Assembly (NCBI GenBank): GCA_017883615.1
Contig: JADGNF010000007.1
Location: 1 to 64,000 of the forward strand
Reading direction: 5' to 3'
DNA from: Candidatus Bathyarchaeota archaeon
Lineage (GTDB): Archaea; Thermoproteota; Bathyarchaeia; Bathyarchaeales; Bathycorpusculaceae
DNA length: 64,000 nucleotides
The translations under genes and the position numbers were made by a program. Shown here in pieces: positions 1-64,000 of the stretch (positions within the stretch are counted from its first letter, which is position 1; every line of letters starts with the position of its first letter). Under the pieces are notes generated by a model that saw nothing but the letters and a program-made list of their open reading frames with translations, was not told where the DNA came from and did no database searches.

Positions 1-1018
1 AGGCGACAACGGAGTCTGCAGTGTCTTCATAGGCTATGTCTGCTTCAACTTTACCAACGTCCAGCGTTTTGAGGTCGGCTACCATGAAGAAGTCTTTGTT
101 GACTAATCGTAGGTCGTTGATGACTCTGGTTCCGTAGCGTTTAATCAGTGGGGTGCCAGCTTCGATTATAATGCGGTCGCTTCCTGGAATCTGAGCGAGG
201 ATTTTCTTTGCGTTTTCAAGCGAGGGGTTGTCCAGTGAAATCTGCAAGTAAGGTGGTCTCCAAAGGCGTGGAACCTTAAAGCCCATGATTGGATGCTTTG
301 CCCGGTCTTTGTCGTAGTTGATTTTCTCGATGGATGGATATTTCTTGAGTGCACGTTGGATGGCCATTTTGGTGGCACCGTAATTGTATTGGAATATCTT
401 GCGGAAGTCAACTGCCTGCGGGTGAATGAACACGCTACATATGATTAGCCAATCGTCAACCTTGTCTATTGGTATGATGCCTTCTTCAACAGAGTCTGCA
501 ACTGCTTTGGCGACAGCCGCTTGGGCGGGTCCGAAGATTTTGGTTGTATCCTCCATGTTTTTTGTGGTGACTTTGGGCACGATGAGAGTGTGAGGTTTAG
601 GGGGCAAGTTGGGTCGAATGACTGCCAGCAGTGGGGTGTGTCCGGCAGAAAGCATAGTCATGCCCTGAGCAAAAGCTTGTCCGATTGGGCCGGTTTTGTC
701 ACCTATCAACAAGTCGATATGGGCAACTTCGTTCCCTTCTCCCAAGAGTGATTCCCCAATTAAATACACTGGTCCGTTATCCTCGAAATCATCGTCTGCA
801 ACTGTCGGCATCTGGTCCAAGATTTCTTTGAAATCAACTTTAAATTCCTTCATCCAAGTATAAATGGTATCTCGGTGAATATTCAATGCTTTAGCGATTC
901 CAATAATTGTCGGTTTTGTCGGTTTCCCCTTAGAACCAGATTCTTTCTTTGCAGCTTCAGCCAAAATTTTTATCAATTCTTCTCTAGTTTCAGGTTTTTT
1001 AGCGTCAATACCCGACAT
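1..1018 (-). CDS. fae-hps: Bifunctional formaldehyde-activating enzyme / 3-hexulose-6-phosphate synthase (Fae-Hps) with N-terminal HTH-like extension; truncated by window edge
   Basis: Manual reverse-strand translation from ATG at 1018 stays open to position 1. Fae motif [34 protein letters not shown]...AGHTPLLAV and Hps motif [20 protein letters not shown]...[18 protein letters not shown]...MVADLKTLD. Not in the ORF track because it runs off the edge. Confidence 0.9.
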
Positions 1019-1238
1019 TTGTAGTTTTCTCCGCGTTCAGAATGCCAACATGTTGTATATAAGAGTGTCGGATGCGGCTATTTTTATTGTTGTTATCTCA
1101 GAACCTTAATTTCCGTGTCGGCGAAAGACCATAGTTTACGTTTTTCCAAAACAAATCAAGAGGCGCACCTAGTTTCTAGTCGGTAACTCTATATTGGGGC
1201 GGCGGTAAGGTTTCCCATTCACTGGGGAGCATCAGGCT

Positions 1239-1442
1239 ATGTCGTGGAAAGACTGGATATGCATCGTCGCAATCATTTTAGGCATTGTGCTTTTTTTGTA
1301 CGGCGCTAATTACTACGATCAAACGATCGGTTGGGCTGGGGTATTCTTGTTCCTAGGAGGTATCGTCGTCTTGGCAATCTTATACATCTACGGCTCATTA
1401 AACAAGAAAAAAGAAGTTCCGAGAGCGCCTCAGAACCCGTAA
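1239..1442 (+). CDS. Small two-helix membrane protein, unknown function
   Basis: 67 aa ORF, two hydrophobic segments, followed by KKKEVPR. Confidence 0.55.
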   Translation: MSWKDWICIVAIILGIVLFLYGANYYDQTIGWAGVFLFLGGIVVLAILYIYGSLNKKKEVPRAPQNP

Positions 1443-2965
1443 AGGCTACCACACTTCTCTTCCAAATAAACCAAATATGGCTTCACGGTCATCGGCGTTC
1501 CCGTGGCTTTTTTAACTAAGTCTGCGGGGTCGTAGAGGTTTCCGTATCTGTAAACGTTGGCTGCCAGCCACTCCCGGACAGGCGTAAGGTTGCCTGTTTC
1601 AAGTTCACCACGCCAGGTAGGTTCCTGTTTGGTGAGGGAGTTTATTATTTGCCCAGTGTAAATGTTGCCTAGCGCGTAGGTTGGGAAGTAACCGTATAGC
1701 CCGCTTGCCCAATGGGTATCCTGCATTACGCCTTCCGAGTCGTTCTCGATTTTCATGCCCAACGTGTCCTTGTATTTTTGGTTCCATACCTGCGGGAGCT
1801 CGTCTACTTTGATTTTTCCTGCGAACAGGTCGTTTTCAATTTGGAACCGGATTATGATGTGCAAGTTGTAGGTGACTTCATCGGCTTCGATGCGTATTTT
1901 GGATGGCTTCACCGCGTTAACTGCGCGGAGGAACTTTTCTTGGTCCAGATTTGCGAGGCTTGGGTTAGCAGAGTTTTTCATTTGGGGGAAAACTGTTGTC
2001 CAGAATTCGCGGCTTCTGCCGATGATGTTTTCGTAGAGGCGCGATTGGGACTCGTGTATTCCCATGCTGCATCCTGAACCGACAGGCCGGTACTTCCATT
2101 CCTGCGGCAGCCCTTGCTCGTAGAGGGCGTGCCCTGTTTCATGCAGAACCGAGAAGACCGAGCTCGCAAAGTTGTCGGTGTGGTAATGGGTAGTGATGCG
2201 GACGTCGTCGTAGTATCCCGTTGTGAATGGGTGTTCAGTTTCATCCAGCCTTCCCCCGGCGGTCGGCGAAGGTGGCGTCTCATAACCCAGCGTTTGCATG
2301 AGCAACTTTGCAATTTCCTTCTGCTTCTCCGCTGCAACGGGCTGCTGCAGTATTGTGACATCAGGTTGTTTTTGAGATTCGATCTTCTTCAGAAGGTCTT
2401 CGAGTCCCTGCTGGAGTTCTACAAAAACCTTGGTTATTGTTTGACTGCTCATTTTTGGTTCGTAGATATCGATTAGTGCGTCGTATGGGGTTTTGGTCTG
2501 CTTCACTTTCATCAGGATGTCTGCCGCTTGTTTGTTTAGGGCTACGAGTTTTTCGAGTTCAGGTTTGAAGAGGGCAAAGTTTTTTTGGGCTTTAGCTTTT
2601 TTCCATGTGTTTATCGAGATAGCTTGCTGTTTGGCTATTGCTGTAACTAGTTTGCTGGGCAGTTTGGTTTGTTCGTCATAATTTTTCTTCATTAAATGCA
2701 CATTGCGCTTTTCCACTTCACTTAGACTTTCATACTCTCTATGTTTGAGCATGGAGTTAAGGAGCTTTCCTGTCACAGGGGCGGTGCTCATTTTGTGGTG
2801 AATTTCGCTGAGCAACGCGAGTTGTTCACTGCGCAGGTTGATGGCTTTTGGGGGCATCATGGTTTCCATGTCCCAGTTGACTATGGCTTCTGCGGAGCCT
2901 AGAAGCGCGAAGCTTTTGTTTCTCTCTAAAAGTTTCTTGTAGGTTAAACTTAGGTTGGCAGGCAT
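1430..2965 (-). CDS. M32 family metallocarboxypeptidase
   Basis: 511 aa; HETGHALYEQG (HEXXH) and GIHESQSRLYENIIGRS motifs. Confidence 0.93.
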   Translation of the reverse strand: MPANLSLTYKKLLERNKSFALLGSAEAIVNWDMETMMPPKAINLRSEQLALLSEIHHKMSTAPVTGKLLNSMLKHREYESLSEVEKRNVHLMKKNYDEQTKLPSKLVTAIAKQQAISINTWKKAKAQKNFALFKPELEKLVALNKQAADILMKVKQTKTPYDALIDIYEPKMSSQTITKVFVELQQGLEDLLKKIESQKQPDVTILQQPVAAEKQKEIAKLLMQTLGYETPPSPTAGGRLDETEHPFTTGYYDDVRITTHYHTDNFASSVFSVLHETGHALYEQGLPQEWKYRPVGSGCSMGIHESQSRLYENIIGRSREFWTTVFPQMKNSANPSLANLDQEKFLRAVNAVKPSKIRIEADEVTYNLHIIIRFQIENDLFAGKIKVDELPQVWNQKYKDTLGMKIENDSEGVMQDTHWASGLYGYFPTYALGNIYTGQIINSLTKQEPTWRGELETGNLTPVREWLAANVYRYGNLYDPADLVKKATGTPMTVKPYLVYLEEKCGSLYGF

Positions 2966-3451
2966 TGAGGTGACCTATCTGTTGGTTGATGCAGGTCTTA
3001 TTTATCACTTTTCTGGATGCAGGTTCAACATTGGAAGACAACGTCGAACTCACTGGCCAAGTTAAAGGTTCAGCGAAACCCGTCTCACTCAAACCCCTTT
3101 TCTGTTGTTTTTCTTTTCTTAGTAGTGAGTTTCTTGCTGTTTTGTGGAGGGCTTGTTTTGGGTTTGTTTTCTGGTTTGGGGTTTGATTTTTGGTTGGGTT
3201 GCGTCTTCATTTGTCTTGGTTCGTCTTGAAAAGGCTAATGGAGTCGTCGTGATCTGCTCCTTGGAAACCTTTTTTAGGAATTCAAACAAAGACAAACAGG
3301 CAACAAAACTAGCTGCACCATAACAGAACCAACCATAGACAAATTCTCAATAGCCTACTCTATGCCTCTTATTGATTTGCTGCTTGGACGATCGTTTCCT
3401 GTTAATTTTCAAGGCTCGTCAACCTTATTACCCTAACTAGCTTCATACCCA

Positions 3452-4057
3452 GTGGGGAGATCTTTGCCCTCCAGAGTTCTACGTTTCATAAAACCCGAAA
3501 TTCGCGTCTTAGGTGTCGACGACGGTAAATTCGTCCCACATTCCAAGACTCAGGTTCTGGTGGTTGGCGTGGTTTTCCGAGGGGGGTTCTGGTTGGAAGG
3601 CGTCATGAGTACACGGGTTGCAGTGGACGGGTTAGATGCCACCGCGAAGCTTGCTAACATGATTATGGCTTCTCCACATTACAAACAGTTGCGTGTGGTT
3701 ATGCTTAACGGTGTAACTTTTGGCGGTTTTAACGTGGTAGACATCAAAGCCTTGAACCTGGAAATAGAGTTGCCAGTCATCGTTGTGACTACCCGGAAGC
3801 CTGACTTAATAAAAGTCCATGCAGCTCTCAAAAACCTGCCTAATTGGGAAGAGCGATGGAGCGCAATTTTGAAAGCTGGAGAAATTTTTTCCGTCGCAAC
3901 GCAAGGTACCAAGCAACAAGTTTACGTTGAAATTGCAGGTATCACAAAGGAAACTTCGATTGAGCTTTTGCGGTTAACTGCTACAAGGGGTAAAATGCCC
4001 GAGCCCCTGCGGGTCGCCCATTTGGTTGCATCTGGAATAAGCCTATATACAACATAG
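3452..4057 (+). CDS. DUF99 / UPF0215 family protein
   Basis: RVLGVDDGKF...VVGVVFRGGFWLEGVMSTRVAVDGLDAT typical of the family; exact start uncertain. Confidence 0.8.
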   Translation: MGRSLPSRVLRFIKPEIRVLGVDDGKFVPHSKTQVLVVGVVFRGGFWLEGVMSTRVAVDGLDATAKLANMIMASPHYKQLRVVMLNGVTFGGFNVVDIKALNLEIELPVIVVTTRKPDLIKVHAALKNLPNWEERWSAILKAGEIFSVATQGTKQQVYVEIAGITKETSIELLRLTATRGKMPEPLRVAHLVASGISLYTT

Positions 4058-4123
4058 CAGTGTAATTATGCAAAAGTTAAAATGAAGCCGCGTCAAGGAG
4101 ACAGCGGAAACGGAGGATAATCC

Positions 4124-4477
4124 ATGGAATTCTGCCCTAAGTGTGGTTCCCGTCTCGAACCTAAAAAATCAAAGAACGGTAAAGAAACCTCTTTAGTTCT
4201 TATCTGCCCCAAAGACGGATACAAGAAGGAATCAGGCAAGAAGGTTGAACCGCCGAAAGTGGGAAAGGTCATTCAACATGGTCCTCAGCAGTTGGTTGCC
4301 GTCATTGGCAAAGAAGAACAAAAGTTGCGGACGCTTCCAACAGTTAGGATTGAATGCCCAAAATGCGGCAATAACACTGCTTATGTTTGGCAGGTGCAGA
4401 CTCGCGGTGCAGATGAATCATCTACTCAGTTTCTGCGTTGTACCAAGTGCAGCTACACCTTCAGGGAATACAGCTAA
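4124..4477 (+). CDS. tfs: Transcription factor S (TFIIS/RPB9-like)
   Basis: Two zinc ribbons: FCPKCGSRLEP and ECPKCGNNTAYVWQVQTRGADESSTQFLRCTKCSYTFREYS. Confidence 0.9.
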   Translation: MEFCPKCGSRLEPKKSKNGKETSLVLICPKDGYKKESGKKVEPPKVGKVIQHGPQQLVAVIGKEEQKLRTLPTVRIECPKCGNNTAYVWQVQTRGADESSTQFLRCTKCSYTFREYS

Positions 4478-4599
4478 ACTTCCCCTTTTACTATTTAAGA
4501 TGGCTTTTTTCGTTTATTGGAAACATTTGATTTTATTAGCGTAAGGGTTAAGAGCTAAATCTGTATAACATCACAGCGTACGCACTAAGAGAGGAAACA

Positions 4600-5358
4600 G
4601 TGATGTTTAAGCTTAAAGTAGCTGACTCAAAGCTTCTAAGAGACATGGCAACCGCCATCTCAATACTCGTAGATGAAGCTACCTTCAAAATTGAACCTGA
4701 CGGCTTAAAACTGCGGGCTATGGATCCTTCCCGCGTTGCCATGATTGACTTCGAATGGCCAAAAGCCCTGTTCCAAGAGTACGAATGCACTGCTCCCTCC
4801 AAAATGTGCATAAATATAAGTGAATTACTTAAACTGCTTAAACGCGCTGGCAAAGACGAATCCGTAGAACTTAGCCTAGATGACAAGAGCGGTCGGTTAC
4901 AGGTCAAAATTATGGGTAAATATATACGCGACTTCACTATGCCCACGCTTGAAGCCTCCGAAGAGGAAGTTCCAACTCCAAAGATAACCTTCAACGTGAA
5001 AGCCAAAACCACAACCAGCGGCCTTAGCCAAGCAATAGAAGACGCGCAGTTGGTCAGCGACCACGTCAAAATTGAAGCTAACGCCGAAAAATTGACTTTG
5101 AATGCCGCCGGAGACTTGATGGGTGCGACAATAACACTAATGAAAGGCAGCGATGCCCTTTTGGACTTGGAGGCAAAAGAGCCCTCAAAAGCAACCTTCA
5201 GTTTAAGTTACCTGTCAGAAATAATCAAAGCGGCGTCAGCCACAAGCGACATCGCAACCCTCGAATTCTCCACCGACATGCCGGTTCGGATTGATTTCCA
5301 GCAGGCCAAAGAGGGAAAACTGACCTTCTTCTTGGCACCCCGCATCGAAACCGAATAG
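4600..5358 (+). CDS. pcn: DNA polymerase sliding clamp PCNA
   Basis: 252 aa; LKLRAMDPSRVAMIDFEWPKALFQEYEC and C-terminal IDFQQAKEGKLTFFLAPRIE. Confidence 0.95.
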   Translation: MMFKLKVADSKLLRDMATAISILVDEATFKIEPDGLKLRAMDPSRVAMIDFEWPKALFQEYECTAPSKMCINISELLKLLKRAGKDESVELSLDDKSGRLQVKIMGKYIRDFTMPTLEASEEEVPTPKITFNVKAKTTTSGLSQAIEDAQLVSDHVKIEANAEKLTLNAAGDLMGATITLMKGSDALLDLEAKEPSKATFSLSYLSEIIKAASATSDIATLEFSTDMPVRIDFQQAKEGKLTFFLAPRIETE

Positions 5359-5367
5359 GAACACGGT

Positions 5368-6423
5368 ATGCTGCAGGAAACGGTAAAGTTTACCCCAACT
5401 GATTTGGCGAAGTACCCTTTCCTGAAAGACACCGCAGCCTACATGAAACGGCTCGGGTTGGAAATCGAGGAATTAACCAGTCCCGAACTCGCGCAAATTC
5501 TAACCCGCGCGCAAGAACGGCTGGAACAAGCCCTTCTGTTCGTTTACACTGGACAAAAAGCGGCGGGTGACATTGAAATTCCCTCTTTTCCCGTCGCCAT
5601 TATGCTCGCTATAGCCACCAAAACCAGCTTCATCAAAAAGCGGTATGCTTTGGCGGAGGCGAAGCAGGCTTATTTGGAGTTTCAGGGTGAAACGGCGGAG
5701 CGGTTGATGGCGATTGCCCGCGATTTCGACTGGAACATAGCTCTCAACACGGAGTCGGGGATCCCTCTTGATTACTTCTCGGTAAGTCTTGCTGATTATC
5801 TTCGGAACATCACTCACTTAAGAGATGAAAAATGGAAGCTCATAAACCGTCTTTTAGTTCGTGGTAGAGTGTTCTTGAAACAGCAGGATGTCGCGCGGTT
5901 ATTGCAGGAAGATGTTCAAAGACGTATAGATATCAGATTGGATGCTAAAGAGGCCCCTGAGTTCCCCGGGCCAATAACGGCCATTGCTGACAAGTTGGTG
6001 GAGATGGCGAAGGAGAAAATCGGAGAACAGGAGATGGAAGGATTTCCCAAAGTGGTTTCGCAGTCTGCTTTTCCGCCTTGCATTGCGGTGCTTTACGATG
6101 CAGCTACGCACGGGAAGCACATGGGGCATGTGGAACGCTTTACGTTCACCAGTTTCCTCTTAACAATCGGCATGCCGCCCGAGAAAGTTGCGGAAACATT
6201 CAAAACGAGTTCCGACTACAACGCCCGCCTCACCCGCTACCAAGTCGAACACATAGCGGGATCCAAGGGCTCAGGAACGAAGTACACTCCGCCCAGTTGT
6301 TCAACGCTGCAAACCCACGGCGTTTGCACCAACAGCGACGAACTCTGCCGACGCGTCCATCATCCGCTAAACTACTATCTGCGGAAACAAAAGCTGCAAC
6401 CGTCCGTTCAAACGAATGCGTAA
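5368..6423 (+). CDS. priL: DNA primase large subunit PriL
   Basis: 351 aa; C-terminal Fe-S region FPPCIAVLYDAATHGKHMGHVERFTFTSFL...YTPPSCSTLQTHGVCTNSDELCRRVHHPLNYY. Confidence 0.93.
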   Translation: MLQETVKFTPTDLAKYPFLKDTAAYMKRLGLEIEELTSPELAQILTRAQERLEQALLFVYTGQKAAGDIEIPSFPVAIMLAIATKTSFIKKRYALAEAKQAYLEFQGETAERLMAIARDFDWNIALNTESGIPLDYFSVSLADYLRNITHLRDEKWKLINRLLVRGRVFLKQQDVARLLQEDVQRRIDIRLDAKEAPEFPGPITAIADKLVEMAKEKIGEQEMEGFPKVVSQSAFPPCIAVLYDAATHGKHMGHVERFTFTSFLLTIGMPPEKVAETFKTSSDYNARLTRYQVEHIAGSKGSGTKYTPPSCSTLQTHGVCTNSDELCRRVHHPLNYYLRKQKLQPSVQTNA

Positions 6424-6505
6424 AATTCCGCACGTGCTTCTCTAAGCGGCTTATTCTTGTAACCTTTATAACTGAAAGACTACAATCTGAATAGAAGGCA
6501 CGGCG

Positions 6506-7243
6506 ATGACTCAACTAGAGGGCAACCGAGAAGTAAACTCGAAAGTCGGCATAATTCTCCCAACATACTGTGAAGCTGAAAACATACAGCGCATAGTCGC
6601 CGAAATCGAACAATTGCCCCTAAACACCTCTATTCTGGTTATCGATGATTCCAGCCCCGACGGTACCGCAGACGCAGCCCGAAAACTCCAAAAAAAATAC
6701 TCCAACATATTGCTTCAGGTGAGGCCCCAGAAAAGCGGTTTGGGCTCCGCGATAACTGATGGCTTCCGGACCTTTCTGGCGCTTCCACACGTTCCGGATT
6801 TCGTGGTTACGATGGACGCGGATTACTCGCATAATCCTGAAGACCTACCGCGGTTGGTTTCAAGCATGCAAGACGGGGTTGACTTGGCCATTGGCAGCAG
6901 GTACGTTGAGGGCGGAAAAACCGAGGGATGGCCGATGTCGAGAAAAATTATCAGCCGATGTGCCAACGCGATTGCCCGAGGGGTTTTGGGCTTAAAACTT
7001 CATGACTGCACTAGCGGTTACCGATGCTACTCGACACGTTTTTTGGGTAACACGATCGGGTTTCTGCACAGTCAAACCTATGACATCCAGATTGAAACCG
7101 TCAAGCAAGCGCATGTGCAGGGGGTCAAGACCCAAGAGGTTCCCATTTTGTTCGTTAACCGCAAACAGGGAAAGTCTAAGCTTAACTTGCGAGAAATCGA
7201 GAATTATGTTTCTTACATTTGCAAAACCGTGATTCACTCTTGA
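6506..7243 (+). CDS. Dolichol-phosphate mannosyltransferase-like GT2 glycosyltransferase
   Basis: ILPTYCEAENI, VIDDSSPDGTAD, MDADYSHNPEDLP, DCTSGYRCY. Confidence 0.92.
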   Translation: MTQLEGNREVNSKVGIILPTYCEAENIQRIVAEIEQLPLNTSILVIDDSSPDGTADAARKLQKKYSNILLQVRPQKSGLGSAITDGFRTFLALPHVPDFVVTMDADYSHNPEDLPRLVSSMQDGVDLAIGSRYVEGGKTEGWPMSRKIISRCANAIARGVLGLKLHDCTSGYRCYSTRFLGNTIGFLHSQTYDIQIETVKQAHVQGVKTQEVPILFVNRKQGKSKLNLREIENYVSYICKTVIHS

Positions 7244-7350
7244 ATCCGGTTTGGGGTGAACCTTTAAGAATCCTGCTCGTCAGAGTACGCCCATATGTTT
7301 CGGCTTCCCGTCTATTGCGGCTGTAGCTTTAGAGGAGGCTTATCTGGGCA

Positions 7351-9072
7351 TTGAAGGCGGGCAAGGTTTTAATTGTAGGCGCTTTGCTGTTTTTGGTTCT
7401 GGGTGTAATACTTTCAGTCGTCAGTTTCCTACCTTCTTTACCCTCGGGAACTCAAGCAGCAACAATTATCGATTCCGCATTCACGTTGACGCCAAAGGAA
7501 ACATACCGAGAAGGTTTGGGAAGCTTTCACGGCGGCGAAAACATCACCCTAAACATAAACGTAGCCAACAGTTCCCCCGTTAACTTCACCCTCCTAACCT
7601 ACAGCGGACCCCGCTACACCAACACCACAATCGGCAACATAACTTATTCGTTCGCTGCAGGAGCTGACTACTATGAGGCTATGTTTCTAGCAGGTCCAAC
7701 AACCTCCACAGGCGTCCACTTTGAGGTATCTGTTGAGAAGCCAGCCGTGAACTACTCCTTCGCGTGGCTTGCAACACCTGCCAAAGCACTATTCCTCGCC
7801 AGCTGGGCAATTCTGTTGCTGGCAATCTTCGAGCCCCTGCTGAAAAGCAATTCCGAACCCAAAGCGGAAACACCGCGGCAAACGCTGGTTATGAAGCAGA
7901 AAAATTTGCGACGGCTCCAAATTGCCGTCCTTATAAGCCTCATTCTTTGGATCGGGCTGCTGGTGGTCAATTCTTATCCATTGGCGACGTTTGAAAACTG
8001 GTACACTGACGCAGCCCGTCACCCCTATACCTCAACGTTGTTCACGAAGGTGGGTTTCCAAGTTTTCAACACACCCCTTGGGCAACTCTCCAGCGGAGAC
8101 ACTTCGCTTTACAAGTTCGTAACCTGGGCGGAGATGCCTAACCTGTACCCGCTTGGCAGCGTGCTTTTGTTCTTGCCGTTTGGCGCCCTGCTTCAAGCTG
8201 GTTTCGGACAGTTACTGGTTTTCAAAATGCAAATCGCATTGCTACTGGCAATTTCGCACGTTTGCCTATACCTCTTCCTCAAACAACTCTGGAACAAAGA
8301 ACTCGAAAAAACTCCCCGAGACGTTTACTTTAAGCCGTTCTGGAAACAAGAATTCAACTTCCTCCTCAAAGCCGTCGCAACCTACCTATTCTACATCGTT
8401 TTGGTGGTCTACGCCGCGGATGGACAGTTCGACTCGGTAGCTTTCTTGTTCTGCTTGCCCGCGGTCGCTCTATTTTTAGGGGAACGCTACGACCTGTTTT
8501 TGCTCTTGACGGCGGTGGCTTCGACGTTCAAGTATCAAGCGGGGATTTTCCTGTTTCCGCTGATTGTGTTTGCGTTGGTGCGGTTGGTGCAGAAGACTCC
8601 TCCCTCTGCTATTTTCCGTAACAAGGCGGTGCTTGCTGCGGCGGGGTTGGCGGCGGTTGATTTGTTCACGGCTTACCTGAGCGCGCCCTTTCTGATATCC
8701 GCCCGCCCCGAATTCATCATGAACGGCATCAACGCGTTTACCCCCCACGCCCAAATAGACTGGTCACTGCAGGTCTTCGCCGTCTTCCTCACGCTGGGCG
8801 TAACCTTGGCATGCTCCGTTTACCTCCTCAACAAAAGCCGCCTCATGTCCCTGTTCATGGCTTTCTCTCTGCTCCCCCTCTTCACCATGCCCTACTTCCA
8901 ACCCTGGTATCTGCCCTTCTTTTTCGTATATCCGCTGATTCCTCAGCCCAAACGCAGCTTAGAGGTCACGTTGCTTTGGCTAATCTTCATGGTGGTCATA
9001 CTCTCGTTTGGCGTCTTATCCTTCAACCCCGTTACCCTAATAGATAACTTCCGTCGGGTTCTAGGTTTTTAG
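7351..9072 (+). CDS. Multi-pass membrane protein, likely integral-membrane glycosyltransferase
   Basis: 573 aa, TTG start; N-terminal signal/beta domain, many TM helices, YAADGQFDSVAFLFCLPAVALFLGERYDLF and FKYQAGIFLFP. Confidence 0.65.
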   Translation: MKAGKVLIVGALLFLVLGVILSVVSFLPSLPSGTQAATIIDSAFTLTPKETYREGLGSFHGGENITLNINVANSSPVNFTLLTYSGPRYTNTTIGNITYSFAAGADYYEAMFLAGPTTSTGVHFEVSVEKPAVNYSFAWLATPAKALFLASWAILLLAIFEPLLKSNSEPKAETPRQTLVMKQKNLRRLQIAVLISLILWIGLLVVNSYPLATFENWYTDAARHPYTSTLFTKVGFQVFNTPLGQLSSGDTSLYKFVTWAEMPNLYPLGSVLLFLPFGALLQAGFGQLLVFKMQIALLLAISHVCLYLFLKQLWNKELEKTPRDVYFKPFWKQEFNFLLKAVATYLFYIVLVVYAADGQFDSVAFLFCLPAVALFLGERYDLFLLLTAVASTFKYQAGIFLFPLIVFALVRLVQKTPPSAIFRNKAVLAAAGLAAVDLFTAYLSAPFLISARPEFIMNGINAFTPHAQIDWSLQVFAVFLTLGVTLACSVYLLNKSRLMSLFMAFSLLPLFTMPYFQPWYLPFFFVYPLIPQPKRSLEVTLLWLIFMVVILSFGVLSFNPVTLIDNFRRVLGF

Positions 9073-9153
9073 CCAAACCAGTCGTTGAAGCAAAAAAGGC
9101 GGGAGTGCCCAAAGAGCTTAATTGCCGAATCACAAACTAAAAGTCACGCATAA

Positions 9154-10431
9154 GTGGCAAAAAGGGGGATTGTGGTGTTTTCTAGGGACTGGGTTTACGA
9201 GAATTTCCGCGCTTACTACCGCAGTCCCCGCTACGAGTTCCCCTCGCCGCAGTCATTTAGCCAGCGGGAATACGCGTTTTTGCTTTTCAAGGAACGTGCT
9301 ATGGTTCGCCACAAAAGTTTCCACTCTTCAGCTGCGTTGGTCTCTTCCCTGCGGGAACGTATCCCCTCCGACGTTTACCACAGCTGCGCCTACTACGAGA
9401 ACCCTGACGCCGACATGGATAAGAAAGGCTGGAGCGGTGCCGACCTCGTTTTCGACATAGACGCTGACCACATTCCGACGAGCTGCAACAAACTACACGA
9501 TGAATGGAAATGCGGCAATCCCGCGTGCCTCGTCGCCGGCGGCATGTCGGGCAGAGGTATCACCCCCGAAGAGTGCCCCGCATGTGGGGGAGTCAAGTTC
9601 GAAACTAAAACTTGGGCCTGCGAAGAATGCATCGACACCACCCGCACCGAAACTCGCAAACTCCTCGACATGCTCACCAATGACTTCGGCTTCTCGGAGC
9701 ATGAGATTCACACTTACTTTTCGGGTCACCGTGGTTACCACATTCACGTCGAAAATAACTCTGTCCGCAGCTTGGATACGATGGCGCGCAAAGAAATCGT
9801 GGACTACGTTTGCGGTATCGGTTTGGATATGTTTGACAAGAAACGACGCGACTCTGCAAAACAAAAACGCAAAACGTCCACGCCTGTGTTTGCGTTGGGG
9901 GATTATGGGTGGAAGCGGCGGCTTAAGAACGGCATGCGCACCTACATCCTGAACTCCGCCAAGGAAGGTCTAATTGAGCTTGGCGTTTCCAAGAAAGGCG
10001 CGGATGTCCTGTTCAAAAACAAGCAAGCAATCGTGAACCGCTGCATTGAAGAAGGCAGATGGGATACAGTGAAGGGAGTGGGCTTCGAAACTTGGATGCG
10101 CATAGCCGAACACGTTAAGGACCAAGAAATCGCCCAAATCGATACCGTCGTCACCAGCGACATCCACCGCCTCATCCGCGCCAACGGCACCCTCCACGGC
10201 AAAACCGGGCTGCTCAAAGCTGAGTTCCCTGTGAAAGACCTGGATACGTTTGACCCGTTTGTGGGAGCAGTAGCCTTTAAAGAGGGCACCGCCCACGTTT
10301 TGGTCTCAGATGCGCCTGAGTTTAAGTTGAGCGGGGAAACCTTCGGTCCCTACAAGAATCAGCGGGTGGAGTTGCCCACCGCAGCTGCCGTGCTGCTTAT
10401 CCTCAAGGGCAGAGCTGAGGTGCAAAATTAA
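9154..10431 (+). CDS. priS: DNA primase small subunit PriS
   Basis: 425 aa; catalytic LVFDIDADHIP, zinc motif, YFSGHRGYHIHVEN. Confidence 0.94.
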   Translation: MAKRGIVVFSRDWVYENFRAYYRSPRYEFPSPQSFSQREYAFLLFKERAMVRHKSFHSSAALVSSLRERIPSDVYHSCAYYENPDADMDKKGWSGADLVFDIDADHIPTSCNKLHDEWKCGNPACLVAGGMSGRGITPEECPACGGVKFETKTWACEECIDTTRTETRKLLDMLTNDFGFSEHEIHTYFSGHRGYHIHVENNSVRSLDTMARKEIVDYVCGIGLDMFDKKRRDSAKQKRKTSTPVFALGDYGWKRRLKNGMRTYILNSAKEGLIELGVSKKGADVLFKNKQAIVNRCIEEGRWDTVKGVGFETWMRIAEHVKDQEIAQIDTVVTSDIHRLIRANGTLHGKTGLLKAEFPVKDLDTFDPFVGAVAFKEGTAHVLVSDAPEFKLSGETFGPYKNQRVELPTAAAVLLILKGRAEVQN

Positions 10432-11010
10432 ATGTACGATGAACTCTACGCTGCGTGGCGGATAGAAACCGAAAACGGGGAACTGGGCAGTTTACCCTCC
10501 GACTTCTACGCTCGACTAGCGGGTTACCTGCACCGAATTAAGGAGGAACTCCAGATGCTCGAAATAAAAGGCATTAAGGCAACTCTACTGGAGCACGAAG
10601 GTTCAAATGCAGCGCGAATGACCCAAGATCTAACTTTTACTCGCTATCGTAAACTCGCTAAACTTCTCGTCGTAGGGAAAAAAGTGCCTATAGATTCTCT
10701 GGCGGCTGAGGAACAGACTTTTTACAATGGGGTTGCGCCCTCTGCGGAGGGGTTCGGCAGGTTCGTACAAGGCATTTTGGTAGGACAACTTATTAGAATT
10801 ACAGCAGAAATTGCTGCTGCACCGTCCGAAGCGCCGATGGCTCATAATCGGGTTACTTTACGTTTTCTTAAACCCGTGCCTTCAATCATCGGTGCCGACA
10901 TGAAGAGTTACGGTCCTTTCCTTGTGGAGGATGTGGCTTCTGTTCCTGCAGAGAACGCGAAAATCCTCGTCAAGCAGGGTTTAGCAAAGACGGTTGAGTT
11001 GCAGAAGTAG
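10432..11010 (+). CDS. GINS complex subunit Gins51 (A-B domain order)
   Basis: Abuts priS; N-terminal helical A domain and C-terminal B domain VTLRFLKPVPSIIGADMKSYGPFLVEDVASVPAENAKILVKQGLAKTVEL. Confidence 0.88.
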   Translation: MYDELYAAWRIETENGELGSLPSDFYARLAGYLHRIKEELQMLEIKGIKATLLEHEGSNAARMTQDLTFTRYRKLAKLLVVGKKVPIDSLAAEEQTFYNGVAPSAEGFGRFVQGILVGQLIRITAEIAAAPSEAPMAHNRVTLRFLKPVPSIIGADMKSYGPFLVEDVASVPAENAKILVKQGLAKTVELQK

Positions 11011-12025
11011 GTAGATTTTTAGGTTTTCTGACTTTTCGCCACAAGGCTTGGCTCACCAGAATAAGCAACGGATACGAAACTATCCAGATGACAGCGTAAA
11101 GCGGACCATAGTAAAAGTGGATATTCTGGACTTGAATGGAGTTCTCCCCGTAAATCATCCCCGTTGTGAAGATGTTAACAATCCTAAATGCGTTGATGAC
11201 GTAGGTGACTACCGCTCCAAAGACGAAGTAGCCAACTTTGCTTTTTAGGTTAATTGGCATCCGTTTGAGGAACAGCAGGATGACGACGGTGAATATGAGG
11301 AAGCTTTCGATGCCTGCGCATGGCCACGCGATGGAGAAGGTGGCTGCCGCATGAGATGCCGGGTTCGTTGCCGTGAGGATGGGCATGGTGCCTTCCGTGG
11401 CACTCTGCGTGTACGATGTGTTCGTGGCGTATCCCATGAGGTTCAGGATAACGGAGGCAAGAGCAGTTGTAGTTGGCACAAAAATCTGGAAGGGCGCGAA
11501 CTGACCGTAAGGGTAAACGTTATCGATAGTGTAGATTGTGCCAACAAGTACAAGGAAAAAGGCGGGGACCGAGAAAGCCTTCAATCCCTTGAAACCAAAC
11601 GATAGAAAGACGATTGCAATGAATAGGGCGGCGAACATCAAGTACTCCGTGGAGAGTGCCATTGAGTTTGCCCATGTGATACCGCTTTGGCTTGCTATGC
11701 TAGAGATGGCTCCGTTCAAACCCAAGTAATAGGACGCCGCAACATATACCGCAGGCAGAATCAAAGTGATGATTAAGGCGGTAGCTCGAGCAAGAGCAAA
11801 CTTGCTGATTTTGGAGGGCTGCAACTCTTCCCAGCCCAAAATCAACTCCAAGCTGATGAGCCAAATGAAGAATAGCTCGAAGGTTCTGCCCTTCCACATC
11901 AACTCAAATGTCGTGGGCTCCAGCAAGTAAAGCCAAAGAAGAGGGATTGCAAACGCAAGCAACGGTAGACTCTTAGTTAAGGTGGTTGAATGTTTTTTGG
12001 AGGTTTCCAGAATCTTTTGCATCAC
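10970..12025 (-). CDS. Archaeosortase/exosortase family protein
   Basis: Multi-TM; AWPCAGIESFLIF (candidate active-site Cys), TYVINAFRIVNIFTTGMIYG (Arg), downstream NIHFYYG. Confidence 0.85.
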   Translation of the reverse strand: MMQKILETSKKHSTTLTKSLPLLAFAIPLLWLYLLEPTTFELMWKGRTFELFFIWLISLELILGWEELQPSKISKFALARATALIITLILPAVYVAASYYLGLNGAISSIASQSGITWANSMALSTEYLMFAALFIAIVFLSFGFKGLKAFSVPAFFLVLVGTIYTIDNVYPYGQFAPFQIFVPTTTALASVILNLMGYATNTSYTQSATEGTMPILTATNPASHAAATFSIAWPCAGIESFLIFTVVILLFLKRMPINLKSKVGYFVFGAVVTYVINAFRIVNIFTTGMIYGENSIQVQNIHFYYGPLYAVIWIVSYPLLILVSQALWRKVRKPKNLPTSATQPSLLNPA

Positions 12026-12372
12026 AGCAATGAACCCTTTTCAATAATGTTGAGTAATTTTCTGTTTTAATAAGAATACTCCTTTTACTTCACCAAACTT
12101 GTCCTTTAAATCGCAAGCAAAGACTTTTCCAGTTTTACCTACTAAACATTCAAAACCGCCACAATCTAATCCCAACTCAAAAAAGATGCAAAACCACACG
12201 AACGTAAGAAACGGCAAAAGCCATTAAACAAGCAATAGAGAAGTAATGGCTAAGTAGCCTCTGCAACTGCGACCCCGAAAAAATAGCTCTATAAGAAGCA
12301 AACAGCAATCAAATAGTGCGGCAAAGCGAAAAAGTATAAGAATGCGCATGCTTTTCTTATGGAAAGCTGGTA

Positions 12373-12657
12373 GTGAATATCGTGAACGTTCCTAAAGAAG
12401 TAACTACGTACTGCCCAAAATGTAAGCAGCATCGAGCTCACACTGTCTCACTGTACAAGGCAGGCAAACGCCGAGCAATGGCAAAAGGCGAACGCCACCA
12501 CGCACGCGAAAAAGAAGGTTACGGTGGACAAAAATACCCTCTGCAGAAAGAATTCGCCAAAACCACTAAAAAACAGACTCTGCGCCTAAAATGCAAGGTG
12601 TGCAGTTTCATGAGACACAAAGACGGCATACGATTAAGAAAACTAGCAATCGTGTAA
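12373..12657 (+). CDS. rpl44e: 50S ribosomal protein L44e
   Basis: YCPKCKQHRAHTVSLYKAGKRRAMAKGERHHAREKEGYGGQKYP. Confidence 0.97.
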   Translation: MNIVNVPKEVTTYCPKCKQHRAHTVSLYKAGKRRAMAKGERHHAREKEGYGGQKYPLQKEFAKTTKKQTLRLKCKVCSFMRHKDGIRLRKLAIV

Positions 12658-12673
12658 TAGGAGGAAACAGGAC

Positions 12674-12871
12674 ATGAGTGAATGGAATAAACTTATCCCC
12701 AAACCACGCAGCACATTCCTAAGAGTTAAATGCCCCAAATGTGGTAACGAGCAGCTTATCTTCAGTCACGCTGTTAACACAGTTAATTGCAACGTCTGTA
12801 GCGCTGTGCTCGCAGAATCCACCGGTGGAAAAGCCCAACTTAACGGCGATGTGCAAGCGGTCTTAGAGTAA
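12674..12871 (+). CDS. rps27e: 30S ribosomal protein S27e
   Basis: PRSTFLRVKCPKCGNEQLIFSHAVNTVNCNVCSAVLAESTGGKAQLN. Confidence 0.96.
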   Translation: MSEWNKLIPKPRSTFLRVKCPKCGNEQLIFSHAVNTVNCNVCSAVLAESTGGKAQLNGDVQAVLE

Positions 12872-12887
12872 GGAAGCAATAGCCCAA

Positions 12888-13040
12888 ATGGCTGAGAGAA
12901 AGCCAGAGTGGCCAGAATCCGGAGACCTCGTAATCGTCAACGTAGAAACCGTAGCCGATTACGGAGCGTACGCCAAAATCGATGAACACTACAAGAGAGA
13001 CCAAAACTGGAACCCAACCTTGTTTAGAAGGACGAAATAG
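12888..13040 (+). pseudogene. Truncated translation initiation factor aIF2-alpha remnant (N-terminal S1 fragment only)
   Basis: 50-codon ORF MAERKPEWPESGDLVIVNVETVADYGAYAKIDEHYKRDQNWNPTLFRRTK* in the S27e-aIF2alpha-Nop10 slot; first ~35 aa match aIF2-alpha N-terminus, the rest does not, and the stop overlaps the nop10 start. Confidence 0.75.
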
Positions 13041-13219
13041 TGGTCTGGCTTTTACGCAAATGCGAAAAATGCGGTAACTACACCCTGAAAACTGACGTTT
13101 GCCCTTATTGCAGTGGCAAAGTGCACATTCCTCACCCCGCCAAGTTTTCCCCAGATGACAAATACCTAAAGTACCGCCTATCCCTCAAACGGCAGGAAGA
13201 AGAGGCAGCGGCGAAATGA
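13040..13219 (+). CDS. nop10: Ribosome biogenesis protein Nop10
   Basis: GTG start; translation (GTG)VWLLRKCEKCGNYTLKTDVCPYCSGKVHIPHPAKFSPDDKYLKYRLSLKRQEEEAAAK*; below the ORF-track length cutoff. Confidence 0.93.
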   Translation: MVWLLRKCEKCGNYTLKTDVCPYCSGKVHIPHPAKFSPDDKYLKYRLSLKRQEEEAAAK

Positions 13220-13989
13220 AGGAAACCTACATCCGGGAACGATCATCTATCCACGCAAACAACCCCATACTAATCGAAGGCTTACCTGGATTAGGACTGG
13301 TCGGTAAAATTGCCATCCGCTACCTCATTAAGCAATTAAAGGCGGAAAAGTTCGCTTATTTGTACAGTCCGCATTTTCCCTATTTCGTTTTGGTTAACAA
13401 GAAGGGCAACGTGCGGTTGCTGCGCGGTGCCTTCTACTACGTAAAGAACGGCGCGGGATCCAACGACGTAATTCTGTTCACAGGCGACAGCCAATCCCAA
13501 ACTATTGAGGGGCAATATGACATCGCCGAAAAAATGCTTACCTTCGCCAGAAAACACAATGTCCAGACAATCGCGACCATAGGTGGTTACCGCATGGAAA
13601 CCGATGGCAAACCCAAAGTCGTTGTTGCAGGCACCAACCAGCCAATTCTCGATAAGGCGCTGGCGGCTGGCGCAACAATTTCTCCGACAGGCAGTCCAAT
13701 CGTCGGAACGGCAGGCTTGATTTTGGGGCTGGCACGGTTTAAAAAAATTGATGCCCTTTGCCTTCTGGGCGAAACTCGAGGTTATCTTCCTGATCCGCTT
13801 TCGGCTCGAAGCGTTATTGAAGTTCTCAAAAACATGTTTAACTTGAACATCGATTTAGCCGGGATTGATGAGGAAATCAGCAAGGCTGAAAAGATGGTTG
13901 TGCGGCTCCAGAAGATTGAGGAGAATCGCGCAGTTCAGGCCGAGGAAACCCGCAAAGAAGAAGACAAAAAGACAACTTACATCTCATAA
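13216..13989 (+). CDS. PAC2 family proteasome assembly chaperone-like protein
   Basis: NPILIEGLPGLGLVGKIAIRYLIKQL; IGGYRMETDG; start overlaps the nop10 stop. Confidence 0.9.
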   Translation: MKETYIRERSSIHANNPILIEGLPGLGLVGKIAIRYLIKQLKAEKFAYLYSPHFPYFVLVNKKGNVRLLRGAFYYVKNGAGSNDVILFTGDSQSQTIEGQYDIAEKMLTFARKHNVQTIATIGGYRMETDGKPKVVVAGTNQPILDKALAAGATISPTGSPIVGTAGLILGLARFKKIDALCLLGETRGYLPDPLSARSVIEVLKNMFNLNIDLAGIDEEISKAEKMVVRLQKIEENRAVQAEETRKEEDKKTTYIS

Positions 13990-14101
13990 GCCTGTTTAAC
14001 TTCTTTCTATATTTGAGTTTTTGTAGAATAGATGTTATTGTTTGTTAATACATTTGTATATGCCGCTTTGCTTCTGCAATCGATTTGCTTGGATAGGGAG
14101 T

Positions 14102-16144
14102 TTAGGTTTTCTTTAGTTTGCCTTCGCCTGGCTCATAGAGCGTTCCTTCGCGCAGTAGTTGCCCAATCATGCGTTCAATTTCGTTGCGTGAAAGCTTATG
14201 CTTCTCCTCAAGGACAGCAACCAAAGCATCTTTCTCTACGGATCCCGTTTGTTTCTCCATCTCCACTACAGCGGATAGCACTATTTGCAGTTTGTCTCGG
14301 ACGCTTTTGGGTCTGCCGGTCATGATTAAGTCAATGTCCATTTTGTAGCTGCTCATATCTATGCCAACTTCTTCGAGCGAGCGTTTCATGAGCGTTATTG
14401 CGGCTTCTGCATCTGCACCTGTGACTTCTTTGCGCAGGGCGGATCGTGCTCTGGCTTCGGAAACCCGTACCAAAGACTCCAATTGACGTGCGGTAATGGC
14501 TACTGGTGAGCCTTCAGATTCGCTGGCTACACGCATCGCAAGATAGAATTCCCGCAGTTTGTTTAGTGCATCATTGCTGAGTTCAGGCTGGATTGTTTTT
14601 GAATACCTAATGTACTTGCGCAAGAGCTCCGCGTCAATTGGTGCTTCGACTGGGCTGATGCCGCGTTGGTGGATTTCCAGAATGTGCTGGCTCATTTTGG
14701 CGTCTGCTTCCTTGTTGGGAACGTCCCGCAGCACGAAGATGATGTCGAATCTGGAAAGAATTGTGACTGGCAAGCTAATGTTTTCTGCAACGGTACGGTT
14801 GGGTTCGTATCTGCCTAAGGCGGGGTTAGCTGCGGCAAGCACAGCTGTTCGCGCGTTTAGTGTGGCGACGATGCCGCCTTTTGCGACCGAAACCGTATGC
14901 TGTTCCATGGCTTCGTGGATAGCAACTCGGTCTTCGGGACGCATTTTGTCCATTTCGTCGATGCAGGCTACTCCTTTGTCTGCCAAAACGAGTGCGCCTG
15001 CTTCGAGACTCATGCTTCCGCCTTTTTCGCGGATAACTGCGGCGGTTAAGCCTGCAGCGGTTGTTCCTCTGCCCGAGGTGTACAAACCACGTGGCGCGAT
15101 TCTGGCAACGTACTGGAGCAGCTGGCTTTTTGCTGTGCCTGGGTCACCTATGAGTAATGCGTTCATTTCGCCTCTAATGTTAACGTCTGGCAGATGTTTG
15201 CTGACTCCACCGCAGAGTAAGTACAGGATAGCTTCTTTGATATGTTGGTAGCCGAATATGCTGGGTGCTATGGAGGTTCGAAGTTTGTTAAAAATATCTG
15301 GGTCGTTGCTTAGAGCGATGATTTTTTCTTCATCTTCCTTGGTTGCTGTTGTTGTTTCAGGTTCTTTGCCCATGACTTCGATGCTGTTTGCGTCAAGTTG
15401 AAGAATGAAGGTGCGAAGTTTGCCGATGCCTGGACGCGAAGGCGCAAACGCGTGCACGACGCCCACGATGGAAACGTGATCGCCTGGTCTAGCTACATCC
15501 ACTACTTCACTACCGATGAGTTTCACCGCTAATGTTCGGGGAAGTTGTCCAGGTGGGAGGTCTTCGGGGCGTTCCTGCAAACGTAGATCCTGTGAGTCTA
15601 TAAATTGGCTGTCGTCTTGCATGAATTCGAAGGGGCCATCTTTTCCGCAGTCTGGGCTAGTGCAGACGGTTGGGGCTTTAAGGAATTGTCCTGCTTGTTC
15701 TACCCGGCTTACGGTTCCACAACGTTTGCATTTGAAGGCAGCTTGCATAACCATAGGTCTTACGGGTGTGGCGCGCACGACTATGGCTTCTATCATAACA
15801 AGTTTGCCCATCTGTTTGCTGCCGAGTTTGCGCAATTGCTCTCTGCCCAGCAAGTCTGCGATGCGGACGGTGACTTTCAGCATTTTTTCTGCACATTCGC
15901 GGTCCTCTATGCAGAGCTGAGCGTATGCTGCGTTGTCCGCGTGTTGCAAGTAAACATCTGGTTTTTCTAGGAGGATTTCGGCGAGTTTTTGGTCAAAAGC
16001 AAAAAGCTCTTCGAAGTCTACCGTGAATGATTCTTTGCCTTGAATTGCCATTTGGCTGATGCTTTCTCGGTACTTGTCCATCTTGAAGAATTCGAGAAAA
16101 CGCTCTTGTGGGTCTATGCTTTCTTCTCTTGCCATGCAATTCAC
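14102..16144 (-). CDS. mcm: Replicative DNA helicase MCM
   Basis: 680 aa; GDPGTAKSQLLQYVARIAPRGLYTSGRGTTAAGLTA, LADKGVACIDEMDKM; no intein insertion seen. Confidence 0.97.
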   Translation of the reverse strand: MNCMAREESIDPQERFLEFFKMDKYRESISQMAIQGKESFTVDFEELFAFDQKLAEILLEKPDVYLQHADNAAYAQLCIEDRECAEKMLKVTVRIADLLGREQLRKLGSKQMGKLVMIEAIVVRATPVRPMVMQAAFKCKRCGTVSRVEQAGQFLKAPTVCTSPDCGKDGPFEFMQDDSQFIDSQDLRLQERPEDLPPGQLPRTLAVKLIGSEVVDVARPGDHVSIVGVVHAFAPSRPGIGKLRTFILQLDANSIEVMGKEPETTTATKEDEEKIIALSNDPDIFNKLRTSIAPSIFGYQHIKEAILYLLCGGVSKHLPDVNIRGEMNALLIGDPGTAKSQLLQYVARIAPRGLYTSGRGTTAAGLTAAVIREKGGSMSLEAGALVLADKGVACIDEMDKMRPEDRVAIHEAMEQHTVSVAKGGIVATLNARTAVLAAANPALGRYEPNRTVAENISLPVTILSRFDIIFVLRDVPNKEADAKMSQHILEIHQRGISPVEAPIDAELLRKYIRYSKTIQPELSNDALNKLREFYLAMRVASESEGSPVAITARQLESLVRVSEARARSALRKEVTGADAEAAITLMKRSLEEVGIDMSSYKMDIDLIMTGRPKSVRDKLQIVLSAVVEMEKQTGSVEKDALVAVLEEKHKLSRNEIERMIGQLLREGTLYEPGEGKLKKT

Positions 16145-16695
16145 GCTTCAGATTCATACTGCAGAATTTGTGCTCTCCATTGACTCACGATTTTGCCAAG
16201 CTGCATGTAGGCTAATCGCTCTTCAACGGTGAGTTTGCCAAGGATTTGCTCCGCCTGAACTGGCCCGGCGGACAATGTGACGATTTTTTTGAGTCTGCTA
16301 TTCACAATGTCGTCTGCCAGATGTTTGGCTTTCTGGTATTCCTGGATTTTTTCGGGTTGCTTGCTGATTTCTTTCTTTAGCTGTTTAAGGTATCTGCGGA
16401 GTTTGGGGTAGAAGTCTTCTGGGAGTTCGCTAATTTGTCCTGCAATTTGGACGCGTTCTTTCCACTGAACCTTGTAGAGTTTGGTAGCGTCTAAGGCATC
16501 CTCTTCGCGGAAATGGACAATTCCCGTCGCTGCCAATTCACTGGCTATCCAGTAGTAAACGTCGTATTCGTTGCCTTCCTGAAACGGACCGATGGATAAC
16601 CCTGCGAGCTTCATTTCAGGGTAATTCCTGTTCGCGATGACTTTCACGCGCGAATTTTCGAAGCGGAAGTCCAGATTCTCCAGTTTCAGCGGCAA
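16141..16695 (-). CDS. Gins23-like GINS subunit (B-A domain order)
   Basis: 184 aa; N-terminal RVKVIANRNYPEMKLAGLSIGPFQEGNEYDVYYWIASEL; C-terminal helical region; 4-nt overlap with mcm. Confidence 0.78.
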   Translation of the reverse strand: MPLKLENLDFRFENSRVKVIANRNYPEMKLAGLSIGPFQEGNEYDVYYWIASELAATGIVHFREEDALDATKLYKVQWKERVQIAGQISELPEDFYPKLRRYLKQLKKEISKQPEKIQEYQKAKHLADDIVNSRLKKIVTLSAGPVQAEQILGKLTVEERLAYMQLGKIVSQWRAQILQYESEA

Positions 16696-16924
16696 TACTC
16701 ATTCCTCAAATAACTTTTAGGGACTGAACAAATAAGATGAAGCGGTTTTAAAGGGTTTGTATTAAACGGATAACATGATTGCATGAGAAGTCATGGGCTG
16801 ATACGCTTTCTTCTAACCCGTAAAAATAGTCAAAAAATAACTTATAGTAATGAGCAGGTCGCTATTGGCAATTTTAAGCCTTCATAGTGTTTTAAAAAAC
16901 TGAAAAAAGGAAGAAAGGTTTGAG

Positions 16925-18181
16925 TTATGGCCAAAGTCCTAGTACTTTTATGGCGTTGGCTACTCTTCCCACTCCCATCATTAAGGCGGCTGTACGCATG
17001 TCACTTTTCTCCTTCTGGCTCAACGCGTAGACATCGTCAAACGCTTTCGTCATTTTCGTTTCCAGTTTCTCGTTTACCTCTTGTAAGGTCCAATGTTCGC
17101 GGGTGAGGTTTTGGACCCATTCAAAGTAGCTGACGGTTACGCCGCCGCAGTTCGCCAAGATGTCGGGGATGAGCACGATGCCCTTCTCATGTAGGCATTT
17201 GTCGGCTTCTGGTGTGGTGGGTCCGTTGGCTGCTTCTGCAACAAGTTTTGCTCTGATTTTGTCGGCGTTTTTGCAGGTTATCTGGTTTTCCATCGCTGCA
17301 GGAATCAAGATGTCGCATTCGGTTTCGAGGAGGTCTTCGTTGGTTATGTTGATGCAGCCCTTGAAGTTCTGTACCGTGCCAGTCTTTTCTTTGTGCGCTA
17401 AAACTGCTACGGGGTTTAAGCCGTTGGGATTGCATATGGCTCCTGTTGAGTCGCTGACGGCGACGACTTTGCAGCCGATTTCGTTGGCTGCCACCGCAGC
17501 GTGATAGCCCACATTGCCGAAACCCTGGATTGCCACTGTCGCGTTTTTCAGTTTGAGGTTCTTGTTTTGGGCGGCTTCTTTTACGCAGTGAATTACTCCT
17601 CTGCCTGTGGCTTCGGTTCTGCCTTCTGACCCGCCGACTTCTACGGGTTTACCTGTGACGCATTCAGGAACCATGTAGCCTTTGAGTTGGCTGTAGGTGT
17701 CCATGATCCACGCCATGGTTTGCGCGTCGGTGTACATGTCGGGCGCGGGTATGTCGCGATGTGGTCCAAGGTACTCCACAATTAGGCTGACGTACCTGCG
17801 AGTGAGTCGTTCCAATTCGTGCTTGCTGAGCTTTTTTGAATCGACGCAGACGCCTCCTTTCGCGCCGCCATACGGTATGTCTGCTATTGCACATTTCCAA
17901 GTCATCAACATCGACAGCGCCGTAACTTCGTCTTGGGTGATGTTTGGGTAGTATCGGATGCCCCCCTTGAAGGGTCCACGCACATCCCAATGCTGCACCC
18001 GTATCCCGTTGTAAACTCCAATGGCGCCGTTATCCAATCGGATGTCGATGCTCACGGAGATGCTTCGTTTAGGTTGGCTTAGCATCTTGTGAATTCCGCT
18101 GTTAAGCTCGAGTTTTTGGGCTGCAAGCTTAAGCTGCGCCAAGGCAACGGTCAAAGCAGTATGTTCTTCTGCCAAAGCCAA
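16925..18181 (-). CDS. gdhA: Glutamate dehydrogenase (Glu/Leu/Phe/Val family)
   Basis: 418 aa; GPFKGGIRYYP, MTWKCAIADIPYGGAKGGV, ATVAIQGFGNVGYHAA. Confidence 0.95.
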   Translation of the reverse strand: MALAEEHTALTVALAQLKLAAQKLELNSGIHKMLSQPKRSISVSIDIRLDNGAIGVYNGIRVQHWDVRGPFKGGIRYYPNITQDEVTALSMLMTWKCAIADIPYGGAKGGVCVDSKKLSKHELERLTRRYVSLIVEYLGPHRDIPAPDMYTDAQTMAWIMDTYSQLKGYMVPECVTGKPVEVGGSEGRTEATGRGVIHCVKEAAQNKNLKLKNATVAIQGFGNVGYHAAVAANEIGCKVVAVSDSTGAICNPNGLNPVAVLAHKEKTGTVQNFKGCINITNEDLLETECDILIPAAMENQITCKNADKIRAKLVAEAANGPTTPEADKCLHEKGIVLIPDILANCGGVTVSYFEWVQNLTREHWTLQEVNEKLETKMTKAFDDVYALSQKEKSDMRTAALMMGVGRVANAIKVLGLWP

Positions 18182-18193
18182 CCCTCACAGTAG

Positions 18194-18556
18194 TTATGCT
18201 ATTGCCGCTGCTTCTTTCAACAGCCGCTTGATTTCCTCCTTATCAAAATTCTTAAACGAATTCACTTCGATGTGCTTGGGGTCTCCTATTGTTCCCTGCC
18301 CCTTAAGTTGAGGTGAGCTCAAGCTATCGCCATGCATCAAGAGCAAATCAACATGCTGCTTAGTTAAACGGATTCCAGCAAAATCTTTACCATCCAATGT
18401 GAAAGTGATTTTTCCGCGTCTCACAATCTCAGTGGCTTTTGGAACGGCCATTTTAATGAAGATACGGAGACTTTCCGCGATTGCTTTCTTGTCATCGTCT
18501 ATTTTGCTGAAAATTTCATCTGCAGTTTTGGGTTTAGTTTTTACCATAAGAAACAC
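18194..18556 (-). CDS. DUF1801-like protein
   Basis: 120 aa; IRLTKQHVDLLLMHG...LKGQGTIGDPKHIEVNSFKNFDKEEIKRLLKEA. Confidence 0.65.
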   Translation of the reverse strand: MFLMVKTKPKTADEIFSKIDDDKKAIAESLRIFIKMAVPKATEIVRRGKITFTLDGKDFAGIRLTKQHVDLLLMHGDSLSSPQLKGQGTIGDPKHIEVNSFKNFDKEEIKRLLKEAAAIA

Positions 18557-18622
18557 TTCAGAAACGTAAATGAACCTTAGCTTGACGGTTTTAATTAATT
18601 TTCCTATAACCCATCTTCGGGG

Positions 18623-18994
18623 TCACTTGCATACCGGCAACGCTTTGCCTTCTTCAAGGCATTTTCCGCAGATGCAACTCAATGGCAAGTCGCGAGTTTC
18701 GCAGAGTTCGTAGTAGCGGCATTCCTCGCAGGGAAATTTCTTAGCACAAACCAAGCAATTCTGGGTTACGGGAGCTTTTTTGCTCGCAACTTGCTTGGTT
18801 TGCTCAAAGCAAGCCTTGTCATGGAGAATTCTTGAAAGCAACTCAAGAACCGAATCTATGCCGGCTGTGTCCAACCCTTCTGCACTGTAAGTCTTCTGCT
18901 GTCGGTCGTACTGAAGCCCAAGACGCATCAATTCACGGTAAGTGAAAGAGTCAACGTAAGGAAGTTTAAAGCCTTTTTTATCCAGATTTTTCAT
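18623..18994 (-). CDS. Cys-rich protein downstream of rfcL, unknown function
   Basis: 123 aa; NCLVCAKKFPCEECRYYELCETRDLPLSCICGKCLEEGKALPVCK; 11 nt after the rfcL stop. Confidence 0.65.
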   Translation of the reverse strand: MKNLDKKGFKLPYVDSFTYRELMRLGLQYDRQQKTYSAEGLDTAGIDSVLELLSRILHDKACFEQTKQVASKKAPVTQNCLVCAKKFPCEECRYYELCETRDLPLSCICGKCLEEGKALPVCK

Positions 18995-19005
18995 GGTCTC
19001 TCACC

Positions 19006-20235
19006 TTAGAATTTGTTTATTTTCTGCAGGAACTCGATTTCTTCAGGTGAGAGTTCAAGCCACGCAATCACGGCGTTTGCCTTCTGCCTCTCCATTAAGA
19101 GTTTAATGTAAGGAATGAAGTCTTCTTTGGCGGTCTTGCGGGAAACGTGGCAACGTTTCCCGATTTTGGCGCAGATGTTCTCAAGCGTCGTGCGTTTGCC
19201 TTTGGTCCAAAACAGGGTGATTATGCGTATGGGCGGGGCTATGAACTTGAAGGGTTTGTAGGTTTCAGGTTGAACGGAGCCGGCTTGGGCGAGGTTATTG
19301 TAGAAATATCGGAGAAGACCCCAGTTCTCCACGCCGATCCTGCCCCGGTAAATGTCTGCGCGCGAAACGAAATCGTAGGCCTTCGCCAAAGCAGCAGGGT
19401 CTTGGTATCGTAATGGTAGGTTGTCTCCCACAGCCATCAACAAATCATCATAATCTACCCCAGAGCGGCTCAGCACTGTAGACGCATCCTGAAGTGACTT
19501 CGCCGAGAAATATGTTGTCAATGTTTCATCCATGCCGATATCTCTGTTCCGATACGTTAACCCCATCGTGTCTTGAAGCGTAAGTGTCTTAGCTCTCTCC
19601 GCTAAGCTTTGCAAATCGTTTATCGCTGAGCGCACGTCACCGCGACTGTTCTGTGCAATTTGCTCCAGCGCCTCGAAGTCGGCTTTTACGTTTTCTTTTT
19701 GGCAAATCCTTTGGAGCGTTGCGATAATGAGAGGGATGCGGACCTGCTGAAACCGAACAAGTGTACAAACTTTCTTGAGGGGTCGCAGCTTGTCTAGATC
19801 CGGATCGTTCGCCGCCATGATGATGGGTACGCGGGCGTTCTCCACAATTTTGATAATGGCGCTGACCCCCCCGCGGTCCTCGTTTCCGGCTATCCCGTCT
19901 ACTTCGTCTAAGAAAAGGACGCTGCCTTTCGCGTCCGAGGAAAACGTGTCCAAAGCAACAAACGAGGTTGCGGGTCCGGCGATTGCGTTTATGGCTTTTT
20001 CGGAGCGGGTGTCACTTGCGTTCATTTCGATGACCTTGAAGCCGAATTCGTTTGCCGCGGCGTTAACCAGTGTCGTCTTTCCTACGCCAGGTGGGCCATA
20101 AAGTAACACCGCTTTCTTGGTGCGGCGTTTGTTTTTGAACCAGTCAATAAACGCGGTTTTTGCTCCTTCGTTGCCTACAACTTCAGCTATCTTCTTAGGG
20201 CGGTACTTCTCAACCCAAAGCAAATCCTGGCTCAA
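19006..20235 (-). CDS. rfcL: Replication factor C large subunit
   Basis: 409 aa; WVEKYRPKKIAEVVGNEGAK, LLYGPPGVGKTTLVNAAA, VLFLDEVDGIAG. Confidence 0.95.
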   Translation of the reverse strand: MSQDLLWVEKYRPKKIAEVVGNEGAKTAFIDWFKNKRRTKKAVLLYGPPGVGKTTLVNAAANEFGFKVIEMNASDTRSEKAINAIAGPATSFVALDTFSSDAKGSVLFLDEVDGIAGNEDRGGVSAIIKIVENARVPIIMAANDPDLDKLRPLKKVCTLVRFQQVRIPLIIATLQRICQKENVKADFEALEQIAQNSRGDVRSAINDLQSLAERAKTLTLQDTMGLTYRNRDIGMDETLTTYFSAKSLQDASTVLSRSGVDYDDLLMAVGDNLPLRYQDPAALAKAYDFVSRADIYRGRIGVENWGLLRYFYNNLAQAGSVQPETYKPFKFIAPPIRIITLFWTKGKRTTLENICAKIGKRCHVSRKTAKEDFIPYIKLLMERQKANAVIAWLELSPEEIEFLQKINKF

Positions 20236-21230
20236 CTGGTGTCCCCTGAGGCTTTGCCGACTTTTGCAAATTGAGCAAGCAACGCCGACAACTGGATATC
20301 GCTATTAGCTCCTTGGGTCAATCGATAGTCGTACTCACCTATTATGTCGGATAAATCAGCTTTCTGCTCCGGCGTCAAGATGGACATTTTGAAGAGTTCC
20401 CGTTGCATTTGTCGGATGATATCGGACCCAGAGAATCCATACGAACCCATTAGGTCATACATTATTTTTCTTGCGTCAACAAAGTTGTCGTAAAGTGCCT
20501 TCTTAATCATGTTCTGAACTTGCACCGGACTGGCCTCGTTAGTCACGAGCGAAGCCGTATTTTCATCTACAATCCCATCTCTGTATGATGCAGCAGTCTG
20601 AAGCGTGTTAATCGCGTGTCTCAGGTCGCCTTCAGCGTAATCTACGATTCTTTCGGCAGCAGTTGGCTCCAACTTAACATGCTCTTTTCCGGCGATGCAG
20701 CAGAGTTGGTCAATCATGGCTTTGCGGTCCAGCTTGGAGAAGCGGAATATGGCGCATCGGCTCTGGATGGGCTCTATGATTTTTCCTGATTGGTTGCAGA
20801 TCAAGATGAACCTGCTTGTGCGGCTGCTAGTTTCCATAATTCTCCTCAACGCTGTCTGCGCGGGACCTGTCATTTGGTCACATTCATCAAGAATAATCAA
20901 CGCAAATGGCACGTTGCCAAATGCCGCTCGACTGTATCTGCTGAAGTCTTTGACTCGGTCACGGACGGTGTCGATGCCTCTTTCGTCCGACGCGTTAAGC
21001 TCCAGCGTGAAGGTTTTCCAATTTTGTCCGAACAGCTCGTGGGCTATGCAGAGGGCAACTGTAGTTTTTCCTGTTCCTGGGATGCCTGCAAGGAGTAAGT
21101 GTGGCATCGTTTTTGGGTTGCGCATGAATGATTTGAGGCTTTCCACTATGTCTTTTAAGTCAACGACTTCGTCTAGGGTTTTGGGTCTGTACTTCTCAAC
21201 CCACATAACGGCTTCTTCGTTAGCTGTCAT
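20232..21230 (-). CDS. rfcS: Replication factor C small subunit
   Basis: 332 aa; WVEKYRPKTLDEVVDL, LLLAGIPGTGKTTVALCIA, LIILDECDQMT, SSRTSRFILICNQ. Confidence 0.96.
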   Translation of the reverse strand: MTANEEAVMWVEKYRPKTLDEVVDLKDIVESLKSFMRNPKTMPHLLLAGIPGTGKTTVALCIAHELFGQNWKTFTLELNASDERGIDTVRDRVKDFSRYSRAAFGNVPFALIILDECDQMTGPAQTALRRIMETSSRTSRFILICNQSGKIIEPIQSRCAIFRFSKLDRKAMIDQLCCIAGKEHVKLEPTAAERIVDYAEGDLRHAINTLQTAASYRDGIVDENTASLVTNEASPVQVQNMIKKALYDNFVDARKIMYDLMGSYGFSGSDIIRQMQRELFKMSILTPEQKADLSDIIGEYDYRLTQGANSDIQLSALLAQFAKVGKASGDTS

Positions 21231-21360
21231 AATTACTCCTCAGTCTAAGGCACATTCTTACGTGGTTGCTGGATTAATTTACTTTTCCGTAAAAACAAAC
21301 ATAGATGTGTAGATGAAAAAGCGCGTTTAAACAGTGTCATTTAGACAACGATTTTGGTCT

Positions 21361-21460
21361 ACCCCTTCCCCTACCTTTATGCAATTTTTGGCTAAAAAGT
21401 CCTTCAACCTACCCCTCTCCCCTTTTCTGCATACAGTTTCTATTAGGCTCCTCCATGTTG
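21361..21460. repeat. Intergenic C-run repeat locus 1
   Basis: ctaccccttcccctacctttatgc... followed by aacctacccctctccccttttctgcatacagtttctattaggctcctccatgtt, similar to 51087-51275. Confidence 0.7.
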
Positions 21461-21503
21461 GTTGGGAACTGTAGAAATATATGTGAAACGAGTTGTTGGT
21501 GGT

Positions 21504-21893
21504 TTAGCCGACCTTGCTGCCTTCCGTAACGTCCTTCTCGGGCATGAGCACAGCAACGTTGCCTTTGTCATCTTCAGCTGCCAGAATCATACATTGTGAT
21601 TCAAAACCCGCCATCATGCGCCGCTTTAGGTTTAGGAGAAATAGGTATTTCTTGCCAACTAAGTCCTCGGGTTTGTAGTATTGCATTAAACCCGCAACTG
21701 CCTGCCGCTTTTCCGTGCCAAAGTCCACAATAATGCGGATGAGCTTCTTGGAGTTTTCCACAGGTATGACTTCCAGAATTTTGCCAACCCGCAAATCTAG
21801 CTTTAGAAATTCGTCAAACGTGATTTCTGGAACAGTTTCTTTCTGTTCGGTTTTTTCTGGTTCTGCCTTTGGTGCTTCCATGCCGTTCGCCAC
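21504..21893 (-). CDS. tRNA-binding OB-fold domain protein (MetRS-beta/CsaA-like)
   Basis: FDEFLKLDLRVGKILEVIPVENSKKLIRIIVDFGTEKRQAVAGL. Confidence 0.88.
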   Translation of the reverse strand: MANGMEAPKAEPEKTEQKETVPEITFDEFLKLDLRVGKILEVIPVENSKKLIRIIVDFGTEKRQAVAGLMQYYKPEDLVGKKYLFLLNLKRRMMAGFESQCMILAAEDDKGNVAVLMPEKDVTEGSKVG

Positions 21894-22046
21894 TTTTTTC
21901 TCGCGGGTATGAGCTATTAAGTTTTCTGTAACTTGTGCTTACATACTATCTTCTCGAAATCTTTCTCAATTTTCCCTCCAACTTTTGTCCGCTCCCCAAC
22001 GAGCCCGTTCGTCGCCATACCCCACTCATTGGCCTTCCCGATAACT

Positions 22047-22703
22047 TTAGCCTTGTTTTGTTTTTTCTCTTTTTTCCTGACGTTGCTCAAAGCGGCGCAA
22101 TGAATCTTCTAAGGCTTTTCTGCGGACTTCCTGAGTTATGTCCCCGCGAGTGGATTCAATTATTCTACGTGCCACATCGTTTTTCCTTCTCAACCCCTGA
22201 ACAAGCATATATGCCTCATCAAGGGCCTCCAATTCGACGTAGATCTCATCCATAGTTTGAAGGCATTTTTCGCCTTTCTCAACGTCACCCTCACGAAGCG
22301 CATCAAGCGCAAGCCGCCTGAATTCACCCACCACATCTGCTAATCCTAAAATGTAGTCTGCAGGCGGGACATCGATTTCTTCTGGAGTTACAAATCTAGG
22401 TTCTTCGAGTAACTTCACAAAGATGCAGGCTTCCGAATACTCCTGTAGAGCCGCACTAAACATTCCGCCATAGATTATCGCAGGATACTCCTTTGCTTTT
22501 TCCTTGAGCTTCGATAGGATTTCTTTTGCCTTTTCCAGTTGTTTCTTGGCCTCACCTAATCGCTTTTGGTGACTGAGCAGAATTGCCTGCTTGGAGAGGC
22601 TAGTTGCTTTTCGCATGCAATCATGCGTGTTTTCGCGTATTTCCTCTTTCTGCGTAAGTTCACGTTTGATTTCTTTAAGCAAATTTTTCAATGTTACCGG
22701 CAA
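22047..22703 (-). CDS. Translin family protein
   Basis: 218 aa, all-helical; PPADYILGLADVVGEFRRLALDALREGDVEKGEKCLQTMDEIY. Confidence 0.82.
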   Translation of the reverse strand: MPVTLKNLLKEIKRELTQKEEIRENTHDCMRKATSLSKQAILLSHQKRLGEAKKQLEKAKEILSKLKEKAKEYPAIIYGGMFSAALQEYSEACIFVKLLEEPRFVTPEEIDVPPADYILGLADVVGEFRRLALDALREGDVEKGEKCLQTMDEIYVELEALDEAYMLVQGLRRKNDVARRIIESTRGDITQEVRRKALEDSLRRFEQRQEKREKTKQG

Positions 22704-22770
22704 AGTCTCAGTCCTTCAATTCTATTGTTAGCTTGTAAAAATAGGTGGAAAACCCGCTTATAGGTTTCCT

Positions 22771-22977
22771 TTAAGTAATGGGCTGTTCAGGGTCAGCCCA
22801 TTTTTCGACGGACAATTTATCATCTCCAAGCTTGAAGCTGACCTTTACAAAAATTGAACTTGCCTCCTTAAATGGGAACATGCTGTCTTCAGCTAAGTCT
22901 TTTGGCAAGTAAACTAGATATTTGCCGTCTTTTCTCCTAAATATTCTCCCTCTCCCCTCGTTAACCATATTCACCAC
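22771..22977 (-). CDS. Small protein, possibly AbrB-like, unknown function
   Basis: 68 aa; GRGRIFRRKDGKYLVYLPKDLAEDSMFPF. Confidence 0.5.
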   Translation of the reverse strand: MVNMVNEGRGRIFRRKDGKYLVYLPKDLAEDSMFPFKEASSIFVKVSFKLGDDKLSVEKWADPEQPIT

Positions 22978-23117
22978 CCTTAAATTAAATTGCAGGTTTA
23001 AGAATAGGGCACTACAAAATTACTATTTAAGGGTGCCATTCACCTTTCAAAGGGCGGCATTTTGATTCAACCAAAACAAGCACAAAGACTGAATGATTTG
23101 AAAGGCAAGTGGTTAAT

Positions 23118-24077
23118 TCAAGAGGAACTGAAACGAATTGGCTTCTGCCTTTTGCTTAACAAAACAACGCGGCTATCTTGGGATTCATCTAAAATCTTGT
23201 ACCCCGTCTTTTCCGACAGCTGCAACGCAAAATCGTAAACTTCTTTGTGGCTTGGCATCTTTTCGAAGCCTAAACGTAAACTCGAAAAACCCACATGCAT
23301 GTACGCTTTTGCTTCAACGTACGTTGGTTGTGCCTTCTCCACAAGTTTTGCGTACCCGTCAACGTCATGCATATTTAGGTCCCTAACAAGTGTCGAACGA
23401 ATAACTGTTGGGCATCGGAAACTCGGCATCAACGCCAAAGATTCATTTAGCCGTTCCCATGCGCCAGACAATTGCGGACGACAAACCTCCTTAAACATTT
23501 CCTCATTGGTCGCACAAACAGAGATGTATAGTTGAGTGGGTTCGGTGCATAACGTTGAAAGTTTGTGGGGCAAGTTTCCGTTAGAAACCAGAAACGTTGT
23601 CAGGCCCTTACCATGCAGGGTGCGAATCAGCTCTCCAAGCGGCTCATAAAGTGTCGGCTCCCCCGTTAAACTGATTGCGACATGTTTCGGGCGGAAAGCT
23701 TCCCGAAACTTTTGCGGGTCCGTCTTGGGGTGATCCTTATACCCCGACAAGATTCTGGTTTGCGCCTTGAGGATTCCTTGGGTAATTTCCTCAGGCGGAT
23801 CCCAATCTGGCGTGCTTAATTCGTTCCAGCTAATCTGCAGATCGCCGTTTTGGGCTCTCCAGCAGAACAAACATTGCTGCGTGCAGTAGAAAAGTGCGGG
23901 CGACATCTGGATACACTGATGGGAGTTTATACCGTAGAACTTCTGCTTGTAACATGATCTGCCGCCGGTTAATGCTTCATAAAACCATTTGCACCTTTTA
24001 ACAGCTGAATGCCCACCCACTCGGTGATATTTCTGTTTCCTCAACGCTTGCAATAATGGTTCTGGAACAAGGTTCAC
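23118..24077 (-). CDS. taw1: 4-demethylwyosine synthase Taw1 (TYW1 family radical SAM)
   Basis: YCTQQCLFCWRAQNGD radical-SAM motif, HVAISLTGEPTLYEPLGELI, WERLNESLALM. Confidence 0.93.
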   Translation of the reverse strand: MNLVPEPLLQALRKQKYHRVGGHSAVKRCKWFYEALTGGRSCYKQKFYGINSHQCIQMSPALFYCTQQCLFCWRAQNGDLQISWNELSTPDWDPPEEITQGILKAQTRILSGYKDHPKTDPQKFREAFRPKHVAISLTGEPTLYEPLGELIRTLHGKGLTTFLVSNGNLPHKLSTLCTEPTQLYISVCATNEEMFKEVCRPQLSGAWERLNESLALMPSFRCPTVIRSTLVRDLNMHDVDGYAKLVEKAQPTYVEAKAYMHVGFSSLRLGFEKMPSHKEVYDFALQLSEKTGYKILDESQDSRVVLLSKRQKPIRFSSS

Positions 24078-24261
24078 CAGGATGGTTCACATCTTTAGCC
24101 GTTAGTTTGGAGCATTAATGAATCGCACAAATAAAGCCGTTTCAGTTACGAAATCGTCTTTTCGTCGTGCTTTCTCATCGTTTTATATAATATTGGTGAC
24201 CATGATCCTGTTGCCAATTCGTTAACCCGCCTTAATTAAAGGCAAAGTTTAAAATGTTCTC

Positions 24262-26433
24262 ATGGTAGTAGAATGTTCAATCTCGAAGAGTAAACTTTAC
24301 CGCACAGAGGAGACAATCGGTTTGAAACAAAAAATCTTCACATTAGCTCTCTTAGTCCTTATGGTCACAGCCTTTTTGCCAATTTCAACTCTTTCGGTTC
24401 ATGGTCAATCGCTGAACAGTGTTTCCATAACTCAATTTACAGTTGACGGACTCGCGGTAACCAACATAAATCCCGGACAAACCGTTACTCTAGGTGGTAC
24501 AATCGTAACCTCTAACGGCCCATATCGAGTATACTTAGAAAATACACTCTTGTCCTCTGGAAACGCCAAAGGATTCAATGTCTTAACTAATATTACCGTT
24601 CCGTTCCTCACATCGGGGCCATATGGCTTTACTCTTGTTGATGTAACAACAGGCGAAAACACTACCTACCCCGAGGATGTGTTCGTATCATATAATGTTC
24701 AACCAGTCCTTCCGGCTTCACCCGGACAATTAGTGGAAGGCAACGGCTTATCTCTCAACGTTAGCATACTGGGCGGCGACGCTAACAAACTGTACATCGC
24801 GGAAATCGTTGTAGTGCCACCTTCTGGCGTAGAAGGCAATTACACAACGGACGTTTCCCTCACCACATCATCTCTAGGTGTTGCCTACGCTCTCGTCACT
24901 TTTCCAAGCTCAAGCTTCCATTCTTCAGGTTCGACGGTTTATTTCGGAACATACAACGTTTATTTCAACGCAACTCAGAATTTGGCGCAAACAAGCTTCA
25001 ACGTTGGCATCACAGATTTCACTGAGTATCATCGAGGAAGCGCCGTCAAAATTACCGGTTTAGGGTATCAACCCAGCCAAACGGCCACAGTGGCGGTCAA
25101 ATTTAATGATATCGTAGTTTTCTCTCAGTCTGTGACTGCTTCAAGTCAAGGTACAGTTTCGACCACTTGGAATGTTCCATCAGATGCTTCCTTGGGGAAC
25201 TATAGTATCGCTATTACTCCGCTCACTACACCAAATAAGATAATTGCCGACGTATCCTCATTCTTAATACTTGGCTTCCCAGTTAACTTCAAAGCAGTAA
25301 ACTTGGCGAACGAAGTTGTTCCGAACATATTGTTTGAAGTAATTGACCAAGTTTCGGGTACCACTTACAAAGGAACAACAGATTCGAGTGGCGTAGCAAC
25401 AATAAACTTAGAAAAAGGCGCTGTCACAACTACCGCCTACTGGAATGATGTTCAAGTAGGACAAATTCAATTTTCAATAACCGGCGCCAATACCTATACC
25501 GTGTCCTGCAGATTGACCGATTTGAAGATTAAGGTTCAGGATAAAAACGGTGTTGTTATCCCCTTTGTCCAGTTGAACTTAACCTATTCGTACACCTCCC
25601 GAACTGGAGCGACAACTACAGGCACTGCTACTGGGGAAACCGACCTAACCGGCTTTTACTCCCTTAACTCAGTGCTAACAGGGATCGGTTATACAGTCCT
25701 CGCTTCAAAATATAATACTGTCTTTAACACTGGCAACACCCAAATCAACTCTCTACCCGCCCAAGCATCCACTCAGTTTACTATCCAGTGCCCAGACGAA
25801 ACCCTCACGCTAAAAACTCTCGATTATAACTTTGCTGCTTTACCTAATGCGCGAATCACTCTCACAGAACAAGCAAGCGGGCTATTCTACAGCGTAACCA
25901 CAGACGCCGATGGCAACGCGCAACTTGATGTAACCTTTGGGCAGTACCGCGCTGAAATCTTCACATCGTCCAACGTTCTACTAAATAATACGATCCTTAG
26001 CGTTTTGAGCAACACGAACGCTCAAATTCGGTGTGTTACCTACAACCTTCCGGTATCCGTTAGAGTTGTAGACTACTTCGGAAACGGCATTGGCAACGTC
26101 AAAATTCAAATAAGCAGACCCGGAATGGACACTCTTTCAGCAACAACACAAGGCGACGGAACAGCGTCATTTGGCAACATTATCGGTGGAAACATGGAGA
26201 TAACCGCTTACCCATCCGGAAACCCGAATTCTTTCGTGGCAACAAACCTGCAGGTTAACTCCGCGTCAGCAGTGAAACTCACAATGAACAACTACGTCGC
26301 GTTTGCGGGTGCTTTAATATCGACAAGTATGCTGGCAACCATTATAGTCATCGTTTTAGCTCTGCTGCTTTTCGTAGGTATCGAAGTCTACAGACGAACC
26401 GGCTTTAGACTCAGAAGAAAATCCGAAAGTTAA
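24262..26433 (+). CDS. Secreted, C-terminally membrane-anchored protein with repeated Ig/Cna-B-like domains
   Basis: 723 aa; signal peptide, repeats such as TTDSSGVATINLEKG and TTDADGNAQLDVTFG, C-terminal TM and RRTGFRLRRKSES; actual start may be the downstream TTG (LKQKIFTLALL). Confidence 0.75.
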   Translation: MVVECSISKSKLYRTEETIGLKQKIFTLALLVLMVTAFLPISTLSVHGQSLNSVSITQFTVDGLAVTNINPGQTVTLGGTIVTSNGPYRVYLENTLLSSGNAKGFNVLTNITVPFLTSGPYGFTLVDVTTGENTTYPEDVFVSYNVQPVLPASPGQLVEGNGLSLNVSILGGDANKLYIAEIVVVPPSGVEGNYTTDVSLTTSSLGVAYALVTFPSSSFHSSGSTVYFGTYNVYFNATQNLAQTSFNVGITDFTEYHRGSAVKITGLGYQPSQTATVAVKFNDIVVFSQSVTASSQGTVSTTWNVPSDASLGNYSIAITPLTTPNKIIADVSSFLILGFPVNFKAVNLANEVVPNILFEVIDQVSGTTYKGTTDSSGVATINLEKGAVTTTAYWNDVQVGQIQFSITGANTYTVSCRLTDLKIKVQDKNGVVIPFVQLNLTYSYTSRTGATTTGTATGETDLTGFYSLNSVLTGIGYTVLASKYNTVFNTGNTQINSLPAQASTQFTIQCPDETLTLKTLDYNFAALPNARITLTEQASGLFYSVTTDADGNAQLDVTFGQYRAEIFTSSNVLLNNTILSVLSNTNAQIRCVTYNLPVSVRVVDYFGNGIGNVKIQISRPGMDTLSATTQGDGTASFGNIIGGNMEITAYPSGNPNSFVATNLQVNSASAVKLTMNNYVAFAGALISTSMLATIIVIVLALLLFVGIEVYRRTGFRLRRKSES

Positions 26434-26547
26434 GGACACAATGAGGCGTCTAAAGCAAAAAACTTTATATCTACTTCAAGAAATATGCTGATTAAGAATG
26501 TTAACGCAACACGGGATTCTTTAAACTGAAACCTAGAGGTGTAACGT

Positions 26548-26835
26548 TTGGCTCAAGCAAAAGCTTGTTCTCCAACATGCCCATCTTTTAAGTGCAGCAA
26601 AAACTCCGCGTTTTTCCGTCGAGATGGGGTACAGTGCAACTGGACCGAAGAACTATGCAACGTCGCTAACTGTACATATTCTCAATGTTTGAAAAGACGA
26701 ATGCTTCCAAATGGAATCTGCGGAGAAACCGTTCGGCGGCAAACAGTTGAAAAGGACTTTGAAGACGACATCGACGTGCCTGTTAAACTTAAAGGAAAGG
26801 CGCTGCGCAAGTTCGGAGAAAAAGACATATACTAA
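26548..26835 (+). CDS. Cys-rich conserved small protein
   Basis: 95 aa, TTG start; CSPTCPSFKCSKNSAFFRRDGVQCNWTEELCNVANCTYSQCLKRRMLPNGICG. Confidence 0.6.
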   Translation: MAQAKACSPTCPSFKCSKNSAFFRRDGVQCNWTEELCNVANCTYSQCLKRRMLPNGICGETVRRQTVEKDFEDDIDVPVKLKGKALRKFGEKDIY

Positions 26836-26894
26836 AAAAACAGCAAAATTCAAAAGAAATGCCGCGCCAAATAGAGCGCGTTTTCTTCCATTTT

Positions 26895-27056
26895 CTATTT
26901 AGCTTGGATACGTTTGACGACTGGCGGTTTAACCTTTTTCAGAATTCTGTAACCGCAAATAATGCATTTAGTTTCTCCGCCACGAAGCTCCAGCTCTTCG
27001 CTTGGAACTTTTGCTCCGCAACGCATACATTCATAAACAATTCCTGATTTCTCCAT
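26895..27056 (-). CDS. rpoP: DNA-directed RNA polymerase subunit P (Rpo12)
   Basis: MEKSGIVYECMRCGAKVPSEELELRGGETKCIICGYRILKKVKPPVVKRIQAK; internal ATG preferred over 27077. Confidence 0.88.
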   Translation of the reverse strand: MEKSGIVYECMRCGAKVPSEELELRGGETKCIICGYRILKKVKPPVVKRIQAK

Positions 27057-27089
27057 GAAAGCATCCTCTTTGTACAAAGGAAACGTTTT

Positions 27090-27986
27090 TTGCTTTTAAA
27101 CGTTTTCAGTACACCGCGAAGTATCGAAGGGGAAAGCTTGCGAAAACGGCTAAAGAAAAGGCTCAGCGAAAACACCTCGACAAAAACCGTTGAAATCTAC
27201 AATTCTTTCGACATAGTGGGCGACATCGCAATCGTTAAACTGACGGAATCCTCAAAGGAACAGGCAGCACTTGCTGCCAACGCCATAATGGGCTGCAATA
27301 AGGGCTTGAAGACGGTTTTGGCTCAGGCATCAAAAATCCAGGGCGAATTTCGTCTGCGCAACCTAGTTTGCATAGGCGGTGAAGACAAAACAGTCACCAC
27401 CCACAGGGAACATGGTTGCTTCTTCAACGTGGATTTGGAAAAATGCTTCTTCTCCCCGAGGCTTTCAGGCGAACGACTACGCATATCCCGCTTAGTCCAA
27501 CCTAACGAAACCATTGTTAACATGTTTGCAGGCGTCGGATGCTTCTCAATAATCATCGCCAAAACCGTGCCCACCGCAAAAGTGTACTCCATAGATCTCA
27601 ACCCAGCCGCCGTTGAATGCATGCGAAAAAACGTTCGAGTAAATAGGGTTTTCGGCAAAGTCCTTCCTGTGCTAGGAGACTCCAAGGCAATAATTGAAGC
27701 CCGTTTCCAGCACTGCGCGGATCGCGTTCTGATGCCGCTGCCGGAGAAAGCCTTGGAGTATTTGCCCACAGCAGTTACTGCCCTTAAAACCTCTGGAGGG
27801 TGGATACACCTTCACTGTTTTGAACATGCAATCAAGACCGAGGAATCGATGGATCAAGCCCACGCGAAAATCGCCGCGGAATTCAAAAGCTTAGACATCG
27901 ATTTTGAGGTACCTTTTTCGCGCGTAGTCAGACCGGTGGGTCCTAACTGGCATCAGGTTGAGGTCGATATACGCGTGAATGGTTAA
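27090..27986 (+). CDS. trm5: Trm5-family tRNA (guanine-N1-)-methyltransferase
   Basis: SPRLSGERLRISRLVQPNETIVNMFAGVGCFSIIIAK, IDLNPAAVECMRKNVRVN, ADRVLMPLPEKALEYL. Confidence 0.88.
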   Translation: MLLNVFSTPRSIEGESLRKRLKKRLSENTSTKTVEIYNSFDIVGDIAIVKLTESSKEQAALAANAIMGCNKGLKTVLAQASKIQGEFRLRNLVCIGGEDKTVTTHREHGCFFNVDLEKCFFSPRLSGERLRISRLVQPNETIVNMFAGVGCFSIIIAKTVPTAKVYSIDLNPAAVECMRKNVRVNRVFGKVLPVLGDSKAIIEARFQHCADRVLMPLPEKALEYLPTAVTALKTSGGWIHLHCFEHAIKTEESMDQAHAKIAAEFKSLDIDFEVPFSRVVRPVGPNWHQVEVDIRVNG

Positions 27987-28032
27987 TAAGTTTTAATAGT
28001 TTGATGCCGCGATAGATGTTCAAGGGAACATC

Positions 28033-28305
28033 ATGAAACGGAAATTGATGGATATTCTCGCTTGCCCAATCGATAAGTATCATCCACTTGACCTACTCGT
28101 CTTTGAAGAGAAAGACGAAATCGTCGAAGGCTTAATTGTCTGCCCCAAATGCTTAAGGTGGTACCCTATCCGCGACGAAATCCCCGAGATGTTGCCCGAC
28201 GAACTCAGAAAGGACGCTGAGGACTTACCATTCCTGAAGAAGTGGAAAGCCAAAGTCCCCGAAAACATTGTGAAAGAAGGCAAACCTTTCAACTTGAAAG
28301 GGTAA
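28033..28305 (+). CDS. Trm112-family methyltransferase partner protein
   Basis: MKRKLMDILACPIDKYHPLDLLVFEEK...GLIVCPKCLRWYPIRDEIPEMLPDELR. Confidence 0.9.
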   Translation: MKRKLMDILACPIDKYHPLDLLVFEEKDEIVEGLIVCPKCLRWYPIRDEIPEMLPDELRKDAEDLPFLKKWKAKVPENIVKEGKPFNLKG

Positions 28306-28312
28306 ACTCAGG

Positions 28313-29260
28313 CTACTCTAATTTTATTACAGCATTTTTCGCGGAAGACTTAAACGCAGCCATCGCAACTTGCAGGGCTTTGTAGCCATCGGTTCCCGTT
28401 ACAAGCGGTTTCTTCTTTTCTTGGATGCATTCAGCGAAGTGTTGCAACTCCGCCTTCAATGGTTCTTGGAATGGGATTCTGGGCTGCAGGTTTTCTTTTG
28501 CGCTTTCAATCCACAAGTCCTGGGTTATGTAGTCCAAGCGCATGATAGCTTCACTGCCCGTCACGTTGAGTGTCCGGGTCTTGTAGGGTGTTAACCAGTT
28601 GGATTCAATAAAAGCGCTCTTCCCACTTTCGTATGTCAACATGATCTGCGAATAATCCTCGAACTTGCGGTGCTTCATGCTGCCCATCTTTGCGTATACG
28701 CTGACGGGGTCCTCGCCGGAAATGAACCGCATCACATCGATATCGTGAATCGCTGTATCTTTGACTACGCCTACGTCACCTATTCTTTCAGGCCATTGCG
28801 AAACCCGCTTAGCTGTCGCGGAAACGAGGTCGCCAATTTTCTTTGTTTCAACTGCTTCTCGGATTTGTTGCAATCCAGGAATGAACCGCATTAGAAAACC
28901 TACAGTCAGATGAAGTCCGTTCTCTTTGGAAGTTTGCAGGAGTTTCTCCGCCTGTTTCGTGTTCGTTGCCATCGGCTTTTCTACGAGAACATGTTTTCCC
29001 GCGTTGAGACCTTTCAACGCCTCTTTTGCCAGCATCGTTGACCATGTGCAGATACTGACAGCTTCAATATCTGCGTTCTTAAGCATCCGTGAGCTGTCAG
29101 TGTAAGCTTTGACACCGAATTGATGTGCGATGGCTTTGGCCCGGTCCGGGTTCACATCGCAGATGGCAACTAAGTTTGTACATTCAAGTTCTTTGTAGAC
29201 TCTTGCGTGGTTTTTACCCCAAAACCCAGTTCCGACGACTGCTACACCAAGTTTCTTCAT
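28313..29260 (-). CDS. Gfo/Idh/MocA family oxidoreductase
   Basis: VAVVGTGFWGKNHARVY; GKHVLVEKPMA; DTAIHDIDVMRF. Confidence 0.92.
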   Translation of the reverse strand: MKKLGVAVVGTGFWGKNHARVYKELECTNLVAICDVNPDRAKAIAHQFGVKAYTDSSRMLKNADIEAVSICTWSTMLAKEALKGLNAGKHVLVEKPMATNTKQAEKLLQTSKENGLHLTVGFLMRFIPGLQQIREAVETKKIGDLVSATAKRVSQWPERIGDVGVVKDTAIHDIDVMRFISGEDPVSVYAKMGSMKHRKFEDYSQIMLTYESGKSAFIESNWLTPYKTRTLNVTGSEAIMRLDYITQDLWIESAKENLQPRIPFQEPLKAELQHFAECIQEKKKPLVTGTDGYKALQVAMAAFKSSAKNAVIKLE

Positions 29261-30594
29261 TTATTCCAAGCGCCCCTTCCCAAACCTCGATAATTGAAAC
29301 CTACCATTTTTTCAGGTTCAACAGCCCCAACTAGATCGACGATTGCGGCTGGTGACTTCATTATTGCCCGCAGCTTCTTAAGGTTTAACCGCTTCAGATG
29401 TTCCTGTCCCGACAAGATAACTATGCAGTCGGTGCCTTCCACAGTCTCATTCAGAGTTTTCTTGATTGATTCGCCGTCAGAGTATTCGGCTGAGGAACAG
29501 TCAGGGTCATAACGGCTGACTTTGGCGCCTTTAGCTTTCAATAGCTCAACGAAAATTGCAGCAGCTGTTCCTGGTTCAGCCGAGCCCAACAGAGCAACCT
29601 TAGCTCTTCTCAAAGTCTTTCCGCAGTCACGAAGCGCATCATGAGTTAAGTTTGCAGCATGTCTTACCATATCCTCATTAACTTGCCGCGCAAGCAAAGG
29701 AAGCCTAAGCTTCACATCAAGGTTCTCTGCATTTTCAAGCAATATGTACGCTTCGTTGCGGTTGGTTTCCTCTGAAATCGTGGGCATTGTCTCACATATC
29801 TCTTTTTCGAACAATTTGACTATTTCAAGGTAATCTAATCCCGCAGTCTCACAGAACATAGCCATTTCGTTAGCCAGCGCCTCGTTTACGTCCCGTTTTG
29901 CAACCGCAAAAAGCATGGCTATTTCTGCAGTTTTTATGTTTGCGATTTTCTTGATATTTTTTTTCGATATTGTTTGGAAAATGTTTTCTGTGGCATTCAT
30001 GCTGAACTTGTCGTTGGCGGCGACGGCTATTTCTTTATCCTCAACTTGATGGGGTGAGTTACGGGTAGAATCGACGGTGGGAATATATGCCAGACCAAAA
30101 TCTTCGCCCGCTTTGAGTCCTGAAGTGTTTTCCACGGTTTCTTTGATGTTTTCAATACAGCCTAGCCCCGCGATTCCCGCATAAACAACAAGACTGCCCT
30201 TCTTAAGCGCTGCACCCACCTGTTTGCAAGCGCTCTCCATTTCGGAGCAGTCGGAGTTCTTTTTCTCGTCAATTTTTGCGTTAACTGTCACGATTACTAT
30301 GTCGCCAGCCAAGGTGGCTGCTTTTAGATCGTTTGTGGCTTTCACTTGTTCTTTCCTGATTAGACTTTTTAGCAAAGATTCTGCTTGGGGATCCCCAAGC
30401 TGCATGTTTCCCTTGGAAAGCCGTTTAACCACGCTTTGGTCAGCGTCTGCACATGTAACTTTGAAGCCTGCTTCCGCGAAAGCTAAAGCGTAAAAAATTG
30501 CTTTTTGCCCGCATCCAACTAGAGTTACACTATATTTTGCGCGTTTTTCGGGCGTGTCTACTTCTTCAGGTTTCAAATGTAGGAGAGGAGACAA
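29257..30594 (-). CDS. UDP-glucose/GDP-mannose dehydrogenase family homologue lacking canonical catalytic residues
   Basis: 445 aa; Rossmann VTLVGCGQKAIFYALAFAEAGFKVTCADAD, RDVNEALANEMAMFCE, C-terminal UDPG-DH domain VALLGSA..GTAAAIFVELLKAKGAKVSRYDP. Confidence 0.85.
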   Translation of the reverse strand: MSPLLHLKPEEVDTPEKRAKYSVTLVGCGQKAIFYALAFAEAGFKVTCADADQSVVKRLSKGNMQLGDPQAESLLKSLIRKEQVKATNDLKAATLAGDIVIVTVNAKIDEKKNSDCSEMESACKQVGAALKKGSLVVYAGIAGLGCIENIKETVENTSGLKAGEDFGLAYIPTVDSTRNSPHQVEDKEIAVAANDKFSMNATENIFQTISKKNIKKIANIKTAEIAMLFAVAKRDVNEALANEMAMFCETAGLDYLEIVKLFEKEICETMPTISEETNRNEAYILLENAENLDVKLRLPLLARQVNEDMVRHAANLTHDALRDCGKTLRRAKVALLGSAEPGTAAAIFVELLKAKGAKVSRYDPDCSSAEYSDGESIKKTLNETVEGTDCIVILSGQEHLKRLNLKKLRAIMKSPAAIVDLVGAVEPEKMVGFNYRGLGRGAWNK

Positions 30595-30632
30595 AAATTT
30601 TCGCCTTTTCTACAGATTAGTCCATAGCTTTC

Positions 30633-32000
30633 TTAAATGGTTTCAAGTATTTTCTCAAGCTTCGCAGTGTACTCTTTGACTAGTTCAACTGCCCTTTTCG
30701 GGTTTTTTGCTTCTGCATACATCCGGTAAGCCGGCTCCGTGCCACTGGGGCGAACCAGAATAGCGCTTTTGTCCGGGAACCAGATTTTTACTCCGTCCAG
30801 AGTGTTTATGTTTAAGCCCTTGACTTGTTCAAGCAGTTTGTCTAGCGTTTTTTGCTTTTTTTCTTCGGGGCATTCGATTTTGCCTTTCTCTATGAAGTAC
30901 TGGGGCTGTTCTGCCACAAGCTGCGAGAGCTTCTTTCCCGTTTTCGCCATTATGCCCAGGATAAGGGCTGTCGTCATGGCTCCGTCGCGGACGGCCTGAT
31001 GGGGTCCATAGAAGACTCCGCCGTTTTCTTCTCCGCCCAGTTTGGCTTTGACTTCCTTCATTTTCTGCGAAACAGTGACGCTTCCAACCTTGGTCCAGAC
31101 GATTTCGCCCTTGTATGCATCTGCTATGTCTTTGATTAGGGTTGAGGAGCTGACTGGCGTGACTACTTGCGAGTTAGGGTTATCGAGAAGGTATTGTTTT
31201 AAGACGACTCCGAAGCTTTTGTCTCCCATGTGAATCTGCCCCGTCTCATCCACGAAGATGGAGCGGTCTGCGTCGCCGTCGAAAGCCACGCCTAAGTCTG
31301 CACCTAAAGCTTTCACCATTTTGGAGAGTTCAGCGAGGTTTTCGGGTCTGGGTTCGGGCATTCTTCCTGGGAAGGTGCCGTCGATGTTTGCGTTGAGGCT
31401 GGTTATTTTGCAGCCTAAATCGCGCATAAGCACGGGTGCGGTCAATCCACCGACACTGTTTGCTGCGTCTACGATGACGCTAAAGTGTTTCTGAGCGATT
31501 GCCGCTAGATCAACGTGTTTTTTCATGGCTTCAATGTATTCGTCATTTATGCCGAGTATGTCGTGGGTTGAGCCAAGTTTGTTCCAGTCGGCGAACTGAG
31601 TTTTGTTTTTGAAGTAGTTGTTTTCAATTTCTATTTCTTGTTCGTGACTGATCTCGATGCCGTCTTTCCAAATGACTTTTATGCCGTTATATTCAGGCGG
31701 GTTATGGGAGGCGGTGATTATGACTCCGCCATCAAACTTGTGATTCTTAACTGCGAACTGCAGGGCTGGAGTCGGTGCCATTCCAGCAAGAAAAACATTG
31801 CAGCCCGTGGCGGTTAAGCCTGATATGATTGCCTTCGCGAACATTGGTCCGCTGGTTCGGGCGTCGTAGCCAACGAGCAGGTTCTTTTTGCCAAAAAAGG
31901 TTCCGATAGCGCATCCTGCTTTAACTGCCATTTCAGGTGTAAGTTCTTTGTTAACGGTTCCTCGGATGCCATTTGTTCCGAAAAGTTTGGGTTGGCTCAT
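30633..32000 (-). CDS. glmM: Phosphoglucosamine mutase / phosphomannomutase
   Basis: LFGTNGIRGTVNKELTPE, ITASHNPPEYNGIKV, FDGDADRSIFVDE, RPSGTEPAYRMYAEAK. Confidence 0.94.
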   Translation of the reverse strand: MSQPKLFGTNGIRGTVNKELTPEMAVKAGCAIGTFFGKKNLLVGYDARTSGPMFAKAIISGLTATGCNVFLAGMAPTPALQFAVKNHKFDGGVIITASHNPPEYNGIKVIWKDGIEISHEQEIEIENNYFKNKTQFADWNKLGSTHDILGINDEYIEAMKKHVDLAAIAQKHFSVIVDAANSVGGLTAPVLMRDLGCKITSLNANIDGTFPGRMPEPRPENLAELSKMVKALGADLGVAFDGDADRSIFVDETGQIHMGDKSFGVVLKQYLLDNPNSQVVTPVSSSTLIKDIADAYKGEIVWTKVGSVTVSQKMKEVKAKLGGEENGGVFYGPHQAVRDGAMTTALILGIMAKTGKKLSQLVAEQPQYFIEKGKIECPEEKKQKTLDKLLEQVKGLNINTLDGVKIWFPDKSAILVRPSGTEPAYRMYAEAKNPKRAVELVKEYTAKLEKILETI

Positions 32001-32137
32001 GATTCGGTCTCCGGTTATTAAAAAGACACTTGTGAGTTTCTAATATGCTTTTCAGGTTGAGCTTTTCCTCGTTTGACTCGGATTATCGTTTTTCGGGGTG
32101 TAGGTTTAAAACGGTGTTTTTTTCTTGAACTGGCTGA

Positions 32138-33199
32138 TTAAGCAACTTCAATTGCGGGGCACACGTGAACCTTCTCATGCAGAACCGCACCCTCTTTGAC
32201 TCTAGCATGGTCCGCTATGATACAACCCTCTGAAATCTTGGCTCCTTTCCCAATTTTCGCCGATTCGCCAATAAGAGCTCCCTCAACTATTGCGTCATCC
32301 TCGATTTTTGCGTCCTGAAAAACCACGGAATTTCGTATCTGAACGTTTTTGCCCACGGTTACGTTTTTACCTAAAATGGCACACGGTCCGATGACGGAGT
32401 TTTCGCCGATGATGACGCCTTTGCCGATGGCGACCGGGTTTTTGCAGTTGAAGTTTCGAGCTTTTCGTGGTTTGTCAGCGCAGGTTTCAAGAATTAGCTT
32501 GTTTGTTTCCAGATATTCTTCGGGCTTACCTATGTCAATCCATAAGCCGCCAACTTTGTGCCCGTAAAGCACGTTTTTCTCTGCCAGTTTGGGGAACACT
32601 TCCCGTTCCATCGAAACCGCTCTTCCTTCGGGGATGTAATCGAAGATTTTGGGACTTAACACATATACTCCTGCGTTTATCAGTTTGCTGGGTTCAGTTC
32701 CTTTGGGTGGTTTCTCAACGAACTGTTTGATGCGATTTCCCTCTGCGAGTTCTGCGGTACCGTACCTGCTTGGGTCCTCTGCCTCGTGAAGGGCTATGGT
32801 TGCTACTGCTTTGCCTTCAAGATGGGCTCTTAGCAGTTGGCGATAACTGATTTCCGTGATTAAGTCCCCGTTCAAAACTAAAAACGGCTCCTCATGTCCC
32901 AATAGCTTCTCCGCCTTCTTCACAGGTCCAGCTGTGCCAAGCGGCATCTTGGGCGGGTCAAGCGAGAATTTTACGGATAACCCATACTTCGGCATGCGAG
33001 CCTGTTTGATATGGAACTCGGTTAGCTTGTTGACTGCTAAAATTACCTCGTTAACGCCGTTTTCGGCGAGTTTTTCAAACGTCCACTGAAGTAGCGGTTT
33101 GTTAACAATTGGAAAAAGTGCCTTGGGTCTGGTGCAGGTTAAAGGTCTGAGCCTTGTGCCGAATCCGCCGATTAGGATTAACGCTTTCAATTGCTTCAT
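32138..33199 (-). CDS. Sugar-1-phosphate nucleotidyltransferase with left-handed beta-helix
   Basis: MKQLKALILIGGFGTRLRPLTCTRPKALFPIVNKPLLQW and C-terminal hexapeptide repeats; internal ATG at 33199 preferred over 33271, which would overlap guaA. Confidence 0.92.
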   Translation of the reverse strand: MKQLKALILIGGFGTRLRPLTCTRPKALFPIVNKPLLQWTFEKLAENGVNEVILAVNKLTEFHIKQARMPKYGLSVKFSLDPPKMPLGTAGPVKKAEKLLGHEEPFLVLNGDLITEISYRQLLRAHLEGKAVATIALHEAEDPSRYGTAELAEGNRIKQFVEKPPKGTEPSKLINAGVYVLSPKIFDYIPEGRAVSMEREVFPKLAEKNVLYGHKVGGLWIDIGKPEEYLETNKLILETCADKPRKARNFNCKNPVAIGKGVIIGENSVIGPCAILGKNVTVGKNVQIRNSVVFQDAKIEDDAIVEGALIGESAKIGKGAKISEGCIIADHARVKEGAVLHEKVHVCPAIEVA

Positions 33200-33261
33200 G
33201 CCCTCGAATTGTAAGATGGTAATTATCTGGTTCAAGATATAAACAGTATGAAGAGTAGATA

Positions 33262-34812
33262 CTACTCCCACTCGATAGTTGCAGGCGGCTTATGGGTAAT
33301 ATCGTAGACGACGCGTGTCACTTCTGGGATTTCATTGGTTATCCGCGTAGAAATCTTCTCTAACACTGGGTACGGAATCCGAGCGAAGTTGGCGGTCATG
33401 GCCTCACGACTCTCCGCAGCCCTAACAGCTACCACATATCCATAAGCTCGAGAATCGCCTTTAACACCTGTTGCCTTTGTATCCGTCAAAACAGCAAAAT
33501 ACTGCCACAGATTTTCAGCTACACAATTCTTTTCAATTTCTTGGCGCACAATGGCGTCTGCTTTTTTGGTTATGGTCACTTTTTCCTCGGTTAATTCGCC
33601 GATTATTCTGACGGCTAAGCCTGGGCCTGGAAATGGTTGCCTGTTAACGAGTTCCCGCGGTAGGTTAAGCATAACGGCGACTTTTCGTACTTCATCTTTG
33701 TAGAGGTCGCGGAGGGGCTCTACGATTTTCTTAAAGTCCATTTTGGCTGGCAACCCCGCAACGTTATGGTGTGATTTAATGACGTCGCTGTTCTTGCGAA
33801 AGCCTGACTCGATGCGGTCAGGATAAATGGTTCCTTGAAGCAGGTACTCTGCCCCTGACTTTTTGGCGGCTTCTTCGAAAACTCGAATGAATTCTTCACC
33901 GATGATTTTCCGTTTCTTCTCGGGTTCGGATACACCTTCGAGTTTCTCCATGAACCGGTTCTGGGCATTGACCATGACGAAGTTTATGTTAAAATCTTTG
34001 AAGGTGTCTCTGATGGCTTCAGGTTCGCCTTCTCGCATAAACCCGTGATCTACAAATACCGCTGTCAACTTGTCCCCTAACGCTTCAGCTGCCAATGCAG
34101 TCGCAACGCTGCTGTCTATTCCTCCACTTAACCCAATAATGGCTGTAGACGTGCCTACATCAGTTTTAATTTCGTTGATCATCCTTTCGATTAAGTCATC
34201 CATTTTCCAGTTAGTTTCACAGTGGCAAACTTCGAACACAAAGTTTCGGAGCATTAGGGCACCGTTTTTTGTGTGGACGACTTCGGGATGCCACTGCAAC
34301 CCGTAAATGGGCTTCTGTTTGCTGCGATAAGCGGCGACGGGGCAGCTATCCGTGTGAGCTAAAACCTCAAAATCCGACGGCACCGCCGAAACCGTGTCGC
34401 CGTGACTCATCCAGACAGTTTCTTTTTCGCTTAAACCCGACAGCACACCGACCGCTTTGTCAATGTTCACCTCTGCGATGCCGTATTCTCTGCATGAGGC
34501 ACGGGAAACTTTTCCGCCCACAATTTGGGCAACGAGCTGATGCCCGTAGCATAACCCTAAAACGGGCAGGTTCAACTCCAGAATTTTGGGGTCAATGCGT
34601 GGTGCACCCGGTTCGAACACACTTGAAGGTCCACCCGAAAGAATCAAGCCTTTAATGTTGAATTTTTCGTTGAGAGCCAAAATTTCGACTGATGTTATTT
34701 CTGGTGGAACTATTTCCGAAAAAACGCCGTGTTCCCTGATTCTTCTGCCGATGAGGTGGCAGTATTGTCCTCCGAAGTCCAGAACCAGAATTGTGTCGTA
34801 CTTGATTTGCAT
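33262..34812 (-). CDS. guaA: GMP synthase, fused glutaminase and synthetase domains
   Basis: 516 aa; ILVLDFGGQYCHLIGRRIRE, LGLCYGHQL, GLSGGIDSSVATALAAEALG, C-terminal KPPATIEWE. Confidence 0.97.
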   Translation of the reverse strand: MQIKYDTILVLDFGGQYCHLIGRRIREHGVFSEIVPPEITSVEILALNEKFNIKGLILSGGPSSVFEPGAPRIDPKILELNLPVLGLCYGHQLVAQIVGGKVSRASCREYGIAEVNIDKAVGVLSGLSEKETVWMSHGDTVSAVPSDFEVLAHTDSCPVAAYRSKQKPIYGLQWHPEVVHTKNGALMLRNFVFEVCHCETNWKMDDLIERMINEIKTDVGTSTAIIGLSGGIDSSVATALAAEALGDKLTAVFVDHGFMREGEPEAIRDTFKDFNINFVMVNAQNRFMEKLEGVSEPEKKRKIIGEEFIRVFEEAAKKSGAEYLLQGTIYPDRIESGFRKNSDVIKSHHNVAGLPAKMDFKKIVEPLRDLYKDEVRKVAVMLNLPRELVNRQPFPGPGLAVRIIGELTEEKVTITKKADAIVRQEIEKNCVAENLWQYFAVLTDTKATGVKGDSRAYGYVVAVRAAESREAMTANFARIPYPVLEKISTRITNEIPEVTRVVYDITHKPPATIEWE

Positions 34813-34999
34813 TTAGACGAAGCTCACGGTTTTATTTGGGGTTTAATCTAGTAATTTAAGATTGCTCATTCGTTTCTGTCAAATTCACGTTTGAGGAGTT
34901 TGCTTAGATTTTTTCGTCGGGGAAAAACTAAACTTTTATAAACTTACCTGCCTGATTATTAAAAGAACGTTTCAAAAAGGCATCGTTCGCTGGAAAAAC

Positions 35000-35461
35000 G
35001 TGCAGGAGACCTATGATATGGAACTAAATGAAATTGACAAAAAGATTCTGAAAGCGCTTTTGGAAGACGCCCGATTCTCAAGTAGACAAATAGCAAAGAA
35101 CGTCGGCGTATCTGTAGGTACGGTGCTTTCAAGAATAAAAAAGATGGAAGACGACGGGTTAATCAAAGGCTACGCAGTCATCCTTGATCACGAAAAACTC
35201 GGTTACCAATTGACCGTGGTTACCGAAATTACCGTTGCCAAAGGCAGATTGGTCGATACTGAAGCTGAGATTGCCAAGATTCCCAATGTGTGCAGCGTAT
35301 ACGATGTGACTGGGCTAACTGATGCAGTCATAGTCGCTAAATTTAAGAGTCGAGAAGACTTGGGGGCGTTCACGAAGCGTTTGCTGGCTCTTCCATATGT
35401 TGAGCGAACAAACACTCATGTAGTTCTGACCTCAGTGAAAGAGAACTTCCGCTTAATTTAG
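35000..35461 (+). CDS. Lrp/AsnC family transcriptional regulator
   Basis: LNEIDKKILKALLEDARFSSRQIAKNVGVSVGTVLSRIKKMEDDGLIKGYAVILD. Confidence 0.95.
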   Translation: MQETYDMELNEIDKKILKALLEDARFSSRQIAKNVGVSVGTVLSRIKKMEDDGLIKGYAVILDHEKLGYQLTVVTEITVAKGRLVDTEAEIAKIPNVCSVYDVTGLTDAVIVAKFKSREDLGAFTKRLLALPYVERTNTHVVLTSVKENFRLI

Positions 35462-35476
35462 CGGCGCTCTTTCTTT

Positions 35477-36520
35477 TTAGTGGCCGTTTCTTTCCTTTCT
35501 TATGTTTTGCTCCGGCGGTGAAATCGTTATCCTTGTATTCGAGGGAACGGGCGAAGTAATCCAAACGTTACCGCCTATCACTACATTGTCGCCTATCACT
35601 GCGTCCGCACCTAGCAGTGTGGCTCCTGAGTAAATTACGACGTTGTTCCCGATAGTTGGGTGTCGTTTCCTGCCTTTGATTATGTGCCCTTTTTCGTCTT
35701 TGGGGAAGCTCAACGCGCCGAGCGTTACGCCTTGGTACATCTTTACGTTGTTCCCGATTTCCGTGGTTTCTCCTATAACTACGCCAGTACCATGGTCGAT
35801 GAAGAAATTTTTGCCGATTCGGGCGCCAGGGTGGATGTCGATACCTGTTAGAGAGTGGACGTGTTCGCTCATGATTCGAGGAATCAAGGGGACGCCGCGC
35901 AGGTAAAGCTCGTGAGCAATTCTGTAAGTGGTGATGGCGAGTACGCATGGGTAGCTAAGTATGACTTCTTCCGCGCTGACAGCCGCTGGATCCCCGCCGT
36001 AAGCCGCCTCAATGTCTCCGCCCAGAACCTGCCGGATCTCAGGGATTTTCTCCAAAAGCTCCTTTACCACAATTTCTGCCTGAGCGTGGCAAACGTCTTC
36101 GGGGCACTCCTTGATTTTGCGGCAGATGTGCTTGAAACTTTTATCTACTTCAACCATGAGTCTGGATTGAATCGAATTTAAGGTGTTTCCGATAACGTAT
36201 TTCACGTTGGATTTAGTGATTTCCGTTTTGCCTAAATATCCTGGGAAAATAACCGTGAGCAAATCTTCGAGGACTTCGATTACGATTTTCTTGGATGGAA
36301 GGTCCTTGCCTTCAAGGTGATCCATGCCGCCGTACGTCTGGTAATTCTTTATCATATCGTCAACGAGTTTGGGCAGCCCTATCTCAACCCAGTTGCTAAC
36401 GGGCTTAACTTCGCAGGTCATAAGCTTGTCGAGCATTTTCTCCGGGTTCCAAGAGTACGCTTCATCAGCTGAGCTGGTCGGTTTGTCTTTTGAGGTGGGT
36501 TTGATGGACTTTGAAGTCAT
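35477..36520 (-). CDS. cysE: Serine O-acetyltransferase
   Basis: 347 aa; [76 protein letters not shown]. Confidence 0.93.
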
Positions 36521-36657
36521 ATAGCATTGCCTTCCTGTCTATTTGGAGGAGGCACAATATAAGAGAAGCGCAGTTAAGTCTTGGATTCGACGTAAAGTCT
36601 TTAAATATCTGCCATGATTCTATTATCTGCCTCATCGTTGAAAGTCAAGCAAAACGT

Positions 36658-36745
36658 GCGGAGGTCGCCCAGCATGGTCAAAGGCGTAGGCCTGAGGCGC
36701 CTATCCCGTAGGGGTTCGTGTGTTCAAATCCCACCCTCCGCACCA
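36658..36745 (+). tRNA. tRNA-Leu (anticodon GAG)
   Basis: 7-bp acceptor GCGGAGG/CCTCCGC, anticodon arm TAGGC-CTGAGGC-GCCTA, long variable arm, T-loop TTCAAAT, encoded CCA; one mismatch in the T-stem. Confidence 0.93.
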
Positions 36746-36917
36746 ATCTTTTCAGATATATTGTTTTTGGAAGCTTTTTCCTGGCGTAAAGGGTTGCGCC
36801 GACTGCCACGATTACTATACCAACAGCTAAAGTTCCTACTTGGTCGGAAGCCTCTAAAGAAAGGCAAAAATTTCTTTCGCCAAAGCTTATGAGACCGAAG
36901 CCTCAAAATCAGATGGC

Positions 36918-37469
36918 ATGACAACTCGAACACCGAAATCGGACTCATCGAAAACCGATTGGAGAATCATTGGATTGCTAGCCGATGAGCCACTTCCCGA
37001 ACTGAAAGAGGAACTGATGCTTTTTGGACAATTCATTGGTGACTGGGATATAATCGAAGCCAGTTACCCTCAGCCCCACGGAACAGAAATCACCAAAAGT
37101 GGCGAAGTTCATTTCGGTTGGATTCTGGATGGACGCGCAGTTCAAGACGTTTGGATGACCCACGACAAACAAACTGGCAGGGCAATCCCTGTGGGGACTA
37201 CCATTAGATTCTACGACCCTAAGCTCGGCGCTTGGCGCAGTACATGGATCAACCCCATCGCAGGTATTGTGCAGACGTTTATAGCGCGAAAAGTTGACGA
37301 CCGAATCGTGCTGGAAAGCAAAATCCATGAAGGGTATCCTGAGAAATGGATTTTTTCTAAGATTACTCCCAATTCATTTACATGGCATTCAGAAGAAACC
37401 CATGACAACGGCAAAACGTGGATAATCACTGAGGAAATGAAAATTCAGAAACGCCTGGCAAAATCGTGA
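36918..37469 (+). CDS. Hypothetical protein, DUF1579-like
   Basis: 183 aa; MLFGQFIGDWDIIEASYPQPHGTEITKSGEVHFGWILDGRAVQDVW. Confidence 0.6.
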   Translation: MTTRTPKSDSSKTDWRIIGLLADEPLPELKEELMLFGQFIGDWDIIEASYPQPHGTEITKSGEVHFGWILDGRAVQDVWMTHDKQTGRAIPVGTTIRFYDPKLGAWRSTWINPIAGIVQTFIARKVDDRIVLESKIHEGYPEKWIFSKITPNSFTWHSEETHDNGKTWIITEEMKIQKRLAKS

Positions 37470-37537
37470 GAACGTTCGGTCCTCTTATAAACGTGCCTTA
37501 ATCCATTTGCGTGCTCATGATGGCACCTAACTTTCTT

Positions 37538-38896
37538 TTAGCTAGCTCCCGCGAGCGCTTGCTTGTTCGCCACTTCTCCAGTATCTGCCCAGACGCCAAC
37601 GGCTATAACGTTAACGTTACCTGGATACGTTTTATCCAAATGCAGGGTAACATACCAGTAGGGATAAAGCGTTACTGAATTATCCGGTCGAGTGTGCGGG
37701 TAAAACTCTGCTGTCACAGGGTTATCTAACACCGTAAAGTTGGAAACCTTTTCCCCTCCCGCAGTCCACGTGAAGTCTTTGACAGCGTTTTTCGCAATTT
37801 GTACCGCTTGGTCGCGTGTGACATTCAGTTGGTCATTTCCAATTGTGTAAAGTCCCCAATCATCATGAAACTCAGTTAACACTTGGCCCTGAATAGTAAT
37901 TTTCAAGGTTTTTCCAACAAAATCGACTCCACTTGCAGTGTATTGAAGAGTAATGTCTGAGGTGCCATCAGTGTTAGTGATTATCAATTTTGTGTTGCCA
38001 AGAATCTGCTGGGTCATGTTCGAATTGGCGGAAGATAGTAAGGTAATCATGTCTTTAAGATAACTGTCGTTTGTGGCAGACAGGTATCTTTGCAGAAGTT
38101 CTTTTGCTGCTTGAATGCTGTCGGTTGGTTGAACCTGCATGTACAATGGTGGGAAATTCGGTGCGCCTTCAATCTGATCGAGTTTGAACAGGGAAAATTC
38201 GTTATTTCTATACCTTAACGTTACTTGTAGCCTGCTTACTGTGTTCACAAACGAGTATTGGGTTACTTCCTGAACGACGCCGCCAAGATCATCGCGAACC
38301 TCCGCTGTTGGGGTGCCTATTAGGCTTGATTGATACTTAGAGGTGTCAAGCTGAACGACGTCTTTAAGCATAACCATCGCTTGGTTGGCTGAATTGCTCC
38401 AGGATAACAACTGTTCATTTTGCGTTTTGATCTTGTCATAGTCTTGCTGCAGTTTTGTGTTGCTGACTGAAAGCTGATTGATGCCTGTGTACTGGATTGC
38501 GGACATGCTTGCCAAAGCCAAGATGGCGATCGCAAAAATTACGAAAACAGATTTCCACTGCAAGGGCAAAGCCGAGAATTTCTTATCGTGGACGTTGGGT
38601 ACATCTTCCGCTCCCTTCATCATTGAGACGGAGGCTTTTCCGAAGCTGGATAATTTGTATTTTCCGTTCTCTTCTTTGACAACTAATTCGCCCAAGTTCT
38701 CCAAATGATAAGTTAAGTGGGAACTGGGAATTGTTAGCTCTTCAAGCATTTGTGAGAACGTTAAGGTTTTTTCTGAAAGCATCCGGAGAATTTTGCGGCG
38801 TGCAGGATGCTTCAAGGAGCTAAACATTATTGAGTATGTTTCTTCCTCTGAGCCGGACATTCCAACCCCTCTGAGAGTAATGTAACGCGTGGGCAT
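37538..38896 (-). CDS. Membrane-anchored ArsR-type winged-HTH regulator with extracytoplasmic domain
   Basis: 452 aa; LKHPARRKILRMLSEKTLTFSQMLEELTIPSSHLTYHLENLGELV, single TM VFVIFAIAILALASMSAIQY, large C-terminal domain. Confidence 0.78.
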   Translation of the reverse strand: MPTRYITLRGVGMSGSEEETYSIMFSSLKHPARRKILRMLSEKTLTFSQMLEELTIPSSHLTYHLENLGELVVKEENGKYKLSSFGKASVSMMKGAEDVPNVHDKKFSALPLQWKSVFVIFAIAILALASMSAIQYTGINQLSVSNTKLQQDYDKIKTQNEQLLSWSNSANQAMVMLKDVVQLDTSKYQSSLIGTPTAEVRDDLGGVVQEVTQYSFVNTVSRLQVTLRYRNNEFSLFKLDQIEGAPNFPPLYMQVQPTDSIQAAKELLQRYLSATNDSYLKDMITLLSSANSNMTQQILGNTKLIITNTDGTSDITLQYTASGVDFVGKTLKITIQGQVLTEFHDDWGLYTIGNDQLNVTRDQAVQIAKNAVKDFTWTAGGEKVSNFTVLDNPVTAEFYPHTRPDNSVTLYPYWYVTLHLDKTYPGNVNVIAVGVWADTGEVANKQALAGAS

Positions 38897-39041
38897 TAGA
38901 ACTTATCTGCAAAGCTTGTTTTAGTTAGTCAAGAATGTTTGTGCAAGCAAAAGTTACAAAGTTTTTTTTGTGTCAACAAATCTTTACAAAAACCGTTTTA
39001 TCCAAATCCCAACCATTAATTGACTTGTCCGAGGATTCAAA

Positions 39042-39413
39042 ATGAAAGGACCTGTAATTCGCCAAAGATGCGCGCTCGCGGAAGCCCCCTCGCAAGCGCC
39101 CGAAACCAAAGTCAAATGCGTGACTATGATGGTGTTTGAGAAATCTGGCAAAACAGTTATTCAGCCGCTGATAACCTCCCAAGAAACACAGACTCTACGG
39201 GATTTGCTGGAAAACGGCACGTTAGAAGTTTGGCTGCCCAACGGAGAAACCGACCTCGCCCAATTTGACGTTGCCATCCTTAAGTACCAACAGCTTATGC
39301 AGTCGCCCACAATGTGCAGCATAGCAAATGACCGTGTGTGCTTGAAAAATCATTTTGACACGATTGTTTCCTGCGAACAGTGTCCAATCACGCAAGATGG
39401 AGCTGAGGATTGA
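39042..39413 (+). CDS. Hypothetical 123 aa protein, first gene of radical-SAM cassette
   Basis: Stop TGA overlaps the ATG of a 30-codon ORF; C-terminal CSIANDRVCLKNHFDTIVSCEQCP. Confidence 0.6.
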   Translation: MKGPVIRQRCALAEAPSQAPETKVKCVTMMVFEKSGKTVIQPLITSQETQTLRDLLENGTLEVWLPNGETDLAQFDVAILKYQQLMQSPTMCSIANDRVCLKNHFDTIVSCEQCPITQDGAED

Positions 39414-39505
39414 TGGCAAAGGATGATAGCTCAGCTTTCAGGCCGGTTTTTTGGGTTTTGGAAGCTGAGCTAGAGTTAGGTAAACCAGAGTTGGTGGTTA
39501 AATGA
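39413..39505 (+). CDS. Candidate 30 aa peptide or leader ORF coupled to radical SAM gene
   Basis: MAKDDSSAFRPVFWVLEAELELGKPELVVK*; TGATG overlap with upstream gene and ATGA overlap with downstream gene; contains 12-bp inverted repeat. Confidence 0.45.
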   Translation: MAKDDSSAFRPVFWVLEAELELGKPELVVK

Positions 39506-40557
39506 CCTGTAAAGCTCCATTATACATGGTAACATGGCGTTGTACCCGCAGATGCGTTGGTCACTGTCAGTATTGTAGCTACACCCCGCCTGTGAAGCCT
39601 CAAGAAGCAGAAGTCAACACTAAACTGGGCTACAAAATTGTTGATGAGGTGTACGATTTTGGATCTCCATGGTTTGGGATAAGCGGTGGGGAACCTCTAG
39701 TGCGGGAAGACATCTTCGACATCATCGAATACGCCAGACGCATAGGGTTTGAAGTCAGCCTGATAACGAGCGGGTTTGCTTTTGACGAAAATCGACTAAA
39801 CAGACTCGTCAAGAACGAAGTTCACACTGCGGTTAGCATCGACGGGACACCCGAATCCAATGACAAAATCCGTGGCAAAGGTGCCTACGATAAAGCTCTC
39901 CTCGCAGCGAAGAAGCTCTCGGAAAACGGTATTTTGGACTGTATCGTGACGACGATGACGAAGTACAACATAAACGACATGGCTCACCCGGCAAAAATAG
40001 CCGCTGAGTTGGGGGCAAGGATGATTGTCTATCACAACTTGGTGCCCGTGGGGAGAGCAAGCATAAACATGCCCGATTTGGCACCCACGCCAGAAGAGTA
40101 CGAGAGAACTTTTAATGAAATCTACGATTTGCAAGTGGCGTATGCTGGGAAACTAAAAGTAAATGTCTACGCACCATTCTACGCTCGCATAGTTCGGCAG
40201 AGGAACCCAAATGACTTTTGGGATTGGTACCGAAACGGCTTCTTAGGCAAGTGCAGCATCGGCGGTAACTACATGAGTGTAACCGAAAACGGTGACTACC
40301 GTGCATGTGGCTTCCACGAATCGCATCGCATCGGAAACGTCAAAGACAAATCCCTAACTGTTGCATGGAATGACTTGCAACATGATCAATTACACCTGAA
40401 GCTTCGAGACAAAAGCAACATCAAAGGCAAATGCGGCGTTTGCGAGTACCGCGAAATCTGCGGAGGCTGTCGTACACGCTCAGAATACTATACAGGCGAC
40501 TTGTTTGAGTCAGATCCGGCTTGCATCTACGTTCCCAAAGTGATGCGCGGGGGTTAG
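39502..40557 (+). CDS. Radical SAM protein with SPASM-like C-terminus
   Basis: 351 aa; CX3CX2C in RRCVGHCQYCSY, GISGGEPLVRED, C-terminal CSIGGNYMSVTENGDYRACGFHE...CGVCEYREICGGCRTRSEYYTGDLFESDPAC. Confidence 0.9.
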   Translation: MTCKAPLYMVTWRCTRRCVGHCQYCSYTPPVKPQEAEVNTKLGYKIVDEVYDFGSPWFGISGGEPLVREDIFDIIEYARRIGFEVSLITSGFAFDENRLNRLVKNEVHTAVSIDGTPESNDKIRGKGAYDKALLAAKKLSENGILDCIVTTMTKYNINDMAHPAKIAAELGARMIVYHNLVPVGRASINMPDLAPTPEEYERTFNEIYDLQVAYAGKLKVNVYAPFYARIVRQRNPNDFWDWYRNGFLGKCSIGGNYMSVTENGDYRACGFHESHRIGNVKDKSLTVAWNDLQHDQLHLKLRDKSNIKGKCGVCEYREICGGCRTRSEYYTGDLFESDPACIYVPKVMRGG

Positions 40558-40616
40558 TTCCGTTCCTTTTCCCTCATACTGGTGCGTAGGTTAAAATCCT
40601 ACCCCCCCGCACCTAC
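40547..40616 (+). other. tRNA-like remnant (T-arm plus acceptor-like strand)
   Basis: GTAGG-TTAAAAT-CCTAC T-arm-like hairpin; GCGGGGG (40547-40553) complementary to CCCCCGC (40604-40610); too short for a full cloverleaf. Confidence 0.35.
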
Positions 40617-40703
40617 CATTTTCTTAAGATCTTTTTGTGGAATGTTTATAGGAATAGGCGGATAATCCATCCATAACCCACGGCGACGCAAGGTGCCCGG
40701 ATA

Positions 40704-41573
40704 TTGCCAGAGGTCATCGTAACCAAGAACCTAACTAAGAAATACAAAGAAATTTGTGCAGTTGAAGACCTGACCCTCCAGGTGGGCTCGGGCGAGATTT
40801 TCGGTTTTTTGGGACCCAACGGCGCAGGTAAAACCACTACCATTCGTGTCCTGACAACTTTAGCTAAGCAAACTTCAGGTTCCGTCTGGGTAGCTGGGTA
40901 CGATGTGAAAAAAGAACCAGAAAAAGTTAAAAAAGTAATCGGCGTAGTGCAGCAGCATCTGACTTTGGATTTGGATTTAAACGTTAAAGAGAATATGGCG
41001 CTTCATGCCCGTTTGCATCATATTAGGGGAGTAGAGCGCAAGCAACGAATCAACGAGCTAATCGACTACGTTGGGTTGACTAAACAAAGTGAGAAAATGA
41101 TCACAGACCTTTCGGGGGGAATGAAAAAAGCAACTATGATCGCTCGCGCGCTGATTCACCGACCCAGATTGCTATTTCTAGATGAGCCCACAGTCGGTTT
41201 GGATGTGCAAATGCGACGCCGCATCTGGGACCTCATCCGACGCTTAAACGGTGACGGAACGACAATTTTCCTAACCACTCACTACATCGAAGAGGCTGAA
41301 GCCCTTTGCAGTCGTGTAGGCATAGTGAACGAAGGGCGATTGATTGCGTTGGGGAAACCAGCTGAGCTCCGACAGAAGGTTGGGTTAGTGGCGGTGGAAA
41401 CTCTCATCGACAGCAAGTTTACGCGTTATCAGTACTTCCCTGACAGAAATGCAGCCACTGAATATGTCCAAAATTTGCCTTCTGAAATTAAAACAATAAT
41501 CATCCGCGACTCCAATTTGGAAGATGTCTTTGTGGAGTTAACAGGGAAAAAGGTAGGTGGCGACGAACGTTAG
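40704..41573 (+). CDS. ABC transporter ATP-binding protein (ABC-2/DrrA-like)
   Basis: FLGPNGAGKTTTIRVLTTL, DLSGGMKKATMIARALIHRPRLLFLDEPTVGLD; TTG start. Confidence 0.95.
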   Translation: MPEVIVTKNLTKKYKEICAVEDLTLQVGSGEIFGFLGPNGAGKTTTIRVLTTLAKQTSGSVWVAGYDVKKEPEKVKKVIGVVQQHLTLDLDLNVKENMALHARLHHIRGVERKQRINELIDYVGLTKQSEKMITDLSGGMKKATMIARALIHRPRLLFLDEPTVGLDVQMRRRIWDLIRRLNGDGTTIFLTTHYIEEAEALCSRVGIVNEGRLIALGKPAELRQKVGLVAVETLIDSKFTRYQYFPDRNAATEYVQNLPSEIKTIIIRDSNLEDVFVELTGKKVGGDER

Positions 41574-41578
41574 ATACG

Positions 41579-42316
41579 TTGCGGGATATCTACTCAGTGC
41601 TTTGGGTTGATCTGCGTTTTCTCAGCCGCAATTGGCTTAAGACGTTGGCGACAACGCTTGTGGCGCCGGTGCTTTATTTGTTGGCGTTTGGGTATGGGTT
41701 AGGTCGTGGCGTCACGGTTGAAGGTTATAGCTACCTTGAATTCGTCATCCCAGGAATAATAGCCCTTACTGCCATGACCACGAGTTTCAATGCAGCAGGA
41801 ATGAAACTCCACGTGGACCGTTTATTTTACAAATGTTTCGACGAAGCTTTGATGTCTCCCGTGAGTCCGTTTGCCCTGATTTTTGGGAAAACCCTCATCG
41901 GCGTCGTTCGCGGCTTACTCAGTACAGCTGCTCTTCTTGTTGCTTGTTTTGCGTTCTCGCCTTTGCCCGCCATCAGCGGTTTATTTTGGCTAACCTTAGT
42001 GGTTACATGTTTTGCTTTTTCTTTTTTGGGCGTGCTCGTTGCGTTAATTGCTAAGTCTCATCAGGATATGAGCGTCTTCATGAGTCTTGTGATTTTACCG
42101 ATGTCTTTTCTTAGCGGCACCTTCTTTTCCCTAAACCAATTGCCCACCGCATTAAGGATCGTCCTTTCGTTTTCGCCCTTAACCCACACGAGCGTGTGCT
42201 TACGTGCTTCTGCTTTGGGTCAACCGTTTCCATGGGGGTCTATGGCTGTCCTGTTAGGGTTCGGAGCTGCATTCTTCGGTTTATGTTTCGTCGCCTTACG
42301 AAGAGCCAGCTTATAG
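41579..42316 (+). CDS. ABC-2 type transporter permease
   Basis: 245 aa; six hydrophobic segments; FGYGLGRGVTVEGYSYLEFVIPGIIALTAM; PMSFLSGTFFSLNQLP. Confidence 0.92.
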   Translation: MRDIYSVLWVDLRFLSRNWLKTLATTLVAPVLYLLAFGYGLGRGVTVEGYSYLEFVIPGIIALTAMTTSFNAAGMKLHVDRLFYKCFDEALMSPVSPFALIFGKTLIGVVRGLLSTAALLVACFAFSPLPAISGLFWLTLVVTCFAFSFLGVLVALIAKSHQDMSVFMSLVILPMSFLSGTFFSLNQLPTALRIVLSFSPLTHTSVCLRASALGQPFPWGSMAVLLGFGAAFFGLCFVALRRASL

Positions 42317-42496
42317 TTGGCAGTTGAGATTTTAAACTGTTGAGAACGCCTAAATCTATGTTAATGTAATTTCGGTTTTCCAATGTGATGTGAATTGGTT
42401 TGATTCAATTTTATATAGGAAAAATGTATTATCTTCTATGTTGCAAGTTCATCTTGCAGAAAACTGTGTTTATCAAAATGGGAGAGTAGACCGAGC

Positions 42497-42985
42497 ATGT
42501 TGAAGGATGACAATCGTAAAGCGATGATAGACAAAGTTATGAAGGAACATAATTACGAGGAAAGCTCCCTTCTAGAGATTCTTCACAAAGCCCAAGACTC
42601 ATATGGGTACCTCGACAAGATCCTTTTAACATACATCGCGAAGTCTCTGACCCTTCCGCCCAGCCATGTGCTCGGGGTAGCCACTTTTTATAGCTTCTTT
42701 AAACTTAAGGCGCCAGGAGAACATGTCGTTACAGGTTGTTTAGGCACAGCCTGCTACGTAAAGTCGGTGGACGACATAATGACTGCAATTGAACATGACT
42801 TTAACATTAAACGAGGAGGCTCAACCCCAGATGGCAAGCTTTCCCTGTTCATAACCAGATGTATTGGAGCATGTGCTATGGCACCAAACATCATCGTAGA
42901 CGATGAAGTCATCGGAAAAGCTACCAAAGAAGTTGTGGTTGAACGCGTGCGGCTTGCACTTGAAGGCGGAGGCAGAAGAAGATGA
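42497..42985 (+). CDS. hoxE: NAD-linked hydrogenase [2Fe-2S] subunit HoxE-like (NuoE family)
   Basis: PPSHVLGVATFYSFFKLKAPGEHVVTGCLGTACYV...RCIGACAMAPNIIVDDEVIG. Confidence 0.9.
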   Translation: MLKDDNRKAMIDKVMKEHNYEESSLLEILHKAQDSYGYLDKILLTYIAKSLTLPPSHVLGVATFYSFFKLKAPGEHVVTGCLGTACYVKSVDDIMTAIEHDFNIKRGGSTPDGKLSLFITRCIGACAMAPNIIVDDEVIGKATKEVVVERVRLALEGGGRRR

Positions 42986-44643
42986 AGCTAGCTGATTTGC
43001 AGAAAATAGCTGAACACGAAGTTGACTTCCAACGTGCTTACAAGCACCGCATAAATGTTTGCTGTTCAAGCGGTTGCGTACCATTCGGGGCACTTAAAGT
43101 ATTGAAAGCCTTTGAGGACGCAGTGAAAGAGTTCAGCGTGGAAAAGGATTGTAAGGTTGCCAAAACGGGCTGCGTCGGGACATGTTCAGTTGGTCCGGCC
43201 GTAATCATAGAGCCAGGTGACTACCTCTACCAAAGTGTGACGCCTGAAAGAGTGCGGGAAACTGTGCGCGACCACATAGTTCTCGGTTTACCTGTTAAAG
43301 ATATGCTTTATCACAGCGAGGATTTCTTCAAGAAACAGCATCGGTTAGTTTTGAGGAACGCGGGTAAGATTGATCCCTCAAGGATTGAGGATTACATCGC
43401 AATGGGTGGTTACTCTGCTATCGTTAAGTGTTTGGCAACGATGACTCCTCAAGGCGTCATCTACGAAGTTACTCGTAGCGGTCTCCGAGGCAGAGGTGGG
43501 GCAGGCTTCCCAACAGGCCAAAAATGGAGCCTTGTTGCAAGGTCACACAGCACACCAAAGTACATCGTTGCTAACTTGGATGAGGGCGATCCAGGCGTTT
43601 TCGCGAATCGGACCCTCGCCGAAGCTGACCCGCACGCGATCCTTGAGGGTATGCTTATAGCAGCCTACGCTGTAGGCGCGGAGAAAGGCTACATTTACAT
43701 TCGTGCTGAATATCCGCTCGCGATTCAAACGCTGCAGAAAGCTATCGTCCAAGCCCGAGCCATGACATTACTGGGGGATAGCGTGCTCGAAACCCCTTTC
43801 AAGTTTGATTTAGAACTGCGTTTCGGGGCAGGTGCGTTCGTTGCTGGCGAAGAAACAGCAATTCTTGCATCAGTTGAAGGACGCAGAGCTATGCCTCGCC
43901 CCCGCCCACCATACCCCGCAAACTCGGGTCTGTGGGGCAAACCAACCCTCATCCAAAACGTCGAAACCCTTGCTAACATTCCCGTCATTATCCAAAACGG
44001 CGGCGAATGGTTCTCCAAAGTCGGCACCACAAAATGCTCCGGAACCAAATGCTTCTCTTTGACCGGGCAAATCAACAACCCCGGCCTAATCGAGGTCCCC
44101 ATGGGAATTACATTGCGGGAGGTCGTTTTCGAAATCGGCGGTGGCATCCAAAATAACCGGCCCTTCAAAGCAGTCCTCGTTGGCGGACCTTCAGGCGGCT
44201 GCCTGCCCGAAGCTCTTCTGGATTTACCCATAGACTACGACTCCTTAACAAAAGTGGGTGCCATAATGGGAAGCGGCGGCATCGTAGTCATAGATGACCA
44301 ATCCTGTATGGTGGATACCGCGAAGTTCTTCACGGACTTCTGTGTCGAGGAGTCCTGCGGCAAATGCGTGCCCTGCAGGGCGGGTTTGGTCAAGGTGCAG
44401 GAGATTTTTAACCGTATAACAACCGGCGATGGCAAAGTTGAAGACATCGCCGCATTGGACAAAGCGGGCAACTATATCAAAGAGGCAAGTCTTTGCGGTT
44501 TAGGGCAGACTGCTCCGAACCCCGTGTTGACGACTCTACGGTATTTCCGAGATGAATACTTGGAGCACATAGTAGACAAGAAGTGTCGTGCGGGAAAATG
44601 TTTCAGGAACTTGGTGAAAGAAGAAGAGGTTGAGGACCAATGA
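42982..44643 (+). CDS. hoxF: NAD-linked hydrogenase diaphorase subunit HoxF-like (NuoF family)
   Basis: 553 aa; GLRGRGGAGFPTGQKW, NLDEGDPGVFANRTL, FVAGEETAILASVEG, ESCGKCVPCRAG. Confidence 0.94.
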   Translation: MKLADLQKIAEHEVDFQRAYKHRINVCCSSGCVPFGALKVLKAFEDAVKEFSVEKDCKVAKTGCVGTCSVGPAVIIEPGDYLYQSVTPERVRETVRDHIVLGLPVKDMLYHSEDFFKKQHRLVLRNAGKIDPSRIEDYIAMGGYSAIVKCLATMTPQGVIYEVTRSGLRGRGGAGFPTGQKWSLVARSHSTPKYIVANLDEGDPGVFANRTLAEADPHAILEGMLIAAYAVGAEKGYIYIRAEYPLAIQTLQKAIVQARAMTLLGDSVLETPFKFDLELRFGAGAFVAGEETAILASVEGRRAMPRPRPPYPANSGLWGKPTLIQNVETLANIPVIIQNGGEWFSKVGTTKCSGTKCFSLTGQINNPGLIEVPMGITLREVVFEIGGGIQNNRPFKAVLVGGPSGGCLPEALLDLPIDYDSLTKVGAIMGSGGIVVIDDQSCMVDTAKFFTDFCVEESCGKCVPCRAGLVKVQEIFNRITTGDGKVEDIAALDKAGNYIKEASLCGLGQTAPNPVLTTLRYFRDEYLEHIVDKKCRAGKCFRNLVKEEEVEDQ

Positions 44644-45344
44644 GCGCTGGAACCGTTAAGTTGAAAATTGACAACATTGAAGTGAATGTGCCGGAGGGAA
44701 CTATGATTTTGGAGGCTGCAAGAGCCAACGGCGTAGTTATTCCGACACTGTGTGACGTGGAAGGGTTGACCGCCTATGGTGGCTGCCGTATGTGCATGGT
44801 CGAAATCCATGGCTCCCCCAAACTGTTCGCTTCATGCGTAACACCTGTCAGCACAGGCATGGAAATCGTTACCCAATCCGACAAACTTAAAGAATACCGC
44901 AAGATGGCACTCCAATTTATCCTTTCCGAGCGAAGCCACATCTGTTCCGTCTGCGTCGCCAACAATTCATGCGAACTCCAAAAACTTGCTAACGAATTGG
45001 GCGTGGATCACGTGCAGTTTGAGCGTGAATGGACCAGCTTTCCAGTCGACAGCACCCACGACTTCCTCGTGCTGGACCGGAACCGATGCATCCTTTGCAC
45101 CCGTTGTGTTCGGGTTTGCGACGAAATCGAAGGCGTTCACACACTGGATCTAAAGCTCCGCGGGAAAGATGAGCAAGTTATAGTTGACCTTGACGACCAA
45201 TGGGGCGAATCGACTTCGTGCACTTCGTGTCGGAAATGCGCGAAAGTCTGCCCCGTGGGCGCCATATACGTTGAAGGTGAAGCTTTGTCAGAAACCAAAG
45301 ACAAGAATGTAGCTAAATTTGTGCTCTCGAGGAGGAACCGTTAA
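44640..45344 (+). CDS. hoxU: Hydrogenase diaphorase Fe-S subunit HoxU-like (NuoG N-terminal family)
   Basis: 234 aa; IPTLCDVEGLTAYGGCRMCMVEI, HICSVCVANNSCELQ, RCILCTRCVRVCDE, STSCTSCRKCAKVCPVGA. Confidence 0.92.
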   Translation: MSAGTVKLKIDNIEVNVPEGTMILEAARANGVVIPTLCDVEGLTAYGGCRMCMVEIHGSPKLFASCVTPVSTGMEIVTQSDKLKEYRKMALQFILSERSHICSVCVANNSCELQKLANELGVDHVQFEREWTSFPVDSTHDFLVLDRNRCILCTRCVRVCDEIEGVHTLDLKLRGKDEQVIVDLDDQWGESTSCTSCRKCAKVCPVGAIYVEGEALSETKDKNVAKFVLSRRNR

Positions 45345-45886
45345 TGCCAGATCCCGCTAAAGTGAGGGTCGCAACCATTTGGCTCAGCGGCTGTTCTGGC
45401 TGCCACATGTCGTTTTTAGATCAGGACGAGGCGCTGATTGATTTGGCGCAGCAAATCCAACTAGTCTACAGCCCCATTGTGGACATCAAGGTGTTTCCCG
45501 AAAACGTTGACGTCACTTTGGTTGAGGGCGCTGTTGCAAATGAGGACCAGCAGGAACTGCTAAAGTTTGCCCGGGTCCGCACAAAAATTCTGATTTCCCT
45601 TGGAGACTGTGCCGTTACCGGAAACGTTACGGGTCTAAGAAACTCTCTTAGCAACAGCCCTCAAGCAACGTTGACCCGTGCGTTCATCGAAACGGCTGAT
45701 GTGAACCCGCAAATCCCCACTGATGTCCCAGCGTTGCTTCCAAAAGCGCTTCCGTTGCACGAAGTGGTGAAGGTGGACTACTACATTCCGGGTTGTCCGC
45801 CGCCTGCTGGTCTCATCAACTGGGTCATCGGTCGGTTGATGCGTGGGTTGCCTGTGAATATGGAAGGGAGAAGCAAATTCGGATAG
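45344..45886 (+). CDS. hoxY: NiFe hydrogenase small subunit HoxY-like
   Basis: WLSGCSGCHMSFLDQDE; ISLGDCAVTGNVTGLRN; YIPGCPPPAGLINWVI. Confidence 0.92.
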   Translation: MPDPAKVRVATIWLSGCSGCHMSFLDQDEALIDLAQQIQLVYSPIVDIKVFPENVDVTLVEGAVANEDQQELLKFARVRTKILISLGDCAVTGNVTGLRNSLSNSPQATLTRAFIETADVNPQIPTDVPALLPKALPLHEVVKVDYYIPGCPPPAGLINWVIGRLMRGLPVNMEGRSKFG

Positions 45887-45898
45887 GAGACAAATGAA

Positions 45899-47323
45899 AT
45901 GAAGGAAATTGTGATAAACCCAATTACACGAATTGAGGGACACGCCAAAGTAACCATACAACTCAACGAGGATTTGTCGGTCAAAGAGGCGCGGTTCCAG
46001 GTCACTGATTTTCGGGGCTTCGAGAAATTCACCGAGGGCAGACCCTTTTACGAGATGCCCAGCATCACCAGTCGCGCATGTGGCATATGCCCTGTCAGCC
46101 ACCTTTTGGCTTCCGCGAAAGCGTGCGACGAAATCGTAGCCGTCAAAGTCCCCCCAACCGCTGTGAAACTGCGGCGCCTCATACACATGGGCCAAATGAT
46201 CCAATCTCACGCCCTCAACTTCTTCCACCTATCCGCCCCTGACTTCCTACTGGGTATGGACGCTGACCCCGCTATCCGAAACGTGTTCGGCTTAATCGAG
46301 AAAAACCCCGACTTAGCCCGCCAGGGAATCAGGTTACGTAGGTTCGGGCAAGAAATTATCGAGAACGTCGCGGGCAAGAAGATTCACTCTAGCGAGTGGA
46401 TTGTTCCGGGGGGTGCGAAGTGGCCTTTGACGAGGGAGCGGGCGGATTACTTGAAATCAAATCTGCCGGAGGCGTTGACGACGACTTTGCAGACGATTGG
46501 GATGTTTAAGACGTGGTTTAGCGGCTGCACCGAGGAAGTTGCGACGTACGGCGACTTCCCAAGCTACTACCTCGGTTTGGTTACTGCGGACGGCGGCTTG
46601 GAAATGTACGATGGAAACATCCGCGTCATGGACAACGATGGCAACATCGTTGCGGATCAGCTGGACCCCGACAAGTACCTCGATTACATTGGCGAAGCCG
46701 TAGAACCTTACAGTTACATGAAGTTCCCCTACTACAAGCCGCTCGGATACCCCGCTGGAATGTACCGTGTCGGACCCCTCGCACGACTGAACATAAGCAG
46801 CCACTGCGGTACCCCGCTCGCCGACGAAGAACTCAAAGAATTCAAAAAACTAGGCAAAAACGGCGTCGTTCAATCCACCTTCCACTACCACTACGCACGA
46901 CTCATCGAAACGTTGTTCTGCATCGAAAAAGCCAAAGAACTCCTTGAAGACCCAGAAATTCTCAGCGAACACGTTTGCCGCAAAGTCTACGCCAACAACA
47001 ACGAAGGCGTGGGCGTCGCAGAAGCCCCGCGCGGAACCCTAATCCACCACTACAAAGTTGACGATAACGGCATGATAACCAAAGTCAACATGATAATCGC
47101 CACTGAACACAACAACCTCGCCTACAACAAAGCCGTCACTCAGGTCGCTCAGAAATACGTGAAAGCCGAAACCCTCACCGAAGGCATGCTGAATCGCGTC
47201 GAATCCGTTATCCGAAGTTTCGACCCATGCCTGAGTTGCGCCACGCACGCAGTTGGACAGATGCCTTTGGACATCCAACTGCTCGACAGTCAAGGGAAGC
47301 AGCTGGATCGAAAAACCCGTTAA
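45899..47323 (+). CDS. hoxH: NiFe hydrogenase large subunit HoxH-like
   Basis: 474 aa; L1 RACGICPVSH and L2 DPCLSCATH with a C-terminal extension AVGQMPLDIQLLDSQGKQLDRKTR. Confidence 0.94.
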   Translation: MKEIVINPITRIEGHAKVTIQLNEDLSVKEARFQVTDFRGFEKFTEGRPFYEMPSITSRACGICPVSHLLASAKACDEIVAVKVPPTAVKLRRLIHMGQMIQSHALNFFHLSAPDFLLGMDADPAIRNVFGLIEKNPDLARQGIRLRRFGQEIIENVAGKKIHSSEWIVPGGAKWPLTRERADYLKSNLPEALTTTLQTIGMFKTWFSGCTEEVATYGDFPSYYLGLVTADGGLEMYDGNIRVMDNDGNIVADQLDPDKYLDYIGEAVEPYSYMKFPYYKPLGYPAGMYRVGPLARLNISSHCGTPLADEELKEFKKLGKNGVVQSTFHYHYARLIETLFCIEKAKELLEDPEILSEHVCRKVYANNNEGVGVAEAPRGTLIHHYKVDDNGMITKVNMIIATEHNNLAYNKAVTQVAQKYVKAETLTEGMLNRVESVIRSFDPCLSCATHAVGQMPLDIQLLDSQGKQLDRKTR

Positions 47324-47341
47324 CCGCGGTTCTTTTCTTTT

Positions 47342-49288
47342 CTACATTTTGTCTGGCGCAATAACTCCAATAAGGTTCAACGCGTTGCTAAGGACGGTTC
47401 TTATCGCGTCAGTTAAGGCTAGTCTTGCTCGAGTTATTTCGACGGTTTCGGCTTTTATGACGGGTAGTGCGTTGTAGAAGGTGTTGAATTTGTCGGCAAG
47501 GGCGTTGGCGTAGTCGGCTATCATGTTGGGTTTGAGGTAGTCTGCGCATTCGATGAAGGCGTCAGGGAAGCTTGCGACGGCGATGATGAGTTCGTGTTCG
47601 AGGTTTTCTTTAAGGCACGCGTAGTTGACGTTTTCGGGGTTTTTGTTGGCTTTGCGCAATATGCTGCAGGCTCTGGCGTGGGTGTACTGGACGTAGGGGG
47701 CGCTATTGGTTTCGAAGTTCAAAACGCGGTCCCAAGTGAACACGACAGGTTTGCCAGGATCCACGTCGACCAGTGCATAGCGGACTGCGCCGATGCCCAC
47801 AAAGTTGGCGATGTTACGTTTTTCATCCTCGGTTAACATAGGGGACCGTTTGGAAACTTCCTCATACGCACGTTTTACTGCTTCGTCGAGAACCTCGTCA
47901 AAAGTGATGTAGTGCCCTCGGCGGCTACTCATCTTGTACCCGGGTAAGGTGACGAGGCTGTAGCCGAAATGTACGAGGTTTTCGGCCTGTTTGCTCAGTC
48001 CAAGCGCATAGAGGGCAACTTTGAGCTGGAGCTGGGCTAGTGATTGTTCCATGCCGATGACGTTGACCACTTTTTGGGCACGCTCAAACTTCCACAACGT
48101 GTAAGCCACGTCCCGCGTAGTATAAAGTGTGGTGCCGTCTGCGCGGACCAACGTAAGCGGTGGAACCTCTTGTTCCTCACGCAACCCAAGTTTCTTGCGC
48201 AAATCCATTTTGGCGATGACTTTCTCTGCGTCAAACTCTAGCACGCCATTTTCGTTGTGGACAAAACCCGATGCTTCGAGTTGCCCCAGAACCTTCGAAA
48301 CTTGCCCATTCCACACAAAATCGCTTTCCCAATCCCAAGAATCATATGAAATGTTGACTTTGCGCTGGGTCTTGCGGAAGCCCTCCAAGCACAGTTCGCT
48401 CACTTCGCGGATGAGTGCCCGCGCGTTGGGTTCGCCGTCTTCGTAGCAGCGGTTTAGGCGGTTGATTTCTTCTTCGGGGTTTTTGTCTTCGCCGATCTTC
48501 TCCAACAGCGCCTTGAAGAGCTTGGGGTATTTGCCTTCCAATTCCTCCGCGATGGTCATCCATTCGTCGAGGTCCTTGGTGATTTTCGCAACTTCCTCGG
48601 TTGGCTCAACCTTCTTTGCGAGTTCCATCTGTCGGTTAAGCTTTTTTATCTCCACAAGGCAAGCGGTTACGGTGTATATTTTGCCCACGAACAGATCCGC
48701 TTTCTCGTCGGGTACGGGTTTGCTCAGTTTCGCATATCCGTATGCGACTACACTGCTTTGGCGTCCAACATCGTCGATGTAGTAATGTCGGGAAACCTCG
48801 TTTCCGCGGCGCGAAAGGATGCGTGCTAAGGCATCGCCCAGCATTGGGTTTCGTGCCTGCCCTATGTGAATGGGGTGTAGCGGGTTAACGCTGGTGTGCT
48901 CGACAATGATTTTAGTAGGCTTATCCGTTTTGATAAAGCCAAACTCCTGCCCCAACTGCCCGATAGACTCCAGCGTAAAGGCGGAGAACTTGGCGAAGTT
49001 AACGTAAAAGTTCACGTAGCCACCTGCAGGCTCCACCTTCTCCACCATAACGAACCGGGTTTTGTCTGCGGCTTTTGCAAGTTGAGCTGCAAGGTCGGCG
49101 GGTTTTTTCTTGAGGTTTTTGGCTAGTTCAAAACTTACGGAGGAAGCCAGTTGCCCAAAGTTTGGGTTGTTTGGCTTGCTCATGGGGAACGTTTCGATTT
49201 TTGCTTCTGGAATTGTCGTTTTTAATGCGGCGGCTAGAACGTTTTCGCATTCGCGCCGGAACTCCGCAAAGGGGTTAACTGAAACCAT
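47342..49288 (-). CDS. argS: Arginyl-tRNA synthetase
   Basis: 648 aa; NPLHPIHIGQARNPMLGD, YKMSSRRG, C-terminal DALR-type anticodon-binding domain. Confidence 0.97.
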   Translation of the reverse strand: MVSVNPFAEFRRECENVLAAALKTTIPEAKIETFPMSKPNNPNFGQLASSVSFELAKNLKKKPADLAAQLAKAADKTRFVMVEKVEPAGGYVNFYVNFAKFSAFTLESIGQLGQEFGFIKTDKPTKIIVEHTSVNPLHPIHIGQARNPMLGDALARILSRRGNEVSRHYYIDDVGRQSSVVAYGYAKLSKPVPDEKADLFVGKIYTVTACLVEIKKLNRQMELAKKVEPTEEVAKITKDLDEWMTIAEELEGKYPKLFKALLEKIGEDKNPEEEINRLNRCYEDGEPNARALIREVSELCLEGFRKTQRKVNISYDSWDWESDFVWNGQVSKVLGQLEASGFVHNENGVLEFDAEKVIAKMDLRKKLGLREEQEVPPLTLVRADGTTLYTTRDVAYTLWKFERAQKVVNVIGMEQSLAQLQLKVALYALGLSKQAENLVHFGYSLVTLPGYKMSSRRGHYITFDEVLDEAVKRAYEEVSKRSPMLTEDEKRNIANFVGIGAVRYALVDVDPGKPVVFTWDRVLNFETNSAPYVQYTHARACSILRKANKNPENVNYACLKENLEHELIIAVASFPDAFIECADYLKPNMIADYANALADKFNTFYNALPVIKAETVEITRARLALTDAIRTVLSNALNLIGVIAPDKM

Positions 49289-49386
49289 AGATATGCTCTC
49301 CGGGGTTTGTGGAGTTGCATTAAGTTTTTATTGGATGGGTATTTAATTGGAACGTCACTTATCTACATAATGGAAACAGGGTATCT

Positions 49387-50244
49387 ATGAAGACACCCAT
49401 AGTCTACTCCGAAAAGTGTTTAGGCTACGGTAGCTGGCACGTTGAAGGACCAACGCGAGTCAGGAAGGCACAGGAGGTTCTGAGTGAGAAAGGCTACGAG
49501 TTTTTGGAGCCGGCGCCGGCCTGCGACGAAGATCTGTTCGGGGTGCACGATGCTGAATACATCTGGAACCTCAAAAAAGGCTTAGTCGACGATTCTGACA
49601 CGCCCGCATATGAGAATATTTTCGAATTCGCGAAGCTCAGCGCTGGAGCAGCCTGCTTAGCCGCTAAAGTGAAAGGTTTCTCGCTAGCGCGTCCGCCGGG
49701 GCACCATGCCGGAAGATGCGGTGCTGCTTTAGGTGCAGCTACGCGCGGGTTCTGCTACATCAACAACATCGCTGTCGCCGTTAAGAGCCTCGATTTGCCT
49801 ACTTTGATTTTGGACGTTGATGGGCACCATGGAAACGGGACGCAAGAAATTTTTTCCGGCGACCCTAAAGTCTGGTACGTTTCGGTGCATCGGCATCCGC
49901 ATTATCCTGGCACGGGAAATGAGACTGAAGGAAATTGCATCAACTTTGCTTTGCCAGCAGACTGCGGCGAACACATATATCTAGAGACACTGAACAAAGC
50001 CCTCAAGGAAGTTGACAAAAGAAAGTTTGAGGTCGTCGCCATATCCGCCGGATTCGACACGCACAAAAACGACTTAGCTTCTCTGGGCTTAACTGAAAGC
50101 ACATACCGACAGATAGGAAGAAAAATCGGGTCTTTGGGGAAGCCCACATTCTTTGTCTTAGAAGGTGGCTACCGCGGTGAACAAAACGGGATAGACATAG
50201 ACCAACTCTTGTCGGGATTTGAAGAAAACTCCAAATCTTCTTAG
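49387..50244 (+). CDS. Histone deacetylase / acetylpolyamine amidohydrolase family protein
   Basis: LARPPGHHAG, LDVDGHHGNGTQEIF, SAGFDTHKND, VLEGGYRGEQ. Confidence 0.93.
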   Translation: MKTPIVYSEKCLGYGSWHVEGPTRVRKAQEVLSEKGYEFLEPAPACDEDLFGVHDAEYIWNLKKGLVDDSDTPAYENIFEFAKLSAGAACLAAKVKGFSLARPPGHHAGRCGAALGAATRGFCYINNIAVAVKSLDLPTLILDVDGHHGNGTQEIFSGDPKVWYVSVHRHPHYPGTGNETEGNCINFALPADCGEHIYLETLNKALKEVDKRKFEVVAISAGFDTHKNDLASLGLTESTYRQIGRKIGSLGKPTFFVLEGGYRGEQNGIDIDQLLSGFEENSKSS

Positions 50245-50335
50245 CCAACAAATTGTTCGGGTTAAATAAAATCAAGGTTTAGACTAGTGGTGAGAGGCAA
50301 AGTGCCTCGTTGAACTGTTATTTCGCTCCGTGCTG

Positions 50336-50944
50336 CTATTTCTTCTTGTTTCGGCTTTTTTTGTTGAGGGCTTCAAGTTTCTGCGAGAACTTTTGGCTGC
50401 GTGTTTCGGCTTCACCCATAATTGACTTCCAGTCTCTGTTCTTGACTATGGACGCTATGCGTTCGGATTCTGCTGGTAGCTTTGCGATAGTGTCGCTCAT
50501 GCGTTTGTCAGCTTCTTCGTCAGTTGCAATAAGGTCTAGGGCTTCTTCGGGGCAGAACTCTACACATTGGGGTTCGCCGCCGCACAGGTCACAAGCTATG
50601 GCTAAGCCTGTTTCCGGGTGAATGGTTATGCCGCCGTGGTCGCATGCTTGAACACACCAGTCGCATCCCTTGCATTTGTTTTCGTTAACTGTCAGAACGC
50701 CTGTTGCTTCGGCTTGGCTAAGGGCTTTTTCGGGGCATGCTTTGACGCATTTGGCGTCTTCGCAGAATCGGCAGGAAAGTGCAAAGTTGAAAAGGGGCTT
50801 CATTCTTATGACGCGGATTCGTGAATGCAGTGGGTTTTCTTCACCTTTCTCTTGGCTGCAGGCTAATTCGCAGATTCCGCATCCGATGCATTTGCTGGGA
50901 TCGACGGAGACGAATTTCCTTTGGGGAAACTTTACGGATGGCAT
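50336..50944 (-). CDS. Polyferredoxin-like 4Fe-4S electron-transfer protein (HycB/CooF-like)
   Basis: CIGCGICELACSQEKGEENP, CRFCEDAKCVKACPEKAL, CKGCDWCVQACDHGGI, CDLCGGEPQCVEFCPEEAL. Confidence 0.9.
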   Translation of the reverse strand: MPSVKFPQRKFVSVDPSKCIGCGICELACSQEKGEENPLHSRIRVIRMKPLFNFALSCRFCEDAKCVKACPEKALSQAEATGVLTVNENKCKGCDWCVQACDHGGITIHPETGLAIACDLCGGEPQCVEFCPEEALDLIATDEEADKRMSDTIAKLPAESERIASIVKNRDWKSIMGEAETRSQKFSQKLEALNKKSRNKKK

Positions 50945-51057
50945 TTCTGTAATCAGATTCGTTTGGGTTATGTAAATATTTCTGTAAAATCAACAGGTTT
51001 TTTACGGTGCTATGTAGAAAGCGTTTGGGTTTGGCAGATTAGCTTTCCATAGTTTTC

Positions 51058-51275
51058 TACATGTTAATGGCTTGTTTTTCATCCAATAGCGACCCCTACC
51101 CCTACCTTTTTTCGCCAAATGAGAACCCACCGCCCTACCCCCTATAGGTTTGTGCATAGAGTCGCTATTAGGCTCCAAACATGTTCGCGATTCTCTCTTC
51201 TGCTTTTGGGATTGCGTTTTAACCTATCCCCCTCCCCCTCTACTGCATACATCAAATATTAGGCGCCAAACATGA
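51058..51275. repeat. Intergenic C-run repeat locus 2 with inverted arms
   Basis: ccctacccctacc..., ctaccccctataggtttgtgcatagagtcgctattaggctccaaacatgtt, ctatccccctccccctctactgcatacatcaaatattaggcgccaaacatgat. Confidence 0.7.
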
Positions 51276-51289
51276 TCTGCTACCCTGTA

Positions 51290-51425
51290 GGAAAACAAAG
51301 AAAAAGGGCGATTTTTGTGCTTATCAACGTCCACTTTCTTTTTCTTCTGCACTTTTTGAGTGAAATCTCTTGTGCTCAACCTGCATTTCTCGAATTTAGC
51401 ACGGGCCGCGTTATGTTGCCTGGAA
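51290..51425 (-). pseudogene. Decayed 3' fragment of an Hsp20 gene
   Basis: Reverse translation ARAKFEKCRLSTRDFTQKVQKKKKVDVD aligns without gaps to the intact Hsp20 C-terminus TRAKFVNGMLSMEIPLKKVQKEKKVAIE; similarity continues into the 3' flank. Confidence 0.7.
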
Positions 51426-51442
51426 GCGCGAGGTTTGGCGGA

Positions 51443-52190
51443 CTAGTCAGTTTTGTTTACCCTTTTCTTCTTAAGAATAACAATCCCGCAAACAATGGCT
51501 GCTGAGAACATCAAGAGGGCAATTCCGAGTGTTTGGCTGGGAAACTCTGGAACAGAGGGTGAAGGACTTGTTGTTGAACCAAAAATGTTAGTTTCGATGA
51601 TGCTGTACGAAACCGTAGTTGTTACAGGTTGGGGTTGCGCCTGCGTTGTGGTCTGTGTCGTTGATTCAAGCAGTATTCCAGAAGCCTTGTCATAAACGTA
51701 AGCGAGGGTAGTGTTATAATCTGGCGCTGAAAGAGTCACGTACAGAATGTTCACGGCTCTACTAACGCCTAAGTACATGCGGTTTTCTGTTTGGTTAACA
51801 GTATACCCGTTAGGCGGTGGTATCGCATCGCCCTGATTCAAGTTGGCGGCGATTATGGGGCCTTGGGTGCTTTGGAATCCATTGGTCGTTCCTGCTTCGA
51901 CATCCCAAACCTCTATCGATCCGTTCCCCGCGATGGATGTACCATTCTTATACTGGCTCGTTGAAAGCAAAGTCACAGCTTTTCCAGAAACATCCGTAAC
52001 CTGCAATTTTGACCAGTCGTAATCGTTGAAACCCTCAGCCCCCTGTCCTGTTCCTGAAAAATTACCATACTTCACGTATTGCCCCACTGTCACGCCTGGA
52101 TTGTATTCTACGGCTAAAACCGGAAGAGCGAATCCAACCAAGAGAATAGCTCCCAACAGAAGGGTTATCAGGCTTTTAAAATCAGACACG
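51443..52190 (-). CDS. Exported protein with PEF-type C-terminal sorting signal
   Basis: Signal peptide VSDFKSLITLLLGAILLVGFALPVLA (GTG at 52190 preferred); C-terminus SPSPSVPEFPSQTLGIALLMFSAAIVCGIVILKKKRVNKTD. Confidence 0.82.
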
Positions 52191-52248
52191 CAAGAGTCTC
52201 CTACTTTGAAATTGTGTGCAACAAGATAAAAAAGTTTGTTATGCGGAT

Positions 52249-52401
52249 TTAAGCAGTTCTTTTTGCTCCGCAATTCGGGCAAAACGTCGCAGTCTGCTGG
52301 AAAAGGGTTCCGCAGTATTTACATGGAATCATCATTACTTTAGGAACTACTTTTTCGACTTCTTCTTCATCAGATCCGCAACCACATCCACAAGGACACA
52401 T
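52249..52401 (-). CDS. Small zinc-ribbon protein with Cys-rich N-terminus
   Basis: MCPCGCGCGSDEEEVEKVVPKVMMIPCKYCGTLFQQTATFCPNCGAKRTA*; below the ORF-track cutoff. Confidence 0.75.
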   Translation of the reverse strand: MCPCGCGCGSDEEEVEKVVPKVMMIPCKYCGTLFQQTATFCPNCGAKRTA

Positions 52402-52415
52402 TCCAATAATCTCCT

Positions 52416-52751
52416 TTAGGGCACATAGGTTTTTGCAATTTCTTGTTTTTGGTTGAGTTGCTCTAAAAGAACCTCTCTCACCATGTCACAAGCTTTGCTG
52501 ATTTTAGGGCTGGACACTTGATAGTAAACGGTTGAACCTGCCTTTCGAGTTTTCACTATTTGCCTTTGTCTCATTAGAGCGAGATGTTGCGAAACGTTGG
52601 ATTGGCTGGCTCCAATCGTTTCAACTAGGTCATTGACTGTTTTTTCTCCGTTTTTCAACAGATGCAATATAGCTAGCCGAATGGGATGAGCCATAGTTTT
52701 TGAAATCTCTGCCTGGAGTTCGTAAATGGTCATGTCAAACTTTTCTTCCAT
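52416..52751 (-). CDS. ArsR family transcriptional regulator
   Basis: MAHPIRLAILHLLKNGEKTVNDLVETIGASQSNVSQHLALMRQRQIVKTRKAGSTVYYQVSSPKISKACDMVR. Confidence 0.95.
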   Translation of the reverse strand: MEEKFDMTIYELQAEISKTMAHPIRLAILHLLKNGEKTVNDLVETIGASQSNVSQHLALMRQRQIVKTRKAGSTVYYQVSSPKISKACDMVREVLLEQLNQKQEIAKTYVP

Positions 52752-52766
52752 CTAGTTTTCCCTCAC

Positions 52767-52782
52767 ATTCGAATATTCTAAA
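52767..52782. promoter_or_regulatory. Candidate ArsR operator upstream of arsR
   Basis: ATTCGAATATTCTAAA, 16 nt upstream of the arsR start codon; related sites at 53699 and 53810. Confidence 0.45.
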
Positions 52783-52844
52783 GTCCCGCTGACGATTTAA
52801 ATTTAACAAAAAAAGAAAAAAAGGGTCTCCAGGCGAATTCCGTC

Positions 52845-53672
52845 TTAACTTAATTGCAGTTCAGCTATGAAGGTTCCGTGCCAGGTATGGACCCATACTT
52901 GTCCAGTGTTGCCGTTTATGCTTAGCATACCGTAAGTTGTTGTTCCGTTTAGGACCTCAATTGTGTAGTATCCGTAGAAGGTTGTGACGTCGCCGGTTGT
53001 GGTTCCGGGCAGGTAAGTGCTTAGGTATTGTTGGGCGTTAGTTGTTGCTTGGGTTGCTGTTACAGGCATAGCAGTTGTTGGTGTTCCAAGGATTCCGCCA
53101 AGGATCCCTCCGCGCATCATTCCGTATTTGGTGTTCCACATCATGTTAGGTCCCATTTCTGGGTAGATGCTGCCCGTGTACTTGTTGATTAGTAGCTCGA
53201 ATGCTCCGTTGCCGGTGCTTTTCTCTTTGACTTGGACGTAGAAGTTTGCTGTGTATTCTTCAACTTGCTTAACGACCAAGTCGGGGTTGCTAGTTGAGGT
53301 CACGTAGTTTTGGGCTATGGTTGATGCTGCGGTGATGTTTAGCGGGGTTCCGTTGATCGCATAGGGTGCCGTGTAGCCGTAGCCACCCATCATTCCTCCA
53401 AAGGCGCCATTGCCCATTCGGTTCATCATTCCGCCGAACATGAAGGGATAAACTGGCCGATAATACTGGGTTGTTGATCCCGCGATGTTTGTTGTTTGGG
53501 TGGAGTAAGGCGGGCTATTGTATCCGTAACCCATTCCGTAGCCTCCTCCCATCATTCCGCCGTAGCCGCCGTATGAGCCTCCCATCATGCCCATAGCGAA
53601 CACGGATGTTGTTAGCAACGCGACAGCGATTACTGCCACGCTAACGAATGTTGCTATTTTCCAGGTTTTCAT
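52845..53672 (-). CDS. Exported Met/Gly/Tyr-rich protein
   Basis: Signal peptide; MGMMGGSYGGYGGMMGGGYGMGYGYNSPP and GGMMNRMGNGAFGGMMGGYGY; two PepSY-like segments. Confidence 0.75.
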   Translation of the reverse strand: MKTWKIATFVSVAVIAVALLTTSVFAMGMMGGSYGGYGGMMGGGYGMGYGYNSPPYSTQTTNIAGSTTQYYRPVYPFMFGGMMNRMGNGAFGGMMGGYGYTAPYAINGTPLNITAASTIAQNYVTSTSNPDLVVKQVEEYTANFYVQVKEKSTGNGAFELLINKYTGSIYPEMGPNMMWNTKYGMMRGGILGGILGTPTTAMPVTATQATTNAQQYLSTYLPGTTTGDVTTFYGYYTIEVLNGTTTYGMLSINGNTGQVWVHTWHGTFIAELQLS

Positions 53673-53809
53673 TCATTTCACCTTTGCTGATATTATGGTA
53701 TTCGAATGATTTGATAGTTGGCTGAAACAGAACTGAAACATTTTTTGAAACGTTCAAGGAGCGTTTAGCTATCATGGTTTTGGTTGTTTCCAGCCATGAA
53801 CTATCAGTC

Positions 53810-53829
53810 ATATTCTAATATTAGAATAT
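53810..53829. promoter_or_regulatory. Perfect 20-bp palindrome, candidate operator
   Basis: ATATTCTAATATTAGAATAT equals its own reverse complement; 138 nt upstream of the 53672 start. Confidence 0.5.
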
Positions 53830-53951
53830 AGTGCTATGCTTGCTTAAAAAGGTATTTGGGCAAAAATTACAAACTCAAAACGACTTAATCAATTTTCAAA
53901 TATGAAGTTCACAAACACACCGAAAAATAAAGAAAAAGGACGAACTTGTGC

Positions 53952-54272
53952 CTATTCTATGGCGACTTTCTTTTCTTTCTGCACTTTTTTGAGCGGAATT
54001 TCCATGCTCAGCATGCCGTTGACAAACTTTGCACGGGTCGCGTCAGTGTCGGCGAGGTGCGCAAGAACGTAGCATCCTAAGAACTCAATGTCTTCGCGTT
54101 GTCCGCGGATGCAGAAGCTCTGGTCCGAAACTGAGAGCTCAATGTTCTCTTTTTTGACGCCGGGCAGTTCGACTTCGATGTAGTAGAATTTCTTGTCGTG
54201 ATCCATGAAGGCGTTGGGTGTCATTGTGGTTTTTTCTTTTCGTTTCTTGGTTGTGGACATGTTAGAATTCAA
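53952..54272 (-). CDS. hsp20: Hsp20 / alpha-crystallin family small heat shock protein
   Basis: YYIEVELPGVKKENIELSVSDQSFCIRGQREDIEFLGCYVLAHLADTDATRAKFVNGMLSMEIPLKK. Confidence 0.92.
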   Translation of the reverse strand: MNSNMSTTKKRKEKTTMTPNAFMDHDKKFYYIEVELPGVKKENIELSVSDQSFCIRGQREDIEFLGCYVLAHLADTDATRAKFVNGMLSMEIPLKKVQKEKKVAIE

Positions 54273-54555
54273 CTCTCAAAAACTGGGTTAAGGATACTAT
54301 GAGCGTTTTTCCTTTTAAATCTCACTGCTCTCTTTTTCTCCGTGCTTCCTCGCTGGCCTAAAACCAAATGACTTGCAAGTGAACGTAAAACCTCTTGGTT
54401 TTTGTGCAGATGTTGTTTGGCAGACGGCAGTTTACTACGATTGCAGGACTGCGATAGATTTTCTTCTCCAGTTGTGGAGAGTATAAATAGAGGGGGGGGT
54501 AGGCTTTGCAAAAGAAATAGGCCCTTCAGACTTAAGCATCAGAAATTTGTCTGCC

Positions 54556-54598
54556 TTTAAATAAGGGGGGTGTAGAAGAAAAATCGCAGTTGGTCCAG
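54556..54598 (+). repeat. TATA/G-run repeat, copy A
   Basis: tttaaataaggggggtgtagaagaaaaatcgcagttggtccag; inverted counterpart at 58641-58683; weaker partial copy tataaatagaggggggggtagg near 54482. Confidence 0.7.
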
Positions 54599-54760
54599 AA
54601 TAGCACGAATTTTTGTTTGACTTTCGATTGCAACAAATTTTCGATTTATTTTCCAGCAGTTCCGGTGTTGTGCTTTCTTTTTGCTTGCGGCTGATTTGTG
54701 TGATAACAAATTTCAAATATAACCACCTTAATCACATTCAAACCAAAAGGGTGCGCATTA

Positions 54761-55825
54761 ATGAGTGACTCATACTTTAGTAAGAAACTTCAACCTATCA
54801 AAGTCAAGCCCAAAACCGTCAACGAACTCCTCACCGACATGGGAAAAACAGCCTATCAGGGCAGAAAACTAGGTGAAGCAGTCGACGTTTGGGAAAAGAT
54901 GGTTAAAGAAAAGGACCTCACTATAGCCATGGGATACGCCGGCAGCATGAGCACGGCAGGACAATGGACTATCGTCAACTGGCTCATCGAAAACCGCTTC
55001 ATAGACGTGCTGGTCAGCACGGGCGCAAACGTATCCGAAGACATCGTTGACGCAATGGGCTTTGGTTACTTCCAAGGCAGTCACATGGCAAACGACGAAC
55101 AACTCCTCAAGGACGATGTCAACCGCTATTATGATGTCTACGGCAAAGAAACCGACTACCGCAAAATGGAAGAACTCGTCACCGAATTCATCATGACCCT
55201 AAAAACCGACTTCGGCTACAGCAGCCACGAATTCTTTTACCTTCTAGGCAAATTCCTAAGCAAACGCGATATCCCCGCAATAGCCGCCAAAGCCTACGAA
55301 AACGGAGTCCCCATCTTCAGCCCAGCCTTCCTAGACAGCGCATACGGGGAAACAGTGCTTATGGCAAAAAATGCGGGTCACAAAATCCAGGTGGATTCAG
55401 CTAAAGAATTCGAGCAGTTTGTCAGTATAGGAACCAAAACCAAAGATGTAGGCGTAGTCTACATAGGTGGCGGAGTTCCCAAAGACCTAACTCAACTCAT
55501 CGCCATCTCGGTTTCACCGCTTACCGAAGACCAAGGCGTGAAAGGCAGAAACGGGCACCTACGCAAAGGACTCCAAGAATACTACTACCCCCACAAATAC
55601 GCCATCCAAATCACCACCGACGCACCCCAATGGGGCGGCTTAAGCGGCTGCACATTGGAGGAAGCTATAAGCTGGGGCAAAATCAACGCCCAACCCAACA
55701 CACGAGCAGTCTGCTACAGCGACGCAACCATTGCACTACCGCTCATAACGCATGCTCTATGTGAGAGAGTGAAAACAAAGCGGAAGGGACCAGACATGAG
55801 CTGGCTCTTCAAAGGCGTCCAATAA
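54761..55825 (+). CDS. Deoxyhypusine synthase family paralogue (divergent)
   Basis: 354 aa; VSTGANVSEDIVDAMGFGYFQGSH, GGGVPKDLTQL, TTDAPQWGGLSGCTLEEAISWGKI. Confidence 0.9.
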   Translation: MSDSYFSKKLQPIKVKPKTVNELLTDMGKTAYQGRKLGEAVDVWEKMVKEKDLTIAMGYAGSMSTAGQWTIVNWLIENRFIDVLVSTGANVSEDIVDAMGFGYFQGSHMANDEQLLKDDVNRYYDVYGKETDYRKMEELVTEFIMTLKTDFGYSSHEFFYLLGKFLSKRDIPAIAAKAYENGVPIFSPAFLDSAYGETVLMAKNAGHKIQVDSAKEFEQFVSIGTKTKDVGVVYIGGGVPKDLTQLIAISVSPLTEDQGVKGRNGHLRKGLQEYYYPHKYAIQITTDAPQWGGLSGCTLEEAISWGKINAQPNTRAVCYSDATIALPLITHALCERVKTKRKGPDMSWLFKGVQ

Positions 55826-55843
55826 ACGCCCACTTTCCATTTT

Positions 55844-56809
55844 CTATTTTGTTTTGGTTTTGCTTAACCTTTCTAAAAGGGCACTAGTCATTATAGGCAG
55901 CACAACCGTGGCGTCGCCTTCGATCATTATGCGTTTGGCTTTCTCGCTGATTTTACCCCACGAAACCGCTTCCCGCGGACGCGCGCCACTGAGACTGCCA
56001 TCCCATTCATCTGCCGTAGAAACATACACAACGAAGTCCAAGCCATCTTTGAACTGGTTCCACCAAATCGTGTGATGCTTGCTGATTCCGCCGCCAACGA
56101 TGAGTGCACCCGACGTTTTGGAGTCAAACATGAGGTTGCTCAATTCTCCCTCGTCTTTAAGCAGGTTGATACGGAAGTCTTTGTGGTCTTGGCTGAAGAA
56201 CCATAGTTGGTAGCCTACTGCGCCATCGGTTATGCCCGGAACATAGACTGGGATGTTGTTTTTGGCAGCCCAATACAGAATTGAGCTTTCATCACAGCAG
56301 CGTAAGCCGATTTCGCGGTTAAGCTCGGCTGTTGAAAGCTCATGTTTGCCTTCCGCATAGAGTTCCTTTAACATCGCTTGGATCTTTTCCTCGATAACTA
56401 TACCGTAGCTGTCGTTTGGGACAAGCACGTTGCCTAATCGGTTTACGCCTTCTTGGTGTAGTTTGGAGTCATTCATCACAAAGCTGCCCTTGTAGTAGTC
56501 TTTCCAGCAGCGCGCCACGTCGTGGTCAAGTGTTCCACAAGTTGTGATTATTACGTCCACAAGTTTGCGTTTTACAAGTTCTCTGATGGCACCTCGTGTG
56601 CCCGTTGCAACAATGTCGGCCGTGAATGAGAAGAATTTGACGCAGCCTTTTGCATTAATCATGTCCTCCATAATGCTGACACCACTAGCAAGCTTGCCCG
56701 CGGTGAATCCCCAAGCACTATCCATCTGTTTAACGAGCTCATCCACTGACATTTTTTCGGTAAACTGGTAATCCATAATTGGAAGTTTGTGTGACTGCGC
56801 TTTTTTCAT
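55844..56809 (-). CDS. dys: Deoxyhypusine synthase
   Basis: 321 aa; TCGTLDHDVARCWKDYYKGSF, GGGISKHHTIWWNQFKDGLDFVVYVSTADEWDGSLSGARPREAVSWGKI. Confidence 0.94.
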   Translation of the reverse strand: MKKAQSHKLPIMDYQFTEKMSVDELVKQMDSAWGFTAGKLASGVSIMEDMINAKGCVKFFSFTADIVATGTRGAIRELVKRKLVDVIITTCGTLDHDVARCWKDYYKGSFVMNDSKLHQEGVNRLGNVLVPNDSYGIVIEEKIQAMLKELYAEGKHELSTAELNREIGLRCCDESSILYWAAKNNIPVYVPGITDGAVGYQLWFFSQDHKDFRINLLKDEGELSNLMFDSKTSGALIVGGGISKHHTIWWNQFKDGLDFVVYVSTADEWDGSLSGARPREAVSWGKISEKAKRIMIEGDATVVLPIMTSALLERLSKTKTK

Positions 56810-56875
56810 ATGCCCAATCTCCGATTACTGCATATTGAGTGTGGAGATAAATACGTGTCGAAAAGGAAAAGGAGG

Positions 56876-57766
56876 TTATTCGGTTAGGTAGTTGATGATC
56901 TTTCCGTAAAGGTCTTTGTCTTTGCGGTCTTCGTAGCCAGCGTATATGCTTGGGTTATCGTTAACTTCCACCACAACATACTCACCGTCAACTTCTTTGA
57001 TATCGACGCCGTAAAGTCCCTTGCCCACGACGCTGCACGCCTTCAAAGCAGCCTCCCTGAGCCGCTGCGGAATCGTTTCCTTTTTGAGTGCGACTGTTCT
57101 GCCCCAAACGATGGTGGGTTTGCCTCTGAGTTTCGCACCGTGTTTCCATCTGCCCTTAGGAATCATGTACTTGCACACATACAAGACATCGTTGTTGAGG
57201 ACGCCAACGCGCCAATCGAACTCTGTTGGAGTGAATTTCTGGATGGCGAGCACGTCGGATTTTTTGAAGAATCGTTTGCAGACGTCGCGGAAGTTGGTTT
57301 CGCAAGCTGCTTTTTCGACGTATTTGCTAAAGCTTGTGTAGGGTGCTTTGATTACGACTGGTTTGCCGAATTCTTCGAATATATCGTTGATTTTTTTGTG
57401 GTGCAGATCATCTTTGTTTAAGAAAACAGTTGGGATGCGAGGGACGTTGTATTTTTCGAAGAGTGCGTATTGGTGGATTTTGTTGCCACAGATGGTTATG
57501 GATTCTGGGTCGTCGATTACTTTTAAGCCCAGTTCCCAAGCCGTCTTCGAGACAACGTAAGCAGTGTTGAGCGGGTCGGTGGTTGCCCTGATAAAGACCG
57601 CGTCAAATTTGCGTACGTCAGAGATGTCTTCGCGGAAAAGAAAGTGGAATTCGTTGCCTTGTTTCTCTGCGGCACGTTTGAAGTTTTGAAGTGCGCCTTC
57701 TTCTCTGGGGTCAGAGAAATTATATTTTTCAACAAAACAGGCGATCCTAGACACCGAAGTGTTCAC
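56876..57766 (-). CDS. RimK-like ATP-grasp ligase
   Basis: 296 aa; FVIRATTDPLNTAY-type N-terminus, GKPVVIKAPYTSFSKYVEKA, KACSVVGKGLYGVDIKEVDGEYVVVEVNDNPSI. Confidence 0.9.
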   Translation of the reverse strand: MNTSVSRIACFVEKYNFSDPREEGALQNFKRAAEKQGNEFHFLFREDISDVRKFDAVFIRATTDPLNTAYVVSKTAWELGLKVIDDPESITICGNKIHQYALFEKYNVPRIPTVFLNKDDLHHKKINDIFEEFGKPVVIKAPYTSFSKYVEKAACETNFRDVCKRFFKKSDVLAIQKFTPTEFDWRVGVLNNDVLYVCKYMIPKGRWKHGAKLRGKPTIVWGRTVALKKETIPQRLREAALKACSVVGKGLYGVDIKEVDGEYVVVEVNDNPSIYAGYEDRKDKDLYGKIINYLTE

Positions 57767-58442
57767 CTTGCTCCGAAAGGAGCGAAACCTCTTTGGATAT
57801 CATCTGTAAATCTTGACCTGAAAGCTCATCCTTACCTACGGGTTGCAGCCCACAAAGATAAGCTTTTTCTCTCGTTCTCTGAATGTGCAGTTTACACATA
57901 GGTATCTTGAAGTGTTCATAGACTTTTTTGCAGATGTTTTGCGTCTGTAGATCATTGGTTTGGCATTTTCCGAAGAAGGTTTTGATTGAAAAGATTTCGC
58001 CTTGGAGCGGCTGGGCGCAGACGGCGAATTTGTAGTTCATACCAAGGCTTTTCATGGCGCGGTAGAGCGCGCTTTTGTTGTTTGCGGTTTTGTAGCCGTC
58101 GTAAATAAAGGGGTTTACTGCGAATATGACGACGGGGAAGCCAAGTTCTGAAACGATTTTCTTCACAGAATCCGTCACGAGAGATGGTAGGGTCGGAATT
58201 CCTGCTCGTTCTGCACGGAGAAGCAGAATAGGGATTCTGCTGGAATCGATAATGTTTTCACAAGAGGGAATAACACGGTTGCCCAAAACCTCGGCATGGA
58301 GAGAAACGTAGTATCCTGTTTTGAGGTATCGATATTCGTTGTTGACATTGAGAATGGGTTCTTTGACCGTGGAATCTAGAAACGTTGCGGGGTTCATTAC
58401 TCGCGAATCGGTGGTTAGGTCGATGTTTGAGACGACCAACAC
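57747..58442 (-). CDS. RLAN-like (RimK-like ATP-grasp N-terminal) domain protein, stand-alone
   Basis: 231 aa; LVVSNIDLTTDSRVMNPATFLDS...NVNNEYRYLKTGYYVSLHAEVLGNRVIPS; overlaps downstream ATP-grasp gene by 20 nt. Confidence 0.8.
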   Translation of the reverse strand: MLVVSNIDLTTDSRVMNPATFLDSTVKEPILNVNNEYRYLKTGYYVSLHAEVLGNRVIPSCENIIDSSRIPILLLRAERAGIPTLPSLVTDSVKKIVSELGFPVVIFAVNPFIYDGYKTANNKSALYRAMKSLGMNYKFAVCAQPLQGEIFSIKTFFGKCQTNDLQTQNICKKVYEHFKIPMCKLHIQRTREKAYLCGLQPVGKDELSGQDLQMISKEVSLLSEQGEHFGV

Positions 58443-58640
58443 TAAAGTGACACCAGGTAATCGAACCCTCGTTATTCCAATGGACGTATTTAAGATTAAC
58501 TGTGCGCTCTTGTGGCGCCGAAAGCTCTATTTCAATCATGTTCGCAAGATATTTGTAGAAACATCAATGCGAAATATTGAGAACAAAAATTTTGACTTTT
58601 GGCTGCAAAAATGCTCTAAACCATCATAGGTTGGAACAGA

Positions 58641-58683
58641 CCAGGTCAACTGCGATTTTCTTCTATAACCCCCCTTATTTAAA
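58641..58683 (-). repeat. TATA/G-run repeat, copy B (inverted)
   Basis: ccaggtcaactgcgattttcttctataaccccccttatttaaa; reverse complement matches 54556-54598 with few differences. Confidence 0.7.
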
Positions 58684-59063
58684 GCCGCAACCCAACCCAA
58701 AAGAAAATCGCCTTTCCAAGGTTTGATCCTTCGTTGTTTTTTAGCTTAGAAAGGAATCTGATTGCATACCTTTAGCTAAGAATGTCTCTTGCTAATGGCA
58801 AAACATGCGGTTTAAGTATGCGGTTTTAGAGCAATTTTTCAAAATGAATCAAACTTGCCTCTTCAGGCGCACCAGCAATACCTGATTTGCCTGGAAACTC
58901 ACAGAAGTGTAATTGGAACAGATCGAAGTATAGCGCATGAGCATTCCTCCAATTTTTTGTGTTCTTCTTCCATAGGCACGTTTAAGATTTACTCTGCTAT
59001 AGACGCTTTCCAAGAAACACATGAAGCAAAGAGGAAACGTGTACGTACAAGCCCCTCGAAGTC

Positions 59064-60233
59064 ATGGGTCCAGAACACGAGTTTTCAATCGTCGACGATT
59101 GCTTAAGAGCCATTCCCTTCGCAGACAAAGTCATAAAAGACTACTGCGGGAAAATCATGAACTTCGTCGAACTGCCAAAATTCACTTTTGGCAAAGAAAT
59201 GCAGCTGCACGTCATGGAAATCAAAGCAAACCAGCCATTCCAGTCGCCCTTAGCATTTGAAAAAACAATGCAAAACGCAGTAGAGACCCTTTCGAGTTTT
59301 CTGCAGAAAAAATATCGCGCAAACCTGCTCGGCACAGGCATGCATCCCTTGATCAAACTAAATGAAACTGGCGTTTGGCCCCATCGACACAAGAAAATAT
59401 ACGACGAATACGCCAAAATTTTCAATCTTAAACAACATGGCTGGCTGAACATCCAAAGCTTCCATTTGAACCTTCCATACCAAAAAGAGACCGATGGCGT
59501 TCTTCTACATAACTTGCTTGCAAATATTTGCCCCTACTTGCCTGCGGTGGCGGCTTCTTCTCCCATCTATGAAGGTGCCTTCGGAGAAAACGTAGATAAC
59601 CGCTTAGCGTTTTACAAAATCAACCAACTTGGAGTGCCATCGGTTTCTGGAGATGTGGTTCCGGAGTATATTTCATCGTTCGACATGTACCGCAAAGATG
59701 TGATCGGAAGGTATTCGCGAGACCTGGAAAAAGCAGGCGCACCCGAATCGCTCCTTTTTAAGGAATGGGTTAATTCGCGGGGTGTAATTTTCCGCTTCGA
59801 CCGAGCCGCAATTGAAGTTCGTGTCATGGATGAGCAAGAATGCATAAAATCAGATGTCGCATTGAGCTGTTTAGTGCGCGCCACTCTTAGAGGTTTAATG
59901 TCGGCTGAACCCAACTTTCTGCCCCACAACCTTCTTGTGGAAGACTTCAATTCCGTCTTGGCGAATGGACTTAGCTCCCATGTGCAAAATCCCCATGGAC
60001 CAACCGCTCGGCACGTTTGCAAATACTTCTTGGACATTGCAACAATAAACGCAACCGAAGAAGAGAAACCATACCTTCAGCTGATTAAGAAAAGAATCGA
60101 TAATGGCAGTCTCTCGGACGTCATCAGGCGAGAGGTCGAAAAAAAATCGCAACACACGGATTTAATGGAAGCAATTGTTGACGTTTATTCAACGCTTATT
60201 AAGTGCCTCGCTACTAACCAACCCTATTTCTAA
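59064..60233 (+). CDS. GCS2-family carboxylate-amine ligase (glutamate-cysteine ligase-like)
   Basis: 389 aa; MGPEHEFSIVDDC, MEIKANQPFQSPL, GTGMHPLI, GWLNIQSFHLNLPY, RFDRAAIEVRVMDEQEC. Confidence 0.88.
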   Translation: MGPEHEFSIVDDCLRAIPFADKVIKDYCGKIMNFVELPKFTFGKEMQLHVMEIKANQPFQSPLAFEKTMQNAVETLSSFLQKKYRANLLGTGMHPLIKLNETGVWPHRHKKIYDEYAKIFNLKQHGWLNIQSFHLNLPYQKETDGVLLHNLLANICPYLPAVAASSPIYEGAFGENVDNRLAFYKINQLGVPSVSGDVVPEYISSFDMYRKDVIGRYSRDLEKAGAPESLLFKEWVNSRGVIFRFDRAAIEVRVMDEQECIKSDVALSCLVRATLRGLMSAEPNFLPHNLLVEDFNSVLANGLSSHVQNPHGPTARHVCKYFLDIATINATEEEKPYLQLIKKRIDNGSLSDVIRREVEKKSQHTDLMEAIVDVYSTLIKCLATNQPYF

Positions 60234-60253
60234 GCGTTCTGGAGGAAGCTTAC

Positions 60254-60802
60254 GTGCCTGAAGACAGAAACGGAAAAACATACTCATTCGATGTTTGCTC
60301 CGAGTGTAAACTGATTTGTTGTCAAGACGCAAATCCCCCCTTAACCGTTAACCGACGAAAGATTCTTGCCCAGTACCTTAAGGATCAAAAGATTCTTATC
60401 GTGGGCGATTTGTTTGCAGGGAACGATTACTCTTATCCTGCAACAGACGAGAATGCTATCTGCAAAATGTACGACAAGAAAACCCGAAAATGTTTGGCCC
60501 ACCCAGTTAAACCGGAGACTTGCAAGGCTGGCCCCATAACATTTGACATAAACTTGAAAACGGGCAAAGTCGAGTTTTATCTGAAAAAAGCCGACATATG
60601 TGCGTTCGCAGGAGTTCTCTACAAAAACAAAGCCTCCTTAAAGCAGCATCTGGAAGCAGCTAAGGAGGAAATTCTCCCATTGATAAATGGCCTTGAGGCG
60701 GAAGCACTAAAGGCTATACTCAAAATTCCTGAGCCTCAGACTCTCAAAGTTGATGAGGCCGATCTGCCAAAAGACGTTATGACAAAACTCGGGCTATTGT
60801 AA
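60254..60802 (+). CDS. YkgJ-like cysteine cluster protein
   Basis: 182 aa; CSECKLICCQDANPP...CKMYDKKTRKCLAHPVKPETCKAGPI; 20 nt after the GCS2 stop. Confidence 0.78.
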   Translation: MPEDRNGKTYSFDVCSECKLICCQDANPPLTVNRRKILAQYLKDQKILIVGDLFAGNDYSYPATDENAICKMYDKKTRKCLAHPVKPETCKAGPITFDINLKTGKVEFYLKKADICAFAGVLYKNKASLKQHLEAAKEEILPLINGLEAEALKAILKIPEPQTLKVDEADLPKDVMTKLGLL

Positions 60803-60883
60803 TCGAGTGCCAATTTTCTGCATCAAGTTAATAAGTCTCAAATTTAAACCTTAGATTTAGAAACCGTTTGGGAGAAAGGTTCA

Positions 60884-61435
60884 ATGCTATTGAAAGAGAT
60901 AGAGCGGAAAATGCTTTCCGAGCTTGTCAAGAATTCTAGGCGAAGCGACAGGGAACTGGCAAAAGCAATCGGTACCTCGCAGCCCACTGCTACTCGAATC
61001 AGGTCTAAACTTGAAAAAGAAGGGGTTATCAAGGAATATACGATAATTCCGAATTTAGGCAAAATCGGTTATTCAATTTTAGCTTTGACGTTTATGAAAC
61101 TCGATTTGAAGAATTCGTTGCCCTCCAGCGAGATCGTGAAATTCAGAGAAATTCACTATAACGCTATGTCAAAGAATCCGAGTGCTCTAATGCTGGTTAA
61201 ACGGGGAATGGGCTTAGGATACGATGCAGTCCTTATATCGCTTCATCAAGACTACGCTTCGTGTGACAAGTTCCGCGCCTTCATAAGACAAAACATGACT
61301 GATAGAATCAACGACATGGATACCTTCCTGATTAACCTTGAAGAGGAAGAAAACAGCCTACCCTTTAGTTTCGGCCTTTTAGCCTTGCAGATGTTGGCGT
61401 TGCCCTGTAAAGATAAAAACGGCATCCAAGAGTAA
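60884..61435 (+). CDS. Lrp/AsnC-type transcriptional regulator
   Basis: LLKEIERKMLSELVKNSRRSDRELAKAIGTSQPTATRIRSKLEKEGVIKEYTIIPN. Confidence 0.88.
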   Translation: MLLKEIERKMLSELVKNSRRSDRELAKAIGTSQPTATRIRSKLEKEGVIKEYTIIPNLGKIGYSILALTFMKLDLKNSLPSSEIVKFREIHYNAMSKNPSALMLVKRGMGLGYDAVLISLHQDYASCDKFRAFIRQNMTDRINDMDTFLINLEEEENSLPFSFGLLALQMLALPCKDKNGIQE

Positions 61436-61462
61436 CTTGAAAAACGAAGGTTTTCTTTTGAA

Positions 61463-61795
61463 TTAAAGAAATCCTGCTTCCCTCAGCTTAAGTGCTAATG
61501 CGATGTTGCCCTTAAACTGAACCTTCCCTGTGAAGAAGGCTTTCTCAGCACTTATCTTGTGATTGACAAGGTCTAAGTAGTCCTTCTCAGCCATTTTCAG
61601 CGCCAAATTAGGTTTTTGGTCCACGCCTTCTTTGACATTTAGCTTTTGATCTCTAATTGTAACTATCCAGTCACCGCCATTAGTGCCAGAAATGGTGACC
61701 TGCACAACAACATCCACGCCGGTAGCTTTGCTTGAGTTAAATCTTTGAGGCAAAATCTTCTCAAAAAAATCTTTAGGGGTTGCAGCTTCTGTCAT
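61463..61795 (-). CDS. SCP2 sterol-binding domain protein
   Basis: VQVTISGTNGGDWIVTIRDQKLNVKEGVDQKPNLALKMAEKDYLDLVNHKISAEKAFFTGKVQFKGNIALALKL. Confidence 0.88.
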   Translation of the reverse strand: MTEAATPKDFFEKILPQRFNSSKATGVDVVVQVTISGTNGGDWIVTIRDQKLNVKEGVDQKPNLALKMAEKDYLDLVNHKISAEKAFFTGKVQFKGNIALALKLREAGFL

Positions 61796-61801
61796 ACTTC
61801 T

Positions 61802-62575
61802 TCACCGTGTTCTAAACATGTCCTTTTCTTTAGGTCTAGTCAGTTCCTTTGCCGACACGATTTCTACAGGCTGATAAGGGTATCCCCTGATTATCGCGGC
61901 AGGTATCCCTTCGCTGGCTTGCCCGATTACAAGTTCTGCTGCAGACGCCAATTCGTCAGCGATGCAAGTTTGCTTGACGTGTAGCACGTAACCAAAGAGG
62001 TCTTTTTCGCCTCTACGATCACGGATTGGCTTAATTCCTGCAATGCCAATCACCACATTAATTTCTCCGTTACGCAAAGGACGCCCGTGAGTATCTGAAA
62101 CGAGGACAGCAACTTTGCAGCCGGTTAGCTTCTTTATCTCTTCTCTAATACTTCTTGCGGACTCATCTGGGTCGGCAGGAAGCAACGCGACGTTTCGGTC
62201 GCCCTTTACGTTTGATCTATCGACGCCCGCATTTGCACAGACCACGCCGTTCTTTGTTTCCACTATTAGGCTATTAGGTCCCATCCGGACAATTTCTTTA
62301 GTTTCCCGCAGAACAACCTCAACCATAGCCGGGTCTTTGCCGACTTTTGTGGCTATCTCAAACGCATAGGTTGAAGGCGCAACTTCGTCGAGGTTGACGA
62401 TGTTTCCTTCGGCTTTGGCTACCGCAACATGTGTGACTACTATTACATCGTTTTCCTGAATAGGCGTTCCTTGCTTTTCTGCTGCTTCATAGATGAGTTG
62501 TCCTATATTGTCGCCTTTCTGGAACAAAGGCAGCTTTTCTATGGCAATTACTTTAACTGGTTCCATGGCTGGCAC
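61802..62575 (-). CDS. cofE: Coenzyme F420-0:L-glutamate ligase
   Basis: GPNSLIVETKNGVVCANAGVDRSNV, LVSDTHGRPLRNGEINVVIGIAGIKPI, DELASAAELVIGQASEGIPAAIIRG. Confidence 0.94.
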   Translation of the reverse strand: MPAMEPVKVIAIEKLPLFQKGDNIGQLIYEAAEKQGTPIQENDVIVVTHVAVAKAEGNIVNLDEVAPSTYAFEIATKVGKDPAMVEVVLRETKEIVRMGPNSLIVETKNGVVCANAGVDRSNVKGDRNVALLPADPDESARSIREEIKKLTGCKVAVLVSDTHGRPLRNGEINVVIGIAGIKPIRDRRGEKDLFGYVLHVKQTCIADELASAAELVIGQASEGIPAAIIRGYPYQPVEIVSAKELTRPKEKDMFRTR

Positions 62576-62705
62576 TTCGTCTGAAGCATGTCTATGTGAA
62601 TGAAAACCTTAAGCCATGGCTTATGTAAACCTTACCCCTTCGGAGAAAAGGTAAGACGACAGATTTTTAAGTTCAACCTCATTATCTACTTTTCTCAGAG
62701 GAATC

Positions 62706-62984
62706 ATGATGGACTACGCTAAATTCGTTGAAATGGTTCCCCAGGATAAATGGGGGCTACTATCTGAACGACTAATCGGTGTTATTTTGGGCGCTAAGAA
62801 CGATAAGATCCCCAACAGCGTCGCGAACACCATACTTATGGACATGAAAAACGGCACTGCCAGCACAAAGAAAGGGCTAACTAATTTGATGGAAGTTGCA
62901 GTTGTGCTTGATGTCGAAAACACAATTATCTCATTGGGCGAGTTGAAAATGCTCAACGTAGCCGCCGAGATAATTCAAGGTTAA
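62706..62984 (+). CDS. Small conserved-looking protein upstream of mer
   Basis: 92 aa; ends 9 nt before the mer start. Confidence 0.6.
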   Translation: MMDYAKFVEMVPQDKWGLLSERLIGVILGAKNDKIPNSVANTILMDMKNGTASTKKGLTNLMEVAVVLDVENTIISLGELKMLNVAAEIIQG

Positions 62985-62993
62985 ACGGAGGAT

Positions 62994-63998
62994 ATGAAAA
63001 TGGCACTTAAATTTGGAATTGAATTCGTACCCAAAGACCCCTACTGGAAACTAGCCGCTTATGCCATGATAGCGGAAAACCAAGGGTTCAGCAACCTCTG
63101 GGTAACTGATCACTATGGCAACCGCAACGTCTACATCAGCCTCGCGGCAGCTGCCATGTACACAAACAAAATCACCTTTGGAACAGGCGTAACGAACCCA
63201 TGGATGATTAACCCTGTTATAACAGCACAAGCCATAGCAACCCTCAACGAACTTGCTCCGGGAAGGGTTGTGTTAGGCATTGGAGCAGGCGACAAAACCA
63301 CGCTGGAAGCAGTCGGCGTCGAAATGGGCAAACCAATGGCCGCCGTTAGCGAAACCATAACTCTCTTCCGCAAACTTATCGCGGGCGAAACCGTTGCCTT
63401 CCAAGGCGAAGTCTTCAAGACGGCAGGTGCCAAATTTAACTTCAAAATTAAGAACAAGATCCCCGTCTATGTCGGCGCGCAAGGACCCAAGATGTTGGAG
63501 ATGGCTGGCAAAATCGGCGATGGAATCCTAGTAAATGCAAGCCACCCAAGCGACATAGCTTTCGCCGTTAAGATGGCTGGCGAAGGTATGAAGCAGGTTG
63601 GCAAAAAACCTGAAGACGTCGACATCGCAGCATACACTTCGTTTAGCGTCAACGAAGACCCTAAGAAAGCGGCCAAAGCAGCCGCGCCAGTTGTAGCCTT
63701 CATCGTTGCAGGTAGCCCAGCACCAGTGCTCGAAAAACATAACATTAACCCCGCCAAAGCTGACGAAATCCGCGCCGCCCTTAAAGTCGGAGACTTCCCC
63801 AAAGCCATCGGAGCCGTCACTCCAGACATGATTAACGCTTTCAGTATCTGCGGCACCCCTGAAATATGCATCGAGAAAATCGCTGCACTCAAGAAACTCG
63901 GCATAGGGCAATTCGTCGTCGGCTCACCTGTAGGGCAAAACGTGAAGCAATCCATTGACCTCATCGGCCAAAAGATTATTCCGCAATTCCAAAACTAA
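62994..63998 (+). CDS. mer: F420-dependent 5,10-methylenetetrahydromethanopterin reductase (LLM family)
   Basis: 334 aa; MALKFGIEFVPKDPYWKLAAYAMIAENQGFSNLWVTDHYGNRNVY, VLGIGAGDKTTLEAVG, DGILVNASHPSD. Confidence 0.92.
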   Translation: MKMALKFGIEFVPKDPYWKLAAYAMIAENQGFSNLWVTDHYGNRNVYISLAAAAMYTNKITFGTGVTNPWMINPVITAQAIATLNELAPGRVVLGIGAGDKTTLEAVGVEMGKPMAAVSETITLFRKLIAGETVAFQGEVFKTAGAKFNFKIKNKIPVYVGAQGPKMLEMAGKIGDGILVNASHPSDIAFAVKMAGEGMKQVGKKPEDVDIAAYTSFSVNEDPKKAAKAAAPVVAFIVAGSPAPVLEKHNINPAKADEIRAALKVGDFPKAIGAVTPDMINAFSICGTPEICIEKIAALKKLGIGQFVVGSPVGQNVKQSIDLIGQKIIPQFQN

Positions 63999-64000
63999 AC

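Follow-up and report, generated by a model that had tools for sequence, protein, structure and literature searches.

Repeated loss of operonic aIF2-alpha in a family of Bathyarchaeia and the possible use of its remnant as a leader frame for nop10

Of the operonic aIF2-alpha gene, here called copy A, only a 50-codon remnant survives immediately upstream of nop10 in the genome examined here. Comparison with related genomes shows securely that copy A was lost and replaced by a diverged second gene (copy B). According to the account preferred here, copy B took over the function, copy A was gutted, and its remnant frame has probably been retained for the translation of nop10 by termination-reinitiation; the probability of this whole account is put at about 0.58. 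The window, that is, the whole stretch of 64,000 nucleotides that was analysed, belongs to an archaeal MAG of 1.73 Mb in 79 contigs with 95% completeness, the closest named relatives of which are MAGs of Candidatus Bathyarchaeota.

The aIF2-alpha slot and its remnant

The LSIN cluster (L44E-S27E-aIF2alpha-Nop10) is known from archaea (PMC2643942). The window shows the identical genes in the published order L44e-S27e-aIF2alpha-Nop10 on one strand, with the adjoining replication genes as published (Table 1). It differs from the published cluster in that the third gene is gutted, leaving only the remnant, and a diverged copy takes its place in trans. The distance from the S27e stop to the nop10 start is 168 nt here, compared with 803-822 nt in intact slots of the same genus. 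An exosortase/archaeosortase-like membrane protein (PF09721, 2e-7), predicted at 10970-12025 on the opposite (-) strand, separates the replication genes from the L44e-S27e cluster.

Table 1. Features of the aIF2-alpha slot and its neighbourhood in the window.
Feature	Position	Strand	Remarks
Ribosomal protein L44e (LSIN cluster)	12373..12657	+	presumed identity; gene order as in PMC2643942
Ribosomal protein S27e	12674..12871	+	PF01667 match at C77:12704-12859
Remnant ORF of operonic aIF2-alpha (copy A)	12888..13040	+	50 codons; native ATG to stop overlapping nop10
Retained 5' part of aIF2-alpha	12888..12999	+	~36 codons, S1 domain start; aligned to intact relatives
Retained 3' end of aIF2-alpha	13000..13040	+	last ~40 nt; 1-nt offset before TTTAGAAGG
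AGAAGG, Shine-Dalgarno-like motif for nop10	13026..13031	+	last aIF2-alpha Arg codons; 8 nt 5' of GTG
TAGTG, remnant stop and nop10 start	13038..13042	+	1-nt overlap
nop10	13040..13219	+	GTG start at 13040; PF04135 match at C77:13046-13195
PAC2-family protein (COG2047-like nop10 neighbour)	13216..13989	+	PF09754, 4e-41; overlaps nop10 by 4 nt

The original prediction had described a 50-codon aIF2-alpha fragment between S27e and Nop10 with a stop codon overlapping the nop10 GTG, and both statements hold. It had also assigned the first ~35 residues to the start of the S1 domain and called the rest unrelated. The former is confirmed, as codons 1 to ~36 match aIF2-alpha in alignment to intact relatives, but the latter is not, the rest being the 3' end of the gene, in part out of frame. 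The last bases of the remnant, TTTAGAAGGACGAAATAG, correspond to the usual aIF2-alpha 3' end (TTTAGAAGGGAAAAATAG in relatives), and TTTAGAAGG...AAATAG is likewise the normal end of this gene. The ~22 nt preceding it match the 3' ends of intact genes when shifted by 1 nt, as expected of a 1-nt deletion, with a mean identity of 0.46-0.48 versus 0.30-0.33 in shuffles (p 0.005-0.02). Since the first ~36 codons and the 3' end are both present, the slot has undergone an internal deletion that left the two gene ends; the net loss from the middle of copy A is about 635 nt. Neither this surviving 3' end nor the ribosome-binding motif for nop10 within it was noticed in the earlier reading.

A functional aIF2-alpha combines the S1 (PF00575) and EIF_2_alpha (PF07541) domains. 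For the remnant ORF, a Pfam domain search returned no match, S1 included. A sensitive aIF2-alpha profile gave two matches in the window's genome and also in 3 of the 6 other genomes with remnants; the second match in the window's genome, which is not among the matches listed, is presumably the remnant.

A diverged full-length copy elsewhere in the genome

The original prediction had considered a real deletion with the intact gene located elsewhere and had proposed a search for a full-length aIF2-alpha in the rest of the genome. This option is borne out, but the gene found is a diverged paralogue and not the original moved to a new place. Copy B, on contig C69 of the same genome, encodes a full-length protein of 262 aa that contains both the S1 and the EIF_2_alpha domain and matches solved aIF2-alpha structures across nearly its entire length. 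No second, operonic-type aIF2-alpha of full length was found besides copy B across the window's genome. That contig C69 is foreign was rejected: its tetranucleotide composition fits the genome (correlation with the window 0.919; window pieces versus the remainder 0.79-0.93), as do the ordinary core genes it bears.

The protein tree places copy B in a clade of 18 sequences with support of 100/100, apart from the operonic copies A. Derivation from outside the family was also tested; in a class-wide profile scan of 191 genomes, the B group ranks top and is found in this family only. The copy B of G003, a genome of the same genus as the window's, groups with copies of another genus (93/95), which suggests transfer or contamination, the latter being listed at 8% for G003.

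Copy B is flanked by proteins of 100 aa and 112 aa (L002 710-1012 and 1942-2280), neither of which has a Pfam match. The distribution of these neighbours is patchy, confined to a small number of the family's genera and for the most part coinciding with copy B; G005 has a broken 112-aa frame. In G025, which has only copy A, copy B is absent between the two small neighbours; at most ~9 nt there resemble the 3' end of copy B, too short a stretch to be claimed as a remnant of it.

Distribution and repeated loss across the family

The family comparison covered 91 genomes, including that of the window (G000). Copy A alone occurs in 69 of them, both copies in 11, and copy B alone in 7 (G000, G006, G022, G023, G024, G030 and G044); the remaining 4 are incomplete and without a match. 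A shrunken slot is present in exactly the seven B-only genomes, so that the comparison with related genomes advised by the original prediction reveals six other MAGs with this feature. Genomes of the three types are interleaved on the tree of neighbouring proteins. When this is used as the species tree, the B-only state needs 5 changes, at least 4 of which are forced by strong branches, and copy A is reconstructed as having been lost independently at least four to five times.

An intact second copy in the genome and a matching presence/absence pattern in the relatives are the marks of a pseudogene produced by paralogue displacement, and both are found here. As in other duplications in which the ancestral copy is lost, some genomes (11) still have the ancestral A beside the derived B, and A is gone in others (7). 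What is peculiar here is the repeated loss of the operonic copy of an essential translation factor, with both gene ends left behind each time. No loss of aIF2-alpha in Bathyarchaeia was found reported in the open-access literature.

The original prediction had also raised an assembly collapse, in which the true genome would hold an intact aIF2-alpha in the slot. Such errors are conceivable in a MAG of 79 contigs, but the distribution of A and B across the 91 genomes is a pattern for which a collapse cannot account, with the six other genomes alike, always and only where copy A is missing. Moreover, the remnant has substitutions of its own and a tail that would not arise by joining the two flanks, and copy B is available for the job. 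This explanation is very unlikely, the least probable of those considered.

In Candidatus Bathyarchaeum-type genomes (L182, L189, L191), a nop10-PAC2 pair lies apart from the S27e/aIF2-alpha cluster; bin115 (L182, L190) also carries the usual clustered nop10.

The AGAAGG motif before nop10

AGAAGG is present in six of the seven remnants. The last two Arg codons of intact A genes are AGA AGG in 32 of 33 cases, while at all other sites of these genes, AGG accounts for 21 and AGA for 65 of 539 Arg codons. The B genes, which are not located 5' of nop10, vary at this site, mostly with AAG or AAA followed by AGA, CGA, CGG or CGC. In G006, AGAAGG is retained even though the reading frame of the tail is lost. 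Taken together, the codon bias in A, the variation in B and the retention in G006 show, at the level of sequence comparison, that the motif is constrained as DNA or RNA. The 3' end of the 16S rRNA of the genome, GGATCACCTCCT, pairs with AGGAGG. A Shine-Dalgarno site should be a conserved complement of this end, some 5-10 nt ahead of the start codon; AGAAGG lies 8 nt from the GTG but has one mismatch to AGGAGG. The motif is probably the ribosome-binding (Shine-Dalgarno) site of nop10.

The remnant frames and the translation of nop10

The remnant ORFs comprise 50 codons in G000, 42 in G006, 41 in G022, 18 in G023, 34 in G024, 44 in G030 and 15 in G044, and relative to the nop10 start their stops lie, in the same order, at -1, +12, 0, 0, 0, +5 and 0 nt. 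In all seven, nothing interrupts the frame between the native start position and this stop at -1 to +12 nt; six stops fall within -1 to +5 nt, in keeping with the overlap or gap of a few nt that marks termination-reinitiation pairs. The deletion structures differ among the remnants. In G023 and G044, the frame survived further, different deletions, and in the heavily eroded G030, a frame of such kind is found in 1.2% of shuffles of its interior. If the phase of a deletion is random, with 1/3 for each, six of seven stops within -1 to +5 nt correspond to a hand-calculated binomial p of about 0.007. The value is 0.045 if G024 is counted as a failure (5/7) or if 4/5 independent lineages are scored. 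With the range widened to +13, the test is uninformative, since a second frame would end at +12/+13, in the TTTTAG of the tail.

The peptides themselves show little sign of being preserved. Private changes at first and second codon positions of the 5' part number 11 in G024, 5 in G006 and 3 in G000, with mostly 0-3 in intact relatives, and the amino-acid changes hit conserved positions; a test for peptide-level constraint on this part found it relaxed. These data bear on the proposal in the original prediction of a retained mini-protein. Such a 50-aa peptide would have its own function, for instance the regulation of aIF2 or RNA binding by half an S1 domain. The open ORF and the likeness of residues 1-36 to aIF2-alpha favour this, but an S1 domain requires about 74 residues and no Pfam domain is recognised. 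The peptides of the sister lineages, 15-50 aa long, have little in common past the first residues, beyond which that of G030 is unrelated. Given the relaxed constraint, this proposal is rejected as highly improbable.

In the preferred account, copy A became functionless after copy B took over, and the middle of the gene was deleted. The parts left, namely the start codon, some open frame and the 3' end whose stop overlaps nop10, would have been retained for nop10 translation. Ribosomes would first translate the short leader, then terminate where nop10 begins and reinitiate there, aided by the AGAAGG in the last codons of the old gene.

In an archaeon and a bacterium, most of the overlapping gene pairs tested show strict coupling by termination-reinitiation (PMC6728339). 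At distances above ~20 nt the coupling breaks down; for E. coli, the final 15 nt of the gene upstream are enough for it (PMC10666635). The remnants share with such pairs a spacing of -1 or 0 nt and a Shine-Dalgarno-like motif in the final codons of the gene upstream, and the sufficiency of short upstream fragments in E. coli is in line with their proposed role. They would differ in that the upstream gene has no product function and its frame would serve coupling alone.

A passive pseudogene could explain much of this as well. Copy A would be lost in the same way, and only its 3' end would be under selection, as the ribosome-binding site of nop10; the 5' part, like the open frame, would be a chance leftover of a recent loss. 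This fits the persistence of AGAAGG in G006 despite the lost peptide frame of the tail, the drift of the 5' peptide at amino-acid-changing positions and the missing start codon of G024, which has ATA instead of ATG, and a chance retention of the frame is compatible with p values of 0.007-0.05. It fits less well with the finding that in each of the seven slots, the eroded G030 included, the frame stays open and stops close to nop10, and with the further in-frame shortening in two lineages. It is the most serious competitor, though the less probable one.

The same features, the seven frames ending near nop10 with G030 and the shortened G023 and G044 among them, favour a leader frame. That reading is weakened by the moderate p values, the ATA in G024, the imperfect AGAAGG and G006, where the frame ends at +12 before a CTG. 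The nop10 of G006 seemingly starts with this CTG, as the stretch from the in-frame stop upstream of it to the conserved codon 2 contains no ATG, GTG or TTG (L043). Translation of the leader frame and its coupling to nop10 are thus moderately supported by the frames, whose p of about 0.007-0.05 is suggestive only. The chances are even that the two ends of a dead gene have been repeatedly and independently retained as a dedicated leader ORF without a product, as short as 15 codons, that drives the translation of the next gene by coupling.

Biological significance

The operonic aIF2-alpha of archaea, a member of a cluster thought to be retained for a functional link, is dispensable given a second copy. 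After the loss of copy A, selection probably protects the translation of the next gene. The seven trimmed slots of varied length provide a ready series on the minimal upstream gene for termination-reinitiation and, if the leader-frame account is true, would represent a natural minimal version of archaeal termination-reinitiation coupling.
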